From contig DATLGH010000099.1 in the NCBI GenBank assembly GCA_035540635.1, positions 1 through 44,419 of the forward strand: a DNA stretch of 44,419 nucleotides, in the 5' to 3' direction. Positions within the stretch are counted from its first letter, which is position 1; each line of letters opens with the position of its first letter. A program made the translations under genes and the position numbers. Positions 1 to 44,419 of the stretch are shown here, piece after piece. Below the pieces are notes generated by a model. The model was not told the DNA's origin. It was given only the letters and a program-made list of their open reading frames with translations, and ran no database searches. The DNA comes from Egibacteraceae bacterium (GTDB lineage Bacteria; Actinomycetota; Nitriliruptoria; Euzebyales; Egibacteraceae).

Positions 1-69
1 GCGCCCCACATCAGGCATGGGCCGGTGCCCGACCCCGGCGAGCCCCGGCCCATGCCTGATGTGGGGCGC
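1..69. repeat. Perfect 25-bp inverted repeat, possible hairpin/terminator
   Basis: Positions 1-25 are exactly the reverse complement of 45-69, separated by 19 nt. Transcribed from either strand it would form a very stable 25-bp stem. It lies downstream of the minus-strand kinase gene that ends at 162, so it could end that transcript, although no T-run is visible. The right arm shares the string TGGGGCGC with the adjoining tandem repeat. The window begins inside this structure, so the left arm could extend further. Confidence 0.7.
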
Positions 70-162
70 TACCGCTTCGCTGCCTGAGCGCCGGTCTGGG
101 GCGCTACCGCTTCGCTGCCTGAGCGCCGGTCTGGGGCGCTACCGCTTCGCTGCCTGAGCGCC
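62..162. repeat. 35-bp tandem repeat, about 2.9 copies
   Basis: Units start at 62, 97 and 132 and are identical over the part shared by all three. Each unit contains the short inverted repeat GGCGCT...AGCGCC, so each copy can form its own small hairpin. The last copy runs up to the stop codon of the minus-strand kinase gene (162-164). There are no spacers, so this is not a CRISPR array. Confidence 0.85.
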
Positions 163-953
163 TACCACCCGAGGGCGTCGAGACGGCTGGTGACGCCCCC
201 GACGTAGCCGGCGCCGAAGTGCTCGACGTGCACGAGCAGGTGGTAGAGCTGCAGGGCGGGACGGCGAGCCTGCCAGCCCGGCTCGAGGGGCCACGCGGCG
301 ATGTAGGCGTCGACGAGGGCCGCGGGGAAACCGCCGAAGCAGTCCATGAACGCGAGCTCGTACTCGCGGTCGGCGTAGCACACCGCGGGGTCGACGAGCC
401 AGCGCCCGTCGACGACGTTGCCGCTCCACAGATCGCCGTGCACGAGGCTCGGCTCGGGGTCGTGGTCGAGCAGCGCCTGCAGCGGCCCCTCGCAGGCGCG
501 CTCGAGTCGCCGGCGCACGTCGACGGGCAGCGCCGACGCGCCGAGCCACGGGCGGATTCGGTGGTTGACGTAGAAGTCCGGCCAGTCCGGGCAGGGGTCG
601 TTGCGCTGCGGCAGCCAGCCGATGAGGTTGTCGCGGTGCCAGCCGAACGCTGTCCCCGTTGACCGGTGCATCCGCGCGAGCGCCGCGCCCAGGCCGGGCC
701 AGTCGGGCGGGCCCCCGACGGCGGCCAGGACGAGGACGTCGTCCTCGGCCGCGAGCACCTCGGGCACCGGCGCGCCGGCCTCCGCGAGCGCCGCGAGGCC
801 GTCGGCCTCCACCTCGACGGGGTAGGGAGCACGCTTCACGACGACCTCCCGGCCGTCGGACAGCCGGGCGCGCCACACCTCGCAGATCATCCCGCCGCCG
901 AGGGGCCGCCCTCCGCCGGCCACGAGGCCCCCCGGCAGGCTCGGCACGCTCAT
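162..953 (-). CDS. Fructosamine kinase family / aminoglycoside phosphotransferase-like protein
   Basis: A 263-residue protein of the fructosamine-3-kinase family (protein-kinase-like fold), which phosphorylates ketoamines on glycated proteins or small molecules. An N-terminal lobe has a glycine-rich GGGM segment and the VVVKRAP lysine expected to contact ATP. The C-terminal lobe carries the catalytic loop HGDLWSGN (about residue 172) followed by the metal-binding DPAVCYADRE. The length is near the family norm of about 260-290. It starts with ATG at 953, overlapping the stop of the upstream phosphatase gene by 4 bp (ATGA), so the two are probably translationally coupled. A deglycation role fits the pairing with a small phosphatase, which is common for this family, but the substrate cannot be told from sequence. 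Confidence 0.85.
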   Translation of the reverse strand: MSVPSLPGGLVAGGGRPLGGGMICEVWRARLSDGREVVVKRAPYPVEVEADGLAALAEAGAPVPEVLAAEDDVLVLAAVGGPPDWPGLGAALARMHRSTGTAFGWHRDNLIGWLPQRNDPCPDWPDFYVNHRIRPWLGASALPVDVRRRLERACEGPLQALLDHDPEPSLVHGDLWSGNVVDGRWLVDPAVCYADREYELAFMDCFGGFPAALVDAYIAAWPLEPGWQARRPALQLYHLLVHVEHFGAGYVGGVTSRLDALGW

Positions 954-1438
954 GAGCGGGGCCGGGACTCCTGCTCCTCCTCCAGTGACTGGAGGTGGGC
1001 GACGACGCCGCGGGCGCCGGCGCGCACGATCTCGACCACGCGCGGGAAACCCTCGTCGCCGCCGTAGTAGGGGTCGGGCACGTCCTCGCCGTCGGCGTCG
1101 GGATCGAACGACCGGAAAAGGGCGACCTTCGCCTTGCTCTCCTCATCCGGCGCGAGGGCGCACACGTCGGCGTAGTTCGCGCGGTCCATGACGAGCACGA
1201 GGTCGAAGCGGTCGAAGTCCTCGGCCGCGATCTGGCGGGCCGTGCCGCTCAGGGTCAGGCCGACGGCGGCGGCTGCTGCCCGCATCCGCTCGTCAGGGGG
1301 ATCACCGACGTGCCAGTCCCCCGTTCCCGCGGAGTCGATCTCGAGGTCGAGCCTGGCCTGCTCCGCCGCCTCGTGCAGCGCCGCTTCGGCAGTCGGCGAG
1401 CGGCAGATGTTGCCGAGGCACACGAGAAGGACGCGCAT
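950..1438 (-). CDS. Low-molecular-weight protein-tyrosine phosphatase
   Basis: A 162-residue cytoplasmic phosphatase. The N-terminal P-loop VCLGNICRSP carries the CX5R catalytic motif (Cys about residue 7, Arg 13), and the general-acid loop DPYYGG lies about residue 117. Both are diagnostic of low-molecular-weight protein-tyrosine phosphatases rather than arsenate reductases of other folds. ATG at 1438 is chosen because a -10-like TAGCCT (minus strand, 1450-1445) sits 6 nt upstream with no Shine-Dalgarno, indicating leaderless initiation. It is the first gene of a two-gene operon with the fructosamine-kinase-like gene. Confidence 0.9.
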   Translation of the reverse strand: MRVLLVCLGNICRSPTAEAALHEAAEQARLDLEIDSAGTGDWHVGDPPDERMRAAAAAVGLTLSGTARQIAAEDFDRFDLVLVMDRANYADVCALAPDEESKAKVALFRSFDPDADGEDVPDPYYGGDEGFPRVVEIVRAGARGVVAHLQSLEEEQESRPRS

Positions 1439-1444
1439 GCCGAC

Positions 1445-1456
1445 AGGCTATAGGCT
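1445..1456. promoter_or_regulatory. Back-to-back leaderless promoters
   Basis: The 25-bp gap between divergent ATGs at 1438 (minus) and 1464 (plus) contains two abutting -10-like hexamers. TAGCCT reads on the minus strand (1450-1445), 6 nt before its ATG. TAGGCT reads on the plus strand (1451-1456), 7 nt before its ATG. Neither start has a Shine-Dalgarno sequence. Confidence 0.5.
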
Positions 1457-1463
1457 CCCGCCG

Positions 1464-1562
1464 ATGACCCTTACCGAAGGCGCTGCCGCTCCCCTGTTCA
1501 CGCTCCTCGACCAGCACGGCGACAAGTGGTCGCGGGCGCTGGGGGTCGCGCGGTCGCTGTAG
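1464..1562 (+). pseudogene. N-terminal remnant of a Bcp/AhpC-TSA peroxiredoxin
   Basis: A 32-codon ORF whose first 23 residues (MTLTEGAAAPLFTLLDQHGD then KWS) match the canonical start of Bcp-type peroxiredoxins (x-G-x-x-A-P-x-F-x-L-x-D-Q-x-G). The reading frame then runs into RALGVARSL and a TAG, before the catalytic-cysteine region would begin. The rest of the peroxiredoxin gene is absent. It keeps a leaderless promoter, with TAGGCT 7 nt before the ATG. It overlaps the start of the LD-carboxypeptidase gene by 37 nt, so it may now act as a translated leader for it. A deletion joining the peroxiredoxin 5' end to the carboxypeptidase 5' end is the simplest explanation. Confidence 0.6.
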
Positions 1563-2479
1563 CGCTGCGCCCCCGCACGCTCGAACCGGGCGACACGGTC
1601 GCCGTCGTGGCGCCGGCGTCGCCCGTACGGTTCCCCGACCGCCTCGAGGCGGGTATGGCGCTGCTCGCCGAGTGGGGTCTGCGGACCCGGGTCATGCCGC
1701 ACGTCCACCACGAGGACGGGTTCCTCGCCGGCAGCGACGAGGACCGTCTCGCCGACCTGCACGCCGCCTTCGCCGACCCGGAGATCCGCGCGGTGTGGTG
1801 CGCCCGCGGCGGCTACGGCTGCTCCCGGCTCACCGATCGCCTCGACGGCGGGCTGCTGCGCGCCGACCCGAAGCCACTCGTCGGCTTCAGCGACGTCACG
1901 GCGCTGCACCTCGCCTTGCACCGGCACGGCGTCGTGAGCTTCCACGGCCCCACCGGCGAGTGGAACGAGCGGCGCACCGGCGGCGCCTCCGCCGCGTCGC
2001 TGCGCCGGGCCCTCACCGATGCCCGCCCGCTCGGGGCGCTGCCGACCGGGCCGCTGGAGCGGCTCGTGCCCGGGCGGGCGGCCGGTCCGCTCGTCGGCGG
2101 CAACCTGTCGCTCCTCGCCGCCGCCGTCGGCACCCCCGACCAGCCGGACACCCGCGGGTGCCTCGTGCTGCTCGAGGACGTCGGCGAGCGGCCCTACCGC
2201 ATCGACCGGATGCTCCGCCAGCTGCTGCGCGCCGGCCTCGTCGAAGGCGCGGCCGGCCTCGTATTCGGGGCGTTCTCCCGCTGCGAGGAGCCCCGCGGTC
2301 CCTGCGCCACCGTGGACGAGGTGCTCGCCGCCTTCGCCGCCGAGCTCGGTCTGCCCACGGTCGGCGGGGCACCGATCGGCCACGGCCCGGGCCAGCTCAC
2401 CGTGCCCCTGGGCGTGGCCGCCGAGCTCGACGCCGACCGCGGCACCCTCACGGTCATCGAGCCCGCGACGTCCCCCTGA
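1526..2479 (+). CDS. LD-carboxypeptidase, S66 family (LdcA/MccF-like)
   Basis: A 317-residue cytoplasmic serine peptidase that removes the terminal D-Ala from L,D-tetrapeptides in murein recycling, or cleaves microcin-like peptide-nucleotides. The N-terminal domain has GDTVAVVAPASP and RGGYG, with the nucleophile in GFSDVT (Ser about residue 122). The C-terminal domain has GGNLSLL, then LLEDVGERPYRIDRML with the catalytic Glu, and GHGPGQ with the catalytic His near residue 288. All three triad residues are present. The GTG at 1526 is the only upstream start, and the family-specific sequence begins about 18 residues later, so the true start could be slightly downstream. Transcription probably comes from the promoter of the peroxiredoxin remnant at 1464. 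Confidence 0.85.
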   Translation: MVAGAGGRAVAVALRPRTLEPGDTVAVVAPASPVRFPDRLEAGMALLAEWGLRTRVMPHVHHEDGFLAGSDEDRLADLHAAFADPEIRAVWCARGGYGCSRLTDRLDGGLLRADPKPLVGFSDVTALHLALHRHGVVSFHGPTGEWNERRTGGASAASLRRALTDARPLGALPTGPLERLVPGRAAGPLVGGNLSLLAAAVGTPDQPDTRGCLVLLEDVGERPYRIDRMLRQLLRAGLVEGAAGLVFGAFSRCEEPRGPCATVDEVLAAFAAELGLPTVGGAPIGHGPGQLTVPLGVAAELDADRGTLTVIEPATSP

Positions 2480-2500
2480 GCGGATCGGGGCAGGGCGCCG

Positions 2501-3412
2501 TCAGGCGCCGGGGATCGGCATGCCCTCGCCGACCCGGCGGAGGACCCGGCCGGTCACGCCGTCGGCGGTCACCCACTCGGGCACCCGGCCGTCGCGGTCG
2601 ACCGGCAGGAGCGCGAGGGCCACCGCGCCGTCGTCCGTGGGGGCCGTGCTCGTCACGGTGCCCGGTTTGGCCCCGCCCTCGGCGGCCAGCGACGCGCCCT
2701 CGCTGACGGGGCCGTCGAAGGCCACAACCGCGAGCGTGCGCCGGGGCCGGCCGAGGTTGTAGATCTTCGCGATCGACTCCTGGCCCGGGTAGCAGCCCTT
2801 CTTCAGGTGCACGTGGGTGGGCAGCAGGCCGAGCTCCTGGGCGCGGCGTCCGGTGGAGATCTCCGTGCGCCACCCTGGCACGCCGTGGCGGATCCGCCAC
2901 GCCTCCCACTCAGCCATGGTCGCGTCGGGCAGACCGAGCCCGGCGACGCGCTCACCCACCCACTCGGGAGTGCCGAGCAGGTCCACCCCGCCGGAGCGGT
3001 CCCGCACCACGAGACCGTCGCCGTGCGGCACGGCCGTCATCGGCTCGTCACGGGCGGCGGACAGGGCGACGGGCTTCGGGCCGCGCACGCTGGCGAGGGC
3101 GAACTCGTCGCTCGCGTCGGCGGCCTCGACCTGGGTGAGGAACTTGAACTTCTCCAGGGCCGCGGCGAGGTCGGCGGCGACCTCAGGCGGGGTGACGAGC
3201 AGGACATGCTCGGCGTGGACGACGGCCCGGCCGGCGGCCTGCGGGTTGCCCTTCGCGTCGAGGTGGAGGAAGTCCGCGACGGTCCCGGGACGGGCGTCCT
3301 GCAGGTACTGGCTCAGCAAGGTGTGGAGATAGGTGAGGCGGTCCGGGCCGGTGACCCGGACGACCCCGGCGGGCAGTCGGACGACCGCGGTCTCGTCGAG
3401 CAGCAGCGCCAT
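2501..3412 (-). CDS. ygfZ: YgfZ/GcvT-domain folate-binding protein
   Basis: A 303-residue member of the YgfZ (COG0354) family, related to the glycine-cleavage T protein. It uses folate to support Fe-S cluster assembly or repair, for example for MiaB. The signature KGCYPGQESIAKIYNLG (about residues 204-220) contains the conserved Cys of the family. The N-terminal half shows the GcvT-like fold start (VVRLPAGVVRVTGPDRLTYLHTLLSQ). ATG at 3412 is supported by TAAGGT (minus strand, 3424-3419) 6 nt upstream, a leaderless arrangement. It is monocistronic here, convergent with LD-carboxypeptidase and divergent from the structured leader at 3521. Its proximity to sulfur-relay genes is consistent with a shared Fe-S/sulfur theme, which is inference. 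Confidence 0.9.
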   Translation of the reverse strand: MALLLDETAVVRLPAGVVRVTGPDRLTYLHTLLSQYLQDARPGTVADFLHLDAKGNPQAAGRAVVHAEHVLLVTPPEVAADLAAALEKFKFLTQVEAADASDEFALASVRGPKPVALSAARDEPMTAVPHGDGLVVRDRSGGVDLLGTPEWVGERVAGLGLPDATMAEWEAWRIRHGVPGWRTEISTGRRAQELGLLPTHVHLKKGCYPGQESIAKIYNLGRPRRTLAVVAFDGPVSEGASLAAEGGAKPGTVTSTAPTDDGAVALALLPVDRDGRVPEWVTADGVTGRVLRRVGEGMPIPGA

Positions 3413-3418
3413 GTCCCG

Positions 3419-3424
3419 ACCTTA
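3419..3424 (-). promoter_or_regulatory. -10-like TAAGGT, leaderless start of ygfZ
   Basis: Reading the minus strand, TAAGGT is followed by 6 nt (CGGGAC) and the ATG at 3412. No Shine-Dalgarno is present. Confidence 0.45.
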
Positions 3425-3452
3425 CCGCTTGGTAGGTCCCGGGTCGGACGGC

Positions 3453-3499
3453 CGGCCAGCGAAGTTTCTTCGCGGCTCGTTGCCGCGGGCGCTGGCCGA
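3453..3499 (+). other. Nested inverted repeats upstream of the leader ORF
   Basis: A 9-bp stem CGGCCAGCG (3453-3461) / CGCTGGCCG (3491-3499) encloses a second 6-bp stem CGCGGC (3471-3476) / GCCGCG (3483-3488). This is either part of a structured 5' leader or an operator between the divergent ygfZ and leader transcripts. No family is recognised. Confidence 0.45.
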
Positions 3500-3520
3500 T
3501 GGCATCCTTGCCGGACGACA

Positions 3521-3536
3521 GAAAGGAGGTGGTCCT
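3521..3536 (+). promoter_or_regulatory. Extended Shine-Dalgarno, 16-nt match to the 16S rRNA 3' tail
   Basis: AGAAAGGAGGTGGTCC pairs with the whole 3' end of bacterial 16S rRNA (GGATCACCTCCTTTCT) with a single G-U wobble. The normal requirement is only 4-7 nt. GGAGGT ends 10 nt before ATG 3542. Most genes in this window have weak or no Shine-Dalgarno, so this one stands out strongly. Confidence 0.75.
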
Positions 3537-3541
3537 AGCAC

Positions 3542-3589
3542 ATGATTTCTGATAGTCGCTCCGTGACCGTCGAGGTGATGAGGCGCTAG
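3542..3589 (+). CDS. 15-residue leader peptide ORF in a structured RNA
   Basis: A short ORF reading MISDSRSVTVEVMRR and then TAG. It is supported by the exceptional 16-nt Shine-Dalgarno just upstream and by the stop codon lying inside a well-formed RNA stem (3584-3643). I do not recognise the peptide. There is no run of one amino acid as in classical biosynthetic attenuators, although three Arg and three Val occur in 15 residues. It is followed by a GC-rich hairpin with a T-run (3758-3803) and then a DsrE-family gene with its own promoter. It could be a regulatory leader peptide, a ribosome-capturing decoy, or the start of an independent small transcript. Function unknown. Confidence 0.5.
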   Translation: MISDSRSVTVEVMRR

Positions 3590-3643
3590 GCCTCACTCGG
3601 TCCTACCTGTGGCATCCCGACCGACACCACGTGATGCCTAGCG
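3584..3643 (+). ncRNA. Structured RNA element overlapping the leader ORF stop
   Basis: Nested perfect pairings are visible: CGCTAGGC (3584-3591) with GCCTAGCG (3636-3643), TCAC (3593-3596) with GTGA (3631-3634), and TCGGTC (3597-3602) with GACCGA (3619-3624). A C/T mismatch and an asymmetric CACCAC bulge interrupt the stem. The TAG stop of the 15-codon ORF is part of the outer stem, so ribosomes finishing that ORF would melt the structure. I cannot assign it to a known RNA family. Confidence 0.5.
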
Positions 3644-3757
3644 AATCCCAACTTCGTCGCCCGCTCGTCTCGTCCGTGGGAGCTGGTCACGCCCACCCAC
3701 CCGGCCTCGCAACGCGACGCTCCGGGGACGCGACATAGACGGCGAGTGTTGGATGCC

Positions 3758-3803
3758 GGCCGCCCGGGCCTGGGGACCTCCCCGCCCGGGCGGCCCTCCT
3801 TTT
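3758..3803 (+). terminator. GC-rich hairpin with T-run
   Basis: GGCCGCCCGGGC (3758-3769) pairs perfectly with GCCCGGGCGGCC (3784-3795). GGGG/CCCC inside the loop (3772-3775 / 3780-3783) extends it, and TTTT follows at 3800-3803. It would end the leader transcript before the DsrE-like gene or, if regulated, act as an attenuator. Confidence 0.6.
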
Positions 3804-3822
3804 CGCCCCCTCCCCGCAGCGG

Positions 3823-3828
3823 TAGGGT
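3823..3828 (+). promoter_or_regulatory. -10-like TAGGGT, leaderless start of dsrE-like gene
   Basis: TAGGGT is followed by 7 nt and the ATG at 3836. The same TAGGGTGAGCC string precedes the minus-strand gene that starts at 8230. This suggests that the gene can be transcribed independently of the upstream leader. Confidence 0.5.
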
Positions 3829-3835
3829 GAGCCCT

Positions 3836-4198
3836 ATGGGCCGGTCGATGGTTGTGAAGGTCACCCATGCGCTCGACGATCCCGAGCGCGCGCACATCGG
3901 CTGCAACGTCGCCGCGGTGGCGCTGGCCAGCGGCGTCGACGTGCACCTGTTCCTCGCCATTGAGGGCGTCACCCTCGCGCGGGACGAGGTGGCGGGGGAG
4001 CTGGAGGTCCCCGACGCTCCGCCGATCACGGACCTGCTCGCCGCGCTCTACGCCGGCGGCACCGTCACGGTGTGCACGCCCTGCGCCACCCGCCGGGGCC
4101 TCGCCGAGGCCGACTTCCGCCCCGGTACGCGGATGGCCGGTTCGGCGCTGTTCGTGGAGCTCGCGACCGCGGAGGGCACCCAGGCCCTCGTGTACTGA
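3836..4198 (+). CDS. DsrE-family protein with CTPC motif
   Basis: A 120-residue DsrE/DsrF-fold protein, the family of small sulfur-carrying subunits. It starts MVVKVTHALDDPERA, followed by a cysteine-containing helix (Cys23), a hydrophobic strand (VDVHLFLAIEGV) and a conserved-position motif CTPCATRRGL with Cys80 and Cys83. Cys80/83 sit where TusD/DsrE-type proteins bind persulfide. ATG 3836 is preferred over ATG 3848 because of the TAGGGT-N7-ATG leaderless arrangement. It converges on the sulfur-relay operon at 4203-7285, leaving only 4 bp between the stop codons. It is the only DsrE-like protein in the cluster that keeps a cysteine at the expected site, so it is the best candidate for the persulfide carrier. 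Confidence 0.75.
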   Translation: MGRSMVVKVTHALDDPERAHIGCNVAAVALASGVDVHLFLAIEGVTLARDEVAGELEVPDAPPITDLLAALYAGGTVTVCTPCATRRGLAEADFRPGTRMAGSALFVELATAEGTQALVY

Positions 4199-4202
4199 CG
4201 CC

Positions 4203-4634
4203 TCAGGCGGCGCGGCTGCTGTCGGGCACGGCACCGGCGTCGAGCAGGGCGTGGACGTCGGCGGCGGTGGGGACGCCGGCGACCCGGCCGAGGACCGTGC
4301 CGTCGACTTCCAACGCGAAGGTCGTCGGCGTGCGCAGCACCCCGTGCGCGCGGGCGAGGTCGAGGTGGTCGCCGACGTCGGCGGCCCGCACGGCCACGTC
4401 GTCACGGTCTCCGGCGACCTCCTCGAGGACGCGGCGCGCCATGGTGCACGGGGCGCACGACGGGGCGGTGAACGCCACGAGGAGGCGCCGCTCGGGCGGG
4501 GCGCCGATCGCGGCGAGCTCCTCGCCGGTGAAGCGATCGTCGACCGCGCGCACCTTCCCGTCGTGCGCCCGCCACCACAGTGCGAAGGCACCGGTGGCGG
4601 CCACGACCGTGGCCAGGACGAGCCACTCGCTCAT
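4203..4634 (-). CDS. Membrane-anchored thioredoxin-family protein
   Basis: A 143-residue protein with an N-terminal membrane segment (about residues 3-21, WLVLATVVAATGAFALWW). A thioredoxin fold follows, with the redox motif SCAPC (Cys60, Cys63) after LLVAFTAP and the cis-Pro loop TPTTF at about residue 105. It is likely anchored with the thioredoxin domain facing the cytoplasm or outside; the topology is not resolved. It is the last gene of the minus-strand sulfur-relay operon. The ATG at 4634 is used because it begins directly with the membrane segment; in-frame codons further upstream lie inside the DUF4395 gene. DUF4395-thioredoxin pairs recur in sulfur-metabolism clusters, suggesting delivery of reducing equivalents to a persulfidated partner. 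Confidence 0.8.
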   Translation of the reverse strand: MSEWLVLATVVAATGAFALWWRAHDGKVRAVDDRFTGEELAAIGAPPERRLLVAFTAPSCAPCTMARRVLEEVAGDRDDVAVRAADVGDHLDLARAHGVLRTPTTFALEVDGTVLGRVAGVPTAADVHALLDAGAVPDSSRAA

Positions 4635-4662
4635 CGCGACCTCGTTACGACCCGCCCAGCGC

Positions 4663-5121
4663 TCACGCCGGGCTCCCGCGGGAGGACGACCGCTCGTCGC
4701 CCGCCCGACGCGTGCCGAGCGCGCGCCGGCCGATCGCGTACACCTCGCAACCGACGCAGAGGCCGGTCGCGGCGAGCAGCCCCGACAGGGCAACCACGAC
4801 GAGCACGAGCCCCCACCCGAGGGTCGTTGCGCCGGTGAGCACGGCGGCCAGCCCCGCACCGGTGAAGATCAGGCCCATGAGCTGGGAGAAGCGCGGGCCC
4901 GCCTCGGGCTCGGTCGCCGGCGGCGGCCCCCAGTCGAGGCGGCGCTTCAAAAAGCGGAAGACGTTTCCGTAGGGCGACCAGCGCAGCCCTGCGAGCGCGG
5001 CCACGGCGAACACCGCAACCTGGAACGCGAGCAGCGCCGCCGACTGCGTGAGGAACGCGGCCGCGAGGACGAGGAAGGTCAGAGCGGCGGAGAACCGGGG
5101 ACCCCGGACGTCGATCTCCAT
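4663..5121 (-). CDS. DUF4395 membrane protein
   Basis: A 152-residue integral membrane protein with about four hydrophobic segments (residues 11-29, 30-46, 81-99, 103-121) and the DUF4395 signature CVGCE (Cys122, Cys125) at the end of the last helix. The WSPYGNVFRFLKRR loop is also typical of the family. The start is ATG 5121, preceded by AAAGGAG at a good distance; this Shine-Dalgarno lies at the stop of the upstream DsrE-like gene. DUF4395 proteins are found with thioredoxins and TusA/DsrE proteins, but their biochemical role is not established. The paired cysteines could exchange disulfides or persulfides with the adjacent thioredoxin. Confidence 0.8.
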   Translation of the reverse strand: MEIDVRGPRFSAALTFLVLAAAFLTQSAALLAFQVAVFAVAALAGLRWSPYGNVFRFLKRRLDWGPPPATEPEAGPRFSQLMGLIFTGAGLAAVLTGATTLGWGLVLVVVALSGLLAATGLCVGCEVYAIGRRALGTRRAGDERSSSRGSPA

Positions 5122-5138
5122 GGTCGTTGCTCCTTTGC

Positions 5139-5516
5139 TCACCAGTCGATCACCGCGTCGGCGGTGCGCAGCGCCTCGGCGAGGTCGCCGTCGTCGCACA
5201 GCGCGACGCCGGGGACGAGGTCGTCGGGGGCGAGGCCCAGGCGGTCGAGCTCGGCCCCGGTGACGAGCACCGCGACCCCGCTCTCGATGAGGCCACGCAG
5301 GTCCTGGGCGCTGGCCGCCGGCGGCAGCCCGACCCCGGCGAGCTGGCCGGGCCGGGTCTCGCCCCCGGCCACGGCGAGCTCGACCGCCGGCCCGCGCAGC
5401 ACGAGCGTGAGGTCGACGTCCTCAGCGACGGCGTACGCGTTCGCCTCGAGGGCGGGCTCGGTGGCGAGCAGCGCCCCGGCGACGCCCTGCAGCAGGCTGA
5501 CCACACGACGGGCCAT
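5139..5516 (-). CDS. DsrE/DsrH-like small protein C, degenerate cysteine site
   Basis: A 125-residue protein with the alternating strand/helix pattern of the DsrE/F/H fold, ending in AVIDW. A terminal W after a hydrophobic strand is usual in DsrH/TusB-like proteins. The position that carries the persulfide Cys in TusD/DsrE (after the GV-x-V strand) reads VAVLVTGAELDRLGL, with no cysteine. The only Cys is residue 107. ATG 5516 is chosen because homology-like sequence starts MARRVVSLLQG; the longer frame upstream is low-complexity. It is the fourth gene of the operon, after the HTH-TusA regulator and two more DsrE-like genes. Confidence 0.65.
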   Translation of the reverse strand: MARRVVSLLQGVAGALLATEPALEANAYAVAEDVDLTLVLRGPAVELAVAGGETRPGQLAGVGLPPAASAQDLRGLIESGVAVLVTGAELDRLGLAPDDLVPGVALCDDGDLAEALRTADAVIDW

Positions 5517-5547
5517 CCCTACGCCTCCCCCGGTGCGCCGCCGGTGC

Positions 5548-5901
5548 TCATGGCGCACCTCCCGCGGACAGCACGACGTCGGCCGTGCGCACGAACGCCC
5601 ACAGGTCTGCGTGGTCACCGGTCACGACGCCGGGCGCCTGGCGGTCGGCGACGCCGAGGCGGCGGGCGGCGTTGCCGTCGACGACCCAGTCGAGGGTGCC
5701 GCCGTGGACGCCGCGGCGCAGCAGCGCGGCGACGGCCCGCCCGACCTCGCCCGAGCCGGCCGACAGCACCGTCGCGTCGTCGTGGGCGAACACCGTCACC
5801 CGGTGACCGCGGTTGAGGACCCGCTCGGCGAGCCTGAGGGCGGTAGCGGTGCGCTCGGTCGTGACGCCGCCGGCGAGGACGAGGGCGATGGTGCGGGGCA
5901 T
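5548..5901 (-). CDS. DsrE-like small protein B, no cysteine
   Basis: A 117-residue DsrE-fold protein (MPRTIALVLAGGV, then TATALRLAERVLNRGHRVTVFAHDDA, the typical first strand-helix-strand). It contains no cysteine at all. The segment equivalent to the TusD active-site loop reads VDGNAARRLGV. It lies 31 bp upstream of protein C and 34 bp downstream of protein A. A sulfur-carrier function by persulfide is therefore unlikely for this subunit; a structural or binding role is more plausible. Confidence 0.65.
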   Translation of the reverse strand: MPRTIALVLAGGVTTERTATALRLAERVLNRGHRVTVFAHDDATVLSAGSGEVGRAVAALLRRGVHGGTLDWVVDGNAARRLGVADRQAPGVVTGDHADLWAFVRTADVVLSAGGAP

Positions 5902-5935
5902 CAGCGGGCCACCTCCACTGACGCGCACGCGGCGG

Positions 5936-6247
5936 TCACAGCCACACCGCCCGGTCGGCGCCGTCGGTGACGAGGTCGGCGATCTCGTCGAGGTCGACGG
6001 TCTTGCACCCTTCGGTGACCCGCCGGGCGGCGAGTCCCCGGCGGCGCAGCGCGTCGTCGTGCACGCTCACCTCCACGCCCGCGGCGAGGGCCTCCACGAC
6101 CGCGTCGGCGTCGGCGTGCCCGGGCCGTGCGAGCGCCGCAGCGCGGTCGAGCAGGACGACCGCGACGGTGTCGCCCGCGCTCGACCAGGCGCGAGCGAGT
6201 GCGAGGGCCCAGCGCGGGTCGCGGGAGACCAGGACGGTGTGGCGCAT
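5936..6247 (-). CDS. DsrE-like small protein A
   Basis: A 103-residue protein (MRHTVLVSRDPRWALALARAW...). The C-terminus TVDLDEIADLVTDGADRAVWL resembles the end of DsrE-family sulfur-reduction proteins. Its single cysteine is Cys81, just before that terminal segment. The usual persulfide position reads VEVSVHDDALRRRGL without Cys. The ATG directly abuts the TAG of the upstream HTH-TusA gene (TAGATG), so the two are certainly co-transcribed and probably translationally coupled. Together with proteins B and C it forms a three-subunit DsrE-fold set reminiscent of DsrEFH/TusBCD, but with divergent cysteine positions. Confidence 0.65.
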   Translation of the reverse strand: MRHTVLVSRDPRWALALARAWSSAGDTVAVVLLDRAAALARPGHADADAVVEALAAGVEVSVHDDALRRRGLAARRVTEGCKTVDLDEIADLVTDGADRAVWL

Positions 6248-7285
6248 CTACGCGCCCTTCCTGATGAGCAGGCGGATGCCGGGGCGGCCGGCTGCGTCGG
6301 TGGCACGCTCCACGCCGAGCAGCTGATGACCCGCACGGTCCGCCCACCGGGCGAAGGCCGCGGGGGACCCCGGACCCTCGGCGAGCACCTCGAGGACGTC
6401 GCCGGCACGCAGGCGCGTGACGGCCCGCATCGCCCGTACCACGCCGGTCTCCCGCGGCTGGCCGCGGACGTCGACGCCGTCCACCGGCTGCACGGCGGGT
6501 CGGGCAGCCGCCTGTCCCGTCGCGCGCGCACGCCAGACGCGCCCCCGGCCGGGGACCTCCCCGGCGTCGGCGAGCGTGACGGGGACGCCGGCGCCCGCCA
6601 GCGCCCCGCAGAGCAGGCCGCGCTCGAGGGCGTCGGCGAGGTCCGGACGGGCCTCGGCGAGCAGGGAGAAGGTGCCGTGCAGCCCGGTGACGTCGACCCA
6701 GTCGCGCCCGGCCCTCGCGACCCTGGTGTCGGGGGCCAGCTGCCGCAGGGACCGCAGCGCCCTCTCGGCGACCTCCTCGAGCGTCTGCGCAGGGTCGAGC
6801 TGCTGGCGCTGGTGGTCGGCGAGCACGAGGCGGCGGGCCTCGGTTGCGGCCGCGTCGTGCGCGCGGCTGGCGAGGGAGGCCGACTGGCCCTGCTGCCCCG
6901 CCGGGGCGTCGAGAAGGCCGGCGAGCAGTCGCACGAGCAGGGAGGCGCTGGCCGAGCCGCCGGGCCCGTTCGCGCCCAGGCCCTCGGCTCCGTCCGGCAC
7001 GTCGCTGTGCGCCTGGTACAGCTTGGCCGGGCGTCCACCGCCGGGGTGCTTGCGGAGACCGACGCCGACGAGCCCCGCGTCCGCGAGGGTCTCGAGATGG
7101 GTGCGGGCGACGTTGGGATGCAGGTCGAACGCGCCGGCCACGTCCCGAACGGTCAGTGGCCCGTCCACGGCCTGCAGGTGCGCGTAGATCGCCGCGCGGG
7201 TCGTCGAGCCGAGCGCCCGCGCCACGCTGACCGCCCGTCGACGGGCGGTCGGGCGCTCGGCGAGCGCACCGGACGCGGGGGCCAT
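6248..7285 (-). CDS. HTH (SufR/ArsR-like) regulator fused to a degenerate TusA domain
   Basis: A 345-residue protein. Residues about 20-92 form a winged helix-turn-helix (TVRDVAGAFDLHPNVARTHL then a GGGRPAKLY wing) as in SufR/ArsR-like regulators. Residues about 110-255 resemble the SufR-type sensor region, but the usual Fe-S ligand cysteines are absent (GLHGTFSLLAEARPDLADAL where CPF and VC are expected). Residues about 270-342 match TusA (VDVRGQPRETGVVRAMRAV, LRAGDVLEVLAEGPGS, IRLLIRK), but the catalytic CPxP is replaced by RETG. The only cysteine in the protein is Cys226. ATG 7285 follows GAGGAGG at good spacing. As first gene of the sulfur-relay operon it is probably its own regulator, sensing by contact with DsrE-like partners or by Cys226. 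The domain assignment is from motif reading. Confidence 0.75.
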   Translation of the reverse strand: MAPASGALAERPTARRRAVSVARALGSTTRAAIYAHLQAVDGPLTVRDVAGAFDLHPNVARTHLETLADAGLVGVGLRKHPGGGRPAKLYQAHSDVPDGAEGLGANGPGGSASASLLVRLLAGLLDAPAGQQGQSASLASRAHDAAATEARRLVLADHQRQQLDPAQTLEEVAERALRSLRQLAPDTRVARAGRDWVDVTGLHGTFSLLAEARPDLADALERGLLCGALAGAGVPVTLADAGEVPGRGRVWRARATGQAAARPAVQPVDGVDVRGQPRETGVVRAMRAVTRLRAGDVLEVLAEGPGSPAAFARWADRAGHQLLGVERATDAAGRPGIRLLIRKGA

Positions 7286-7316
7286 GGGTTCCTCCTCGGG
7301 CAGCGCACAGAGTTTG

Positions 7317-7333
7317 CACTGACCGGGCCAGTG
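7317..7333. promoter_or_regulatory. Candidate operator CACTG-N7-CAGTG
   Basis: An inverted repeat (CACTG 7317-7321, CAGTG 7329-7333) about 32 bp upstream of the HTH-TusA start, in an unusually AT-richer promoter stretch (7310-7388). It is a plausible autoregulatory site of the winged-helix protein. Confidence 0.35.
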
Positions 7334-7441
7334 TTATCCGTTCGGCTCCCACCTTCAAAGGGCAAGTGGTAGTGTAAACAGAGAAAACCGGGTTGTGGAC
7401 GGGGCGCCGCCGTGGCGGGAAGGGCCCGCCGGCCCGGCGCG

Positions 7442-8230
7442 CTACAGCGAGGCGAGGCGGGCGAGGGCGTACGCGGCCGGCGCGGCGAGCAGGACCGGCG
7501 TGGCGGCGGCGGTCAGCAGGCCCACAGGCAGGCGCGGCGATCGTGTTACCGCCTCCGGGGTGGCCGCGTCGGCGCGGGCGTTCGCGACGGCGTCGTCGAC
7601 GGCCTCGCGGAGCAGGCCCGCCGCGGCGGCGGCGAGCAGCGCAACCGCCGCGACCCCGGCGGCGCTCGACAGGTTGAACGGCGGATCGGCCGCGAGCGCG
7701 AGCCCGCCCGCGAGCAGCAGTGCGACGGCGACGGTCATGGCGCCGGCGGGGACGGCCTTGACCCGGGTGGCGGCCTCCTGGCGCACGGCGTCGACCGCGG
7801 TGGCCAGAAGCAGCACCCCGAGGATCCAGCGCCAGCCCTCGGGGAGCCCGCTGAGCAGCAGGAGGCCGCTCGCGCCGAGGCCCACCGCCAGGCCGGCGAG
7901 GGCGGTGCCGCCGAGGGCCGCCGTCACCCCGCGACGGCGGCCGAAGGCAAGGGCCATCGCGAACGCGGCGAGGACCCCCGCGGCGACGAAGTCGGGCACC
8001 GCCGTCCAGGCGTTGTCCGGCTGGAAGGCGATGGCCGCGGGCAGCCCCACGCCCGGCACCGCCGCGGCGAGCGTGATGGGTCGCGGGCCCGCGCGCGACA
8101 GCACCGCAGCGAAGTCGGCGAGCACGACCCCGGCGACGACGAGCACCACGACGGCGAAAACCAGAGCGCCCGCGGCCAGGGCGGCGAGCGTCACCGCCGC
8201 GAGCACGGCTGCCGCCGCCGTGTTCGTCAT
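7442..8230 (-). CDS. Multi-pass membrane protein, possibly a divergent CdsA-like protein
   Basis: A 262-residue, Ala/Leu/Val-rich protein with about seven to eight predicted membrane spans along its whole length. The N-terminal helices followed by a VPGVGLPAAIAFQP loop loosely recall phosphatidate cytidylyltransferase (CdsA), but the diagnostic C-terminal CdsA signature (S-x3-KR-x-x-x-KD...GG-x-x-DR-x-D) is absent. I therefore give no function. ATG 8230 is preceded by TAGGGT-N6, a leaderless promoter that includes the stop codon of the upstream MoaD-like gene. Confidence 0.6.
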   Translation of the reverse strand: MTNTAAAAVLAAVTLAALAAGALVFAVVVLVVAGVVLADFAAVLSRAGPRPITLAAAVPGVGLPAAIAFQPDNAWTAVPDFVAAGVLAAFAMALAFGRRRGVTAALGGTALAGLAVGLGASGLLLLSGLPEGWRWILGVLLLATAVDAVRQEAATRVKAVPAGAMTVAVALLLAGGLALAADPPFNLSSAAGVAAVALLAAAAAGLLREAVDDAVANARADAATPEAVTRSPRLPVGLLTAAATPVLLAAPAAYALARLASL

Positions 8231-8236
8231 CGGCTC

Positions 8237-8242
8237 ACCCTA
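8237..8242 (-). promoter_or_regulatory. -10-like TAGGGT, leaderless start of membrane-protein gene
   Basis: Minus-strand TAGGGT, then GAGCCG, then ATG 8230. The TAG of the hexamer is also the stop codon of the MoaD-like gene. Confidence 0.45.
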
Positions 8243-8578
8243 TACGAACCGGTTGCGGGATGGGCCGTCACGCAGCGACGAGCACACGCCGGGGGCGGAC
8301 GCCGTGTCAAGCCAGCCAGACGGCTCTCGCCTCGCACCCCCGCTGAACGGCGGCAGGAGCGCAACCTCGCCGCCGTCGGGCACGTCGACCGGGGCGTCGA
8401 GCGGGGTGGGGTTGCCGTCGACGAGCACGGCGCACACGGCGAGGCGCGCGGCGAAGCGCTCGTCGTAGCGGGCGCGCAGCTCGTCGAGGACGGTTGGCAG
8501 CGGGCCGGGGCTCGCGGTCGTCTCGCTCGTGCCCGCGGCCTCGCGCAGCGCCGCGAACAGCCGCACCCGCACCGCCAT
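8240..8578 (-). CDS. MoaD/ThiS-family sulfur carrier with a C-terminal extension
   Basis: A 112-residue ubiquitin-fold protein. Residues 1-81 are a complete MoaD-like domain (VRVRLFAALREAAG, then PDGGEVALLPPFSGG), including the Gly-Gly that is normally the very C-terminus and is adenylated and thiocarboxylated in MoaD/ThiS proteins. Here the frame continues 31 residues past Gly80-Gly81, so the carrier cannot be charged unless the tail is removed. The tail (ARREPSGWLDTASAPG...) is of no recognised family and could be read-through after loss of the original stop. The start is ATG 8578 (AGGAG 8 nt upstream); a longer frame to 8635 lacks support. It is divergent from the GlnR-like gene. Confidence 0.8.
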   Translation of the reverse strand: MAVRVRLFAALREAAGTSETTASPGPLPTVLDELRARYDERFAARLAVCAVLVDGNPTPLDAPVDVPDGGEVALLPPFSGGARREPSGWLDTASAPGVCSSLRDGPSRNRFV

Positions 8579-8719
8579 CCGCTGCCGCTCCTGTCCTGTC
8601 AGGCGTGCCGGTGACACCGTACGGCATCCGGCCATCGGAGGGCCGCCCGCGTTCCGTCAGCGGCCCGGGGCGCTGCGCTAGGCTCCTCGTGCAGCCCCAC
8701 GTGGACTGGAGGCCGCCGG

Positions 8720-9442
8720 TTGCATCTCATCGTGCTGTCCGACGCATCGGGGGCGGGCAAGGCCCTGCTGCCCGCGCTCGAGTTCCTCGACCACACCGTC
8801 GCGGCCGCGCGGCTGGCACCGGAGTCGCTCGCCGCCGCGGCGCCCGCCGACCTCGTCGTCGTCGACGCGACCGGCGACCTCGCGGCCGCGTCGCAGGTCT
8901 GCCGCGCGGCGGCGTCGGCCGAGTCTCCCCGGCCCGTCCTGCTCGTCGTCGGCGACGGGGGCCTGGCAGCGGTGAAGGCGAGCTGGGGGTTCGACGACTT
9001 CGTGTCGCCCTCGGCCCAGCCCGCCGAGGTGGAGACGCGCCTGCGGCTGGCCGCCGACCGGGCCCGGGCCGCGCACCGCCAGCACACGGCGAGGGTCGGC
9101 GACCTGCTCATCGACGAGGACACCTACATCGTCCGCCTGCGCGGACGGCCGCTGGACCTCACCTACCGCGAGTTCGAGCTCCTGCGCTACCTCGTCGCGC
9201 ATCCCGGGCGGGTCTTCACCCGCGGGCAGCTGCTCCAGGAGGTGTGGGGCTACGACTACTTCGGCGGCACCCGCACCGTCGACGTCCACATCCGCCGGCT
9301 GCGCGCCAAGCTGGGCCCCGAGCACGAACAGCTCATCGGCACCGTCCGCGGCGTCGGCTACAAGCTCGACCCGCAGGGCGTCGGTGAAGGCTCGGCGCGG
9401 CGCGACCCCGAACAAGGGGACGGAGGCACGCCCGCTCCCTGA
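8720..9442 (+). CDS. glnR: GlnR-like orphan OmpR-type response regulator
   Basis: A 240-residue regulator. The N-terminal receiver-like domain has VVVDATGD, with Asp49 at the phospho-acceptor-like position, but lacks the other conserved phosphorylation-site residues, as in GlnR proteins that work without a kinase. The C-terminal winged helix (about 125-222) is typical: LTYREFELLRYLVAHPGRVF, VWGYDYFGGTRTVDVHI, GVGYKLDP. GlnR controls nitrogen assimilation genes in actinobacteria. TTG 8720 is chosen because GGAGG (8708-8712) sits 7 nt upstream and the protein start matches the family. The neighbour is mshD, as in many actinobacteria, which supports the identity. A TAGGCT at 8680-8685 is a possible -10. 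Confidence 0.8.
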   Translation: MHLIVLSDASGAGKALLPALEFLDHTVAAARLAPESLAAAAPADLVVVDATGDLAAASQVCRAAASAESPRPVLLVVGDGGLAAVKASWGFDDFVSPSAQPAEVETRLRLAADRARAAHRQHTARVGDLLIDEDTYIVRLRGRPLDLTYREFELLRYLVAHPGRVFTRGQLLQEVWGYDYFGGTRTVDVHIRRLRAKLGPEHEQLIGTVRGVGYKLDPQGVGEGSARRDPEQGDGGTPAP

Positions 9443-9459
9443 GCGGTCGTCGCCAGGAC

Positions 9460-10434
9460 CTACGCGGGGCGGAGGAGGTCCTCCCGGGAGACGCCCGCCG
9501 GAGGGATCTTCTTCTCGTAGCAGACCTCGGTCGACACGGCGGTGAAGCCGGCGGAGCGGTAGAGGGCCACCGGGCCCGCGTGCGAGGCGTCCACGTAGAG
9601 GATCGCCTGGCGGCAGCCGCGGTCGTGGAGATGGGCCAGCCCGGCGGCGAGAAGCAGCCGCCCGAGCCCGCGGCCCTGCGCGGCGGGGTCGACGGCGAGG
9701 ACGTAGACCTCCCCGACGGGCTCATGGGCGGCGACGGGCCCCGCGTCGTGGCCATGCCACTTCGTCCAGTGGAAGCCGAGCAGGTCGTCGGCCCCCCAGG
9801 CGAGGATGACGCCCTCGGCGGAGAACCACGGCTGGCGGCGGCGCTGCTCGAGCGTCGACCGGTCCCAGCCCCCCTGCTCGGGATGTCCGACGAAGGCGGC
9901 GTTGTTCACCCGCAGTAGCGCGCCGTCGTCGGCGCCCGGCCGGTAGGCGCGGAGCGTCACCCCCTCCGGCGGGCGCTCTACGGCCGGGCGGTCGGGCAGC
10001 GCGCGGGTCATCAGCAGCAGCTCGCGCTGGACCCCGAAGCCGGCCCGCGCGGCAAGCGTCGACCGCGCGTCGGCGACCCGGCGCACCCAGAGGAAGAGCG
10101 GGCCGCCGCCCGTGCGGGCGATGAGGGTCTGGGTCGCGTCGAGCAGGCGCAGGGCGAGCGCCTCACGGTCCTCGCGGTCGGGGCGCACGACCACCTCCGC
10201 GGCCGCCCGCGGTCGGGCGCCCGCGGCGTTCCAGCGCACGTGGGCGTAGCCGACGAGGTCGTCGCCTTCGTGTGCGAGCACGCCGGTCCAGTCCCGGGCA
10301 CCCGCGACGAGGTGGGCGTACTTGTGCTCACCGACCGGCGCGTGGCCCTCGAGGCGGGTCACCTCGTCGATGAGGGCACGCACCTCGACGAGGAGCGGCT
10401 CGTCGAGGGTCGCCGACACCTGGATGCGCACCAT
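9460..10434 (-). CDS. mshD: Mycothiol synthase
   Basis: A two-GNAT-domain acetyltransferase of 324 residues that makes mycothiol from Cys-GlcN-Ins and acetyl-CoA, the last step of mycothiol synthesis. The N-terminal GNAT half is degenerate. The C-terminal half carries family motifs VNNAAFVGHPEQGGW, GFHWTKWH and the acetyl-CoA loop VDPAAQGRGLGR. ATG 10434 is preferred to the upstream TTG (10458) because TACGCT lies 7 nt before it with no Shine-Dalgarno. Its presence implies mycothiol as the main low-molecular-weight thiol. Confidence 0.9.
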   Translation of the reverse strand: MVRIQVSATLDEPLLVEVRALIDEVTRLEGHAPVGEHKYAHLVAGARDWTGVLAHEGDDLVGYAHVRWNAAGARPRAAAEVVVRPDREDREALALRLLDATQTLIARTGGGPLFLWVRRVADARSTLAARAGFGVQRELLLMTRALPDRPAVERPPEGVTLRAYRPGADDGALLRVNNAAFVGHPEQGGWDRSTLEQRRRQPWFSAEGVILAWGADDLLGFHWTKWHGHDAGPVAAHEPVGEVYVLAVDPAAQGRGLGRLLLAAGLAHLHDRGCRQAILYVDASHAGPVALYRSAGFTAVSTEVCYEKKIPPAGVSREDLLRPA

Positions 10435-10441
10435 CGGCCGC

Positions 10442-10451
10442 AGCGTACGAT
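10442..10451. promoter_or_regulatory. Overlapping divergent -10 elements of mshD and fur
   Basis: The two ATGs (10434 minus, 10458 plus) are only 23 bp apart. Plus-strand TACGAT (10446-10451) precedes fur by 6 nt. Minus-strand TACGCT (10447-10442) precedes mshD by 7 nt. The hexamers share two base pairs, so polymerase can occupy only one direction at a time. Confidence 0.5.
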
Positions 10452-10457
10452 GCCCCA

Positions 10458-10871
10458 ATGGACGTCGGCCATCGCCTCCGCGACGAGGGGTACCGCCTCA
10501 CCCCCCAGCGCCAGCTCGTCTGGGATGTTCTCCGGCGCGCCGACCGCCACCTCACCGCCGAGGACATCCACAGCGCAGTCACCCGGGTGGTGCCCGACTT
10601 CAACCTCGCGAGCGTGTACCGCACGCTCGCGCTGCTCGCGGCGCTCGACCTCGCGAAGGAGGTCCGCCTCATCGACGGCAAGGGTCACTGGGAGGTCGCC
10701 CACCCCGACGAGGAGTTCCACCTCGTGTGCCGTTCCTGCGGCAGCGTCACCCACCACCGCGGGGGTCTCGTCGCCCAGACCCGCGAGCACCTGGCGACGA
10801 GCCACGGTTTCACCGCCGAGAACGTCGATCTCGTCGTCCGCGGCGTGTGCCGGGACTGCGGGCCCCGCTGA
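10458..10871 (+). CDS. Fur-family metalloregulator
   Basis: A 137-residue regulator with the Fur winged helix (RLTPQRQLVWDVLRR, HLTAEDIHSAV, NLASVYRTLALL). The C-terminal dimerisation domain has two CxxC pairs, CRSC and CRDC, which form the structural zinc site. The usual HHxHxxC regulatory motif is reduced to EEFHLVC, so some ligands of the second metal site differ. Whether it is Fur, Zur or PerR-like cannot be decided. It starts at ATG 10458 from a leaderless TACGAT promoter that overlaps the promoter of mshD. Confidence 0.85.
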   Translation: MDVGHRLRDEGYRLTPQRQLVWDVLRRADRHLTAEDIHSAVTRVVPDFNLASVYRTLALLAALDLAKEVRLIDGKGHWEVAHPDEEFHLVCRSCGSVTHHRGGLVAQTREHLATSHGFTAENVDLVVRGVCRDCGPR

Positions 10872-10942
10872 GGCCGCCCCCCTGGCTCGCTAGCGGGTCC
10901 CCGCGCCGGTGGGTACACTGCGCGCAGCGCGCCGCCGGGAGG

Positions 10943-10948
10943 TAGTCT
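10943..10948 (+). promoter_or_regulatory. -10-like TAGTCT upstream of tRNA cluster
   Basis: TAGTCT ends 10 nt before the first base of tRNA-Lys, with no gene between. It probably drives the three-tRNA transcript. Confidence 0.4.
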
Positions 10949-10958
10949 GCTCATCCAC

Positions 10959-11030
10959 GGGCCGTTAGCTCAACGGGTAGAGCTCCGGACTTTTAATCCG
11001 GCGGAGCGGGTTCGAGTCCTGCACGGCCTA
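10959..11030 (+). tRNA. tRNA-Lys (anticodon TTT)
   Basis: A full cloverleaf is seen: acceptor GGGCCGT/ACGGCCT, anticodon stem CCGGA/TCCGG around loop CTTTTAA, T-stem GCGGG/CCTGC with TTCGAGT loop, and discriminator A. CCA is not encoded. Confidence 0.93.
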
Positions 11031-11063
11031 CGAGCGTCGGGGCCGCGCAGGAGCAGCACACGA

Positions 11064-11138
11064 GGACCTGTGGAGCAGCTAGGAGTGCTCGTCACCCTGT
11101 CAAGGTGAAGGTCGCGGGTTCAAATCCCGTCAGGTCCG
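11064..11138 (+). tRNA. tRNA-Asp (anticodon GTC)
   Basis: Acceptor GGACCTG/CAGGTCC, anticodon loop CTGTCAA in a CACC/GGTG stem, T-loop TTCAAAT, discriminator G. CCA is not encoded. Confidence 0.93.
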
Positions 11139-11156
11139 CTCGACTCCCCCCGTCCT

Positions 11157-11229
11157 GGTCAGGTAGCTCAGTCGGTAGAGCGCTCGACTGAAAATCGAGA
11201 GGTCGGCGGTTCGACCCCGCCCCTGACCA
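11157..11229 (+). tRNA. tRNA-Phe (anticodon GAA)
   Basis: Acceptor GGTCAGG/CCTGACC, anticodon loop CTGAAAA in a TCGA stem, T-loop TTCGACC, discriminator A. Its 3' half is duplicated at 13545-13579, marking it as the integration site of a mobile element; the gene itself is intact. Confidence 0.93.
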
Positions 11230-11230
11230 C
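11196..11230 (+). repeat. attL: 35-bp direct repeat within tRNA-Phe
   Basis: The 35 bp are identical to 13545-13579. The match extends 7 bp further upstream (CTGAAAA) if one T (11195) is skipped. It covers the 3' part of tRNA-Phe. Confidence 0.85.
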
Positions 11231-11315
11231 AAAGCCACTCCCCGCAAGGGTTTCCCGCTCTCTCGCCCATAACGCGGGCTAACATCGCGCACACTGAGCG
11301 GATGTTCTAGACTGA

Positions 11316-11730
11316 GTGGACCTGTTCGACCCTCTGCTACGCCAGCGGTCGCGCTCGCTGCGGGCCTGCAACCGCTCCCCACGCACGATCGAGACGTACA
11401 CCGACTCGGCCCGCCAGCTCGCCGCGTTCGCTGCCGCCCATGGTCGGACCGACCTCGACCGGGACCTCATCACCGACTACCTCGCCGGACCTCGCCGACC
11501 GCCGGAAGCCGACGACGGTCGCCTTCCGCTACCGCAGCCTGCAGCAGCTCACAAAGTGGCTCGTCGCCGAGGGCGAGCTGACCGCCGACCCGATGGCGGG
11601 CATGCACGTCCCGCACGTCCCCGAGCAGCCCGTACCGGTGCTGACCGACGACGACCTGCGCGCCCTACTCGCCGCCTGCAAGGGCACCGGCTTCGCCGAG
11701 CGCCGCGACACGGCGATCATCCGAAGCGCC
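11316..11730 (+). pseudogene. Tyrosine recombinase/integrase, frameshifted and truncated
   Basis: The N-terminal core-binding (SAM-like) domain starts at GTG 11316: MDLFDPLLRQRSRSLRACNR, then SPRTIETYTDSARQLAAFA. About position 11485 the frame shifts, and the rest of the domain continues in a second frame (RKPTTVAFRYRSLQQLTKWL, GELTADPMAGMHVPHVPEQP, VPVLTDDDLRALLAA). The catalytic domain stops right after RRDTAIIR, before any of the catalytic residues R-H-R-H-Y. Actinobacterial integrases of this type are about 300-400 residues. It lies 86 bp from tRNA-Phe and presumably catalysed the original insertion. Confidence 0.8.
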
Positions 11731-11768
11731 GGGCGGGACTGCCTCCGATCCTGTGCAGGCCGTGGAGC

Positions 11769-12179
11769 TCAGGACCCGCCGAGGTGCCCGTCCACGAACC
11801 CTCGCGGGTTCAGGACCGCCGGTTCCGAGATCTCGGCTTCGAGCAGATCGAGATCGCCGGAAACGAGCATCTCGGCCCCCGCGGTGCGCGCCAGCGCGAT
11901 CAAGTAGTCATCGCCGGGATCGCGCGTGACGGCCGGCACCTCGGTCGGATCAGCGGCGCTCTCACAGGCAGCCAGTCCGTCGAGCACCCGATCGACCTCC
12001 TCGCGATCCAGCCACTCGAACTTCGGACGAGCGGTGACCTCGCGAACCTCTTGCAACAGCTTCGGCGACACGATGACGGTGATCGTCCCGCCGAGGGCGG
12101 CCTGCAGGACACGGTCCGGAGCGCTGCCGGGGGTCAGCATGGCCGACACGATCACGTTCGGGTCGACGACGACCCGCAC
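11769..12179 (-). CDS. PIN-domain toxin (putative ribonuclease)
   Basis: A 136-residue protein of the PIN-family putative toxins. The first acidic residue lies in RVVVDPNVIVSAML (Asp6), and later acidic residues occur in EVREVTARPKFEWL and PGDDYLIALA, where the Mg2+-binding Asp/Glu of PIN nucleases are found. GAEMLVSGDLDLL is the typical C-terminal motif. The frame is intact. It lies 3 bp downstream of its predicted antitoxin gene, forming a type II toxin-antitoxin operon inside the mobile-element relic. Target RNA unknown. Confidence 0.8.
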   Translation of the reverse strand: MRVVVDPNVIVSAMLTPGSAPDRVLQAALGGTITVIVSPKLLQEVREVTARPKFEWLDREEVDRVLDGLAACESAADPTEVPAVTRDPGDDYLIALARTAGAEMLVSGDLDLLEAEISEPAVLNPRGFVDGHLGGS

Positions 12180-12182
12180 AGG

Positions 12183-12434
12183 TCAGGACGCGTGGGCACG
12201 CCGCTGGGCACGAGCAGCCTTCTGCTCAGCGACGACGATGTCCATGACCTCGCCTTCGGACAGGTCCTGCCACGGGCTCGCGGCCTGCAGACGGCCCAAC
12301 GCCCGCAGGGCGAGCAACCGACGCAAAGCCCGCTCCACGAGCTCCTCGGTCGCCACGGCGTCCTCGGCCGCGGCCGCGGCCGCACGCTCGTACAGCGCTG
12401 AGTCGATCGAGACAGAACGACGGGATTGGCTCAC
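12183..12434 (-). CDS. Ribbon-helix-helix-type antitoxin
   Basis: An 83-residue protein beginning SQSRRSVSIDSALYERAAAA, the short beta-strand and helix pattern of ribbon-helix-helix antitoxins, with an acidic/alanine-rich C-terminal half (LSEGEVMDIVVAEQKAARAQ) suited to binding the toxin. GTG 12434 is preceded by TAGACT (minus strand, 12446-12441) with 6 nt between, a leaderless start. It lies immediately upstream of the PIN toxin; the order antitoxin-toxin is typical. Confidence 0.75.
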   Translation of the reverse strand: MSQSRRSVSIDSALYERAAAAAAEDAVATEELVERALRRLLALRALGRLQAASPWQDLSEGEVMDIVVAEQKAARAQRRAHAS

Positions 12435-12440
12435 AGCGGA

Positions 12441-12446
12441 AGTCTA
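12441..12446 (-). promoter_or_regulatory. -10-like TAGACT, leaderless start of antitoxin
   Basis: Minus-strand TAGACT, then TCCGCT, then GTG 12434. It indicates that the toxin-antitoxin pair has its own promoter inside the relic. Confidence 0.45.
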
Positions 12447-12655
12447 CCGGGTCGCCCTTGCACGGACTCTCACTCCCGCCCCGAGCGAGATGCGACCGTG
12501 ACAACGGCGCTCTCCGCGAGTCCGACGAACAGCTCCAGCCTGGCCGCTTCGGGGTCTTCGACCGCCGGCGCCGGGGCGCGTCCATGGTAGGAGTCAGGCG
12601 CACGATCGCGGTCGCATCCCGGGCATCGGCGGGAGGCCAGGGATGAGCTGTCGTC
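12447..12655. other. Unassigned segment of the element relic
   Basis: There is no convincing gene here. A minus-strand frame ending near 12467 reads DPEAARLELFVGLAESAVV, which looks protein-like and may be the tail of a lost gene, but I cannot identify it. Confidence 0.3.
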
Positions 12656-12699
12656 ATGGCCAGAGGCGGGCGCCGTGCCGGCGTGGCACGAGGTCCACG

Positions 12700-13540
12700 C
12701 GACATCGAACCCGCCGTCCGGCGAGGTGTGGACGACGAGCTGATCGAGGCCTTCTCGTCCCGCCGCCGCGCGATCACCGCTGCCGTCCAGGACCTGGCCG
12801 CCGCCTATCGCGACAAGTACGGCGTGGACGCGCCGCCAGCGGTGCTATCGGCGATGGCCCAGACCGCCTGAGCCCAGACCCGCCAACGCAAGCGCGACCT
12901 GGATCCCAGCGAGGCGCTGGAGCGGTGGGAGGCCACCGCCCGCCGCCACGGACGCCAGCTCGCCCGCCTCCCCGAGCAGGTGCTCGCCCGGGCGCAACCT
13001 CGCAATCCTGCAGACCACGCCGACCCGCTGGAACGGCTCCTGGCAAGCCTCGCGGACAGCGGCCGGGCGACGTTCACCTGCCACGACCTGCTGCGCGCCG
13101 CCCTCGACGTCCTCCCACCCAGCGCGCTGCCCAAGGCAGAACTCCACGCCCAGGTGAGCGGCTGGTCGCCCGGGCAGTCAGCCACCCGGCGCTGGTGGGC
13201 GTCACGACGCCGGACGTTCTCGACGCGCCCGCCGAGCTGCAACGCCGGGACGGCACCAGCGTCTATCAACAACCCGACCGGCAGCGCTGGACCCTGGCGG
13301 CCACGCTCGACCAGGAGGCCTGGCTGCTCGCCGTCGCCGCCGAACCCACCGGGCGCACACTCGAACGCGACGTCGTGGAGAGCGCCGTCGTTGCGCACGG
13401 CCTCGGGCAGGATCAGGCAGGCGCCGTCCGCGAGCTGCTGGGCTCCGACCGCGTAAGTTGACGAGGCGTCCATGGTTGCCACCCCCGACCTGGTCGAGAT
13501 CGTCGAGCAGGCACGCCGCGCCGGCGGCAAGGTCCTGCTG
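12700..13540 (+). pseudogene. MobF/TrwC-type relaxase fragment, multiply broken
   Basis: Pieces of a TraA/TrwC relaxase-helicase appear in order in three segments. First, DDELIEAFSSRRRAITAAV is interrupted by TGA (12869-12871) and then resumes as QTRQRKRDLDPSEALERWEA and LADSGRATFTCHDLLRAAL. After a frameshift near 13160 comes LVARAVSHPALVGV, then RDGTSVYQQ and GLGQDQAGAVRELLGSDRVS, the usual lead-in to the helicase Walker A motif. The Walker A region itself is deleted, and the sequence jumps to the Walker B-like DEASMVATPDLVEIVEQARR and GGKVLL in another frame, ending exactly at the right att repeat. It indicates a former conjugative element. Confidence 0.75.
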
Positions 13541-13544
13541 AAAA

Positions 13545-13579
13545 CGAGAGGTCGGCGGTTCGACCCCGCCCCTGACCAC
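13545..13579 (+). repeat. attR: duplicated 3' end of tRNA-Phe
   Basis: A 35-bp perfect copy of 11196-11230. It contains the T-arm and acceptor 3' strand only, with no D-arm or anticodon arm, so it is not a tRNA gene. It lies 33 bp from the pyc stop codon. Confidence 0.85.
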
Positions 13580-13612
13580 GAGAACTCCCCGACGGGTGGC
13601 GCGCGACCTTCT

Positions 13613-16600
13613 TCAGGAGCGGGCCGGCTCGACCACGACGAGCAGGTCGCCCGGCTCGACGTTGGCGCCCGAGCGGACCGCGACGCGCCGGACCTTCCCG
13701 TCCACCGGCGCGCTCACCGCGGACTCCATCTTCATCGCCTCGATGGTGGCGATCGACTGGCCGGCCCCGACCTCGTCGCCCTCCTCGACGGTGACGGTGA
13801 CGACCCCGGTCAGCGGGGCGGCGACGTGGCCGGGGTCGGCGGGGTCGGCCTTCTCGACCGGCGCGGTGGCCGGCTCGATGCTGCGGTCGCGGGCGTCAGC
13901 CGGCCGCGTCTGGCCGTTGAGCGTGCAGAGCACGGTGCGGATTCCGCGCTCGTCGGGTTCGCCGATCGCCTCGAGCGCGATGAACAGGCGCACTCCCGGG
14001 CCGAGGTCGACCTCGACCTCCTCCCCCGGCTCCAGGCCGTACAGGAACGCCCGGGTGGGAAGGACCGCGAGGTTCCCGAAGCGCTCGACGGCCTCGGCCC
14101 GCGACGCGGCGGGGCCGGGGAACAGCATCCGGTCGAGCAGCGCCCGGCGTGCGGGGCCGGGCTCCGCCAGCCCGGCGCGCTGCTCTTCATCCAGGGCCGC
14201 TTCGCTGCTCGAGCGGCTGTGGGCGGACGGTGACGTGGGCTTGCCGCGCAGCGCGGCGGTGCGGAACGGCTCCGGCCATCCCCCCGGCGGCTCGCCGAGC
14301 TCGCCCTGCAGGAAGCCGATGACCGACGCGGGGAGGTCGAAGTGGCCGGGGTCCTCGGCGAGGGCGTCGGGGTCGATGCCGCTCGAGGCGAGGTACAAGG
14401 CGAGGTCACCGACGACCTTGCTCGTCGGGGTGACCTTGATGAGGCCACCGAGCAGGTCGTCGCAGCGGGCGTAGAGTCGCTCGACGTCCTCGAAGCGGTC
14501 GGCGAGGCCGAGCGCCGTGGCCTGCTGGCGGAGGTTGGACAGCTGGCCGCCCGGGATCTCGTGGTGGTAGACGGTCCCGGTCGGTGACCGCAGACCCGAC
14601 TCGAACGGCGCGTAGAGGTTGCGCACCGCCTCCCAGTAGGGCTCGAGCTCGCCGAGGGCGTCAAGCGACAGGCCGGTCGCGCGGTCGGTGTGGTCGGTCG
14701 CGGCGACGATGGCGGCGAGGTTGGGCTGGCTCGTCATGCCCGACAGCGGCGCTGCGGCGCCGTCGACCGCGTCGACCCCCGCGTCGAGCGCCGCGAGGTA
14801 CGTGCCGAGCTGACCGCCGGCGGTGTCGTGGGTGTGCAGGTGCACGGGCAGGTCGAACGCGGCGCGCAGCGCCCCGACGAGACGCCGCGCGGCCGGGGCG
14901 CGCAGCAGACCGGCCATGTCCTTCACGCACAGCACGTGCGCCCCGGCCTCGACGAGGCGCTCGGCGACACGCAGGTAGTGGTCGAGGGTGTAGACCTTCT
15001 GGGCCGGGTCGGACAGGTCGCCGGTGTAGCACAGCGTCCCCTCGGCGACGCCGCCGGCCTCCAGGGCCGCTTCGATCGCCGGGCGCATCTGGGCCACGTC
15101 GTTCAGCGCGTCGAAGATGCGGAAGATGTCGACCCCCGCAGCCGACGCCTCGGCGACGAACGCGCGGACCATGTCGGGGGGGTAGCCGGTGTAGCCGACG
15201 GCGTTCTGACCCCGCAGGAGCATCTGCAGACAGATGTTCGGCACCGCCTCACGCAGCTGCGCGAGCCGCTCCCACGGGTCCTCGTGGAGGAACCGCAGCG
15301 CGACGTCGTACGTGGCCCCGCCCCACGCCTCGAGGCTGAGCAGCTGCGGTAGCCGGTGGGCGACGGCCGGGGCCGCCACGAGCATGTCGAAGGTCCGCAT
15401 CCGCGTGGCCAGCAGCGACTGGTGGGCGTCGCGCATGGTCGTGTCGGTGACCTGCAGGGCGGTCACCTCGCGCAGCCAGCGGGCGAAGCGTGCGGGTCCG
15501 AGCTCGGCGAGCCGCTGGCGGGAGCCGGCGGGGGGCTCGGTGGCCCGGAGCTCGTCGAGCTCCGGGAGCTTCGTGCGGGGGTCGGAACCCGCGGGGGTGG
15601 TCCCGTGCGGGCGGTTGACGGTGACGTCGGCGAGGTAGGCGAGCAGGCGGCTCCCGCGGTCGGCGCCGGCGCTCACCTTCGTGAGGTGCGGGCGGTCGTC
15701 GACGAAGCTCGTGTCGGTTCGCCCGGCGAGGAAGTCGGGGTCGCTCAGCACCGCCCGCAGGAACGCGACGTTCGTCGCGACGCCCCGGACCCGGAACTCG
15801 GCGAGCGCGCGGCGGGCGCGGGCGGCGGCGGCCGGCAGGTCGCGGCCCCGGGCGGTGAGCTTCACGAGCAGGGAGTCGAAGTAGGCGCTCACCTCGGCGC
15901 CGACGAAGCCAGAACCCGTGTCGAGGCGGATCCCCGCTCCCGCCGCGCTGCGGTAGCCGGTGATGCGCCCGGTGTCGGGCCGGAAGCCGTTCGCGGGGTC
16001 CTCGGTCGTGACCCGGCACTGGATGGCCACGCCGCGGGGGCGGACCGCGTCTTGCGACAGCCCGAGGTCGGCGAGGCGCATGCCGGTGGCGATCTGCAGC
16101 TGCGCCTGCACGATGTCGACGTCGGTGATCTCCTCGGTGACGGTGTGCTCGACCTGGATGCGGGGGTTCATCTCGATGAAGGCGTGACGCCCGGCCGCGT
16201 CGACGAGGAACTCCACGGTCCCCGCGTTGCGGTAGCCGACGACCTCGCCGAAGCGGACGGCGTCGGCGCAGATCCGCGCGCGCAGGTCGGGGTCGAGGTT
16301 CGGCGCGGGCGCCATCTCGACGACCTTCTGGTGACGGCGCTGCACGGAGCAGTCGCGCTCGTAGAGGTGGATGACCTCGCCGGCCGCGTCGGCGAGCAGC
16401 TGGACCTCGATGTGGCGGGGGCGCACGAGCGCCCGCTCGAGGAACACCGTCCCGTCACCGAAGGCGCCGGCGGCCTCCCTCGAGGCGGTCTCGACGGCGG
16501 CGGCGAGGTCATCGGGGTGCTCGACCCGCCGCAGCCCCCGCCCGCCGCCGCCCGAAGCGGCCTTCACGAACACCGGGTAGCCGATCGCCTCGGCGGCTTC

Positions 16601-17035
16601 GGCGGCCTCGGCGGGATCGTGAAGCGCCTCGGACGCACGCAGCACGGGGATGCCCGCGGCCGCGGCGGCGCGGCGGGCGGTGCGCTTGTCACCCGTGAGC
16701 GCGAGCACCTCCGGCGGCGGCCCGACGAACACGAGGCCCTTCTCGGCGCACGCGCGGGCGAACTCGGTGCTCTCCGACAGGAACCCGTAGCCCGGGTAGA
16801 TCGCGTCGGCGCCCACCCGCTGCGCCGTCGCGACGAGCGTGGGGATGTCGAGGTAGGCGCGGACCGGATGGCCGGGCTCGCCGATCGGGTAGGCCTCCCC
16901 GGCCTTCACCCGGTGCAGGGCGCCGCGGTCCTCGTGGGTGTACACGGCGACGGTGGCGATGCCGAGCTCGTAGGCGGCGCGGAAGGCCCGGATCGCGATC
17001 TCGCCGCGGTTGGCCACGAGGAGCTTGTCGAGCAT
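13613..17035 (-). CDS. pyc: Pyruvate carboxylase
   Basis: An 1140-residue biotin enzyme that makes oxaloacetate from pyruvate and bicarbonate with ATP. The biotin carboxylase domain (1-450) has LLVANRGEIAIRAFRAAYEL, ASGGGGRGLR and EMNPRIQVEHTVTEE. The carboxyltransferase domain (about 525-800) has TTMRDAHQSLLATRMRT, the metal-site HTHDTAG and the lysine in LCVKDMAGLL. A PYC tetramerisation segment follows, then the biotinyl domain with EAMKMES (Lys1102). Length and order match single-chain pyruvate carboxylases. The start is ATG 17035 with AAAGG upstream. A -10-like TAGCCT (minus strand, 17077-17072) would give a leader of about 30 nt. The far end lies 33 bp from the right att site of the element relic, so insertion spared the gene. 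Confidence 0.97.
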   Translation of the reverse strand: MLDKLLVANRGEIAIRAFRAAYELGIATVAVYTHEDRGALHRVKAGEAYPIGEPGHPVRAYLDIPTLVATAQRVGADAIYPGYGFLSESTEFARACAEKGLVFVGPPPEVLALTGDKRTARRAAAAAGIPVLRASEALHDPAEAAEAAEAIGYPVFVKAASGGGGRGLRRVEHPDDLAAAVETASREAAGAFGDGTVFLERALVRPRHIEVQLLADAAGEVIHLYERDCSVQRRHQKVVEMAPAPNLDPDLRARICADAVRFGEVVGYRNAGTVEFLVDAAGRHAFIEMNPRIQVEHTVTEEITDVDIVQAQLQIATGMRLADLGLSQDAVRPRGVAIQCRVTTEDPANGFRPDTGRITGYRSAAGAGIRLDTGSGFVGAEVSAYFDSLLVKLTARGRDLPAAAARARRALAEFRVRGVATNVAFLRAVLSDPDFLAGRTDTSFVDDRPHLTKVSAGADRGSRLLAYLADVTVNRPHGTTPAGSDPRTKLPELDELRATEPPAGSRQRLAELGPARFARWLREVTALQVTDTTMRDAHQSLLATRMRTFDMLVAAPAVAHRLPQLLSLEAWGGATYDVALRFLHEDPWERLAQLREAVPNICLQMLLRGQNAVGYTGYPPDMVRAFVAEASAAGVDIFRIFDALNDVAQMRPAIEAALEAGGVAEGTLCYTGDLSDPAQKVYTLDHYLRVAERLVEAGAHVLCVKDMAGLLRAPAARRLVGALRAAFDLPVHLHTHDTAGGQLGTYLAALDAGVDAVDGAAAPLSGMTSQPNLAAIVAATDHTDRATGLSLDALGELEPYWEAVRNLYAPFESGLRSPTGTVYHHEIPGGQLSNLRQQATALGLADRFEDVERLYARCDDLLGGLIKVTPTSKVVGDLALYLASSGIDPDALAEDPGHFDLPASVIGFLQGELGEPPGGWPEPFRTAALRGKPTSPSAHSRSSSEAALDEEQRAGLAEPGPARRALLDRMLFPGPAASRAEAVERFGNLAVLPTRAFLYGLEPGEEVEVDLGPGVRLFIALEAIGEPDERGIRTVLCTLNGQTRPADARDRSIEPATAPVEKADPADPGHVAAPLTGVVTVTVEEGDEVGAGQSIATIEAMKMESAVSAPVDGKVRRVAVRSGANVEPGDLLVVVEPARS

Positions 17036-17089
17036 GCGCCGCCTTTGCCGCGTCGGCCGCCAGATGCCGACAGGCTAACAGCCCCCGGG

Positions 17090-18049
17090 TCAGCGGCCGT
17101 TGGCGGAGAAGTGCATCCAGTCCTTCGCGCTGCGCCAGTTGCCGCCCCACGGCCAGCCGACGCCTGCGAACGCGGTGGTGACCGCGTCACCGGGCTGGAT
17201 CATCCCGGGGCGGTGGTGAGCGCGGTCGACGTAGGAGGAGGCGAGCTCGGGCAGGACGACGTCACCGCGCGCGTAGGGGTTGTGGAACGGGTTGATGTCG
17301 ACGGCCAGGCCGTAGGCGTGCTGCGACCACGAGCCCGACGACACTGTCGAGCGGCACACGAACGCCGTGGTGTTGTTCCCGTCACCGGTCGGGGGCAGGT
17401 CGAGCTCGTGCGCCGCGACCACGCGCATCTCCTCGATGGGGAAGCGCGCCTCGTAGATCCGGCGGAACACGCCGACCATCGCGTCGGCGACGCTGGCGTG
17501 CACGAGGAGCTCGCCGGCGTGCGGGCGGTCGTCGAACCCCCAGAAGGTGACGGTGAGGTACCGCAGCTCCTCGCGGGCGACGGGGCACCCGGGCGACCAC
17601 GTCGAGCGGGCGAGCACGGCGTCGTTCGCCGGCTCGATCGTGCCGGCGAACGCGTCCGTCGCAGGGGCAGGCAAGCCGCCGGGGGGCGGGGGCAGCCGGC
17701 GGTCGGCGAGCTCCGGCGGGGTCGGCTGGATCTCGCCGAAGCCGTCGGGGCGCCGCGGCAGCACCCGCGTGCCGAGCCACGCCGGGCGGACGGCCGCCGC
17801 GGCGGGGGGCTCGGCCGAGTCCGGCTGGGCCGGCGCCGCCGGGGCCGGCTCCGGCGCCGCCCGGGTCGGCGGCGCATCCGCGGGGCCGTGCACCTCCGCC
17901 GGCGCCCCTGCTCCACCGGGTGCCACCGCGTCGCCGTCCACGACGTCGCCCGCGGCCGGCTCGGTCGCGGGCGCAGAGGAGCAGCCCGCCACGACGAGGC
18001 AGACGAGCACGCTCAGGGCGACGAGACGCCGGGGAGGCGGGGACCGCAC
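17090..18049 (-). CDS. M15-family D-Ala-D-Ala carboxypeptidase-like lipoprotein
   Basis: A 319-residue exported lipoprotein with an N-terminal signal (LVALSVLVCLVVAGCSS, lipobox VAGC, Cys about residue 23). A Pro/Ala-rich linker follows (residues 30-110), then a C-terminal peptidase M15 domain with the zinc motif SQHAYGLAVDIN (His and Asp ligands) and the third ligand in KDWMHFS. It probably trims peptidoglycan stem peptides at the outer membrane face. GTG 18049 is preceded by TACCGT and 6 nt (TGGGGC), a leaderless start. It sits upstream of pyc on the same strand with 54 bp between, but pyc has its own -10 candidate. Confidence 0.85.
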   Translation of the reverse strand: MRSPPPRRLVALSVLVCLVVAGCSSAPATEPAAGDVVDGDAVAPGGAGAPAEVHGPADAPPTRAAPEPAPAAPAQPDSAEPPAAAAVRPAWLGTRVLPRRPDGFGEIQPTPPELADRRLPPPPGGLPAPATDAFAGTIEPANDAVLARSTWSPGCPVAREELRYLTVTFWGFDDRPHAGELLVHASVADAMVGVFRRIYEARFPIEEMRVVAAHELDLPPTGDGNNTTAFVCRSTVSSGSWSQHAYGLAVDINPFHNPYARGDVVLPELASSYVDRAHHRPGMIQPGDAVTTAFAGVGWPWGGNWRSAKDWMHFSANGR

Positions 18050-18055
18050 GCCCCA

Positions 18056-18061
18056 ACGGTA
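18056..18061 (-). promoter_or_regulatory. -10-like TACCGT, leaderless start of M15 lipoprotein
   Basis: Minus-strand TACCGT, then TGGGGC, then GTG 18049. Confidence 0.45.
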
Positions 18062-18210
18062 GGTGGTGGTCGGTCCACGCGCACGTGGCCGCCTCCCGCT
18101 GCCTGGGGGGCGCGAGCCCGGGGGCGGCTATCCTCCTCCCCGTCTGCTCGACCTCCGAGCGTCGGCCGCGACGTCGTCCCAACGCGTGCGCGCCAGCCCA
18201 GGAGCCCAGA

Positions 18211-19854
18211 ATGCGCTCAGCCGCCGGCGAGACGACCCCAGCCGCCGGCGAGACGACCCCAGCCGTCGTCGTCGCCGGGGACGCGCTCGTGGACCTCACA
18301 CCGGCGACGACCGTGCGCGGTGGCCGCGCCTACGAGCCCCACCCCGGCGGTTCGTGCCTGAACGTCGCGGTCGGCCTCGGGCGCCTCGGCGTGCCGACGG
18401 CCTTCCTCGGGCGCCTGTCGACGGACCGCTTCGGCGGGCTGCTTCGCGAGCACCTCGCCGCCTCCGGGGTGTCGGCACGCTACGTCCTGCCCACCGACGA
18501 CCTCACGACGCTTGCGATCGTCCACCTCGTCGAGGGGCAGGCGACCTACGCGTTCCACGCCGCCGAGGCCGCCGACCGGGGCCTGCTGCCCAGCCACCTC
18601 GCCGGTCTCCCGGGCGGCGGCGCGCTGCCTGACGGCTCGGCGCTCCACGTCGGTTCGCTCGGCCTCGTCCTCGAGCCGGTCGCCTCGACCCTCGAGGGCC
18701 TGCTTCGCCGGGAGTCCGGGCGGCGGCTCGTCACCCTCGACCCGAACGTGCGCCCCGGGCTCGTCGCCGACCGCGACGCGTACCGGCGGCGGTTCGAGCG
18801 GCAGGTGGCGCTCGTCGACGTCGTGAAGGCGAGCGAGGAGGACCTCGCGTGGCTGTACCCCGGCGTCGCCGAGGAGGACGTCGTCGCCCGCTGGCTGGCC
18901 GCCGGCGTGCGGCTCGTCGTCGTGACCGCCGGCGGCGAAGGCGCCCGCGCGACGACACCCGCCGGCGCGGCGCGGGTCGGCGCCCCGCCCGTGGCGGTCG
19001 TCGACACCGTCGGCGCCGGCGACGCCTTCACGGCGGGTGTGCTCGCCCACCTCCACGACCACGCCGCGCTCGACCGCGAGGCGGTCGGCGCCCTCGGCAC
19101 GGACGGCCTGGCCGCGCTGCTCGACGCCGCGGCGGCCGTGGCCGCCGACACCTGCACGCGGCCCGGCGCCGACCCGCCGCGGCGCGCCCAGCTCGGCCGG
19201 CCCCCGCGGGGCGGGGGGCCGCCTGAGGCGACGATGCGGATGACCGACCTCGTCGAGCGGGCACGGGCGCTCGCCGTGCCCGGGCAGCGGCGCCTGCTCG
19301 GCGTCACCGGCCCCCCCGGCGCCGGCAAGTCGACCGTCGCCGCGGCGCTCGTCGCGGCCCTCGGGCCGCACAAGGCGGTCCTCGTGCCGATGGACGGCTT
19401 CCACCTGTCGAACGAGGCCCTGCGGGCCCTCGGTCGGCAGGGGCGAAAGGGCGCCTGGGACACCTTCGACGCCGGCGGCTTCGCGCACCTCCTTCGCCGG
19501 CTGCGCGCCGGTGACGAGGCCGTCGTCTACGCTCCCGACTTCGACCGCGACCTCGAGGAGCCGATCGGCTCTGCCCTGCCGGTCCCCCGTGAGGTCGCCC
19601 TCGTGGTCACGGAGGGCAACTACCTCCTGCTCGACCGCGGGCCGTGGGCGGGCGTCGGCGGCCTGCTCGACGAGACGTGGTACCTCGACGCCCCCGACGA
19701 CGCCCGGCTCGCGCGGCTCGCCCGCCGCCACGAGCAGCACGGAAAGCCCCCCGAGCAGGCGCTCGCGTGGGCCCATGGCAGCGACCAGGCCAACGCCGAG
19801 CTCATCGCCGCCACCCGCCCGCGCGCCGACCTCGTCGTGCGCCTCGCCGGGTAA
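18211..19854 (+). CDS. Fused PfkB sugar kinase and P-loop nucleoside/sugar kinase
   Basis: A 547-residue single frame. Residues about 15-325 are a ribokinase/PfkB carbohydrate kinase: HPGGSCLNVAVGLGRLGVP is the N-terminal signature, LDPNVRP the middle motif, and DTVGAGDAFTAG carries the catalytic Asp. Residues about 342-547 are a uridine-kinase/PanK-like P-loop kinase (YggC type): GVTGPPGAGKST Walker A, PMDGFHLSNEAL, and VVTEGNYLLLD. The join (RPPRGGGPPEATMRMTDL) crosses a G-rich run at 19207-19217, and an in-frame ATG at 19234 could start the second kinase alone. A homopolymer error or recent fusion is possible. ATG 18211 has AGGAG 6 nt upstream. The N-terminus contains a 21-bp direct duplication encoding AAGETTP twice. 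Substrates are unknown; fructose is a guess. Confidence 0.75.
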   Translation: MRSAAGETTPAAGETTPAVVVAGDALVDLTPATTVRGGRAYEPHPGGSCLNVAVGLGRLGVPTAFLGRLSTDRFGGLLREHLAASGVSARYVLPTDDLTTLAIVHLVEGQATYAFHAAEAADRGLLPSHLAGLPGGGALPDGSALHVGSLGLVLEPVASTLEGLLRRESGRRLVTLDPNVRPGLVADRDAYRRRFERQVALVDVVKASEEDLAWLYPGVAEEDVVARWLAAGVRLVVVTAGGEGARATTPAGAARVGAPPVAVVDTVGAGDAFTAGVLAHLHDHAALDREAVGALGTDGLAALLDAAAAVAADTCTRPGADPPRRAQLGRPPRGGGPPEATMRMTDLVERARALAVPGQRRLLGVTGPPGAGKSTVAAALVAALGPHKAVLVPMDGFHLSNEALRALGRQGRKGAWDTFDAGGFAHLLRRLRAGDEAVVYAPDFDRDLEEPIGSALPVPREVALVVTEGNYLLLDRGPWAGVGGLLDETWYLDAPDDARLARLARRHEQHGKPPEQALAWAHGSDQANAELIAATRPRADLVVRLAG

Positions 19855-19950
19855 CCCCCGCCACGCCGCCCGCAGCGCGCCGCCACGCCGGCGAGCGCGA
19901 CGGCGTAGGCTGGACAGACCGGACACGGTCGGGATGCCGGGAGGCGGGGC

Positions 19951-20505
19951 GTGGAGACCTGGGTCGTCGTTGGGCTCGTCGCGGCCGTGCTCGTGTGGCT
20001 TGCGGCCGTCTACAACCGCCTCGTCGCGACCCGCAACAAGGTGGAGGAGGCATGGTCGGGCATCGACGTGCAGCTCACCCGCCGCGCCGACCTCGTCCCC
20101 CAGCTCGTCGAGACGGTGAAGGGCTACCAGCTCCACGAGCAGCAGGTGCTCGCATCGGTGACCGACGCGCGCACCCGAGCGGTGCAGGCGGAGGGTCCAC
20201 GCGCGTCGGGCCGCGCGGACGACCTGCTCGAAGGCGCCCTGCAGCGGCTGTTCGCCGTCGCCGAGGCCTACCCCGACCTCAAGGCGAGCGAGAGCTTCCT
20301 CTCCCTGCAGCGCGACCTCGTCACGCTCGAAGAGGACATCTCGTTCGCCCGGCGCTACTACAACGCGCTCGTCGAGCGGCTCAACACGGCGATCCAGCGG
20401 TTCCCCACGATGCTCGTCGCCGGGCCGCTCGGGTTCCGGCCGGCCGAGTACTTCAAGGCCGACGCCGACGCCGCCCACGCGCCCGCGGCGGGGTTCCGGC
20501 CATGA
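19951..20505 (+). CDS. lemA: LemA-family protein
   Basis: A 184-residue protein with an N-terminal membrane helix (about residues 4-20, VVVGLVAAVLVWLAAVY). A cytosolic or extracellular helical domain follows, with NKVEEAWSGIDVQLTRRADL, LVPQLVETVKGY, ARRYYNALVERLN and the FP...GF-x-PAEYF ending typical of LemA. GTG 19951 has GGGAGG upstream. The gene overlaps the DUF2207 gene by 4 bp (ATGA). LemA and DUF2207 proteins are regular partners; their function in the cell envelope is not established. Confidence 0.92.
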   Translation: METWVVVGLVAAVLVWLAAVYNRLVATRNKVEEAWSGIDVQLTRRADLVPQLVETVKGYQLHEQQVLASVTDARTRAVQAEGPRASGRADDLLEGALQRLFAVAEAYPDLKASESFLSLQRDLVTLEEDISFARRYYNALVERLNTAIQRFPTMLVAGPLGFRPAEYFKADADAAHAPAAGFRP

Positions 20506-22343
20506 CGGGCAGCCGCCGTGCCGTCTTCGCGCTGCTCGCGTCCCTGCCGCTGGTGCTCCTCGCCGCTCCCGCAACCGCGCAGGACACCGGCTGGGTGATC
20601 GACCGCTTCGACACGACCATCCGGGTCCGCCCCGACGCCGCCGTGGAGGTGACCGAGGTCATCGCGGTCGACTTCCAGGGGCTCGAGCGCCACGGCATCT
20701 TCCGCGTCATCCCCGCCCGCTACCGGCTGTCCACCGACGAGGAGCGCGCGCAGGTGCCGGCCGGCCTCGACCCCCAGGACTTCCTCCGGGCGATCGACAT
20801 CTCCGGGATCCGCGTGACCTCCACCGCCCCCGCCGACACCGAGATCACCCGCCCCAACCGCCTCGGCGAGGCGAACGTGCGTATCCGCATCGGCGACCCC
20901 GACGTTACCGTCACCGGGCGGCAGGAGTACCGCATCAGTTACGAGGTACGGGGCGCGCTGAACCGCTTCGACGACGTCGCCGAGCTCGCGTGGAACGCCA
21001 CGGGCGACGACTGGCCCGTGCCGATCCGCCGGGCGCACGCGGTGGTCGAGGGACCGGAGATCCTCCGAGCGTCGTGCTCCCGCGGCCCGCAGGGTTCCTC
21101 GCAATCTTGCGAGGAGACTCCCGTCGCGCCCGCCGGCGGGAGCGTCACCTTCGCGACGGGCGAGCTGGCACCCGAGGAGGGCATGACCGTCACGGTCGGG
21201 TTCGCGGCGGGAGCCGTCGACGTGCCACCGCCGATGCTGATCGAGCAGTGGGACCTCGGACGCTCGCTCACCGGAAGCCCCGCCGCTGTCCCGCTAGCCG
21301 CCCTCACCTCCCTGCTCGGCTTCGGCGCAGTCGGGCTCCTCGCCTACCGGCAGGGCCGCGACCAGGGCACGAGGGGCGGGCTCACGGTCGACGGCCGGCC
21401 CGACCAAGACGCACCGGCCCGGCGCAGCCTGATCGGACCGCGGCCGACGCCGGTGCGCTACCGCCCTCCCGAGGACCTGCGACCTGCGCAGCTCGGGGTG
21501 GTCGTCGACGAGCGCGTCGACCCCGTCGACGTGAGCGCGACGATCGTTGACCTCGCCGTCCGCGGCTACCTCACCATCGAGGAGACGCGCAAGGGCCTGC
21601 TGGGGCGCAAGCGCGACTGGACCCTGAAGCGCACCGACAAGGTCGACGCCGGACTGCTCGACTACGAGCGCACGTTGCTCGGCGCGCTGTTCAAAGAGGG
21701 CCACCGCGTCGAGCTGTCCGACCTCAAAGGCTCGTTCGCCTCCGACTACGAGAAGGTGAGCAAGCGGCTCTACACCGACGCGGTGGCGCGCGGCTGGTTC
21801 CCCCGCAGTCCCGAGCACACCCGGACGCTGTGGCTCGGCCTCGGGATCGTGGCGCTCGTCGTGACGGGCGGGCTCGCGGTGCTCGCCTCGCTCTACACGA
21901 CCGCGGCGCTCGCGGTCGTGCCCCTCGTCGCCGCGGCGCTCGTCCTCACGCTCGCGCACCGGTGGATGCCCCACCGCACGCCGGAGGGAAGCCGCCTGCT
22001 CGCCGAGACGCTGGGGTTCCGGGAGTTCATCAGGACGGCGGAGGCCGGCCGCATGGAGTTCGCCGAGCAGGAGAACCTCTTCGTGACCTACCTCCCCTAC
22101 GCGGTGGTGTTCGGCGCGGTCGAGCGGTGGGCGGCAGCGTTCAGGCACCTCGGCACGGCGGCGGCCACGGGCGTCGGCACGTGGTACGTCAGCCCGGGCG
22201 GCTACCACGACTTCGGCGCGCTCGCGGGCGGGCTGGCGAGCTTCTCGCACAGCGTCGGTTCCGACCTGTCGTACTCGCCGTCGAGCAGCTCGGGTGGCGG
22301 CTCCGGCGGCGGCTTCGGCGGGGGTGGCGGTGGATCCTGGTAG
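20502..22343 (+). CDS. DUF2207 membrane protein
   Basis: A 613-residue exported membrane protein. It has a signal peptide (residues 1-26, ending PATAQ), then an extracellular DUF2207 domain (WVIDRFDTTIRVRPDAAVEV, GIFRVIPARY). Membrane segments follow at about 264-282 and two at about 445-485. Between them lies a cytosolic winged-helix-like stretch (SATIVDLAVRGYLTIEE). The C-terminus is a Gly/Ser-rich tail ending GGGGGGSW, typical of the family. It overlaps lemA (ATGA) and is surely co-expressed with it. Biochemical role unknown. Confidence 0.9.
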   Translation: MTGSRRAVFALLASLPLVLLAAPATAQDTGWVIDRFDTTIRVRPDAAVEVTEVIAVDFQGLERHGIFRVIPARYRLSTDEERAQVPAGLDPQDFLRAIDISGIRVTSTAPADTEITRPNRLGEANVRIRIGDPDVTVTGRQEYRISYEVRGALNRFDDVAELAWNATGDDWPVPIRRAHAVVEGPEILRASCSRGPQGSSQSCEETPVAPAGGSVTFATGELAPEEGMTVTVGFAAGAVDVPPPMLIEQWDLGRSLTGSPAAVPLAALTSLLGFGAVGLLAYRQGRDQGTRGGLTVDGRPDQDAPARRSLIGPRPTPVRYRPPEDLRPAQLGVVVDERVDPVDVSATIVDLAVRGYLTIEETRKGLLGRKRDWTLKRTDKVDAGLLDYERTLLGALFKEGHRVELSDLKGSFASDYEKVSKRLYTDAVARGWFPRSPEHTRTLWLGLGIVALVVTGGLAVLASLYTTAALAVVPLVAAALVLTLAHRWMPHRTPEGSRLLAETLGFREFIRTAEAGRMEFAEQENLFVTYLPYAVVFGAVERWAAAFRHLGTAAATGVGTWYVSPGGYHDFGALAGGLASFSHSVGSDLSYSPSSSSGGGSGGGFGGGGGGSW

Positions 22344-22380
22344 CCCGCCGGTCGCGCCGCGACCGTGGCCGCGGCGCCCG

Positions 22381-22386
22381 TAGGAT
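22381..22386 (+). promoter_or_regulatory. -10-like TAGGAT, leaderless start of DUF4191 gene
   Basis: TAGGAT, then GCCGTT, then ATG 22393. No Shine-Dalgarno. Confidence 0.45.
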
Positions 22387-22392
22387 GCCGTT

Positions 22393-23058
22393 ATGGCCTC
22401 CGACCGCTTCGCCGCCTTCACCACTCGCCTGCGTCAGCTGGGCCAGGCGTTCTCGAACACCCGCAAGGTCGACCCGAAGCTCGTGCCGCTCGTCGTCGGC
22501 ATCCCCCTCGCGGTGCTCGCCGTGTGCGTCGGGCTGGGGCTGCTGCTCGATCGGCCGGTCGGCGCGACGGTGCTTGGCGTCCTCCTCGCCCTCATGACGG
22601 CCCTCGCCGTGTTCGGCCGGCGGGCCTCGAAGGCGATGCTGAGCTCGATAGAGGGTCAGCCCGGCGCTGCGGCAGCGGTGCTGCAGACCATGCGCGGCAA
22701 GTGGCGCGTCACCCCGGCGGTGGCCTTCACGCGCAAGCAGGCGTTCGTGCACCGGGTGGTCGGGCGGCCAGGAGTCGTCCTCGTCGGCGAGGGCGCTCCC
22801 GCACGGGTGCGCTCCCTGCTCCGGCAGGAGGCCCGCAAGGTCGCGCGGGTGGTGGGCGACACGCCCGTGCACGAGGTCAGCGTCGGCGACGGCGAGGGGC
22901 AGGTGCCCCTCGACAAGCTCCAGGCGCACCTCGCCAAGCTTCGGCGCGCCGTGCGCCCCCGCGACCTCCCGGCGCTCGACAACCGGCTGAAGGCGCTCGG
23001 CGACCGCGACGTGCCCCTGCCGAAGGGCCCGATGCCCCGGGGCAAGCGCCGGATGTAG
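22393..23058 (+). CDS. DUF4191 membrane protein
   Basis: A 221-residue protein with two adjacent membrane helices (about residues 33-50 and 56-73) and a basic cytosolic C-terminal domain (MRGKWRVTPAVAFTRKQAFV, VVGRPGVVLVGEG, DKLQAHLAKLRRAVRPRDLP). It ends in the Lys/Arg-rich PKGPMPRGKRRM. DUF4191 is an actinobacterial family, usually near lipoate-synthesis or glutamine-synthetase genes in other genomes; that context is absent here. No function is assigned. Confidence 0.85.
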   Translation: MASDRFAAFTTRLRQLGQAFSNTRKVDPKLVPLVVGIPLAVLAVCVGLGLLLDRPVGATVLGVLLALMTALAVFGRRASKAMLSSIEGQPGAAAAVLQTMRGKWRVTPAVAFTRKQAFVHRVVGRPGVVLVGEGAPARVRSLLRQEARKVARVVGDTPVHEVSVGDGEGQVPLDKLQAHLAKLRRAVRPRDLPALDNRLKALGDRDVPLPKGPMPRGKRRM

Positions 23059-23062
23059 GCCC

Positions 23063-24145
23063 TCAGGGGGTCGGCGCCGCCGCGGCGGGCGGCACGCGGG
23101 GGGCGGCGCCCACGGACCGGGCGGCGCGCACCGCCAGGGGCAGTCCCACCGCGAGGACCGCCACCGCCTGGGCGCTGTGGAGGACCGCCAGTCCCGGCTC
23201 GAACGCCGCTCCGGCGGTGAGGGTGTACTCGACGAGCGACACGACCCGCAGGACCAGCAGGGTGGCGGCGAGGAGGGCGAGGGCGAGCGCCCACTCCGGC
23301 GCCCTGGCGGGCCGGCGCCTCCCGCTGGCGGCGAGGTGCGCGCCGCCGACGACCACCAGGGCGATCGACCACATTCCGGGCAAGTCGAGGGCATGGTGGT
23401 GGACGACCTGCCGGCCGAGGGCCAGGAAGGTCACCGCCGTGTCGGCGGCCACTCCGGCAGCCAGGGCGAGCAGCCACGGGCCCGGGCGCAGCGGCGGCGC
23501 GTCACGGTGGAACCCGGCGACCAACGCGAGCACGACGACGCCGGTGGCGACGATGGCCATGAGCCAGGTGTACGGCATCGACGTCGGCGGGAACGGGTCC
23601 GGGGTCGCCACCGCGAGGAGGAGATCGAGCGCGAAGGGCATCAGCAGGCCGAGCCCCGCGAGCGCGCCCGCCCAGCGCCGCCGGCCCGCCACGAGGGCGA
23701 GGTAGGCGAAGACCCACGGCAGCCATGCGACGGTCCCCGCCACCTGCCAGCCCGCCCACGGGTGGGTGAGGTCCATGACGTCGGCGGGCAGCGCCGGCCA
23801 GGGCAGCCAGCCGGCGTGCCACAGCAGCTGCCACCCACCTCGCGCCGCGGGAACCGCGAAGGCGAGCAGCGCCACCACGGCCGCCAGCCGGACCGCCTGC
23901 CCCCACAGCCGCGATCGCGGGGGGGCGTCCATGCCCCCGAGGCGCAGCCGGACGGCCAACCCGACGATGCTCGCCACCTCCGAGCGTGGCGGACGCCCGC
24001 AGCAGTCGCGGTACTCCGCTTCCTCCGGGTCGTCGGTGGCCATCCTCGCGAGGAGGGTGGCGACCATCTCCTCCTCCCACGCCCCCCGGTACGCGGCGGG
24101 CAGGAGCCGCAGCACCCGGCGGTAGCGGCGCTCGAGCTCGCTCAC
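23063..24145 (-). CDS. Multi-pass membrane protein controlled by PadR
   Basis: A 360-residue protein. The N-terminus (ELERRYRRVLRLLPAAYRGA, then EEEMVATLLA) resembles the short prefix domain found on permeases and membrane proteins paired with PadR regulators. It is followed by about eight membrane spans. The GTG start at 24145 overlaps the TGA of the padR gene by 4 bp (GTGA), so it is translationally coupled to it. The C-terminus is Pro/Ala-rich. No transport or enzymatic signature is seen. Confidence 0.7.
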   Translation of the reverse strand: MSELERRYRRVLRLLPAAYRGAWEEEMVATLLARMATDDPEEAEYRDCCGRPPRSEVASIVGLAVRLRLGGMDAPPRSRLWGQAVRLAAVVALLAFAVPAARGGWQLLWHAGWLPWPALPADVMDLTHPWAGWQVAGTVAWLPWVFAYLALVAGRRRWAGALAGLGLLMPFALDLLLAVATPDPFPPTSMPYTWLMAIVATGVVVLALVAGFHRDAPPLRPGPWLLALAAGVAADTAVTFLALGRQVVHHHALDLPGMWSIALVVVGGAHLAASGRRRPARAPEWALALALLAATLLVLRVVSLVEYTLTAGAAFEPGLAVLHSAQAVAVLAVGLPLAVRAARSVGAAPRVPPAAAAPTP

Positions 24146-24489
24146 GCGGTGCCGCCCGCGTGCTGTGGCCGCCACGCCCGCAGCCGCTTGGCAGCCACAC
24201 GCGCGTTGGCGGCCTGCCGCTCGGCCTCGGCGGCGAGCGCCTCGCTGCCCGGCTCGGTCAGCCGGTAGTAGCGGCGCAGCCGCCCGTCATGGATCTCCTC
24301 GCGGTCGAGCTCGACGAGGCCGTCGGATACGAGGCGGTCGAGCACCCCGTAGAGGGTGCCGACCTTCAGCTCCACCCGCCCGCCCGACAGTGCGTCGACC
24401 TCGCCGAGGATGCCGTAGCCGTGGCGCGGCTCGTCCACGAGCGCGGTGAGCACGAAGAACGCCGGCTCGGTCATCGGCCTCGTCGTCAT
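24142..24489 (-). CDS. PadR-family transcriptional regulator
   Basis: A 115-residue winged-helix repressor: FFVLTALVDEPRHGYGILGE, then LKVGTLYGVLDRLVSDGLVE and RLRRYYRLTEPG, all canonical PadR motifs. ATG 24489 has TATACT 6 nt upstream and no Shine-Dalgarno. A palindromic site overlaps the promoter, suggesting autoregulation. It is co-transcribed with the overlapping membrane-protein gene, the usual PadR target arrangement. Confidence 0.93.
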   Translation of the reverse strand: MTTRPMTEPAFFVLTALVDEPRHGYGILGEVDALSGGRVELKVGTLYGVLDRLVSDGLVELDREEIHDGRLRRYYRLTEPGSEALAAEAERQAANARVAAKRLRAWRPQHAGGTA

Positions 24490-24495
24490 ACCCGA

Positions 24496-24523
24496 AGTAT
24501 ATTGCCTTCCAAGGTATTGGCAA
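24496..24523 (-). promoter_or_regulatory. padR promoter with palindromic operator
   Basis: On the minus strand TTGCCA (24523-24518) and TATACT (24501-24496) are separated by 16 bp, a near-consensus sigma-70 promoter. TTGCC (24502-24506) and GGCAA (24519-24523) form an inverted repeat with CCTT/AAGG inside it, overlapping -35 and spacer, a likely PadR binding site. Confidence 0.5.
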
Positions 24524-24556
24524 GCCCTGGATCCCGGGCCTGCGCCGGCCGGTGCG

Positions 24557-25630
24557 TCAGCGGGGCAGCCAGAACCGCTTCAGCCGACCGATGCTGGCCA
24601 TGCGGCGCTCCGCGAAGCGCTCGGCGGCCTCGGCGGTGGAGCACCCCTCCTCGGCCGCGAGCGCGAACACGGCGTGCAGGCGGTCGGCGATCGTGGCCAC
24701 CCGGCGCTCCGCGCGCTCGGCGCTGTACCCGCCGGGGTGGAGCTCGTCGGCGACCTGGATGAGCCCCCCGGCGTTGATGACGTAGTCGGGCGCGTAGAGG
24801 ATGCCCGCGTCGGCGAGGGCCTCGCCGTGGCGCGGTTCGGCCAGCTGGTTGTTCGCGGCTCCCGCGACGATGGCGCACGCGAGCTCGGGCAGCGTCGCGT
24901 CGGAGATCACGCCGCCGAGCGCGTTCGGGCTGAACACGTCGGCGTCGACGGCGTGGACCCTGTCGACCGGGACGAGCTGCGCCCCGTACCGCTCGGCGCA
25001 GCGGGCGGCGGCGGCCCCGTCGACGTCGGCGACGGTGAGCTTCGCGCCCTCACCGGCGAGGTAGCCGGCGAGGCGGTAGCCCACCTTGCCCACCCCCTGT
25101 ATCGCCACATGCCGGTCGGCGAGCGAGGAGCTCCCGAAGGCGCGCTCCACGCATGCGCGAATCCCGACGAAGGTGCCGTAGGCGGTGAGCACGCCCGAGT
25201 CGCCCGACCCGCCCTCCTCGACCTCGGCGCCGGTGGCCCAGCGCGTCTCGCGGGCGACGATCGACATGTCGGCCGGATAGGTTCCCACGTCGCAGGCGGT
25301 GACGTAGCGCCCGTTCAGCGAGGCGACGACGCGCCCGTAGGCCCGCAGGAGCGCCTCGGTCTTGTCCCGGGCGGGGTCGCCGATGATGACCGCCTTGCCG
25401 CCGCCGAGGTCGAGGCCTGCGCACGCGGCCTTGTACGCCATCGCCCGGGACAGCCGCAGGACGTCGACGAGGGCTTCCTCCTCGCTCGCGTAGGGGAAGA
25501 AGCGGGTCCCCCCCAAGCCGGGGCCCAAGGCGGTGGAGTGGATGGCGATGATGCAGCGCAGCCCGGCCCCCTCGTCGCCTCCGTAGACCACCTGCTCATG
25601 GCCGTCGAGAAGGCTGAACGGGCCTTCCAC
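24557..25630 (-). CDS. vdh: Valine/leucine dehydrogenase (Glu/Leu/Phe/Val dehydrogenase family)
   Basis: A 357-residue NAD-dependent amino-acid dehydrogenase that oxidatively deaminates branched-chain amino acids. The N-terminal domain has STALGPGLGGTRF and the catalytic lysine in LDLGGGKAVI. The Rossmann domain has IQGVGKVGYRLAGYLA, then VADVDGAAA and GAANNQL, and the C-terminus has LYAPDYVINAGGLIQVADE. GTG 25630 is chosen over the longer frame to 25696 because GGAGGAG precedes it and the family start (SLLDGHEQVVY) follows. It is divergent from bldC, as in many actinobacteria. Substrate preference (Val or Leu) cannot be told from sequence. Confidence 0.85.
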   Translation of the reverse strand: MEGPFSLLDGHEQVVYGGDEGAGLRCIIAIHSTALGPGLGGTRFFPYASEEEALVDVLRLSRAMAYKAACAGLDLGGGKAVIIGDPARDKTEALLRAYGRVVASLNGRYVTACDVGTYPADMSIVARETRWATGAEVEEGGSGDSGVLTAYGTFVGIRACVERAFGSSSLADRHVAIQGVGKVGYRLAGYLAGEGAKLTVADVDGAAAARCAERYGAQLVPVDRVHAVDADVFSPNALGGVISDATLPELACAIVAGAANNQLAEPRHGEALADAGILYAPDYVINAGGLIQVADELHPGGYSAERAERRVATIADRLHAVFALAAEEGCSTAEAAERFAERRMASIGRLKRFWLPR

Positions 25631-25702
25631 GGGCTCCTCCGTCGTCGTGCGGGCCTTCCGGGAGTGGTGCCGCCCGCGAGTCCAACCGGATATCACCTGA
25701 TT

Positions 25703-25712
25703 GGGTATACCC
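25703..25712. promoter_or_regulatory. Palindrome GGGTATACCC between vdh and bldC
   Basis: A perfect 10-bp palindrome in the divergent vdh/bldC intergenic region, followed by CCCCCC..GGGGG and AT-richer sequence including TTATAC near 25754. It is a plausible shared regulatory site or bidirectional -10. Confidence 0.35.
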
Positions 25713-25824
25713 TTCCCCCCGACCGGGGGTTACACTATGTGACGAGTGCACGGAGTTATACGGTGTGCGCGGTGGACTGTAACGCTCTTGACGACGACTC
25801 GAGCGCGGCTCGGAGGGGAGCACG

Positions 25825-26034
25825 ATGACGACGATGATCAACCAGGATGAGGACCTCTTGACCCCCTCCGAGGTGGCGAAGCTGTTCCGCGTCGACCCCA
25901 AGACTGTGACGCGCTGGGCGAAGGCGGGCAAGCTCTCCTCGATCAGGACGCTGGGAGGCCACCGGCGCTATCGCGCGTCGGAGGTGCACGCCCTGCTCAC
26001 CGGACAGGCGACGGGGGTCCCCTCAGGGGACTAG
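25825..26034 (+). CDS. bldC: BldC-family MerR-like DNA-binding protein
   Basis: A 69-residue protein made of a single winged-helix domain: LLTPSEVAKLFRVDPKTVTR, then WAKAGKLSSIRTLGGHRRYR and EVHALL. This is nearly the BldC consensus, without the effector domain of full MerR proteins. BldC controls development in Streptomyces by cooperative head-to-tail binding to repeats; in non-sporulating actinobacteria its role is open. A GGAGGGGAG stretch precedes ATG 25825. Neighbours vdh, purM and purF match the Streptomyces order. Confidence 0.92.
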   Translation: MTTMINQDEDLLTPSEVAKLFRVDPKTVTRWAKAGKLSSIRTLGGHRRYRASEVHALLTGQATGVPSGD

Positions 26035-26097
26035 TCCAGGCGGGGGGCGGAGCGGTCGGAACGCGCGGCCCCCCGACCGCCGCAGAACCAGGGGCGG

Positions 26098-27129
26098 TCA
26101 GGCCGCCATCCCGGCGAGCGTGACGCCGGCGGACTCCGTGACGCTGCCGCAGACCCAGGCGTCGACCCCCCGGTCGCGCAGGACCGCGACGGCGTTCTCG
26201 CCTGCGGGCACGACGGCGAGCATGCCGGCCCCCATGTTGAACACCCGCCACATCTCTGCGGGGTCGACGCCGCCCCGCTCTGCGAGGAACGCGAAGACGT
26301 CGGGTGGGGTGAACGTCGCGGTGTCGACGACCGCGCCGAGCCCGCCGGGCAGCACCCGTGGGAGGTTGCCGGGGATGCCGCCGCCGGTGACGTGACAGAG
26401 GCCGTGGACCTCGGTCGCCTGCGCGAGCGCGAGGCAGTCGGGCGCGTAGATGCGCGTGGGCCGCAGGAGCGCGTCCCCGAGCGACTGCAGCCTCAAGCCG
26501 TGGTCGTCGGCGAGGTCGAGCCCCTCGACGATCCGCCGGACGAGCGAGTAGCCGTTCGCGTGCAGCCCGTTGGAGGCCATGGCGACGACGTCGTCGCCGG
26601 GTCGCACGAGGTGCGGTCCGAGCAGCCGCTTGCGCTCCACGACGCCGACGCCGAAACCCGCGACGTCGTACTGACCGGCGGGAAGCACGCCGGGATGGGC
26701 AGCGGTCTCCCCGCCCACGAGGGCGCATCCGGCGACGGCGCAGCCGTCGGCGATTCCCTTGACCACCTGCGCGACGTGCGCCGGCTCGAGCCGCCCGACG
26801 GCGATGTAGTCGAGGAAGAACAGCGGCTCGGCGCCGGCCACGACGAGGTCGTCGACGACCATGGCGACGAGGTCGATGCCGATCGTGTCGTGGCGGTCGA
26901 GCGCCCGGGCGATCTCGAGCTTCGTGCCGACGCCGTCGGTGGCGCTCACGAGCACCGGGCTCTTGTAGCGCCGCGCGGGGAAGGAGAACAGCGCCCCGAA
27001 GCCCCCGACCGCGTCGAGCACCTCGGGGCGGCGCGTGCGCTCCACGTGAGGCTTGATGGCCTCCACCGCGGCATCCGCTGCGTCGAGGTCCACCCCCGCG
27101 GCCGCGTAGGTGGCCCCCTCCTCGTTCAC
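26098..27129 (-). CDS. purM: Phosphoribosylformylglycinamidine cyclo-ligase (AIR synthetase)
   Basis: A 343-residue enzyme of purine synthesis converting FGAM to AIR with ATP. Motifs include TYAAAGVDLDAADAAVE at the N-terminus, SATDGVGTKLEIA, DLVAMVVDDLVVAGAEPLFF, GGETAAHPG and HVTGGGIPGNLPR. Length is normal. Its ATG at 27129 overlaps the end of purF by 4 bp (ATGA), forming a purF-purM operon. Confidence 0.97.
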   Translation of the reverse strand: MNEEGATYAAAGVDLDAADAAVEAIKPHVERTRRPEVLDAVGGFGALFSFPARRYKSPVLVSATDGVGTKLEIARALDRHDTIGIDLVAMVVDDLVVAGAEPLFFLDYIAVGRLEPAHVAQVVKGIADGCAVAGCALVGGETAAHPGVLPAGQYDVAGFGVGVVERKRLLGPHLVRPGDDVVAMASNGLHANGYSLVRRIVEGLDLADDHGLRLQSLGDALLRPTRIYAPDCLALAQATEVHGLCHVTGGGIPGNLPRVLPGGLGAVVDTATFTPPDVFAFLAERGGVDPAEMWRVFNMGAGMLAVVPAGENAVAVLRDRGVDAWVCGSVTESAGVTLAGMAA

Positions 27130-28577
27130 GAGCCCGCAGGCACCCGCGTGCCCTCGTGCTGCGCCAACGGCACCGGGATGGGGTACTCGCCATCGAAGCA
27201 GGCGCGGCAGAGGGTCGCCTTCGCTCGCCCGGTCGCCGTGACCATCGCGTCGAGGGACAGGTAGGCCAGCGAGTCGGCTCCGACGAAGTCGCGGATCTCC
27301 TCGATGGACAGGCCCGACGCGATGAGCTCGGCGCGGGTGCCCATGTCGACGCCGTAGAAGCAGGGGTGGCGCACGGGGGGTGAGGTGATGCGGAGGTGCA
27401 CCTCGCTGGCTCCCGACTGGCGGAGCATCGCCACGAGCGGGCGGGAGGTGTTGCCCCGCACGATCGAGTCGTCGACGACGACGAGACGCCGGCCCTCGAT
27501 CATGTCGCGCAGCGGGTTGTACTTCAGGCGGATGCCGAGCTCGCGGACGGACTGGGACGGCTGGATGAACGTCCGGCCGACGTAGCGGTTCTTGACGAGC
27601 GCCTCCGCGTAGGGAATCCCCGAGGCCCTCGCGTAGCCGGCGGCGGCCGCGCTGCTCGAGTCGGGCACCGGGATGACAAGATCGGCCTCCACGGCGGCCT
27701 CGCCGGCGAGCAGCTCGCCCATGCGGTGGCGCGCGGCGTACACGCTCGTCACGGCGGTCCCCGTGCCTGGGGAGCCGTCGCCCGCGGCGGCGCGGTGGTC
27801 GGGGCGCGCGAGGTAGACGTACTCGAACACGCAGAGCGACGGGGTCGCCTCCGCGTAGCGACGGCTGCGCAGCCCCCCGTCGTCGACGATCACGATCTCA
27901 CCGGGTTCGACCTCGCGGAGGAGGTGGGCGCCGACGATGTCGAGCGCGCACGTCTCGCTCGCGAGCACATAGCCGCCGCGGGGCAGGCGCCCGATGACGA
28001 GGGGGCGCACGCCGTGCGGGTCGCGGAAGCCGAACATCGTCGACTCGTCCATGGCTACCACGGAGAAGGCGCCCCGCAACCGGGAGGCGACCTGCACGAT
28101 CGAGTCCTCCAGGGACGTGGCCGCGTCCCTGGCGAGCAGCGTCGTCAACAGCTCGGAGTCGCTCGTGCAGCGCTGGCCGGCGTCGCCGAGGTCCGCGGCG
28201 AGCTCACCGGTCGCGACGAGGTTGCCGTTGTGGCCGAGCGCGATGGCTCCGCCGCTGGGGGTCACCTTGAAGGCCGGCTGGGCGTTGTCCCAGGTCGACG
28301 CGCCGGTGGTCGAGTAGCGCACGTGCCCGATGCCGAGGTGGCCGTCGAGGCCGGCGAGGCGGGACTCGTCGAAGACCTGCGCGACCAGGCCCATCTCCTT
28401 CGTGACGAGGATGTGCCGGCCGTCGGACACCGCGATGCCCGCCGACTCCTGCCCCCGGTGCTGCAGGGCGTAGAGCCCGTAGTAGCAGAGCTTTGCGATG
28501 TCCTCCCCGCGGGCGTAGACGGCGAAGACGCCGCACTCGTCGCGCGCGCCGGTGCGCAGATCGGGCATGAGGGTCAC
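27126..28577 (-). CDS. purF: Amidophosphoribosyltransferase
   Basis: A 483-residue enzyme for the first step of purine synthesis (PRPP + Gln to phosphoribosylamine). The N-terminal glutaminase begins DECGVFAVYARGED, with the nucleophile Cys exposed after removal of about 14 residues. The PRPP loop is VVVDDSIVRGNTSRPLV. The C-terminal cysteines (CRACFDGEYPIP) indicate the Fe-S-containing Bacillus-type enzyme. GTG 28577 and ATG 28568 are both possible starts. A -10-like TAGACT lies on the minus strand at 28613-28608, about 30 nt upstream. Confidence 0.97.
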   Translation of the reverse strand: MTLMPDLRTGARDECGVFAVYARGEDIAKLCYYGLYALQHRGQESAGIAVSDGRHILVTKEMGLVAQVFDESRLAGLDGHLGIGHVRYSTTGASTWDNAQPAFKVTPSGGAIALGHNGNLVATGELAADLGDAGQRCTSDSELLTTLLARDAATSLEDSIVQVASRLRGAFSVVAMDESTMFGFRDPHGVRPLVIGRLPRGGYVLASETCALDIVGAHLLREVEPGEIVIVDDGGLRSRRYAEATPSLCVFEYVYLARPDHRAAAGDGSPGTGTAVTSVYAARHRMGELLAGEAAVEADLVIPVPDSSSAAAAGYARASGIPYAEALVKNRYVGRTFIQPSQSVRELGIRLKYNPLRDMIEGRRLVVVDDSIVRGNTSRPLVAMLRQSGASEVHLRITSPPVRHPCFYGVDMGTRAELIASGLSIEEIRDFVGADSLAYLSLDAMVTATGRAKATLCRACFDGEYPIPVPLAQHEGTRVPAGS

Positions 28578-28607
28578 CAGGGCTCGAGTGGAGGGGAAGA
28601 CCCTCCC

Positions 28608-28613
28608 AGTCTA
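28608..28613 (-). promoter_or_regulatory. -10-like TAGACT of the purF-purM operon
   Basis: Minus-strand TAGACT about 30 nt before the purF start; gives a short leader. Confidence 0.35.
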
Positions 28614-28780
28614 CCGGCGCGCGCCGGGGGGCGAGGGGTCCCGACGGACCCCGGCGGTAGGCTCGGCGCGCGATGCCTCCCCCCGCGTCGCCGCCAGCCG
28701 CCGACCGGGCGGCGCCAGGTTAGGGGTGCCGACCGGCGGGTACTCCGGCGGGACACAGCGAGCGGCTGTTGGAGGAGCGG

Positions 28781-28972
28781 ATGGGACAGCAGGACCCCCT
28801 GGCGAAGACCGACTACAGCAACCACACCGACGACGAGCTGCGCGAGGCCATCACGAAGGCCGACCGGGAGGAGGGCCGGCTGACCGACGAGAGCTCCGGT
28901 GAGGCCGTCGAGGCGGCCCGCCGCCAGCAGGAGGAGATGCGCGCCGAGCTCGAACGCCGGAGCGACGGATGA
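28781..28972 (+). CDS. Small charged hypothetical protein
   Basis: A 63-residue hydrophilic protein rich in Glu/Asp/Arg (TDDELREAITKADREEGRLT, EAARRQQEEMRAELERR), probably mostly helical or coiled coil. ATG 28781 is chosen because GGAGGAG lies just upstream. A TAGGCT at 28658-28663 is a possible -10. The stop overlaps the next gene (ATGA), so the two are co-expressed. Not recognised. Confidence 0.6.
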   Translation: MGQQDPLAKTDYSNHTDDELREAITKADREEGRLTDESSGEAVEAARRQQEEMRAELERRSDG

Positions 28973-29484
28973 TGGCCGCGAACCTGCTGCGCAAGGCTGC
29001 CGCCGGCGTCCTGTCGCTGACGTCCAGGGCCATGGCCGCCGGCTCGCGGCTCGCCGACCAGGTCGCCACGGGCCTGCGCGACGAACGACGGCCGTCGTCG
29101 GAGCGGTCGACCCCCACCGCGACCGCGCGCGAGGTGCTCGAGGAGGTCGGGCAGGCTCCGGTCACCGAGGCGGTCGAGCGCTCCCGGGTGTCGTCCCCGC
29201 CGTCGGAGCCGGTGCCCGAGGGACCGTCACACCTGCGCGCGCCCGAGACTCACACCGAGGCGCTCGCCTCCCGGTCCGCCGCGGACGTCCTCGCCGCCAT
29301 CCCGGACCTGTCGACCGACGAGCTCGGCCGCCTCTACGAGTACGAGGCGGCGAACAAGAAGCGCAAGACCGTCCTCGCCGCCATCGAGCGGGCGGTCGAC
29401 CCCAACGACGCACCTCCGGGGGAGACGGAGACGATGTCGGAGGCCGGCGGCGTCCCCACCACGGGCGGCCCCGCCGCCCGCTAG
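28969..29484 (+). CDS. Hypothetical protein with DUF8129-like C-terminal segment
   Basis: A 171-residue protein. The N-terminus (residues 1-30, NLLRKAAAGVLSLTSRAMAA) is an amphipathic or hydrophobic helix. The middle is disordered and Pro/Ser-rich. Residues about 100-143 (LASRSAADVLAAIPDLSTDE, then LGRLYEYEAANKKRKTVLAA) resemble the short actinobacterial domain DUF8129, often at the end of small surface- or lipid-associated proteins. The assignment is tentative. It is translationally coupled to the upstream 63-residue gene and convergent with purL. Confidence 0.6.
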   Translation: MMAANLLRKAAAGVLSLTSRAMAAGSRLADQVATGLRDERRPSSERSTPTATAREVLEEVGQAPVTEAVERSRVSSPPSEPVPEGPSHLRAPETHTEALASRSAADVLAAIPDLSTDELGRLYEYEAANKKRKTVLAAIERAVDPNDAPPGETETMSEAGGVPTTGGPAAR

Positions 29485-29507
29485 AGGAAGGGCTGTCGGG
29501 CCCTCTC

Positions 29508-31751
29508 TCAGCCCTCCGGTCCCGCGAGGCCGAGGGCGGCGGGCAGGGCGGCGCGGTGCACGGCGGCGAGCTCGTCGAGCCCGAGGTCGAGCAGGCCCGC
29601 GATGCGCAGCGCCCCGGTCCCCACGACCCGTCCGAGGCGGCAAGCGCGGACCCCCTCGTTGCTGCACAGGGCGGTGAAGGCCGCGGCGGCGTCGGGGGCG
29701 ACGCTCGCGACGACCCGGCCGGGAGACTCGCTGAACAGCCACTGGTGCGCCGCGACGGCGTCCTCCGGGGTGACGTCCGCGCCGAGGCCGGCGGCGAGGC
29801 AGCACTCGACGAGGCACGTCACGAGCCCGCCGACCCCGACGTCGTGGGCGCTGCGGAGCAAGCCGCCAGCGGCCGCGGCGGCGAGCAGACCGTGCAGGCG
29901 TCGCTCCTCGACGAGGTCGACGCGGGGCGGCCTCCCGGCGATGCGCCCGGAGGTCCTCCACAGGTACTCCGAGCCGCCGAGGCCGGCGCGGGTGCGCGCG
30001 CCGACGAGGAAGACGTCGTCCCCGGCCGCCGCGAAGCCGGCGGGAACCGCCCGCGTGACGTCGTCGATGACGCCGAGCACACCGACGACCGGTGTGGGAT
30101 GCACCGCGGCGTCACCCGTGGCGTTGTAGAAGCTCACGTTGCCGCCGGTGATCGGCGTGCCGAGCGCCGCGCAGGCCTCGGCCATGCCCCGGATCGTGTC
30201 GCGGAACTGGCCCATGATCTCGGGCCGCTCCGGCGAGCCGAAGTTGAGGCAGTTGGTCGCCGCGACCGGTCGTGCGCCGGAGCAGGCGACGTTGCGGGCG
30301 GCTTCGGCGACGACGAGGCGCGCGCCCTCGGCGGGGTCGAGGACGCACCAGCGGCCGTTGCCGTCGGTCGACACGGCGATCCCCCGACGGTCCGCACCTG
30401 GAAGGCGGACGACGGCCGCGTCCGCACCCGGCCCGGCGACGGTGCCCGACCCGACGATGGAGTCGTACTGCGCGTAGACCCACGCGGCGCTCGCCACGCT
30501 CGGACTCGACAGCACGGCGATGACCGCGGCCCGGAGGTCCTCCGGCGGGTGCTCGGCGTCGACGTCGGCGCCCGCGCCGGGATGAAGCCAGTCCGCGACG
30601 GGGCGCTGGTACACCGGCCCCTCGTCGGCGAGTGAGGTGGCCGGCGCGTCGTGGACGACCTCGCCGCGATGGGAGAACACGAGCCGGTCGCCGTCGGTGA
30701 CCTCGCCGATCGGTGTGGCGTCCACTCCCCACTTCGCGCAGATCGCGAGCACGGCCGGCAGCCGCTCGGGCGACACGAGCGCGAGCATGCGCTCCTGCGA
30801 CTCCGAACAGAGGATCTCCCAGGCGTGCATCGACGGTTCCCGCAGCGGCACGAGGTCGAGGTCCACGCGCATCCCGAGACCGGCCTTCGAGGCCATCTCC
30901 GCGGTCGAGCAGGCGATCCCCGCGGCGCCCATGTCCTGGATGCCCGACAGGAGGTCGGCGGCGTAGAGCTCCAGGCACGCCTCGATGAGGAGCTTGCCGG
31001 CGAAGGGGTCACCAACCTGGACGTTCGGCCGCTTCGCCTCCTCGAGCCCGCCCGCCCCGAACTCGGCGGAGGCGAGGACCGACGCGCCGCCGATCCCGTC
31101 ACGGCCGGTGCGCTGGCCGATGAGCACCGCGACGTCGCCGGGCGCCTCGGCGCGGGCGAGCTGGATGCGGTCGGCCGGCAGCACCCCGACGCACAGGACG
31201 TTGACGAGCGGGTTGCCCGCGTAGCAGGGGTCGAAGACCGTCTCCCCGCCGACGGTGGCCACGCCGACCGAGTTGCCGTAGTGGCCGACGCCGCGCACCA
31301 CCCCGTCGACGACCCAGCGCGTCGTCGGGTCGGCGGGGTCCCCGAAGCGCAGAGGGTCGAGCAGGGCGATCGGGCGGGCGCCCATGGTGAGGATGTCGCG
31401 GATGATGCCGCCGACGCCGGTCGCCGCCCCCTGGAAGGGCTCGACGAAGCTCGGGTGGTTGTGGCTCTCGATCTTGAAGGTGACGGCCAGCCCCCCGCCG
31501 ACGTCGACGACGCCGGCGTTCTCGCCGGGGCCGACGAGCACCGCGTCGCCCTCCGTCGGCAGGTCGCGGAGGTAGACCCGTGAGGACTTGTACGAGCAGT
31601 GCTCGGACCACATCACCGAGTAGGTGCCGAGCTCGGCGGTCGACGGCTCGCGCCCGAGCGTCGCGACGACCCGGTCGTACTCGTCGTCGGTGAGCCCGAG
31701 CTCCTTGGCGAGCTGGCGGGGGTCGGCTGCGGGAGCGGGGATCGCGGTCAC
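29508..31751 (-). CDS. purL: Phosphoribosylformylglycinamidine synthase subunit II
   Basis: A 747-residue large subunit of the small-type FGAM synthase, which works with PurS and PurQ. Motifs include MWSEHCSYKSSRVYL near residue 47, VTFKIESHNHPSFVEPFQGA for ATP/substrate binding, GVGGIIRDILTMGARPIALL and GGETVFDPCYAGNP. GTG 31751 follows TAGCGT and 6 nt (GGGGAC), a leaderless start, so purL has its own promoter and is not in an operon with purQ, which lies 12 kb away on the same strand. Confidence 0.97.
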   Translation of the reverse strand: MTAIPAPAADPRQLAKELGLTDDEYDRVVATLGREPSTAELGTYSVMWSEHCSYKSSRVYLRDLPTEGDAVLVGPGENAGVVDVGGGLAVTFKIESHNHPSFVEPFQGAATGVGGIIRDILTMGARPIALLDPLRFGDPADPTTRWVVDGVVRGVGHYGNSVGVATVGGETVFDPCYAGNPLVNVLCVGVLPADRIQLARAEAPGDVAVLIGQRTGRDGIGGASVLASAEFGAGGLEEAKRPNVQVGDPFAGKLLIEACLELYAADLLSGIQDMGAAGIACSTAEMASKAGLGMRVDLDLVPLREPSMHAWEILCSESQERMLALVSPERLPAVLAICAKWGVDATPIGEVTDGDRLVFSHRGEVVHDAPATSLADEGPVYQRPVADWLHPGAGADVDAEHPPEDLRAAVIAVLSSPSVASAAWVYAQYDSIVGSGTVAGPGADAAVVRLPGADRRGIAVSTDGNGRWCVLDPAEGARLVVAEAARNVACSGARPVAATNCLNFGSPERPEIMGQFRDTIRGMAEACAALGTPITGGNVSFYNATGDAAVHPTPVVGVLGVIDDVTRAVPAGFAAAGDDVFLVGARTRAGLGGSEYLWRTSGRIAGRPPRVDLVEERRLHGLLAAAAAGGLLRSAHDVGVGGLVTCLVECCLAAGLGADVTPEDAVAAHQWLFSESPGRVVASVAPDAAAAFTALCSNEGVRACRLGRVVGTGALRIAGLLDLGLDELAAVHRAALPAALGLAGPEG

Positions 31752-31757
31752 GTCCCC

Positions 31758-31763
31758 ACGCTA
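31758..31763 (-). promoter_or_regulatory. -10-like TAGCGT, leaderless start of purL
   Basis: Minus-strand TAGCGT, then GGGGAC, then GTG 31751. Confidence 0.45.
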
Positions 31764-31813
31764 GCCGATGCCCGTGGCCGCAGGTCAGCGCCCGTCCGGG
31801 GGGAACCGCATCT

Positions 31814-32626
31814 CTAGTCGTCACCCATGACGAGGCCCTCGATGGTGTGGCGCTGGCGGATCGGCTCGAGGGTCTCCACGATCCTCGTGACGCGGAGATG
31901 GTCGCGGACCGCGGCCGGCAGCGCGTCGTAGTACCGGCGGGTGACCTCGAGGTCGTGACCGGGTGTCTGGACCGATCCATCGACCGCGCCGAGGATGAGG
32001 ACCGGCCGCGCGACCGTGGTGGTGTTCGCCGTGCCCCTGTGGACGGTAAGGCCCGTGCGCACGCTCATGTCGCCGCGTTGCGGCAGGCGCCGGACGCCGA
32101 GGGGGTCGAACTGCCCCTGGTCGACGGGGAACATCCCGTAGCGCCAGTCGTCCCCGTTGGTGAAGTGTGTGCCGGGGGCGACCTCGAACGGGGCCATGTC
32201 CGGAGTGACGTCGATGGTCGTGAAGTTGAACGCCAGCGACGACAGGTGGCGTCGGTGCCGTGTCTCGTCGGGGGTCGCGAAGTCCCTGTGCCAGGGCTGG
32301 GTGGTCGCTCCCGGGAAGGGGACGTCGAACCCGATCTCGCAGATCTGCCAGTCCGGGCCGAGTATCGTCGCGCACAAGGACGTGATCGTCGGGTGCGTCG
32401 CGAGGTCGAGGAAGCCGCGCAGGCTCTCGGGATGCACGGCGAGGTAGCGGCGGTTGCGTCCGCGGTTGACCGTCCCGTCCGGGATCCGGCGCTGCCGCGC
32501 GTAGATGGCGTGGAAGTCGTCCAGCGCGTCTTGCGCCCAGCCCCTCGGCAAGGCGTCCGGGACGCCGACGATGCCCTCTTCGTACAACACGTCGTACAAA
32601 GTACGGACCCGGTCTTGGGTATGCAC
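31814..32626 (-). CDS. Phytanoyl-CoA dioxygenase (PhyH)-family protein
   Basis: A 270-residue Fe(II)/2-oxoglutarate-dependent oxygenase. The iron-binding HxD is in QPWHRDFATPDE and the distal His in TGLTVHRGTAN; the preceding FNFTTIDVTPDMAPFEVAPG is typical of PhyH. GTG 32626 is a likely start; the frame extends to 32683 through a low-complexity, repeat-like CTCCGCT stretch that I consider untranslated. The gene is isolated and divergent from the GH43-gal operon. The substrate is unknown. The codon use looks slightly less GC-biased than neighbours, which may indicate later acquisition. Confidence 0.8.
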   Translation of the reverse strand: MHTQDRVRTLYDVLYEEGIVGVPDALPRGWAQDALDDFHAIYARQRRIPDGTVNRGRNRRYLAVHPESLRGFLDLATHPTITSLCATILGPDWQICEIGFDVPFPGATTQPWHRDFATPDETRHRRHLSSLAFNFTTIDVTPDMAPFEVAPGTHFTNGDDWRYGMFPVDQGQFDPLGVRRLPQRGDMSVRTGLTVHRGTANTTTVARPVLILGAVDGSVQTPGHDLEVTRRYYDALPAAVRDHLRVTRIVETLEPIRQRHTIEGLVMGDD

Positions 32627-32769
32627 CTCTCGCTCCGCTTCGCTCTGCTCCGCTCCCGCAACCCGCGTTAGGCCGGCGCCCAATACCGGCGCCGTGCCTA
32701 CGCATCAAGCGTACTCGCCAATCGCCCTTCGCGATAGCCCGTCAGTGCCCTGCCAGGCCGTCTGTCAAG

Positions 32770-33729
32770 ATGATCGGCATGGCGCCGCGGACCTTTACGA
32801 ACCCCGTGTACCCGGGGTATTTCGCCGACCCCTTCGTCCTGCGGGTCGGCGACGTCTACTACGCCTACGGGACCGGTTCCGTCATCGGCGGGCGGGTGTT
32901 CGAGATCCTGCGCTCAACCGACCTCGTGCGGTGGACGAGCCTCGGCGGCGCGCTCGAGCCGCTGCACGATTCCGGGGCGCAGGACTACTGGGCCCCCGAG
33001 GTCGCTGCCGTGGGCGGGCGGTACTTCATGTACTACTCCGTCGGCGTGGGGGACACCAACCACACGCTGCGCGTGGCCATGGCCTTCTCGCCGGAAGGAC
33101 CGTTCGTGGACGCGGGGACGGTCCTCACACCCGACGAGCGGTTCGCCATCGACCCCCACCCCTTCCAGGACGTCGACGGCCAGTGGTACCTGTTCTACGC
33201 GCGTGACCTGCTCGACGGTGAGCGTGTCGGGACGTCGCTCGCCGTCGACCGGCTGCTGGAGATGACGCGCGCCGAGGGCGCACCGCGGACGGTCGCGAGG
33301 GCGACCGCCGACTGGCAGCTGTTCGCCGCGCGGCGTGCGATGTACGGCCAGGTCTACGACTGGTACACCCTCGAAGGCCCGTTCGTCGTGCGGCACGACG
33401 ACCGCTACTACTGCCTGTACTCCGGAGGGGCGTGGGAGCACGGAGACTACGGCGTGTCGTACGTCGTCGCCGACCATCCCCTCGGCCCCTACCTCCACCC
33501 GGAGGAGGAAGGGCCCGTCGTCCTGCGGTCGGTCGAGGGGCAGGTCCTCGGGCCGGGCCACAGCTGCGTCGTCACCGGACCCGACGGCAGGCACCGGATG
33601 GTCTACCACGCATGGGATCCGGCGCGGACGGCGCGACGGATGTGCGTCGACGCGCTGGTGTGGGGTCCCGACGGACCGCGCTGCGACGGGCCCTCGTTCT
33701 CCCCGAGGCCCGTGCCGGAGCGGCGTTGA
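32770..33729 (+). CDS. Glycoside hydrolase family 43 protein
   Basis: A 319-residue five-bladed beta-propeller hydrolase without signal peptide, so it is intracellular. GH43 catalytic residues are visible: Asp in YFADPFVLR (general base), Asp in AIDPHPFQD (pKa modulator), and Glu in LEGPFVVRH (general acid). DYWAPEV and YHAWDPAR are further family motifs. GH43 enzymes cleave arabinosides, xylosides or beta-galactans. Co-transcription with galT and galK (4-bp overlap TTGA) suggests an exo-beta-galactosidase-type activity that feeds galactose. Start ATG 32770 or ATG 32779. Confidence 0.85.
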
Positions 33730-34768
33730 GCCTGCTCGACCAACCCCACCGGCGGTTCAACCCCCTGACCGGGCGGTGGGTGCTGATCTCGGCGGAGCGG
33801 ACCAGGCGCCCGTGGCAGGGCGCGGTCGAGGCGGACCCGAAGGGACCCCGACCGGCGTACGACCCGCAGTGCTACCTGTGCCCCGGCAACGAGCGGGCGG
33901 GCGGTGCCCGCAACCCGGCCTACGACCGCACCTACGTGTTCACCAACGACTTTCCCGCGCTCGTCCCCGACACCGCGGCGGGCCTCGAGGAGGCGCATCC
34001 GCTCCTTCGTGCCCAGGGTCAGCCGGGCACGAGCCGGGTGCTGTGCTTCTCCCCCCGCCACGACCTCACGCTGGCGATGATGCCGCCTGCCGACGTCAGG
34101 TCCGTGGTCGACCTGTGGGCCTCGCAGGTCGCGGAGCTGTCGGCCGACTACCCCTGGGTGCAGCTGTTCGAGAACCGCGGGGCCATGATGGGCGCATCCA
34201 ACCCCCATCCGCACGGGCAGCTGTGGGCGACCCGCACGGTTCCCGACGAGCCGGCGCACGAGGACGCGCGTCAGGGCCGCTGGCACACGGAGCGCGGCAA
34301 GCCGCTCCTGCTCGAGTACGCCGAGGTGGAGGCGCAGCGCGGCGAGCGCGTCGTGGCCGCCAACGCGCACTGGCTCGTGGTCGTGCCGTTCTGGGCGGTC
34401 TGGCCGTTCGAGACGCTCGTGGTGCCCCGTGCGCCCGTGCAGCGGCTGCCCGAGCTGTCCGACGAGCGGCGGGATGCACTGGCCGGGGCGCTCAGCGCCC
34501 TGCTCATCCGCTACGACAACCTGTTCGGGGTCCCCTTCCCCTACTCGATGGGGTGGCACGGCGCGCCCGGTGCCGGCGGGGACGCACCGCACTGGCAGCT
34601 CCATGCGCACTTCTATCCGCCGCTGCTGCGTTCTGCGACGGTGCGCAAGCACATGGTCGGCTACGAGATGCTCGGGGAGCCCCAGCGCGACGTCAGCACC
34701 GAGGAGGCGGCGCAGCGGCTGCGTGAGCAGTCACCGGTGCACTGGTCCACTGCGGGCGGCGGGCAGGC

Positions 34769-34772
<4 letters not shown>
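33726..34772 (+). CDS. galT: Galactose-1-phosphate uridylyltransferase
   Basis: A 348-residue Leloir enzyme exchanging UMP between UDP-glucose and galactose-1-phosphate. The active-site motif [14 protein letters not shown] contains the nucleophilic His in HPH. The N-terminal [12 protein letters not shown] holds zinc ligands, and [11 protein letters not shown] occurs in the second domain. The start is the TTG at 33726 overlapping the GH43 stop (TTGA). It is followed by galK with a GTGA overlap. Confidence 0.95.
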
Positions 34773-35920
<1,148 letters not shown>

Positions 35921-36099
35921 CACCGTCGCGCAGCGCCGCTGCGTCGCCGACCACCAGCGCTCCATGCGCGCGGATGCCCGCGGCTCGAGCGCCGGGCGCC
36001 GGGCGCCCATGGCCACGCGTCAAGCGGTACCCTTCACCGACCATCACCCTGGGGGGCGGGGGGGCGAGCACATGGCGTGGGCGAAGCGGGAGCAGACGG

Positions 36100-37173
36100 A
36101 TGGCGGGCGCACGCGACGAGGCACGGGCGGAGCAGTTCGCCGAACGGATGCTCGACGTGGTGAACCACAGCTTCGTCGCGCTGCTGACCAGCATCGGCCA
36201 TCGCACCGGCCTCTTCGACACCCTTGCCGCCTTGCCGCACTCGACCAGCGAGCAGATCGCCACGGCCGCGGGTCTCGACGAGCGCTACGTGCGGGAGTGG
36301 CTGGCGGGGATGACCGTCGGTGGCATCGTGGAGTACGCACCCGAGGACGGCACCTACGCGCTACCGGCCGAGCACGCCGCGTTCCTCACGCGGGCCGCCG
36401 GGCCTGACAACATCGCGGTGCTCACGCAGTACGTGAGCTGCATGGGCGAGGTGGAGGACGGCATCGTCGAGTGCTTCCGACGGGGCGGCGGGCTGCCGTA
36501 CTCCGCGTACGAGCGCTTCCACGCGATCATGATGGAGGATTCCGGTCAGGTCTTCGACGCCACGCTCTTGACGAGCACGCTCGACCTCATGCCCGGGATG
36601 CGCGAGCGGCTGTCCGCGGGCATCGACGTGCTCGACGTCGGGTGCGGGTCCGGACGTGCGGTGCACCTGCTGGCGCGCGAGTTTCCCCACAGTCGCGTGA
36701 CCGGCTATGACTTCTCCGAGGAGGCAGTTGGGCGCGCACGCCGCGAAGCGGCCGACCTGGGGCTGGCGAACGCGACGTTCGTGCTGACCGACGTGGCGGA
36801 GATCACCGACGTCGCGGCGTTCGATCTCATCACCGCCTTCGACACCATCCACGACCAGGCTCATCCCGACCGGGTTCTTGCGGGGATTGCCCGGGCGCTG
36901 CGCGACGACGGCACGTTCCTCATGGTCGACATCGGCGCGTCGAGCAACGTCGAGGACAACCTCGACCACCCGCTCGGACCGTTTCTCTACGGGGTGAGCA
37001 CGATGCACTGCATGTCGGTGTCCCTCGGCCTCGGCGGGATGGGTCTCGGGACCATGTGGGGCGAGCAACGGGCGCGCGCGATGCTCGACGAGGCAGGCCT
37101 CGACGTCGTGCGGGTCCAGCAGGTCGAGGGCGACATCGCCAACAGCTTCTACGTCGCGAGGAAGCGACGGTGA
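36100..37173 (+). CDS. Class I SAM-dependent methyltransferase with N-terminal winged helix
   Basis: A 357-residue protein. Residues about 15-95 are a dimerisation/winged-helix-like region (VALLTSIGHRTGLFDTLAAL, ERYVREWLAGMTVGGIVEY). Residues about 165-300 are a Rossmann methyltransferase with motif I VLDVGCGSGRAVHL, acidic loop YDFSEEAV and FDLITAFDTIHDQAHP. The layout matches small-molecule or uncharacterised actinobacterial methyltransferases. ATG 36100 has GGGAG upstream. A hairpin (37203-37228) follows the gene. The substrate is unknown. Confidence 0.85.
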   Translation: MAGARDEARAEQFAERMLDVVNHSFVALLTSIGHRTGLFDTLAALPHSTSEQIATAAGLDERYVREWLAGMTVGGIVEYAPEDGTYALPAEHAAFLTRAAGPDNIAVLTQYVSCMGEVEDGIVECFRRGGGLPYSAYERFHAIMMEDSGQVFDATLLTSTLDLMPGMRERLSAGIDVLDVGCGSGRAVHLLAREFPHSRVTGYDFSEEAVGRARREAADLGLANATFVLTDVAEITDVAAFDLITAFDTIHDQAHPDRVLAGIARALRDDGTFLMVDIGASSNVEDNLDHPLGPFLYGVSTMHCMSVSLGLGGMGLGTMWGEQRARAMLDEAGLDVVRVQQVEGDIANSFYVARKRR

Positions 37174-37202
37174 ACGCCAGGACCGCTTTGCATGCTGCAT
37201 GA

Positions 37203-37228
37203 CCGCCCCTTCCTGCCGGGAAGGGCGG
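37203..37228 (+). terminator. Hairpin after the methyltransferase gene
   Basis: CCGCCC (37203-37208) pairs with GGGCGG (37223-37228), with an inner TTCC/GGAA pairing. No long T-run follows, so termination is likely but not certain. Confidence 0.4.
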
Positions 37229-37393
37229 GACCGAAGGCGCTCGTGCCGTCGCGAACCCGCCCGCGTCATAAAACAGCGGTCGACAGAATACGGACATTTA
37301 ATCCCCCGCCAGCACTATTTTCCTCCAAGGCCTGGTCCGGGAGGCCTTCGCGCTGTAGGGTCCGTGTCCTCAACTCTTTCGGGGGAGGCCCAC

Positions 37394-37852
37394 ATGCGCA
37401 GGTTTCTTGTCACCATGGTTGTCGCCGCACTCGCGACGCTCGGCTTTGCCGGGCCGGTGCTCGCCGCAAAGGTCCAGGGGGCCGACCACGGGGGGCGGCC
37501 GTTGCGCGCGACGCTGACCGGCGCGGAGGAGGTGCCGAGGCCTGGGGATCCCGACGGCACCGGGACGGCGCTCGTCACCGTGAACAGAGGGCAGCGGGAG
37601 ATCTGCTTCGAGCTCGCCGTCGCCGACATCGACCGGGCGACCGCAGCGCACATCCACGTGGGTGAAGCCGGGACGGCCGGCCCGGTCGTCATCGGCTTGA
37701 CGGCCCCGAGCGACGGCTTCTCGAGCGGGTGCGTGGACGACGTCGATCTCCAGCTGATCGACGCCATCCGCAAGAACCCGGCCGGCTTCTACGTCAACGT
37801 GCACAACCAGGCCTTTCCCGCGGGTGCGTTGCGGGGACAGCTCGCGAGGTAG
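37394..37852 (+). CDS. Secreted CHRD-domain protein
   Basis: A 152-residue secreted protein. The signal peptide is residues 1-24 (VTMVVAALATLGFAGPVLA then AKV). The mature part is one CHRD domain: RATLTGAEEVPRPGDPDGTG, then HIHVGEAGTAGPVVIGL and NPAGFYVNVHNQAFPAGALR. CHRD proteins are extracytoplasmic, with metal binding suggested for some. The upstream 220 bp is AT-richer than the rest (TAAAAC, CATTTAATC) and includes TAGGGT at 37355-37360 as a -10 candidate. Confidence 0.85.
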   Translation: MRRFLVTMVVAALATLGFAGPVLAAKVQGADHGGRPLRATLTGAEEVPRPGDPDGTGTALVTVNRGQREICFELAVADIDRATAAHIHVGEAGTAGPVVIGLTAPSDGFSSGCVDDVDLQLIDAIRKNPAGFYVNVHNQAFPAGALRGQLAR

Positions 37853-37874
37853 GTAGGCCTGACGCGACGGGCGC

Positions 37875-40442
37875 TCAGCCGAAGGGCGTCCACCCGCGGT
37901 CGGCCATGGTGGTGAGGTCGCTCGCCTTCACGCCCCGCTCGGAGACGGTGTAGAGCACGTCGCCGATCACGACGCTGCGCCGGATCGACGGCGTGGACCA
38001 GAAGTCGGCACCGTCGCGACCCTCGGCGTGGGTGACACGCCCGGCCTCCCGGATACCCGCGCCCGCGTCGACGTCGAACCCGACCACGCCGATGAAGCCG
38101 TCGGTCGCGCCCGTGCGCTCGTCGTCGGAGAAGACGTGCAGCGGCAGGACGGCGCGCCCGAGGGGCGCCCACCAAAGGAAGGCCCGGTGGTCGAACTCCA
38201 CCTCGCTGAAGGCGTCGGCGACGACGGCCTGATGCAACCGCCGCGGGTGCGCCGGGTCGCTGACGTCGAACAGGGACACCTGGGTGCCGAGCCGAGCCCC
38301 GGCGTCGTCGGCGTCCACGCCGACGCCGAGCAGCAGGCGCTCGCCCACGGGGTGGAGGTAGGCCGAGTAGCCGAGGATCTTCAGCTCGCCTCGGACGGTC
38401 GGGATGGTGGGGTTCGACAGGTCGACGGTGTAGAGCGGGTCGACCTGGCGGTAGGTGACGACGTAGCCGAGGTCACCGATGAACCGCACCGCCTGGATGC
38501 GCTCGCCGCGTCCCAGGCCGCCCACACGGCCGACCTCCTCGAGCGTCGAACCGCGGCGTCGCAGCACGACCACCTGGCTCTCCGCGTCCTCCCCGCCCCC
38601 GGGTGGCTCCGACGTGGTCGCGACCCGCAGGACGCCCGCGTGCTCGGAGAGCGAGAACTGATCGAGGACGAATCCCCCCACCTTTCCCGAGGCCGTGTAG
38701 ACGGCCGCGCGGGGTTCGCTGATGTCGAACGCGTGGATCTCGGTGGTGACGTCGGTTCCATCCGGCGCGTCCCCCCTGACGAAGTCCCCGCGTGCGGTCG
38801 CCACGTACAGTCCGGTCTGCGAGGCGTACACCGTCCGTCCGTCGGCCAGCACGCTGGTGGAGGCATCGGGCGTGAAGTCGCCGGCAAGGTCCACGGTCAC
38901 CACCGAGAGCAGGTCGAGCCCCGAGAACTCCGGCGGCCGGGCGACGCCGTCGCAGGCGACGAGGGGGCCCGCGGCGGTCGCTTGCGCGCCCTGGCCCCTG
39001 CGCGTGTAGCCGGGCAGCCAGTCGGCGATCGTCGAGTTCTCGACGACCTTGCGGTTGTGCCGGGCCGCGACCGCCTCGCCGTCCACACGGCGGTGGTCGG
39101 GGAACGCGAACGGAAGGTCGGGCGACGAGCGGACCACGACCCGCGCGACGCCGTCGACCAGGCGCGCCGACAGCGGGGAGCCGTCGATCTGCAACGTCGC
39201 CGCGACGCGCATGTCGGCGCCCTCGCCGACGTCGACGAGCTGGAGCAGGGCCGTCTGGTGGTGGGAGCCGTCGGACCGCCGGCCGGCCGTGCTCGAGAGC
39301 ACGAGCGCGCGGTCCGCGGCCAGCAGCAGCTCGCCGCCGTGGCCGCCCACCGCCAGGGAGCCGGCGGGCACGGGCGTACCGCCCGTGACGTCGGTCCGGT
39401 GGAGCCGGCCGCCCGCGACCGTCAGCAGGCGCCGCCCGTCGGTCTTCACGACGTCGGACTCGTCGACGCCCTCCTCCTGCACGTTCGTGCCCGAGAAGCC
39501 CACCCCGCGCTCCGCGGGCGCCGGCTCGGGAGCGTCGTCGGCCGGTCCCTCGAGGACAGGAAGACCCACGAAGCCGCCCCCGAAACCGTAGGGCCCGACG
39601 AGCTCCAGGGCCTCCTCCTTGTAGTACGCGAGCAGGTCCTCGCAGGCGTCGAACGCGCGCAACGCCGACGCGCGCCGCAGGGTGCCCGGCGAGTCAGCAA
39701 CGTGGCCGCCGTCCACGAGCAGCGCGAGACCCCGGACGAGGAACGACGCCATCTGTGCCCGGGTGACCGCGGCGTTGGGGGCGAAGCGGTCGGCTGCCAC
39801 ACCGAGGGCCAGCCCCGCCTCCGCCGCCTTGTTGATCGCCGGCTCGTGCACCGAACCGTCGTCGTCGGAGAAGTGGTCGCGGGTGGCGGCAAGGCGCCGG
39901 CCGGTCCGCTGCTCGAACGAGCGCACGAGGAAGCTCGCCATCTGCCCGCGGGTGACCGCAGCCTGTGGCCGGTAGAGCCCGTCCCCCCGGCCCCGCACGA
40001 GCCCGACGGCGGCCAGCCGGTTCGTGGCGTAGTGGTGGACCGACCCGTCGTCGTCGGTGAAGGCGTCGACGGGGGAGGCCGGCAGCGGCCCGCCCGACGC
40101 GCGGACGAGCCGGGCGACGAACGACGCCGTCTGCGCCCGGGTGACGTCACCGCGCGGACCGTAGCGGCCCTCCCCGACACCCTTGGCGATGCCCCACCAG
40201 GCGGCACAGTCGATCGCCCGGGCGTGCGCCCCGCCCGCGTCGACGTCGCCGAACCGCCCCCGCCCCGCCTCGGTCGGGCAGGCGTCGGTGACGGGCTCGC
40301 CGGTCGCAGCGGCCGCAACGTCGTCGACGCGCTCGCTGGCCTCGGCGGCCGTACCGTCGCCGTGCGGCCCGACGGACAGCCCCAGCGCCAACGTCACAGC
40401 CAGGATGGCGGCTGCGGCGCCGCGTCCTGCGTCCCACCTCAT
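37875..40442 (-). CDS. S-layer-homology (SLH) and beta-propeller surface protein
   Basis: An 855-residue exported protein. It has a signal sequence (residues 1-33) and then three SLH repeats at about 60-240, each with F-x-D, G and R-AQ/R-GQ-x-ASF motifs (DVTRAQTASFVARL, AVTRGQMASFLVRS, AVTRAQMASFLVRG). A secreted beta-propeller domain (PF09826 type) follows from about residue 320, starting FSGTNVQEEGVDESDVVKTD and containing VYASQTGLYVATA and SVVIGDVLYTVSERG. SLH domains bind secondary cell-wall polymers, so the propeller is probably displayed on the surface. GGGAGGGG precedes ATG 40442. Ligand or activity of the propeller is unknown. Confidence 0.88.
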   Translation of the reverse strand: MRWDAGRGAAAAILAVTLALGLSVGPHGDGTAAEASERVDDVAAAATGEPVTDACPTEAGRGRFGDVDAGGAHARAIDCAAWWGIAKGVGEGRYGPRGDVTRAQTASFVARLVRASGGPLPASPVDAFTDDDGSVHHYATNRLAAVGLVRGRGDGLYRPQAAVTRGQMASFLVRSFEQRTGRRLAATRDHFSDDDGSVHEPAINKAAEAGLALGVAADRFAPNAAVTRAQMASFLVRGLALLVDGGHVADSPGTLRRASALRAFDACEDLLAYYKEEALELVGPYGFGGGFVGLPVLEGPADDAPEPAPAERGVGFSGTNVQEEGVDESDVVKTDGRRLLTVAGGRLHRTDVTGGTPVPAGSLAVGGHGGELLLAADRALVLSSTAGRRSDGSHHQTALLQLVDVGEGADMRVAATLQIDGSPLSARLVDGVARVVVRSSPDLPFAFPDHRRVDGEAVAARHNRKVVENSTIADWLPGYTRRGQGAQATAAGPLVACDGVARPPEFSGLDLLSVVTVDLAGDFTPDASTSVLADGRTVYASQTGLYVATARGDFVRGDAPDGTDVTTEIHAFDISEPRAAVYTASGKVGGFVLDQFSLSEHAGVLRVATTSEPPGGGEDAESQVVVLRRRGSTLEEVGRVGGLGRGERIQAVRFIGDLGYVVTYRQVDPLYTVDLSNPTIPTVRGELKILGYSAYLHPVGERLLLGVGVDADDAGARLGTQVSLFDVSDPAHPRRLHQAVVADAFSEVEFDHRAFLWWAPLGRAVLPLHVFSDDERTGATDGFIGVVGFDVDAGAGIREAGRVTHAEGRDGADFWSTPSIRRSVVIGDVLYTVSERGVKASDLTTMADRGWTPFG

Positions 40443-40608
40443 GACACGCCCCTCCCGCGCGCAGGTTCCGCGCACTTGGACGCCGCCGACAGCGCCGCGG
40501 TTCCGCCGGCGATGACCGATTTCCGCTCGGGCCGTACAGGACGGTGATCCGTCTCGAGCCGCCTGAGGTTGATCGGGCGACGGTCGCCGCCGTCGGCGGG
40601 GATCATAG

Positions 40609-41951
40609 GTCAGACGCCGCCGCCGTGGCGTCGCCGGGGTCGGCCTCTTCGCGCAGGCCGCCACCGTCGCGACGACCGCCGGGGCGACGCGGATCGCCTG
40701 GACGGCGACGAACGCCCTGCGCGAACGCGCGACCGCGCACGCCCTGCGACTGGACCTCGCCTACCACGGTGCGACGTCCCCGGGGGTCCTCGTCGAGCGC
40801 GTCGACGGCGACGCCACCGCGATCACCAAGCTGCTCACCGACGTCGTCCTCAAGGTGGCCGGCGGCGCCGTGACCCTCCTCGGAGCGGTCGTGCTCGTCA
40901 CCGTCGAGGACTGGCGGGTGGGGCTCGGGATGGCGGTCTTCGTGGCCGCCGTGGTCGGACTCGTCGCGCGGCTGCGCGACCGCGCGGTCCCGGCGGCCGC
41001 CGCCGAGCGCGGCGCCTACGCCGACGTCATCGGCCTCGTCGAGGAGCAGCTCGCCGGTGTCGAGGACCTCCGCGCCCTCGGCGGCGGCGGCCTCGCCCTC
41101 GAGCGCCACGAGCGCGCGAGCGCGCACCATGCCCGCGCGCTGCGGCGCGCGTGGCGGGCCAGCGCCGGGGTGTACGGCGCGACGACCGGGGCGTTCGCGT
41201 ACGGCGGCGTCGGCATGCTCGCCGGGGGGTGGCTCCTGCACCGCCAGGGTGCGATCACGATCGGCACGGTGTTCCTGCTCTTCCAGTACGTGCAGATCCT
41301 GCGCCGGCCCGTGGAGGTCATGGCCGAGCAGCTCGAGCAGGTCCAGCGCGCCGGCGCCGGCGCCTCGCGCCTCGGGGCGCTGCTCGCCGAGCGTCCCGCG
41401 CTGGACGTGCAGGGCGACGCGGGCCTGCCCGACGGTCCGCTTCGCCGACGTGGCGTTCGCCTACCCCGACGACGGCCAGGTGGTGCTCGACGGCGTTGAC
41501 CTCGACGTGCCCCCGGACACCACGCTCGGGCTCGTCGGTCGCACCGGCAGCGGCAAGACGACCCTCGCCCGACTCGCCGGGTTCGTCGCCGGGCTGCCCG
41601 AGGGCCTCGACACCGTGGTCGGCCCCGACGCGGGCCTGTCAGGGGGTCAGGCGCAGCTCATCGGCATCGGCCGCGCGCTCCTGCGCGATCCCGGGCTCGT
41701 GGTCCTCGACGAGGCATCGTCGCGGGTCGACCCGGTCACCGCGGAGCTCGTCGAGGCCGCCCTCGACCGGCTCCTCGCGGGCCGCACCGTGATCGTCATC
41801 GCGCACCGCCTGCGCGCGGTCGACCGGGCTGACGTCGTCGCGGTGCTCGAGTCCGGCCGGGTCGTGGAGGTCGGCCCGCGGGGCCACGCTCGTCGCCGAC
41901 CCGTCGAGCCGGTTCCACCGGCTGGTGGACCTCGAGGGCGTGCACGCATGA
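40609..41951 (+). pseudogene. First half of a heterodimeric ABC exporter, broken
   Basis: Three reading frames together cover an ABC exporter. Frame one runs from about 40609 (RRRGVAGVGLFAQAATVATT, then IAWTATNALRER) to about 41440 and lacks the first 70-100 residues and any good start codon. A one-base shift leads to TVRFADVAFAYPDDGQVVLD and the Walker A GRTGSGKTT. Walker A is followed almost directly by the signature LSGGQAQL, with about 70 residues including the Q-loop deleted. Another one-base shift near 41885 gives the expected ending GATLVADPSSRFHRLVDLEG then VHA. The stop overlaps the intact partner gene (ATGA). The truncation and deletion cannot be sequencing errors. Confidence 0.75.
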
Positions 41952-43714
41952 CGAGGCGAACGGCCCCGCCCGGGCACCGCCGGCCGAGGGCCGGGCGTGT
42001 GGCGCTCGGCCTGGCTCGTCGCTGGCCGGGCCGCTACCTCGCCGGCTCGATGCTCTGGGCGGGTTGGTGGGTCGTTCCCGTCCTGCTCGGCCTGCTGCTC
42101 AAGGCCACCTTCGACGCCATCGGCGGGGCCTCACCCGCCGGCCTCGACGTCGCGAGCCTGATCGCGCTCGTCGTCGCCGTCGAGGGGATGCGCCTCGCCG
42201 TGTTCGTCGGCGCGTTCGTCGTGTGGTCGCGCTGGTGGGCCCGCGCCCACACGCTGCTGCGCACGAACCTGCTCGCCGCGCAGGTGGCGAGCGGCGGTCC
42301 CGCCGCGGGCGCCCCCGTGCGCGCGAGCGGCGAGGTCATCGCGGTCTTCCGCGACGACGCGACGGACGTCGTCGAGTACACCGACGGCTGGGTGGACCTC
42401 GCCGGCACCGCCGTGTTCGGCCTCATCGCCGTCGCGGTCATGCTGCGCGTCGACGCGCTTCTCACCCTCGTGGTCGTCGTGCCGCTCGTCGCGGCGTTCG
42501 GCGTCACCGGGCTGCTCGCCGAGCGCATCCGCCGGGTCCGCCGCGCCGACCGGAAGGCGACGGCCCGTGTCACGGGGCTGCTCGGCGGTCTGTTCTCCGC
42601 GGTGCTCGCCGTCAAGGTGGCCGGCGCCGAGGACCAGGCCGTGCGCCGGCTGCGCTCGCTCAACCGCGACCGCCTCCGCACGTCGCTGCGCGACCGGGTC
42701 CTCACGCAGACCCTCGACGCGTTCAACGGCTCGACGGTCGACCTCACCATCGGCCTCGTGCTGCTGCTCGTCGCACCGAGGATGCGCACCGGTGCGTTCA
42801 CCGTGGGCGACCTCGCGCTGTTCGCGAGCTACCTCACCTGGCTCGCGAGCCTGCCCCGGTGGGCGGGGCTCGTGCTGACCCGCCACCGCCACGCCGAGGT
42901 GGCCGCCGGGCGGATGGCGGAGCTCCTGCCCAACGGCGACGAGGCCGCTGCGGTCGCGCCCCGTCGGCTGCGGATCGACCAGCCCCCACCGCCCGCACCG
43001 CGCCCGCCGCGCCCGTCCCGCCGACCCGGCGCACGCGCGCCCGCGGCCCCCGACGTGGAGCTCCGCGGCTTCGGCGTGCGGGGCCGGCTCGGCGGCGTCG
43101 ACCTGCGCCTGGCGCCGGGGTCCTTCACGGTCGTGACCGGGCCCGTCGGGGCCGGCAAGAGCACGCTGCTGCGGGGGCTGCTCGGCCTCACGGGGCCTGT
43201 CGAGGGGACGGTGGTCGCCGACGGCGTCGTCGTCACCGACCTCGCCGCGCATTTCGTACCGCCCCGGTGCGCCTTCGTGCCCCAGGCACCACGGCTGTTC
43301 AGCGCGACCCTGCGCGACAACCTCGCGCTGGGGCGAGCCGTCGACGACGCCGCTGTCGAGGCGGCGCTGCGGACGGCGGCCCTCGACGAGGACGTCGCGG
43401 CGATGCCCGACGGGCTCGACACGCTCGTCGGGCCCCGCGGCGTGCGGCTGTCCGGGGGGCAGCTCCAGCGCGCCGCCACCGCCCGCGCGCTCGTTGCGGG
43501 CGCGCCGATGCTCTTGCTCGACGACCTTTCGAGCGCCGTCGACGCACCGACCGAGCTCCAGCTCTGGAGGCGGCTCGTCGACAGCGCCGGCGGCAACCGG
43601 CCCACCGTGCTCGTGGTCTCGCACCGGGCCGCGGCGATCGAGCGCGCCGACCAGGTCGTGCGCCTCGACGCCGGCCGCGTTGTCGCGGTCGAGACGACGC
43701 TCGTCAGGCGGTGA
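41948..43714 (+). CDS. ABC exporter subunit (membrane domain and ATPase)
   Basis: A 588-residue half-transporter: six membrane helices (residues about 30-310) and a C-terminal ATPase with Walker A GPVGAGKST, Q-loop FVPQAPRL, signature LSGGQLQRA, Walker B MLLLDDLSS and the switch His in VSHRA. Walker B has Asp in place of the catalytic Glu (LLLDD), typical of one half of asymmetric heterodimeric exporters. It normally needs the partner encoded immediately upstream, which is a pseudogene here. Its 3' end overlaps purQ by 11 bp (convergent). The substrate is unknown. Confidence 0.85.
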   Translation: MTRRTAPPGHRRPRAGRVALGLARRWPGRYLAGSMLWAGWWVVPVLLGLLLKATFDAIGGASPAGLDVASLIALVVAVEGMRLAVFVGAFVVWSRWWARAHTLLRTNLLAAQVASGGPAAGAPVRASGEVIAVFRDDATDVVEYTDGWVDLAGTAVFGLIAVAVMLRVDALLTLVVVVPLVAAFGVTGLLAERIRRVRRADRKATARVTGLLGGLFSAVLAVKVAGAEDQAVRRLRSLNRDRLRTSLRDRVLTQTLDAFNGSTVDLTIGLVLLLVAPRMRTGAFTVGDLALFASYLTWLASLPRWAGLVLTRHRHAEVAAGRMAELLPNGDEAAAVAPRRLRIDQPPPPAPRPPRPSRRPGARAPAAPDVELRGFGVRGRLGGVDLRLAPGSFTVVTGPVGAGKSTLLRGLLGLTGPVEGTVVADGVVVTDLAAHFVPPRCAFVPQAPRLFSATLRDNLALGRAVDDAAVEAALRTAALDEDVAAMPDGLDTLVGPRGVRLSGGQLQRAATARALVAGAPMLLLDDLSSAVDAPTELQLWRRLVDSAGGNRPTVLVVSHRAAAIERADQVVRLDAGRVVAVETTLVRR

Positions 43715-44384
43715 CGCGCGTGAGCACCGCGCCGAGCAGGCGGGCGCCGTCGGTCGAGCCGAGCAGCGGGTCGACGGCGTGCTCGGGGTGGGGCATCAGC
43801 CCGGCGACGTTGCCGGCGGCGTTCGTGACGCCCGCGATGTGGGCGACGCTGCCGTTGGGGTTCGCCGACTCGTCGACGGCGCCGTCGGCGTGGCAGTAGC
43901 GGGCGAGCACCTGGCCGTTCGCCGCCAGCGCGTCGGGATCGGGGTGCACGTAGCGACCCTCGCCGTGCTTCACGGGGAGGTCGAGGACCGTGCCGGGGAC
44001 GATGCCGGCGGTCCACGCGCCGGCAGCCTCCACGCGGACGTGCTGGCGGCGATGGAGGAACCGCAGGCCGGCGTTGCGGGTGAGGGCCCCAGGCAGCAGG
44101 TGGGCCTCGCAGAGCACCTGGAAGCCGTTGCAGATGCCGAGGACGGGCCCGCCCCGCCCCGCGAACGCCGCGATCGCCCCCATCACCGGCGAGAAGCGCG
44201 CGAGCGCCCCGGTTCGCAGGTAGTCGCCGTAGCTGAACCCACCCGGCAGGACGACCGCGTCGACGCCGGCGACGTCGGCCTCGGCGTGCCACAGCGCGAC
44301 CGGCTCGGCGCCGAGGAACGTGAGCGCATGGGCGGCGTCGCGGTCGTCGCAGGACCCCGGGAACGTCACGACACCGATGCGCAT
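43704..44384 (-). CDS. purQ: Phosphoribosylformylglycinamidine synthase subunit I
   Basis: A 226-residue glutamine amidotransferase supplying ammonia to PurL. The nucleophile is in VLGICNGFQVL, the catalytic His in MPHPEHAVD, and VLPGGFSYGDYLRTGA and RIGVVTFPGSCDD are family motifs. ATG 44384 follows TACGAT and 7 nt, so it has its own leaderless promoter. PurS, its usual upstream neighbour, is not seen in this window. Confidence 0.97.
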   Translation of the reverse strand: MRIGVVTFPGSCDDRDAAHALTFLGAEPVALWHAEADVAGVDAVVLPGGFSYGDYLRTGALARFSPVMGAIAAFAGRGGPVLGICNGFQVLCEAHLLPGALTRNAGLRFLHRRQHVRVEAAGAWTAGIVPGTVLDLPVKHGEGRYVHPDPDALAANGQVLARYCHADGAVDESANPNGSVAHIAGVTNAAGNVAGLMPHPEHAVDPLLGSTDGARLLGAVLTRVTA

Positions 44385-44391
44385 GCCCCCA

Positions 44392-44397
44392 ATCGTA
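44392..44397 (-). promoter_or_regulatory. -10-like TACGAT, leaderless start of purQ
   Basis: Minus-strand TACGAT, then TGGGGGC, then ATG 44384. It is the same hexamer as at fur. Confidence 0.45.
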
Positions 44398-44419
44398 GCG
44401 GCCGCCCCGTCCGCCCCCG

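Follow-up and report, generated by a model that had tools for sequence, protein, structure and literature searches.

A putative sulfur-assimilation regulator of Nitriliruptoria carries a TusA-fold domain without the catalytic cysteine and is often encoded beside a DsrE-fold trio lacking conserved cysteines

The working of sulfur relays is explained by the chemistry of their cysteines; the locus described here holds relay-type proteins from which these cysteines are missing. The window (the whole stretch of DNA analysed, 44,419 nt from Egibacteraceae bacterium, assembly GCA_035540635.1, contig DATLGH010000099.1, positions 1 to 44,419 of the forward strand) holds a minus-strand run of six genes: a regulator (A, 6248..7285, 345 aa), three DsrE-fold proteins (B, 5936..6247, 103 aa; C, 5548..5901, 117 aa; D, 5139..5516, 125 aa), a DUF4395 membrane protein (E, 4663..5121) and a thioredoxin (F, 4203..4634). 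A sequence-only reading had described these genes as an operon of HTH-TusA, three DsrE-fold proteins, DUF4395 and thioredoxin, and our Pfam assignments, made above curated cut-offs, agree with it in composition and coordinates. The zero-spacing TAGATG junction it had seen is also there, the stop codon of A (6250-6248) directly preceding the start codon of B (6247-6245). The same gene order, proposed as a check, was found again in many genomes of the class Nitriliruptoria, and is therefore not a product of chance. As that reading had supposed, the literature searched contains no described system of such composition. The run is flanked by syntenic neighbours: a membrane protein with a weak Pfam resemblance to CTP_transf_1 (H, 7442..8230, minus strand), a MoaD/ThiS-family protein assigned by Pfam (I, 8240..8635, minus strand), a response regulator recognized by winged-helix response-regulator families (K, 8720..9442, plus strand), which we take to be GlnR-like, and the mycothiol synthase MshD (L, 9460..10458, minus strand; TIGR03448, 242 bits, above cut-off). 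A literature search on Nitriliruptor with sulfur and mycothiol found nothing.

Gene A carries the Pfam domains HTH_20 and TusA, and in its predicted structure an ArsR-like winged helix (residues ~16-98) is followed by a TRAPP/V4R-like middle domain (~107-257) and a TusA-fold domain devoid of cysteine (~263-345). Fold comparison of the predicted structure identifies the C-terminus as a TusA fold (Z 12-14), which superposes at 1.9 Å over 79 residues and shares ~24% identity with TusA and YeeD (TsuB) carriers. The position of TusA-Cys19 is occupied by R, Y, F or L in all 47 A regulators from Nitriliruptoria (Arg in the window), and the CPxP motif of TusA is replaced, the window sequence being RGQPRETG. 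No conserved cysteine column was found in the Nitriliruptoria alignment of A, and 27 of the 47 proteins have no cysteine whatsoever. The gene is present in 33/33 good Nitriliruptoria genomes, with dN below dS in all pairs compared. Its TusA domain is the best-conserved part in the families that carry B-C-D (f1-f3 and f5; 0.71, the middle domain reaching 0.36). In the half of the class where A has no B-C-D beside it, this domain is still conserved (0.63-0.71 identity), so that docking to B-C-D cannot be the sole role of A. Salsipaludibacter albus, a cultured member of the class, is one such case, with A and no trio (locus L118). Matches of the whole-A model to SAM methyltransferases had low TM-scores, most likely reflect a shared winged-helix/dimerisation part, and were set aside.

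The three small proteins had been called DsrE-fold from their sequence, and Pfam bears this out above cut-offs (E-values of 1.5e-5 for B, 3e-5 for C and 9e-6 for D). The fold is backed by a structure model for C and by profile only for B and D. The AlphaFold2 model of C (pLDDT 88.5) matches YchN and the DsrE subunit of DsrEFH with TM 0.76-0.77, making C DsrE/TusD-like; B matches DsrH (2hy5_C) at 1e-4 and is DsrH/TusB-like, and the profile of D is nearest to MTH1491 and DsrH. C has no cysteine at all in the window, and the position of TusD-Cys78 is V, I, M or L in 25/25 C sequences from Nitriliruptoria. A conserved cysteine column was sought in 26 homologues of B, and conserved cysteines in the homologues of C and D across Nitriliruptoria, and none was found. 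B, C and D are thus without a conserved cysteine and yet, with dN again below dS in every pair, under purifying selection. They come all or none (complete in 22 cases, absent in 21, partial in 0). Strong matches to D are seen in 15 of 30 Nitriliruptoria genomes, always beside A, and in none of the rest of the 296 phylum genomes. In seven genomes CysH is the gene immediately after D; an obligate CysH accessory role was rejected because several genomes (G040, G037, G047 and G048) carry B-C-D and no CysH. A need for a canonical TusA was likewise rejected, since in three good genomes with the trio, G022, G040 and the single-contig G015, no TusA exists besides A, which is therefore the sole TusA-type partner there.

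The only conserved cysteine pairs among the six genes are the CxxC motifs of E and F. E matches DUF4395 at 4e-33 and carries CVGCE, the CxxC being kept in 28/28 homologues that have that column; F matches Pfam Thioredoxin and has CAPC (CxxC in 25/25), and its hydrophobic N-terminal stretch suggests that it is membrane-anchored. No literature on DUF4395 together with thioredoxin was found. E-F and B-C-D have been gained and lost independently around a constant A, and E and F are both absent from 14 of 37 long loci in which A is retained. Converging on the run lies a further DsrE-family gene (G, 3815..4198, plus strand; Pfam DsrE, 1.5e-11) that keeps its cysteines (C30 and C87xxC90, conserved in 10-11 of 11). 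G is often conserved at the A locus and occupies an orthologous position in the outgroup locus L167. The sequence-only reading had passed over this fourth DsrE gene, as well as the cysteine loss in C and in the TusA domain.

The outgroup possesses the locus too, but with neither TusA nor B-C-D, and its regulator (A') is SufR-like and keeps the SufR-like cysteine pattern in the middle domain. The order A or A' and then E-F is the ancestral core. The regulator from which A derives would have been SufR-like, with cysteines in the middle domain, and would have controlled a DUF4395-thioredoxin operon. In Nitriliruptoria these cysteines would have been lost and a TusA-fold domain added in which another residue stands in place of the catalytic cysteine; around half of the genomes pair A with a DsrEFH/TusBCD-like trio that would likewise have lost its cysteines. 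Fe-S sensing by A was rejected for Nitriliruptoria, where the conserved cysteines are absent, and is plausible for the outgroup orthologues.

A tandem repeat, (TTTGCACTG)2, is conserved upstream of A across Nitriliruptoria. The candidate operator in the window, TTTTCTCTG TTTACACTA (7370..7387, minus strand, two 9-bp units), scores 27.2 bits with a position weight matrix whose training set included it, and is the only site of at least 9 bits in the window. The matrix was trained solely on sites upstream of A, and the consensus was drawn from these same regions. In 12 of 20 loci its locus-best match lies ahead of sir/cysH, each time on the strand of the gene (p ~6e-13); these matches span about nine genera, loci within one genus not being independent, and four of them score just 9.5-10.7 bits. 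Further sites are predicted at moeZ (two genera) and metNI (two genomes), and the sir promoter of the window's own genome has no clear site (3.6 bits). A general promoter element was rejected because 36 sites lie upstream of A and 16 elsewhere in 601 kb. Searched at 2 mismatches in the window's genome, the repeat is no more frequent than its reversed control. In 4 of 5 outgroup loci the locus-best site stands before A', and a 25.8-bit site precedes cysH in one outgroup genome (G083). This placement upstream of both A and A' is as expected for autoregulation. The motif could belong to another regulator, although the outgroup sites argue for the A family as its owner. The likely targets of A are genes of sulfate assimilation and related sulfur genes, not a sulfur-oxidation relay. 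A palindrome at 7313..7333 on the plus strand (TTTGCACTG ACC GGG CCAGTG, of the form CACTG-N7-CAGTG) is a possible second operator; it also occurs in a genome of the same genus and, with up to 3 mismatches allowed, has no second copy in its own genome, where it stands only at A. A search for inverted repeats upstream of A gave nothing consistent.

We favour, with a probability of roughly 0.55, the reading that A regulates sulfur assimilation and that its cysteine-less TusA domain and the cysteine-less DsrEFH-like trio together make up a non-catalytic docking module. As a local regulator in Nitriliruptoria, A would probably bind the tandem 9-bp repeats before its own gene, sulfite reductase/cysH, moeZ and metNI, and so control transcription. 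Since the relay parts lack the cysteine that does the chemistry, the signal is probably passed by mutual contact and not by sulfur. The TusA-like domain would keep the TusA surface and bind relay partners, namely the B-C-D complex where present and, in the other genomes, perhaps the cysteine desulfurase or a different partner of TusA. Binding, not sulfur transfer, would then set the activity of A according to sulfur status. That a TusA-TusBCD relay has become a signalling complex, in which a dead TusA domain docks a dead DsrEFH trio and reads the state of sulfur metabolism, we propose more tentatively, at somewhat less than even odds.

The locus had been interpreted as a membrane-linked module for persulfide sensing or sulfur trafficking. 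Its link to sulfur and its dedicated regulator stand; persulfide transfer or sensing by the TusA and DsrE parts is unsupported, because the sulfur-carrying cysteines are missing across the class. A true relay, in which B-C-D would exchange sulfane sulfur with the TusA domain as in DsrEFH or TusBCD and A would sense persulfide, could draw on a TusA fold in the company of three DsrE proteins and on a genuine TusA (KPCPVP) encoded beside a cysteine-desulfurase-like ORF elsewhere in the genome. However, in A. vinosum Cys78 of DsrE is essential (PMC3397948), 99.3% of the DsrEFH type II sequences retain the cysteine (PMC13293266), and its loss from every homologue here largely refutes such a relay, which we regard as very improbable. 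A could instead sense a small molecule non-covalently, for example a sulfur metabolite, through its TRAPP/V4R-like or TusA-like domain, with B-C-D as a separate accessory, outside the sensor, that might for instance chaperone or scaffold CysH or sulfite reductase. The TRAPP/V4R-like fold group includes ligand-binding members, half of the class has a functioning A and no B-C-D, and CysH comes next in seven genomes; but the trio persists without CysH, its strong D matches never leave A, and it is the TusA domain, not the middle one, that is best conserved in families f1-f3 and f5. We judge this combination possible, though unlikely.

Two further explanations were considered. E and F could be the business end of a thiol-redox module regulated by A, with B-C-D an add-on of little consequence, as the ancestral core order and the pairing of thioredoxin-DUF4395 with a CysA2-type rhodanese in other actinobacteria would allow; the loss of both E and F from 14 long loci that keep A, and a predicted regulon of sulfur assimilation, make this improbable. 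Alternatively, an unrelated, class-wide sulfur regulator could own the repeat, A being merely one more of its targets. Sites do precede sir/cysH, moeZ and metNI, and that A binds them is what we infer; yet most of the class has the site ahead of A, and the outgroup has it ahead of A', as autoregulation predicts, and A is in every good Nitriliruptoria genome, so we give this explanation slightly less credence still.

If the docking reading is right, the locus would encode a pseudo-enzyme sulfur relay with a sulfur-assimilation regulon below it. Cysteine-less TusA and DsrE-fold proteins kept by selection suggest that relay folds can be used for binding alone, much as pseudokinases relate to kinases. 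The locus offers a testable candidate for the protein that regulates sulfur assimilation in Nitriliruptoria; its DNA site is defined and its targets are predicted, and the absence of the trio from half of the genomes is a natural experiment.

Among known systems, TusBCD of E. coli and DsrEFH share with B-C-D three adjacent DsrE-fold genes, one DsrH/TusB-like and one DsrE/TusD-like, and have TusA as natural partner. In contrast to them, B-C-D lacks the active-site cysteine in all of its subunits, has the DsrH-like gene in first place, and has strong D matches only beside the regulator. A shares its fold with TusA and YeeD (TsuB), but its domain is fused to a winged-helix regulator and has CPxP replaced. 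With SufR-like and ArsR-family regulators it shares an HTH_20/ArsR-like winged helix and, after it, a middle domain; it differs from them in lacking a conserved cysteine in Nitriliruptoria, in its additional TusA domain and in its predicted sulfur-assimilation targets. The sulfane-sulfur-responsive ArsR repressors SoxR, sHdrR, SqrR and BigR are likewise linked to TusA and DsrE-family genes, but sense through two conserved cysteines (PMC12423496), which A does not have. Finally, the E-F pair is shared with the thioredoxin-DUF4395-CysA2 loci of other actinobacteria, where it stands with a rhodanese-type sulfurtransferase, whereas here it stands with a regulator, with or without B-C-D.

The window is contig C99 in a genome of 3.46 Mb that is assigned, through named relatives, to the class Nitriliruptoria. 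It carries on its minus strand all six genes proposed in the sequence-only reading, and Pfam assigns their domains above curated cut-offs: HTH_20 plus TusA in the regulator A, DsrE in each of B, C and D, DUF4395 in E and thioredoxin in F. The zero-spacing junction (TAGATG) lies between A and B, at 6250-6245, as claimed there. The predicted structure of A (pLDDT 87.4) contains an ArsR-like winged helix (residues 16-98), a TRAPP/V4R-like domain (residues 107-257; Z 12, rmsd 4.0 over 141 residues) and a TusA fold (residues 263-345; YeeD, Z 13.9, rmsd 1.9 over 79 residues; TusA, Z 12.4), with a pTM of 0.53 that gives low confidence in how the domains sit relative to each other. The DsrE fold proposed for the small proteins was recovered by structure prediction for C, whose model (pLDDT 88.5) matches YchN and the DsrE subunit of DsrEFH; by profile, B resembles DsrH and D is nearest to MTH1491 and DsrH.

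The same reading had taken the locus for a membrane-linked persulfide-sensing or sulfur-trafficking module, and this is not borne out, as no conserved Cys column was found in A, B, C or D across the class Nitriliruptoria. In an alignment with the E. coli proteins of the K-12 record, the position of TusA-Cys19 is R, Y, F or L in 47/47 A proteins, and that of TusD-Cys78 is V, I, M or L in 25/25 C proteins when the alignment is anchored by the convergent DsrE gene; without the anchor a gap displaces this position, which still holds no Cys. The CxxC is present in 28/28 E homologues having that column and in 25/25 F homologues. These proteins are not in decay: in every pair compared, each gene has a dN lower than its dS (for C, window versus genus mate, 0.07 and 0.40). 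A fourth DsrE-family protein, encoded convergently with the operon (3815-4198, plus strand), is often conserved at the locus and also in an outgroup; it has three conserved Cys including a CxxC (C30 and C87xxC90) and, unlike B-C-D, could be catalytic.

A is present in 33/33 good genomes among 61 relatives, and the gene order recurs across their loci: fur, mshD, a GlnR-like regulator, MoaD, (membrane protein), A, [B-C-D], (cysH), E, F, [convergent DsrE], YgfZ. The B-C-D trio is all-or-none (complete in 22 loci, absent in 21, partial in 0), and the presence of E-F varies independently of it. When 296 phylum genomes were searched, strong D-profile matches were found in 15/30 class genomes, each beside A; the matches elsewhere, to other DsrE proteins, were all weak. 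In seven genomes D is followed by CysH, which fits sulfate assimilation, but the trio persists in some genomes without CysH. Three good genomes carrying B-C-D have no TusA except A, which is thus the sole available TusA-type partner there.

Outside the class, three loci (L137, L165, L167) have a GlnR-like regulator, a membrane protein and a regulator followed by DUF4395 and thioredoxin, L167 also having a DsrE gene and YgfZ. This outgroup regulator lacks the TusA domain and has the Cys pattern DCPF...C...C in its middle domain; in the 296 genomes, matches to A through the TusA domain come from class members only. Most simply, therefore, the TusA domain and B-C-D were added, and the regulator's cysteines lost, within Nitriliruptoria. 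In other actinobacteria the thioredoxin-DUF4395 pair is often upstream of a CysA2-type rhodanese motif; in nine such loci (L197, L198, L200, L201, L203-L205, L207, L211) DUF4395, mostly preceded by thioredoxin, is followed by an ORF with CR[IVL]GERS[SA].

Other features of the window were also recorded. The MoaD/ThiS-family frame (8240-8635, minus strand) extends about 28 residues beyond its C-terminal GG; as a sulfur carrier the protein would have to be processed, unless the extension is functional. A relative in L064 ends in GGSSSMHC. At 11092-11907, an integrase-like ORF fragment adjoining an ORF of a kind often misread across tRNA-adjacent integration sites looks like the remnant of an integrated element, and a PIN-domain-like ORF (11769-12434, minus strand) and the small ORF upstream of it together resemble a VapBC-type toxin-antitoxin pair.

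A tandem 9-bp repeat with consensus TTTGCACTG TTTGCACTG is common to the regions upstream of A; 56% of 48 regions score at least 13/18 versus 0.5% of dinucleotide shuffles, a descriptive figure only, since the consensus was derived from these same regions. For an independent check, 20 loci selected solely for cysH were scanned with a weight matrix built on 27 of the sites upstream of A. In 12/20 the locus-best match lies at most ~370 bp upstream of the sir (sulfite reductase)/cysH operon, always on its strand (expected 0.037 each, p 6e-13); the 12 come from about nine genera and 4 are weak (9.5-10.7 bits). Sites of at least 14 bits number 36 upstream of A versus 16 elsewhere in 601 kb of background. 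Within one family, four genomes have the variant TTTCTAC[CG]GTATYGA in front of sir and at least two have it in front of A, and a pattern search of six genomes gave 20 sites versus 3 with the reversed control, located before A and E, moeZ (two genera), metN-metI (two genomes) and sulfite reductase (two). In 4/5 outgroup loci, two of them near-identical, the best site of the locus lies upstream of the regulator, and a 25.8-bit site precedes cysH in G083; none was found upstream of cysH in G097. The site thus seems older than the TusA fusion, which is what binding by the regulator itself would lead one to expect. Within the window, the A promoter site (7370-7387) is the only one of at least 9 bits, and the matrix found no such site in this genome's own sir promoter. 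The genome's best operator-like site outside A (C73, 27464-27481, minus strand; L183, 12465; one mismatch) falls on the contig that carries sir-cysH/cysD, flanked by a secreted-protein ORF and an SLC13-like permease ORF.

The computation establishes that the folds are kept without catalysis, that the genes are linked and that the sites have a regulon-like distribution. We propose that A would bind the tandem-repeat sites and that its TusA-like domain may dock B-C-D, which would set the activity of A. Because this domain is kept in genomes without B-C-D, B-C-D cannot be all that it binds, and a further partner or ligand is required. TusA binds IscS (PDB 3lvj, among the structural matches of the A model), and in the window's genome a genuine TusA with KPCPVP adjoins a cysteine-desulfurase-like ORF (C6; L302, 4398-6321, minus strand), making a cysteine desulfurase a candidate.

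What remains is a sulfur-relay-like module that is conserved yet lacks relay chemistry, attached to what is probably a regulator of sulfur assimilation. The Cys residues of TusA and DsrE are treated in the literature as defining: DsrE-Cys78 is essential in Allochromatium vinosum (PMC3397948), and the Cys is retained in 99.3% of DsrEFH type II (PMC13293266). A Cys-less relay-like module is more unusual than the persulfide relay originally proposed.
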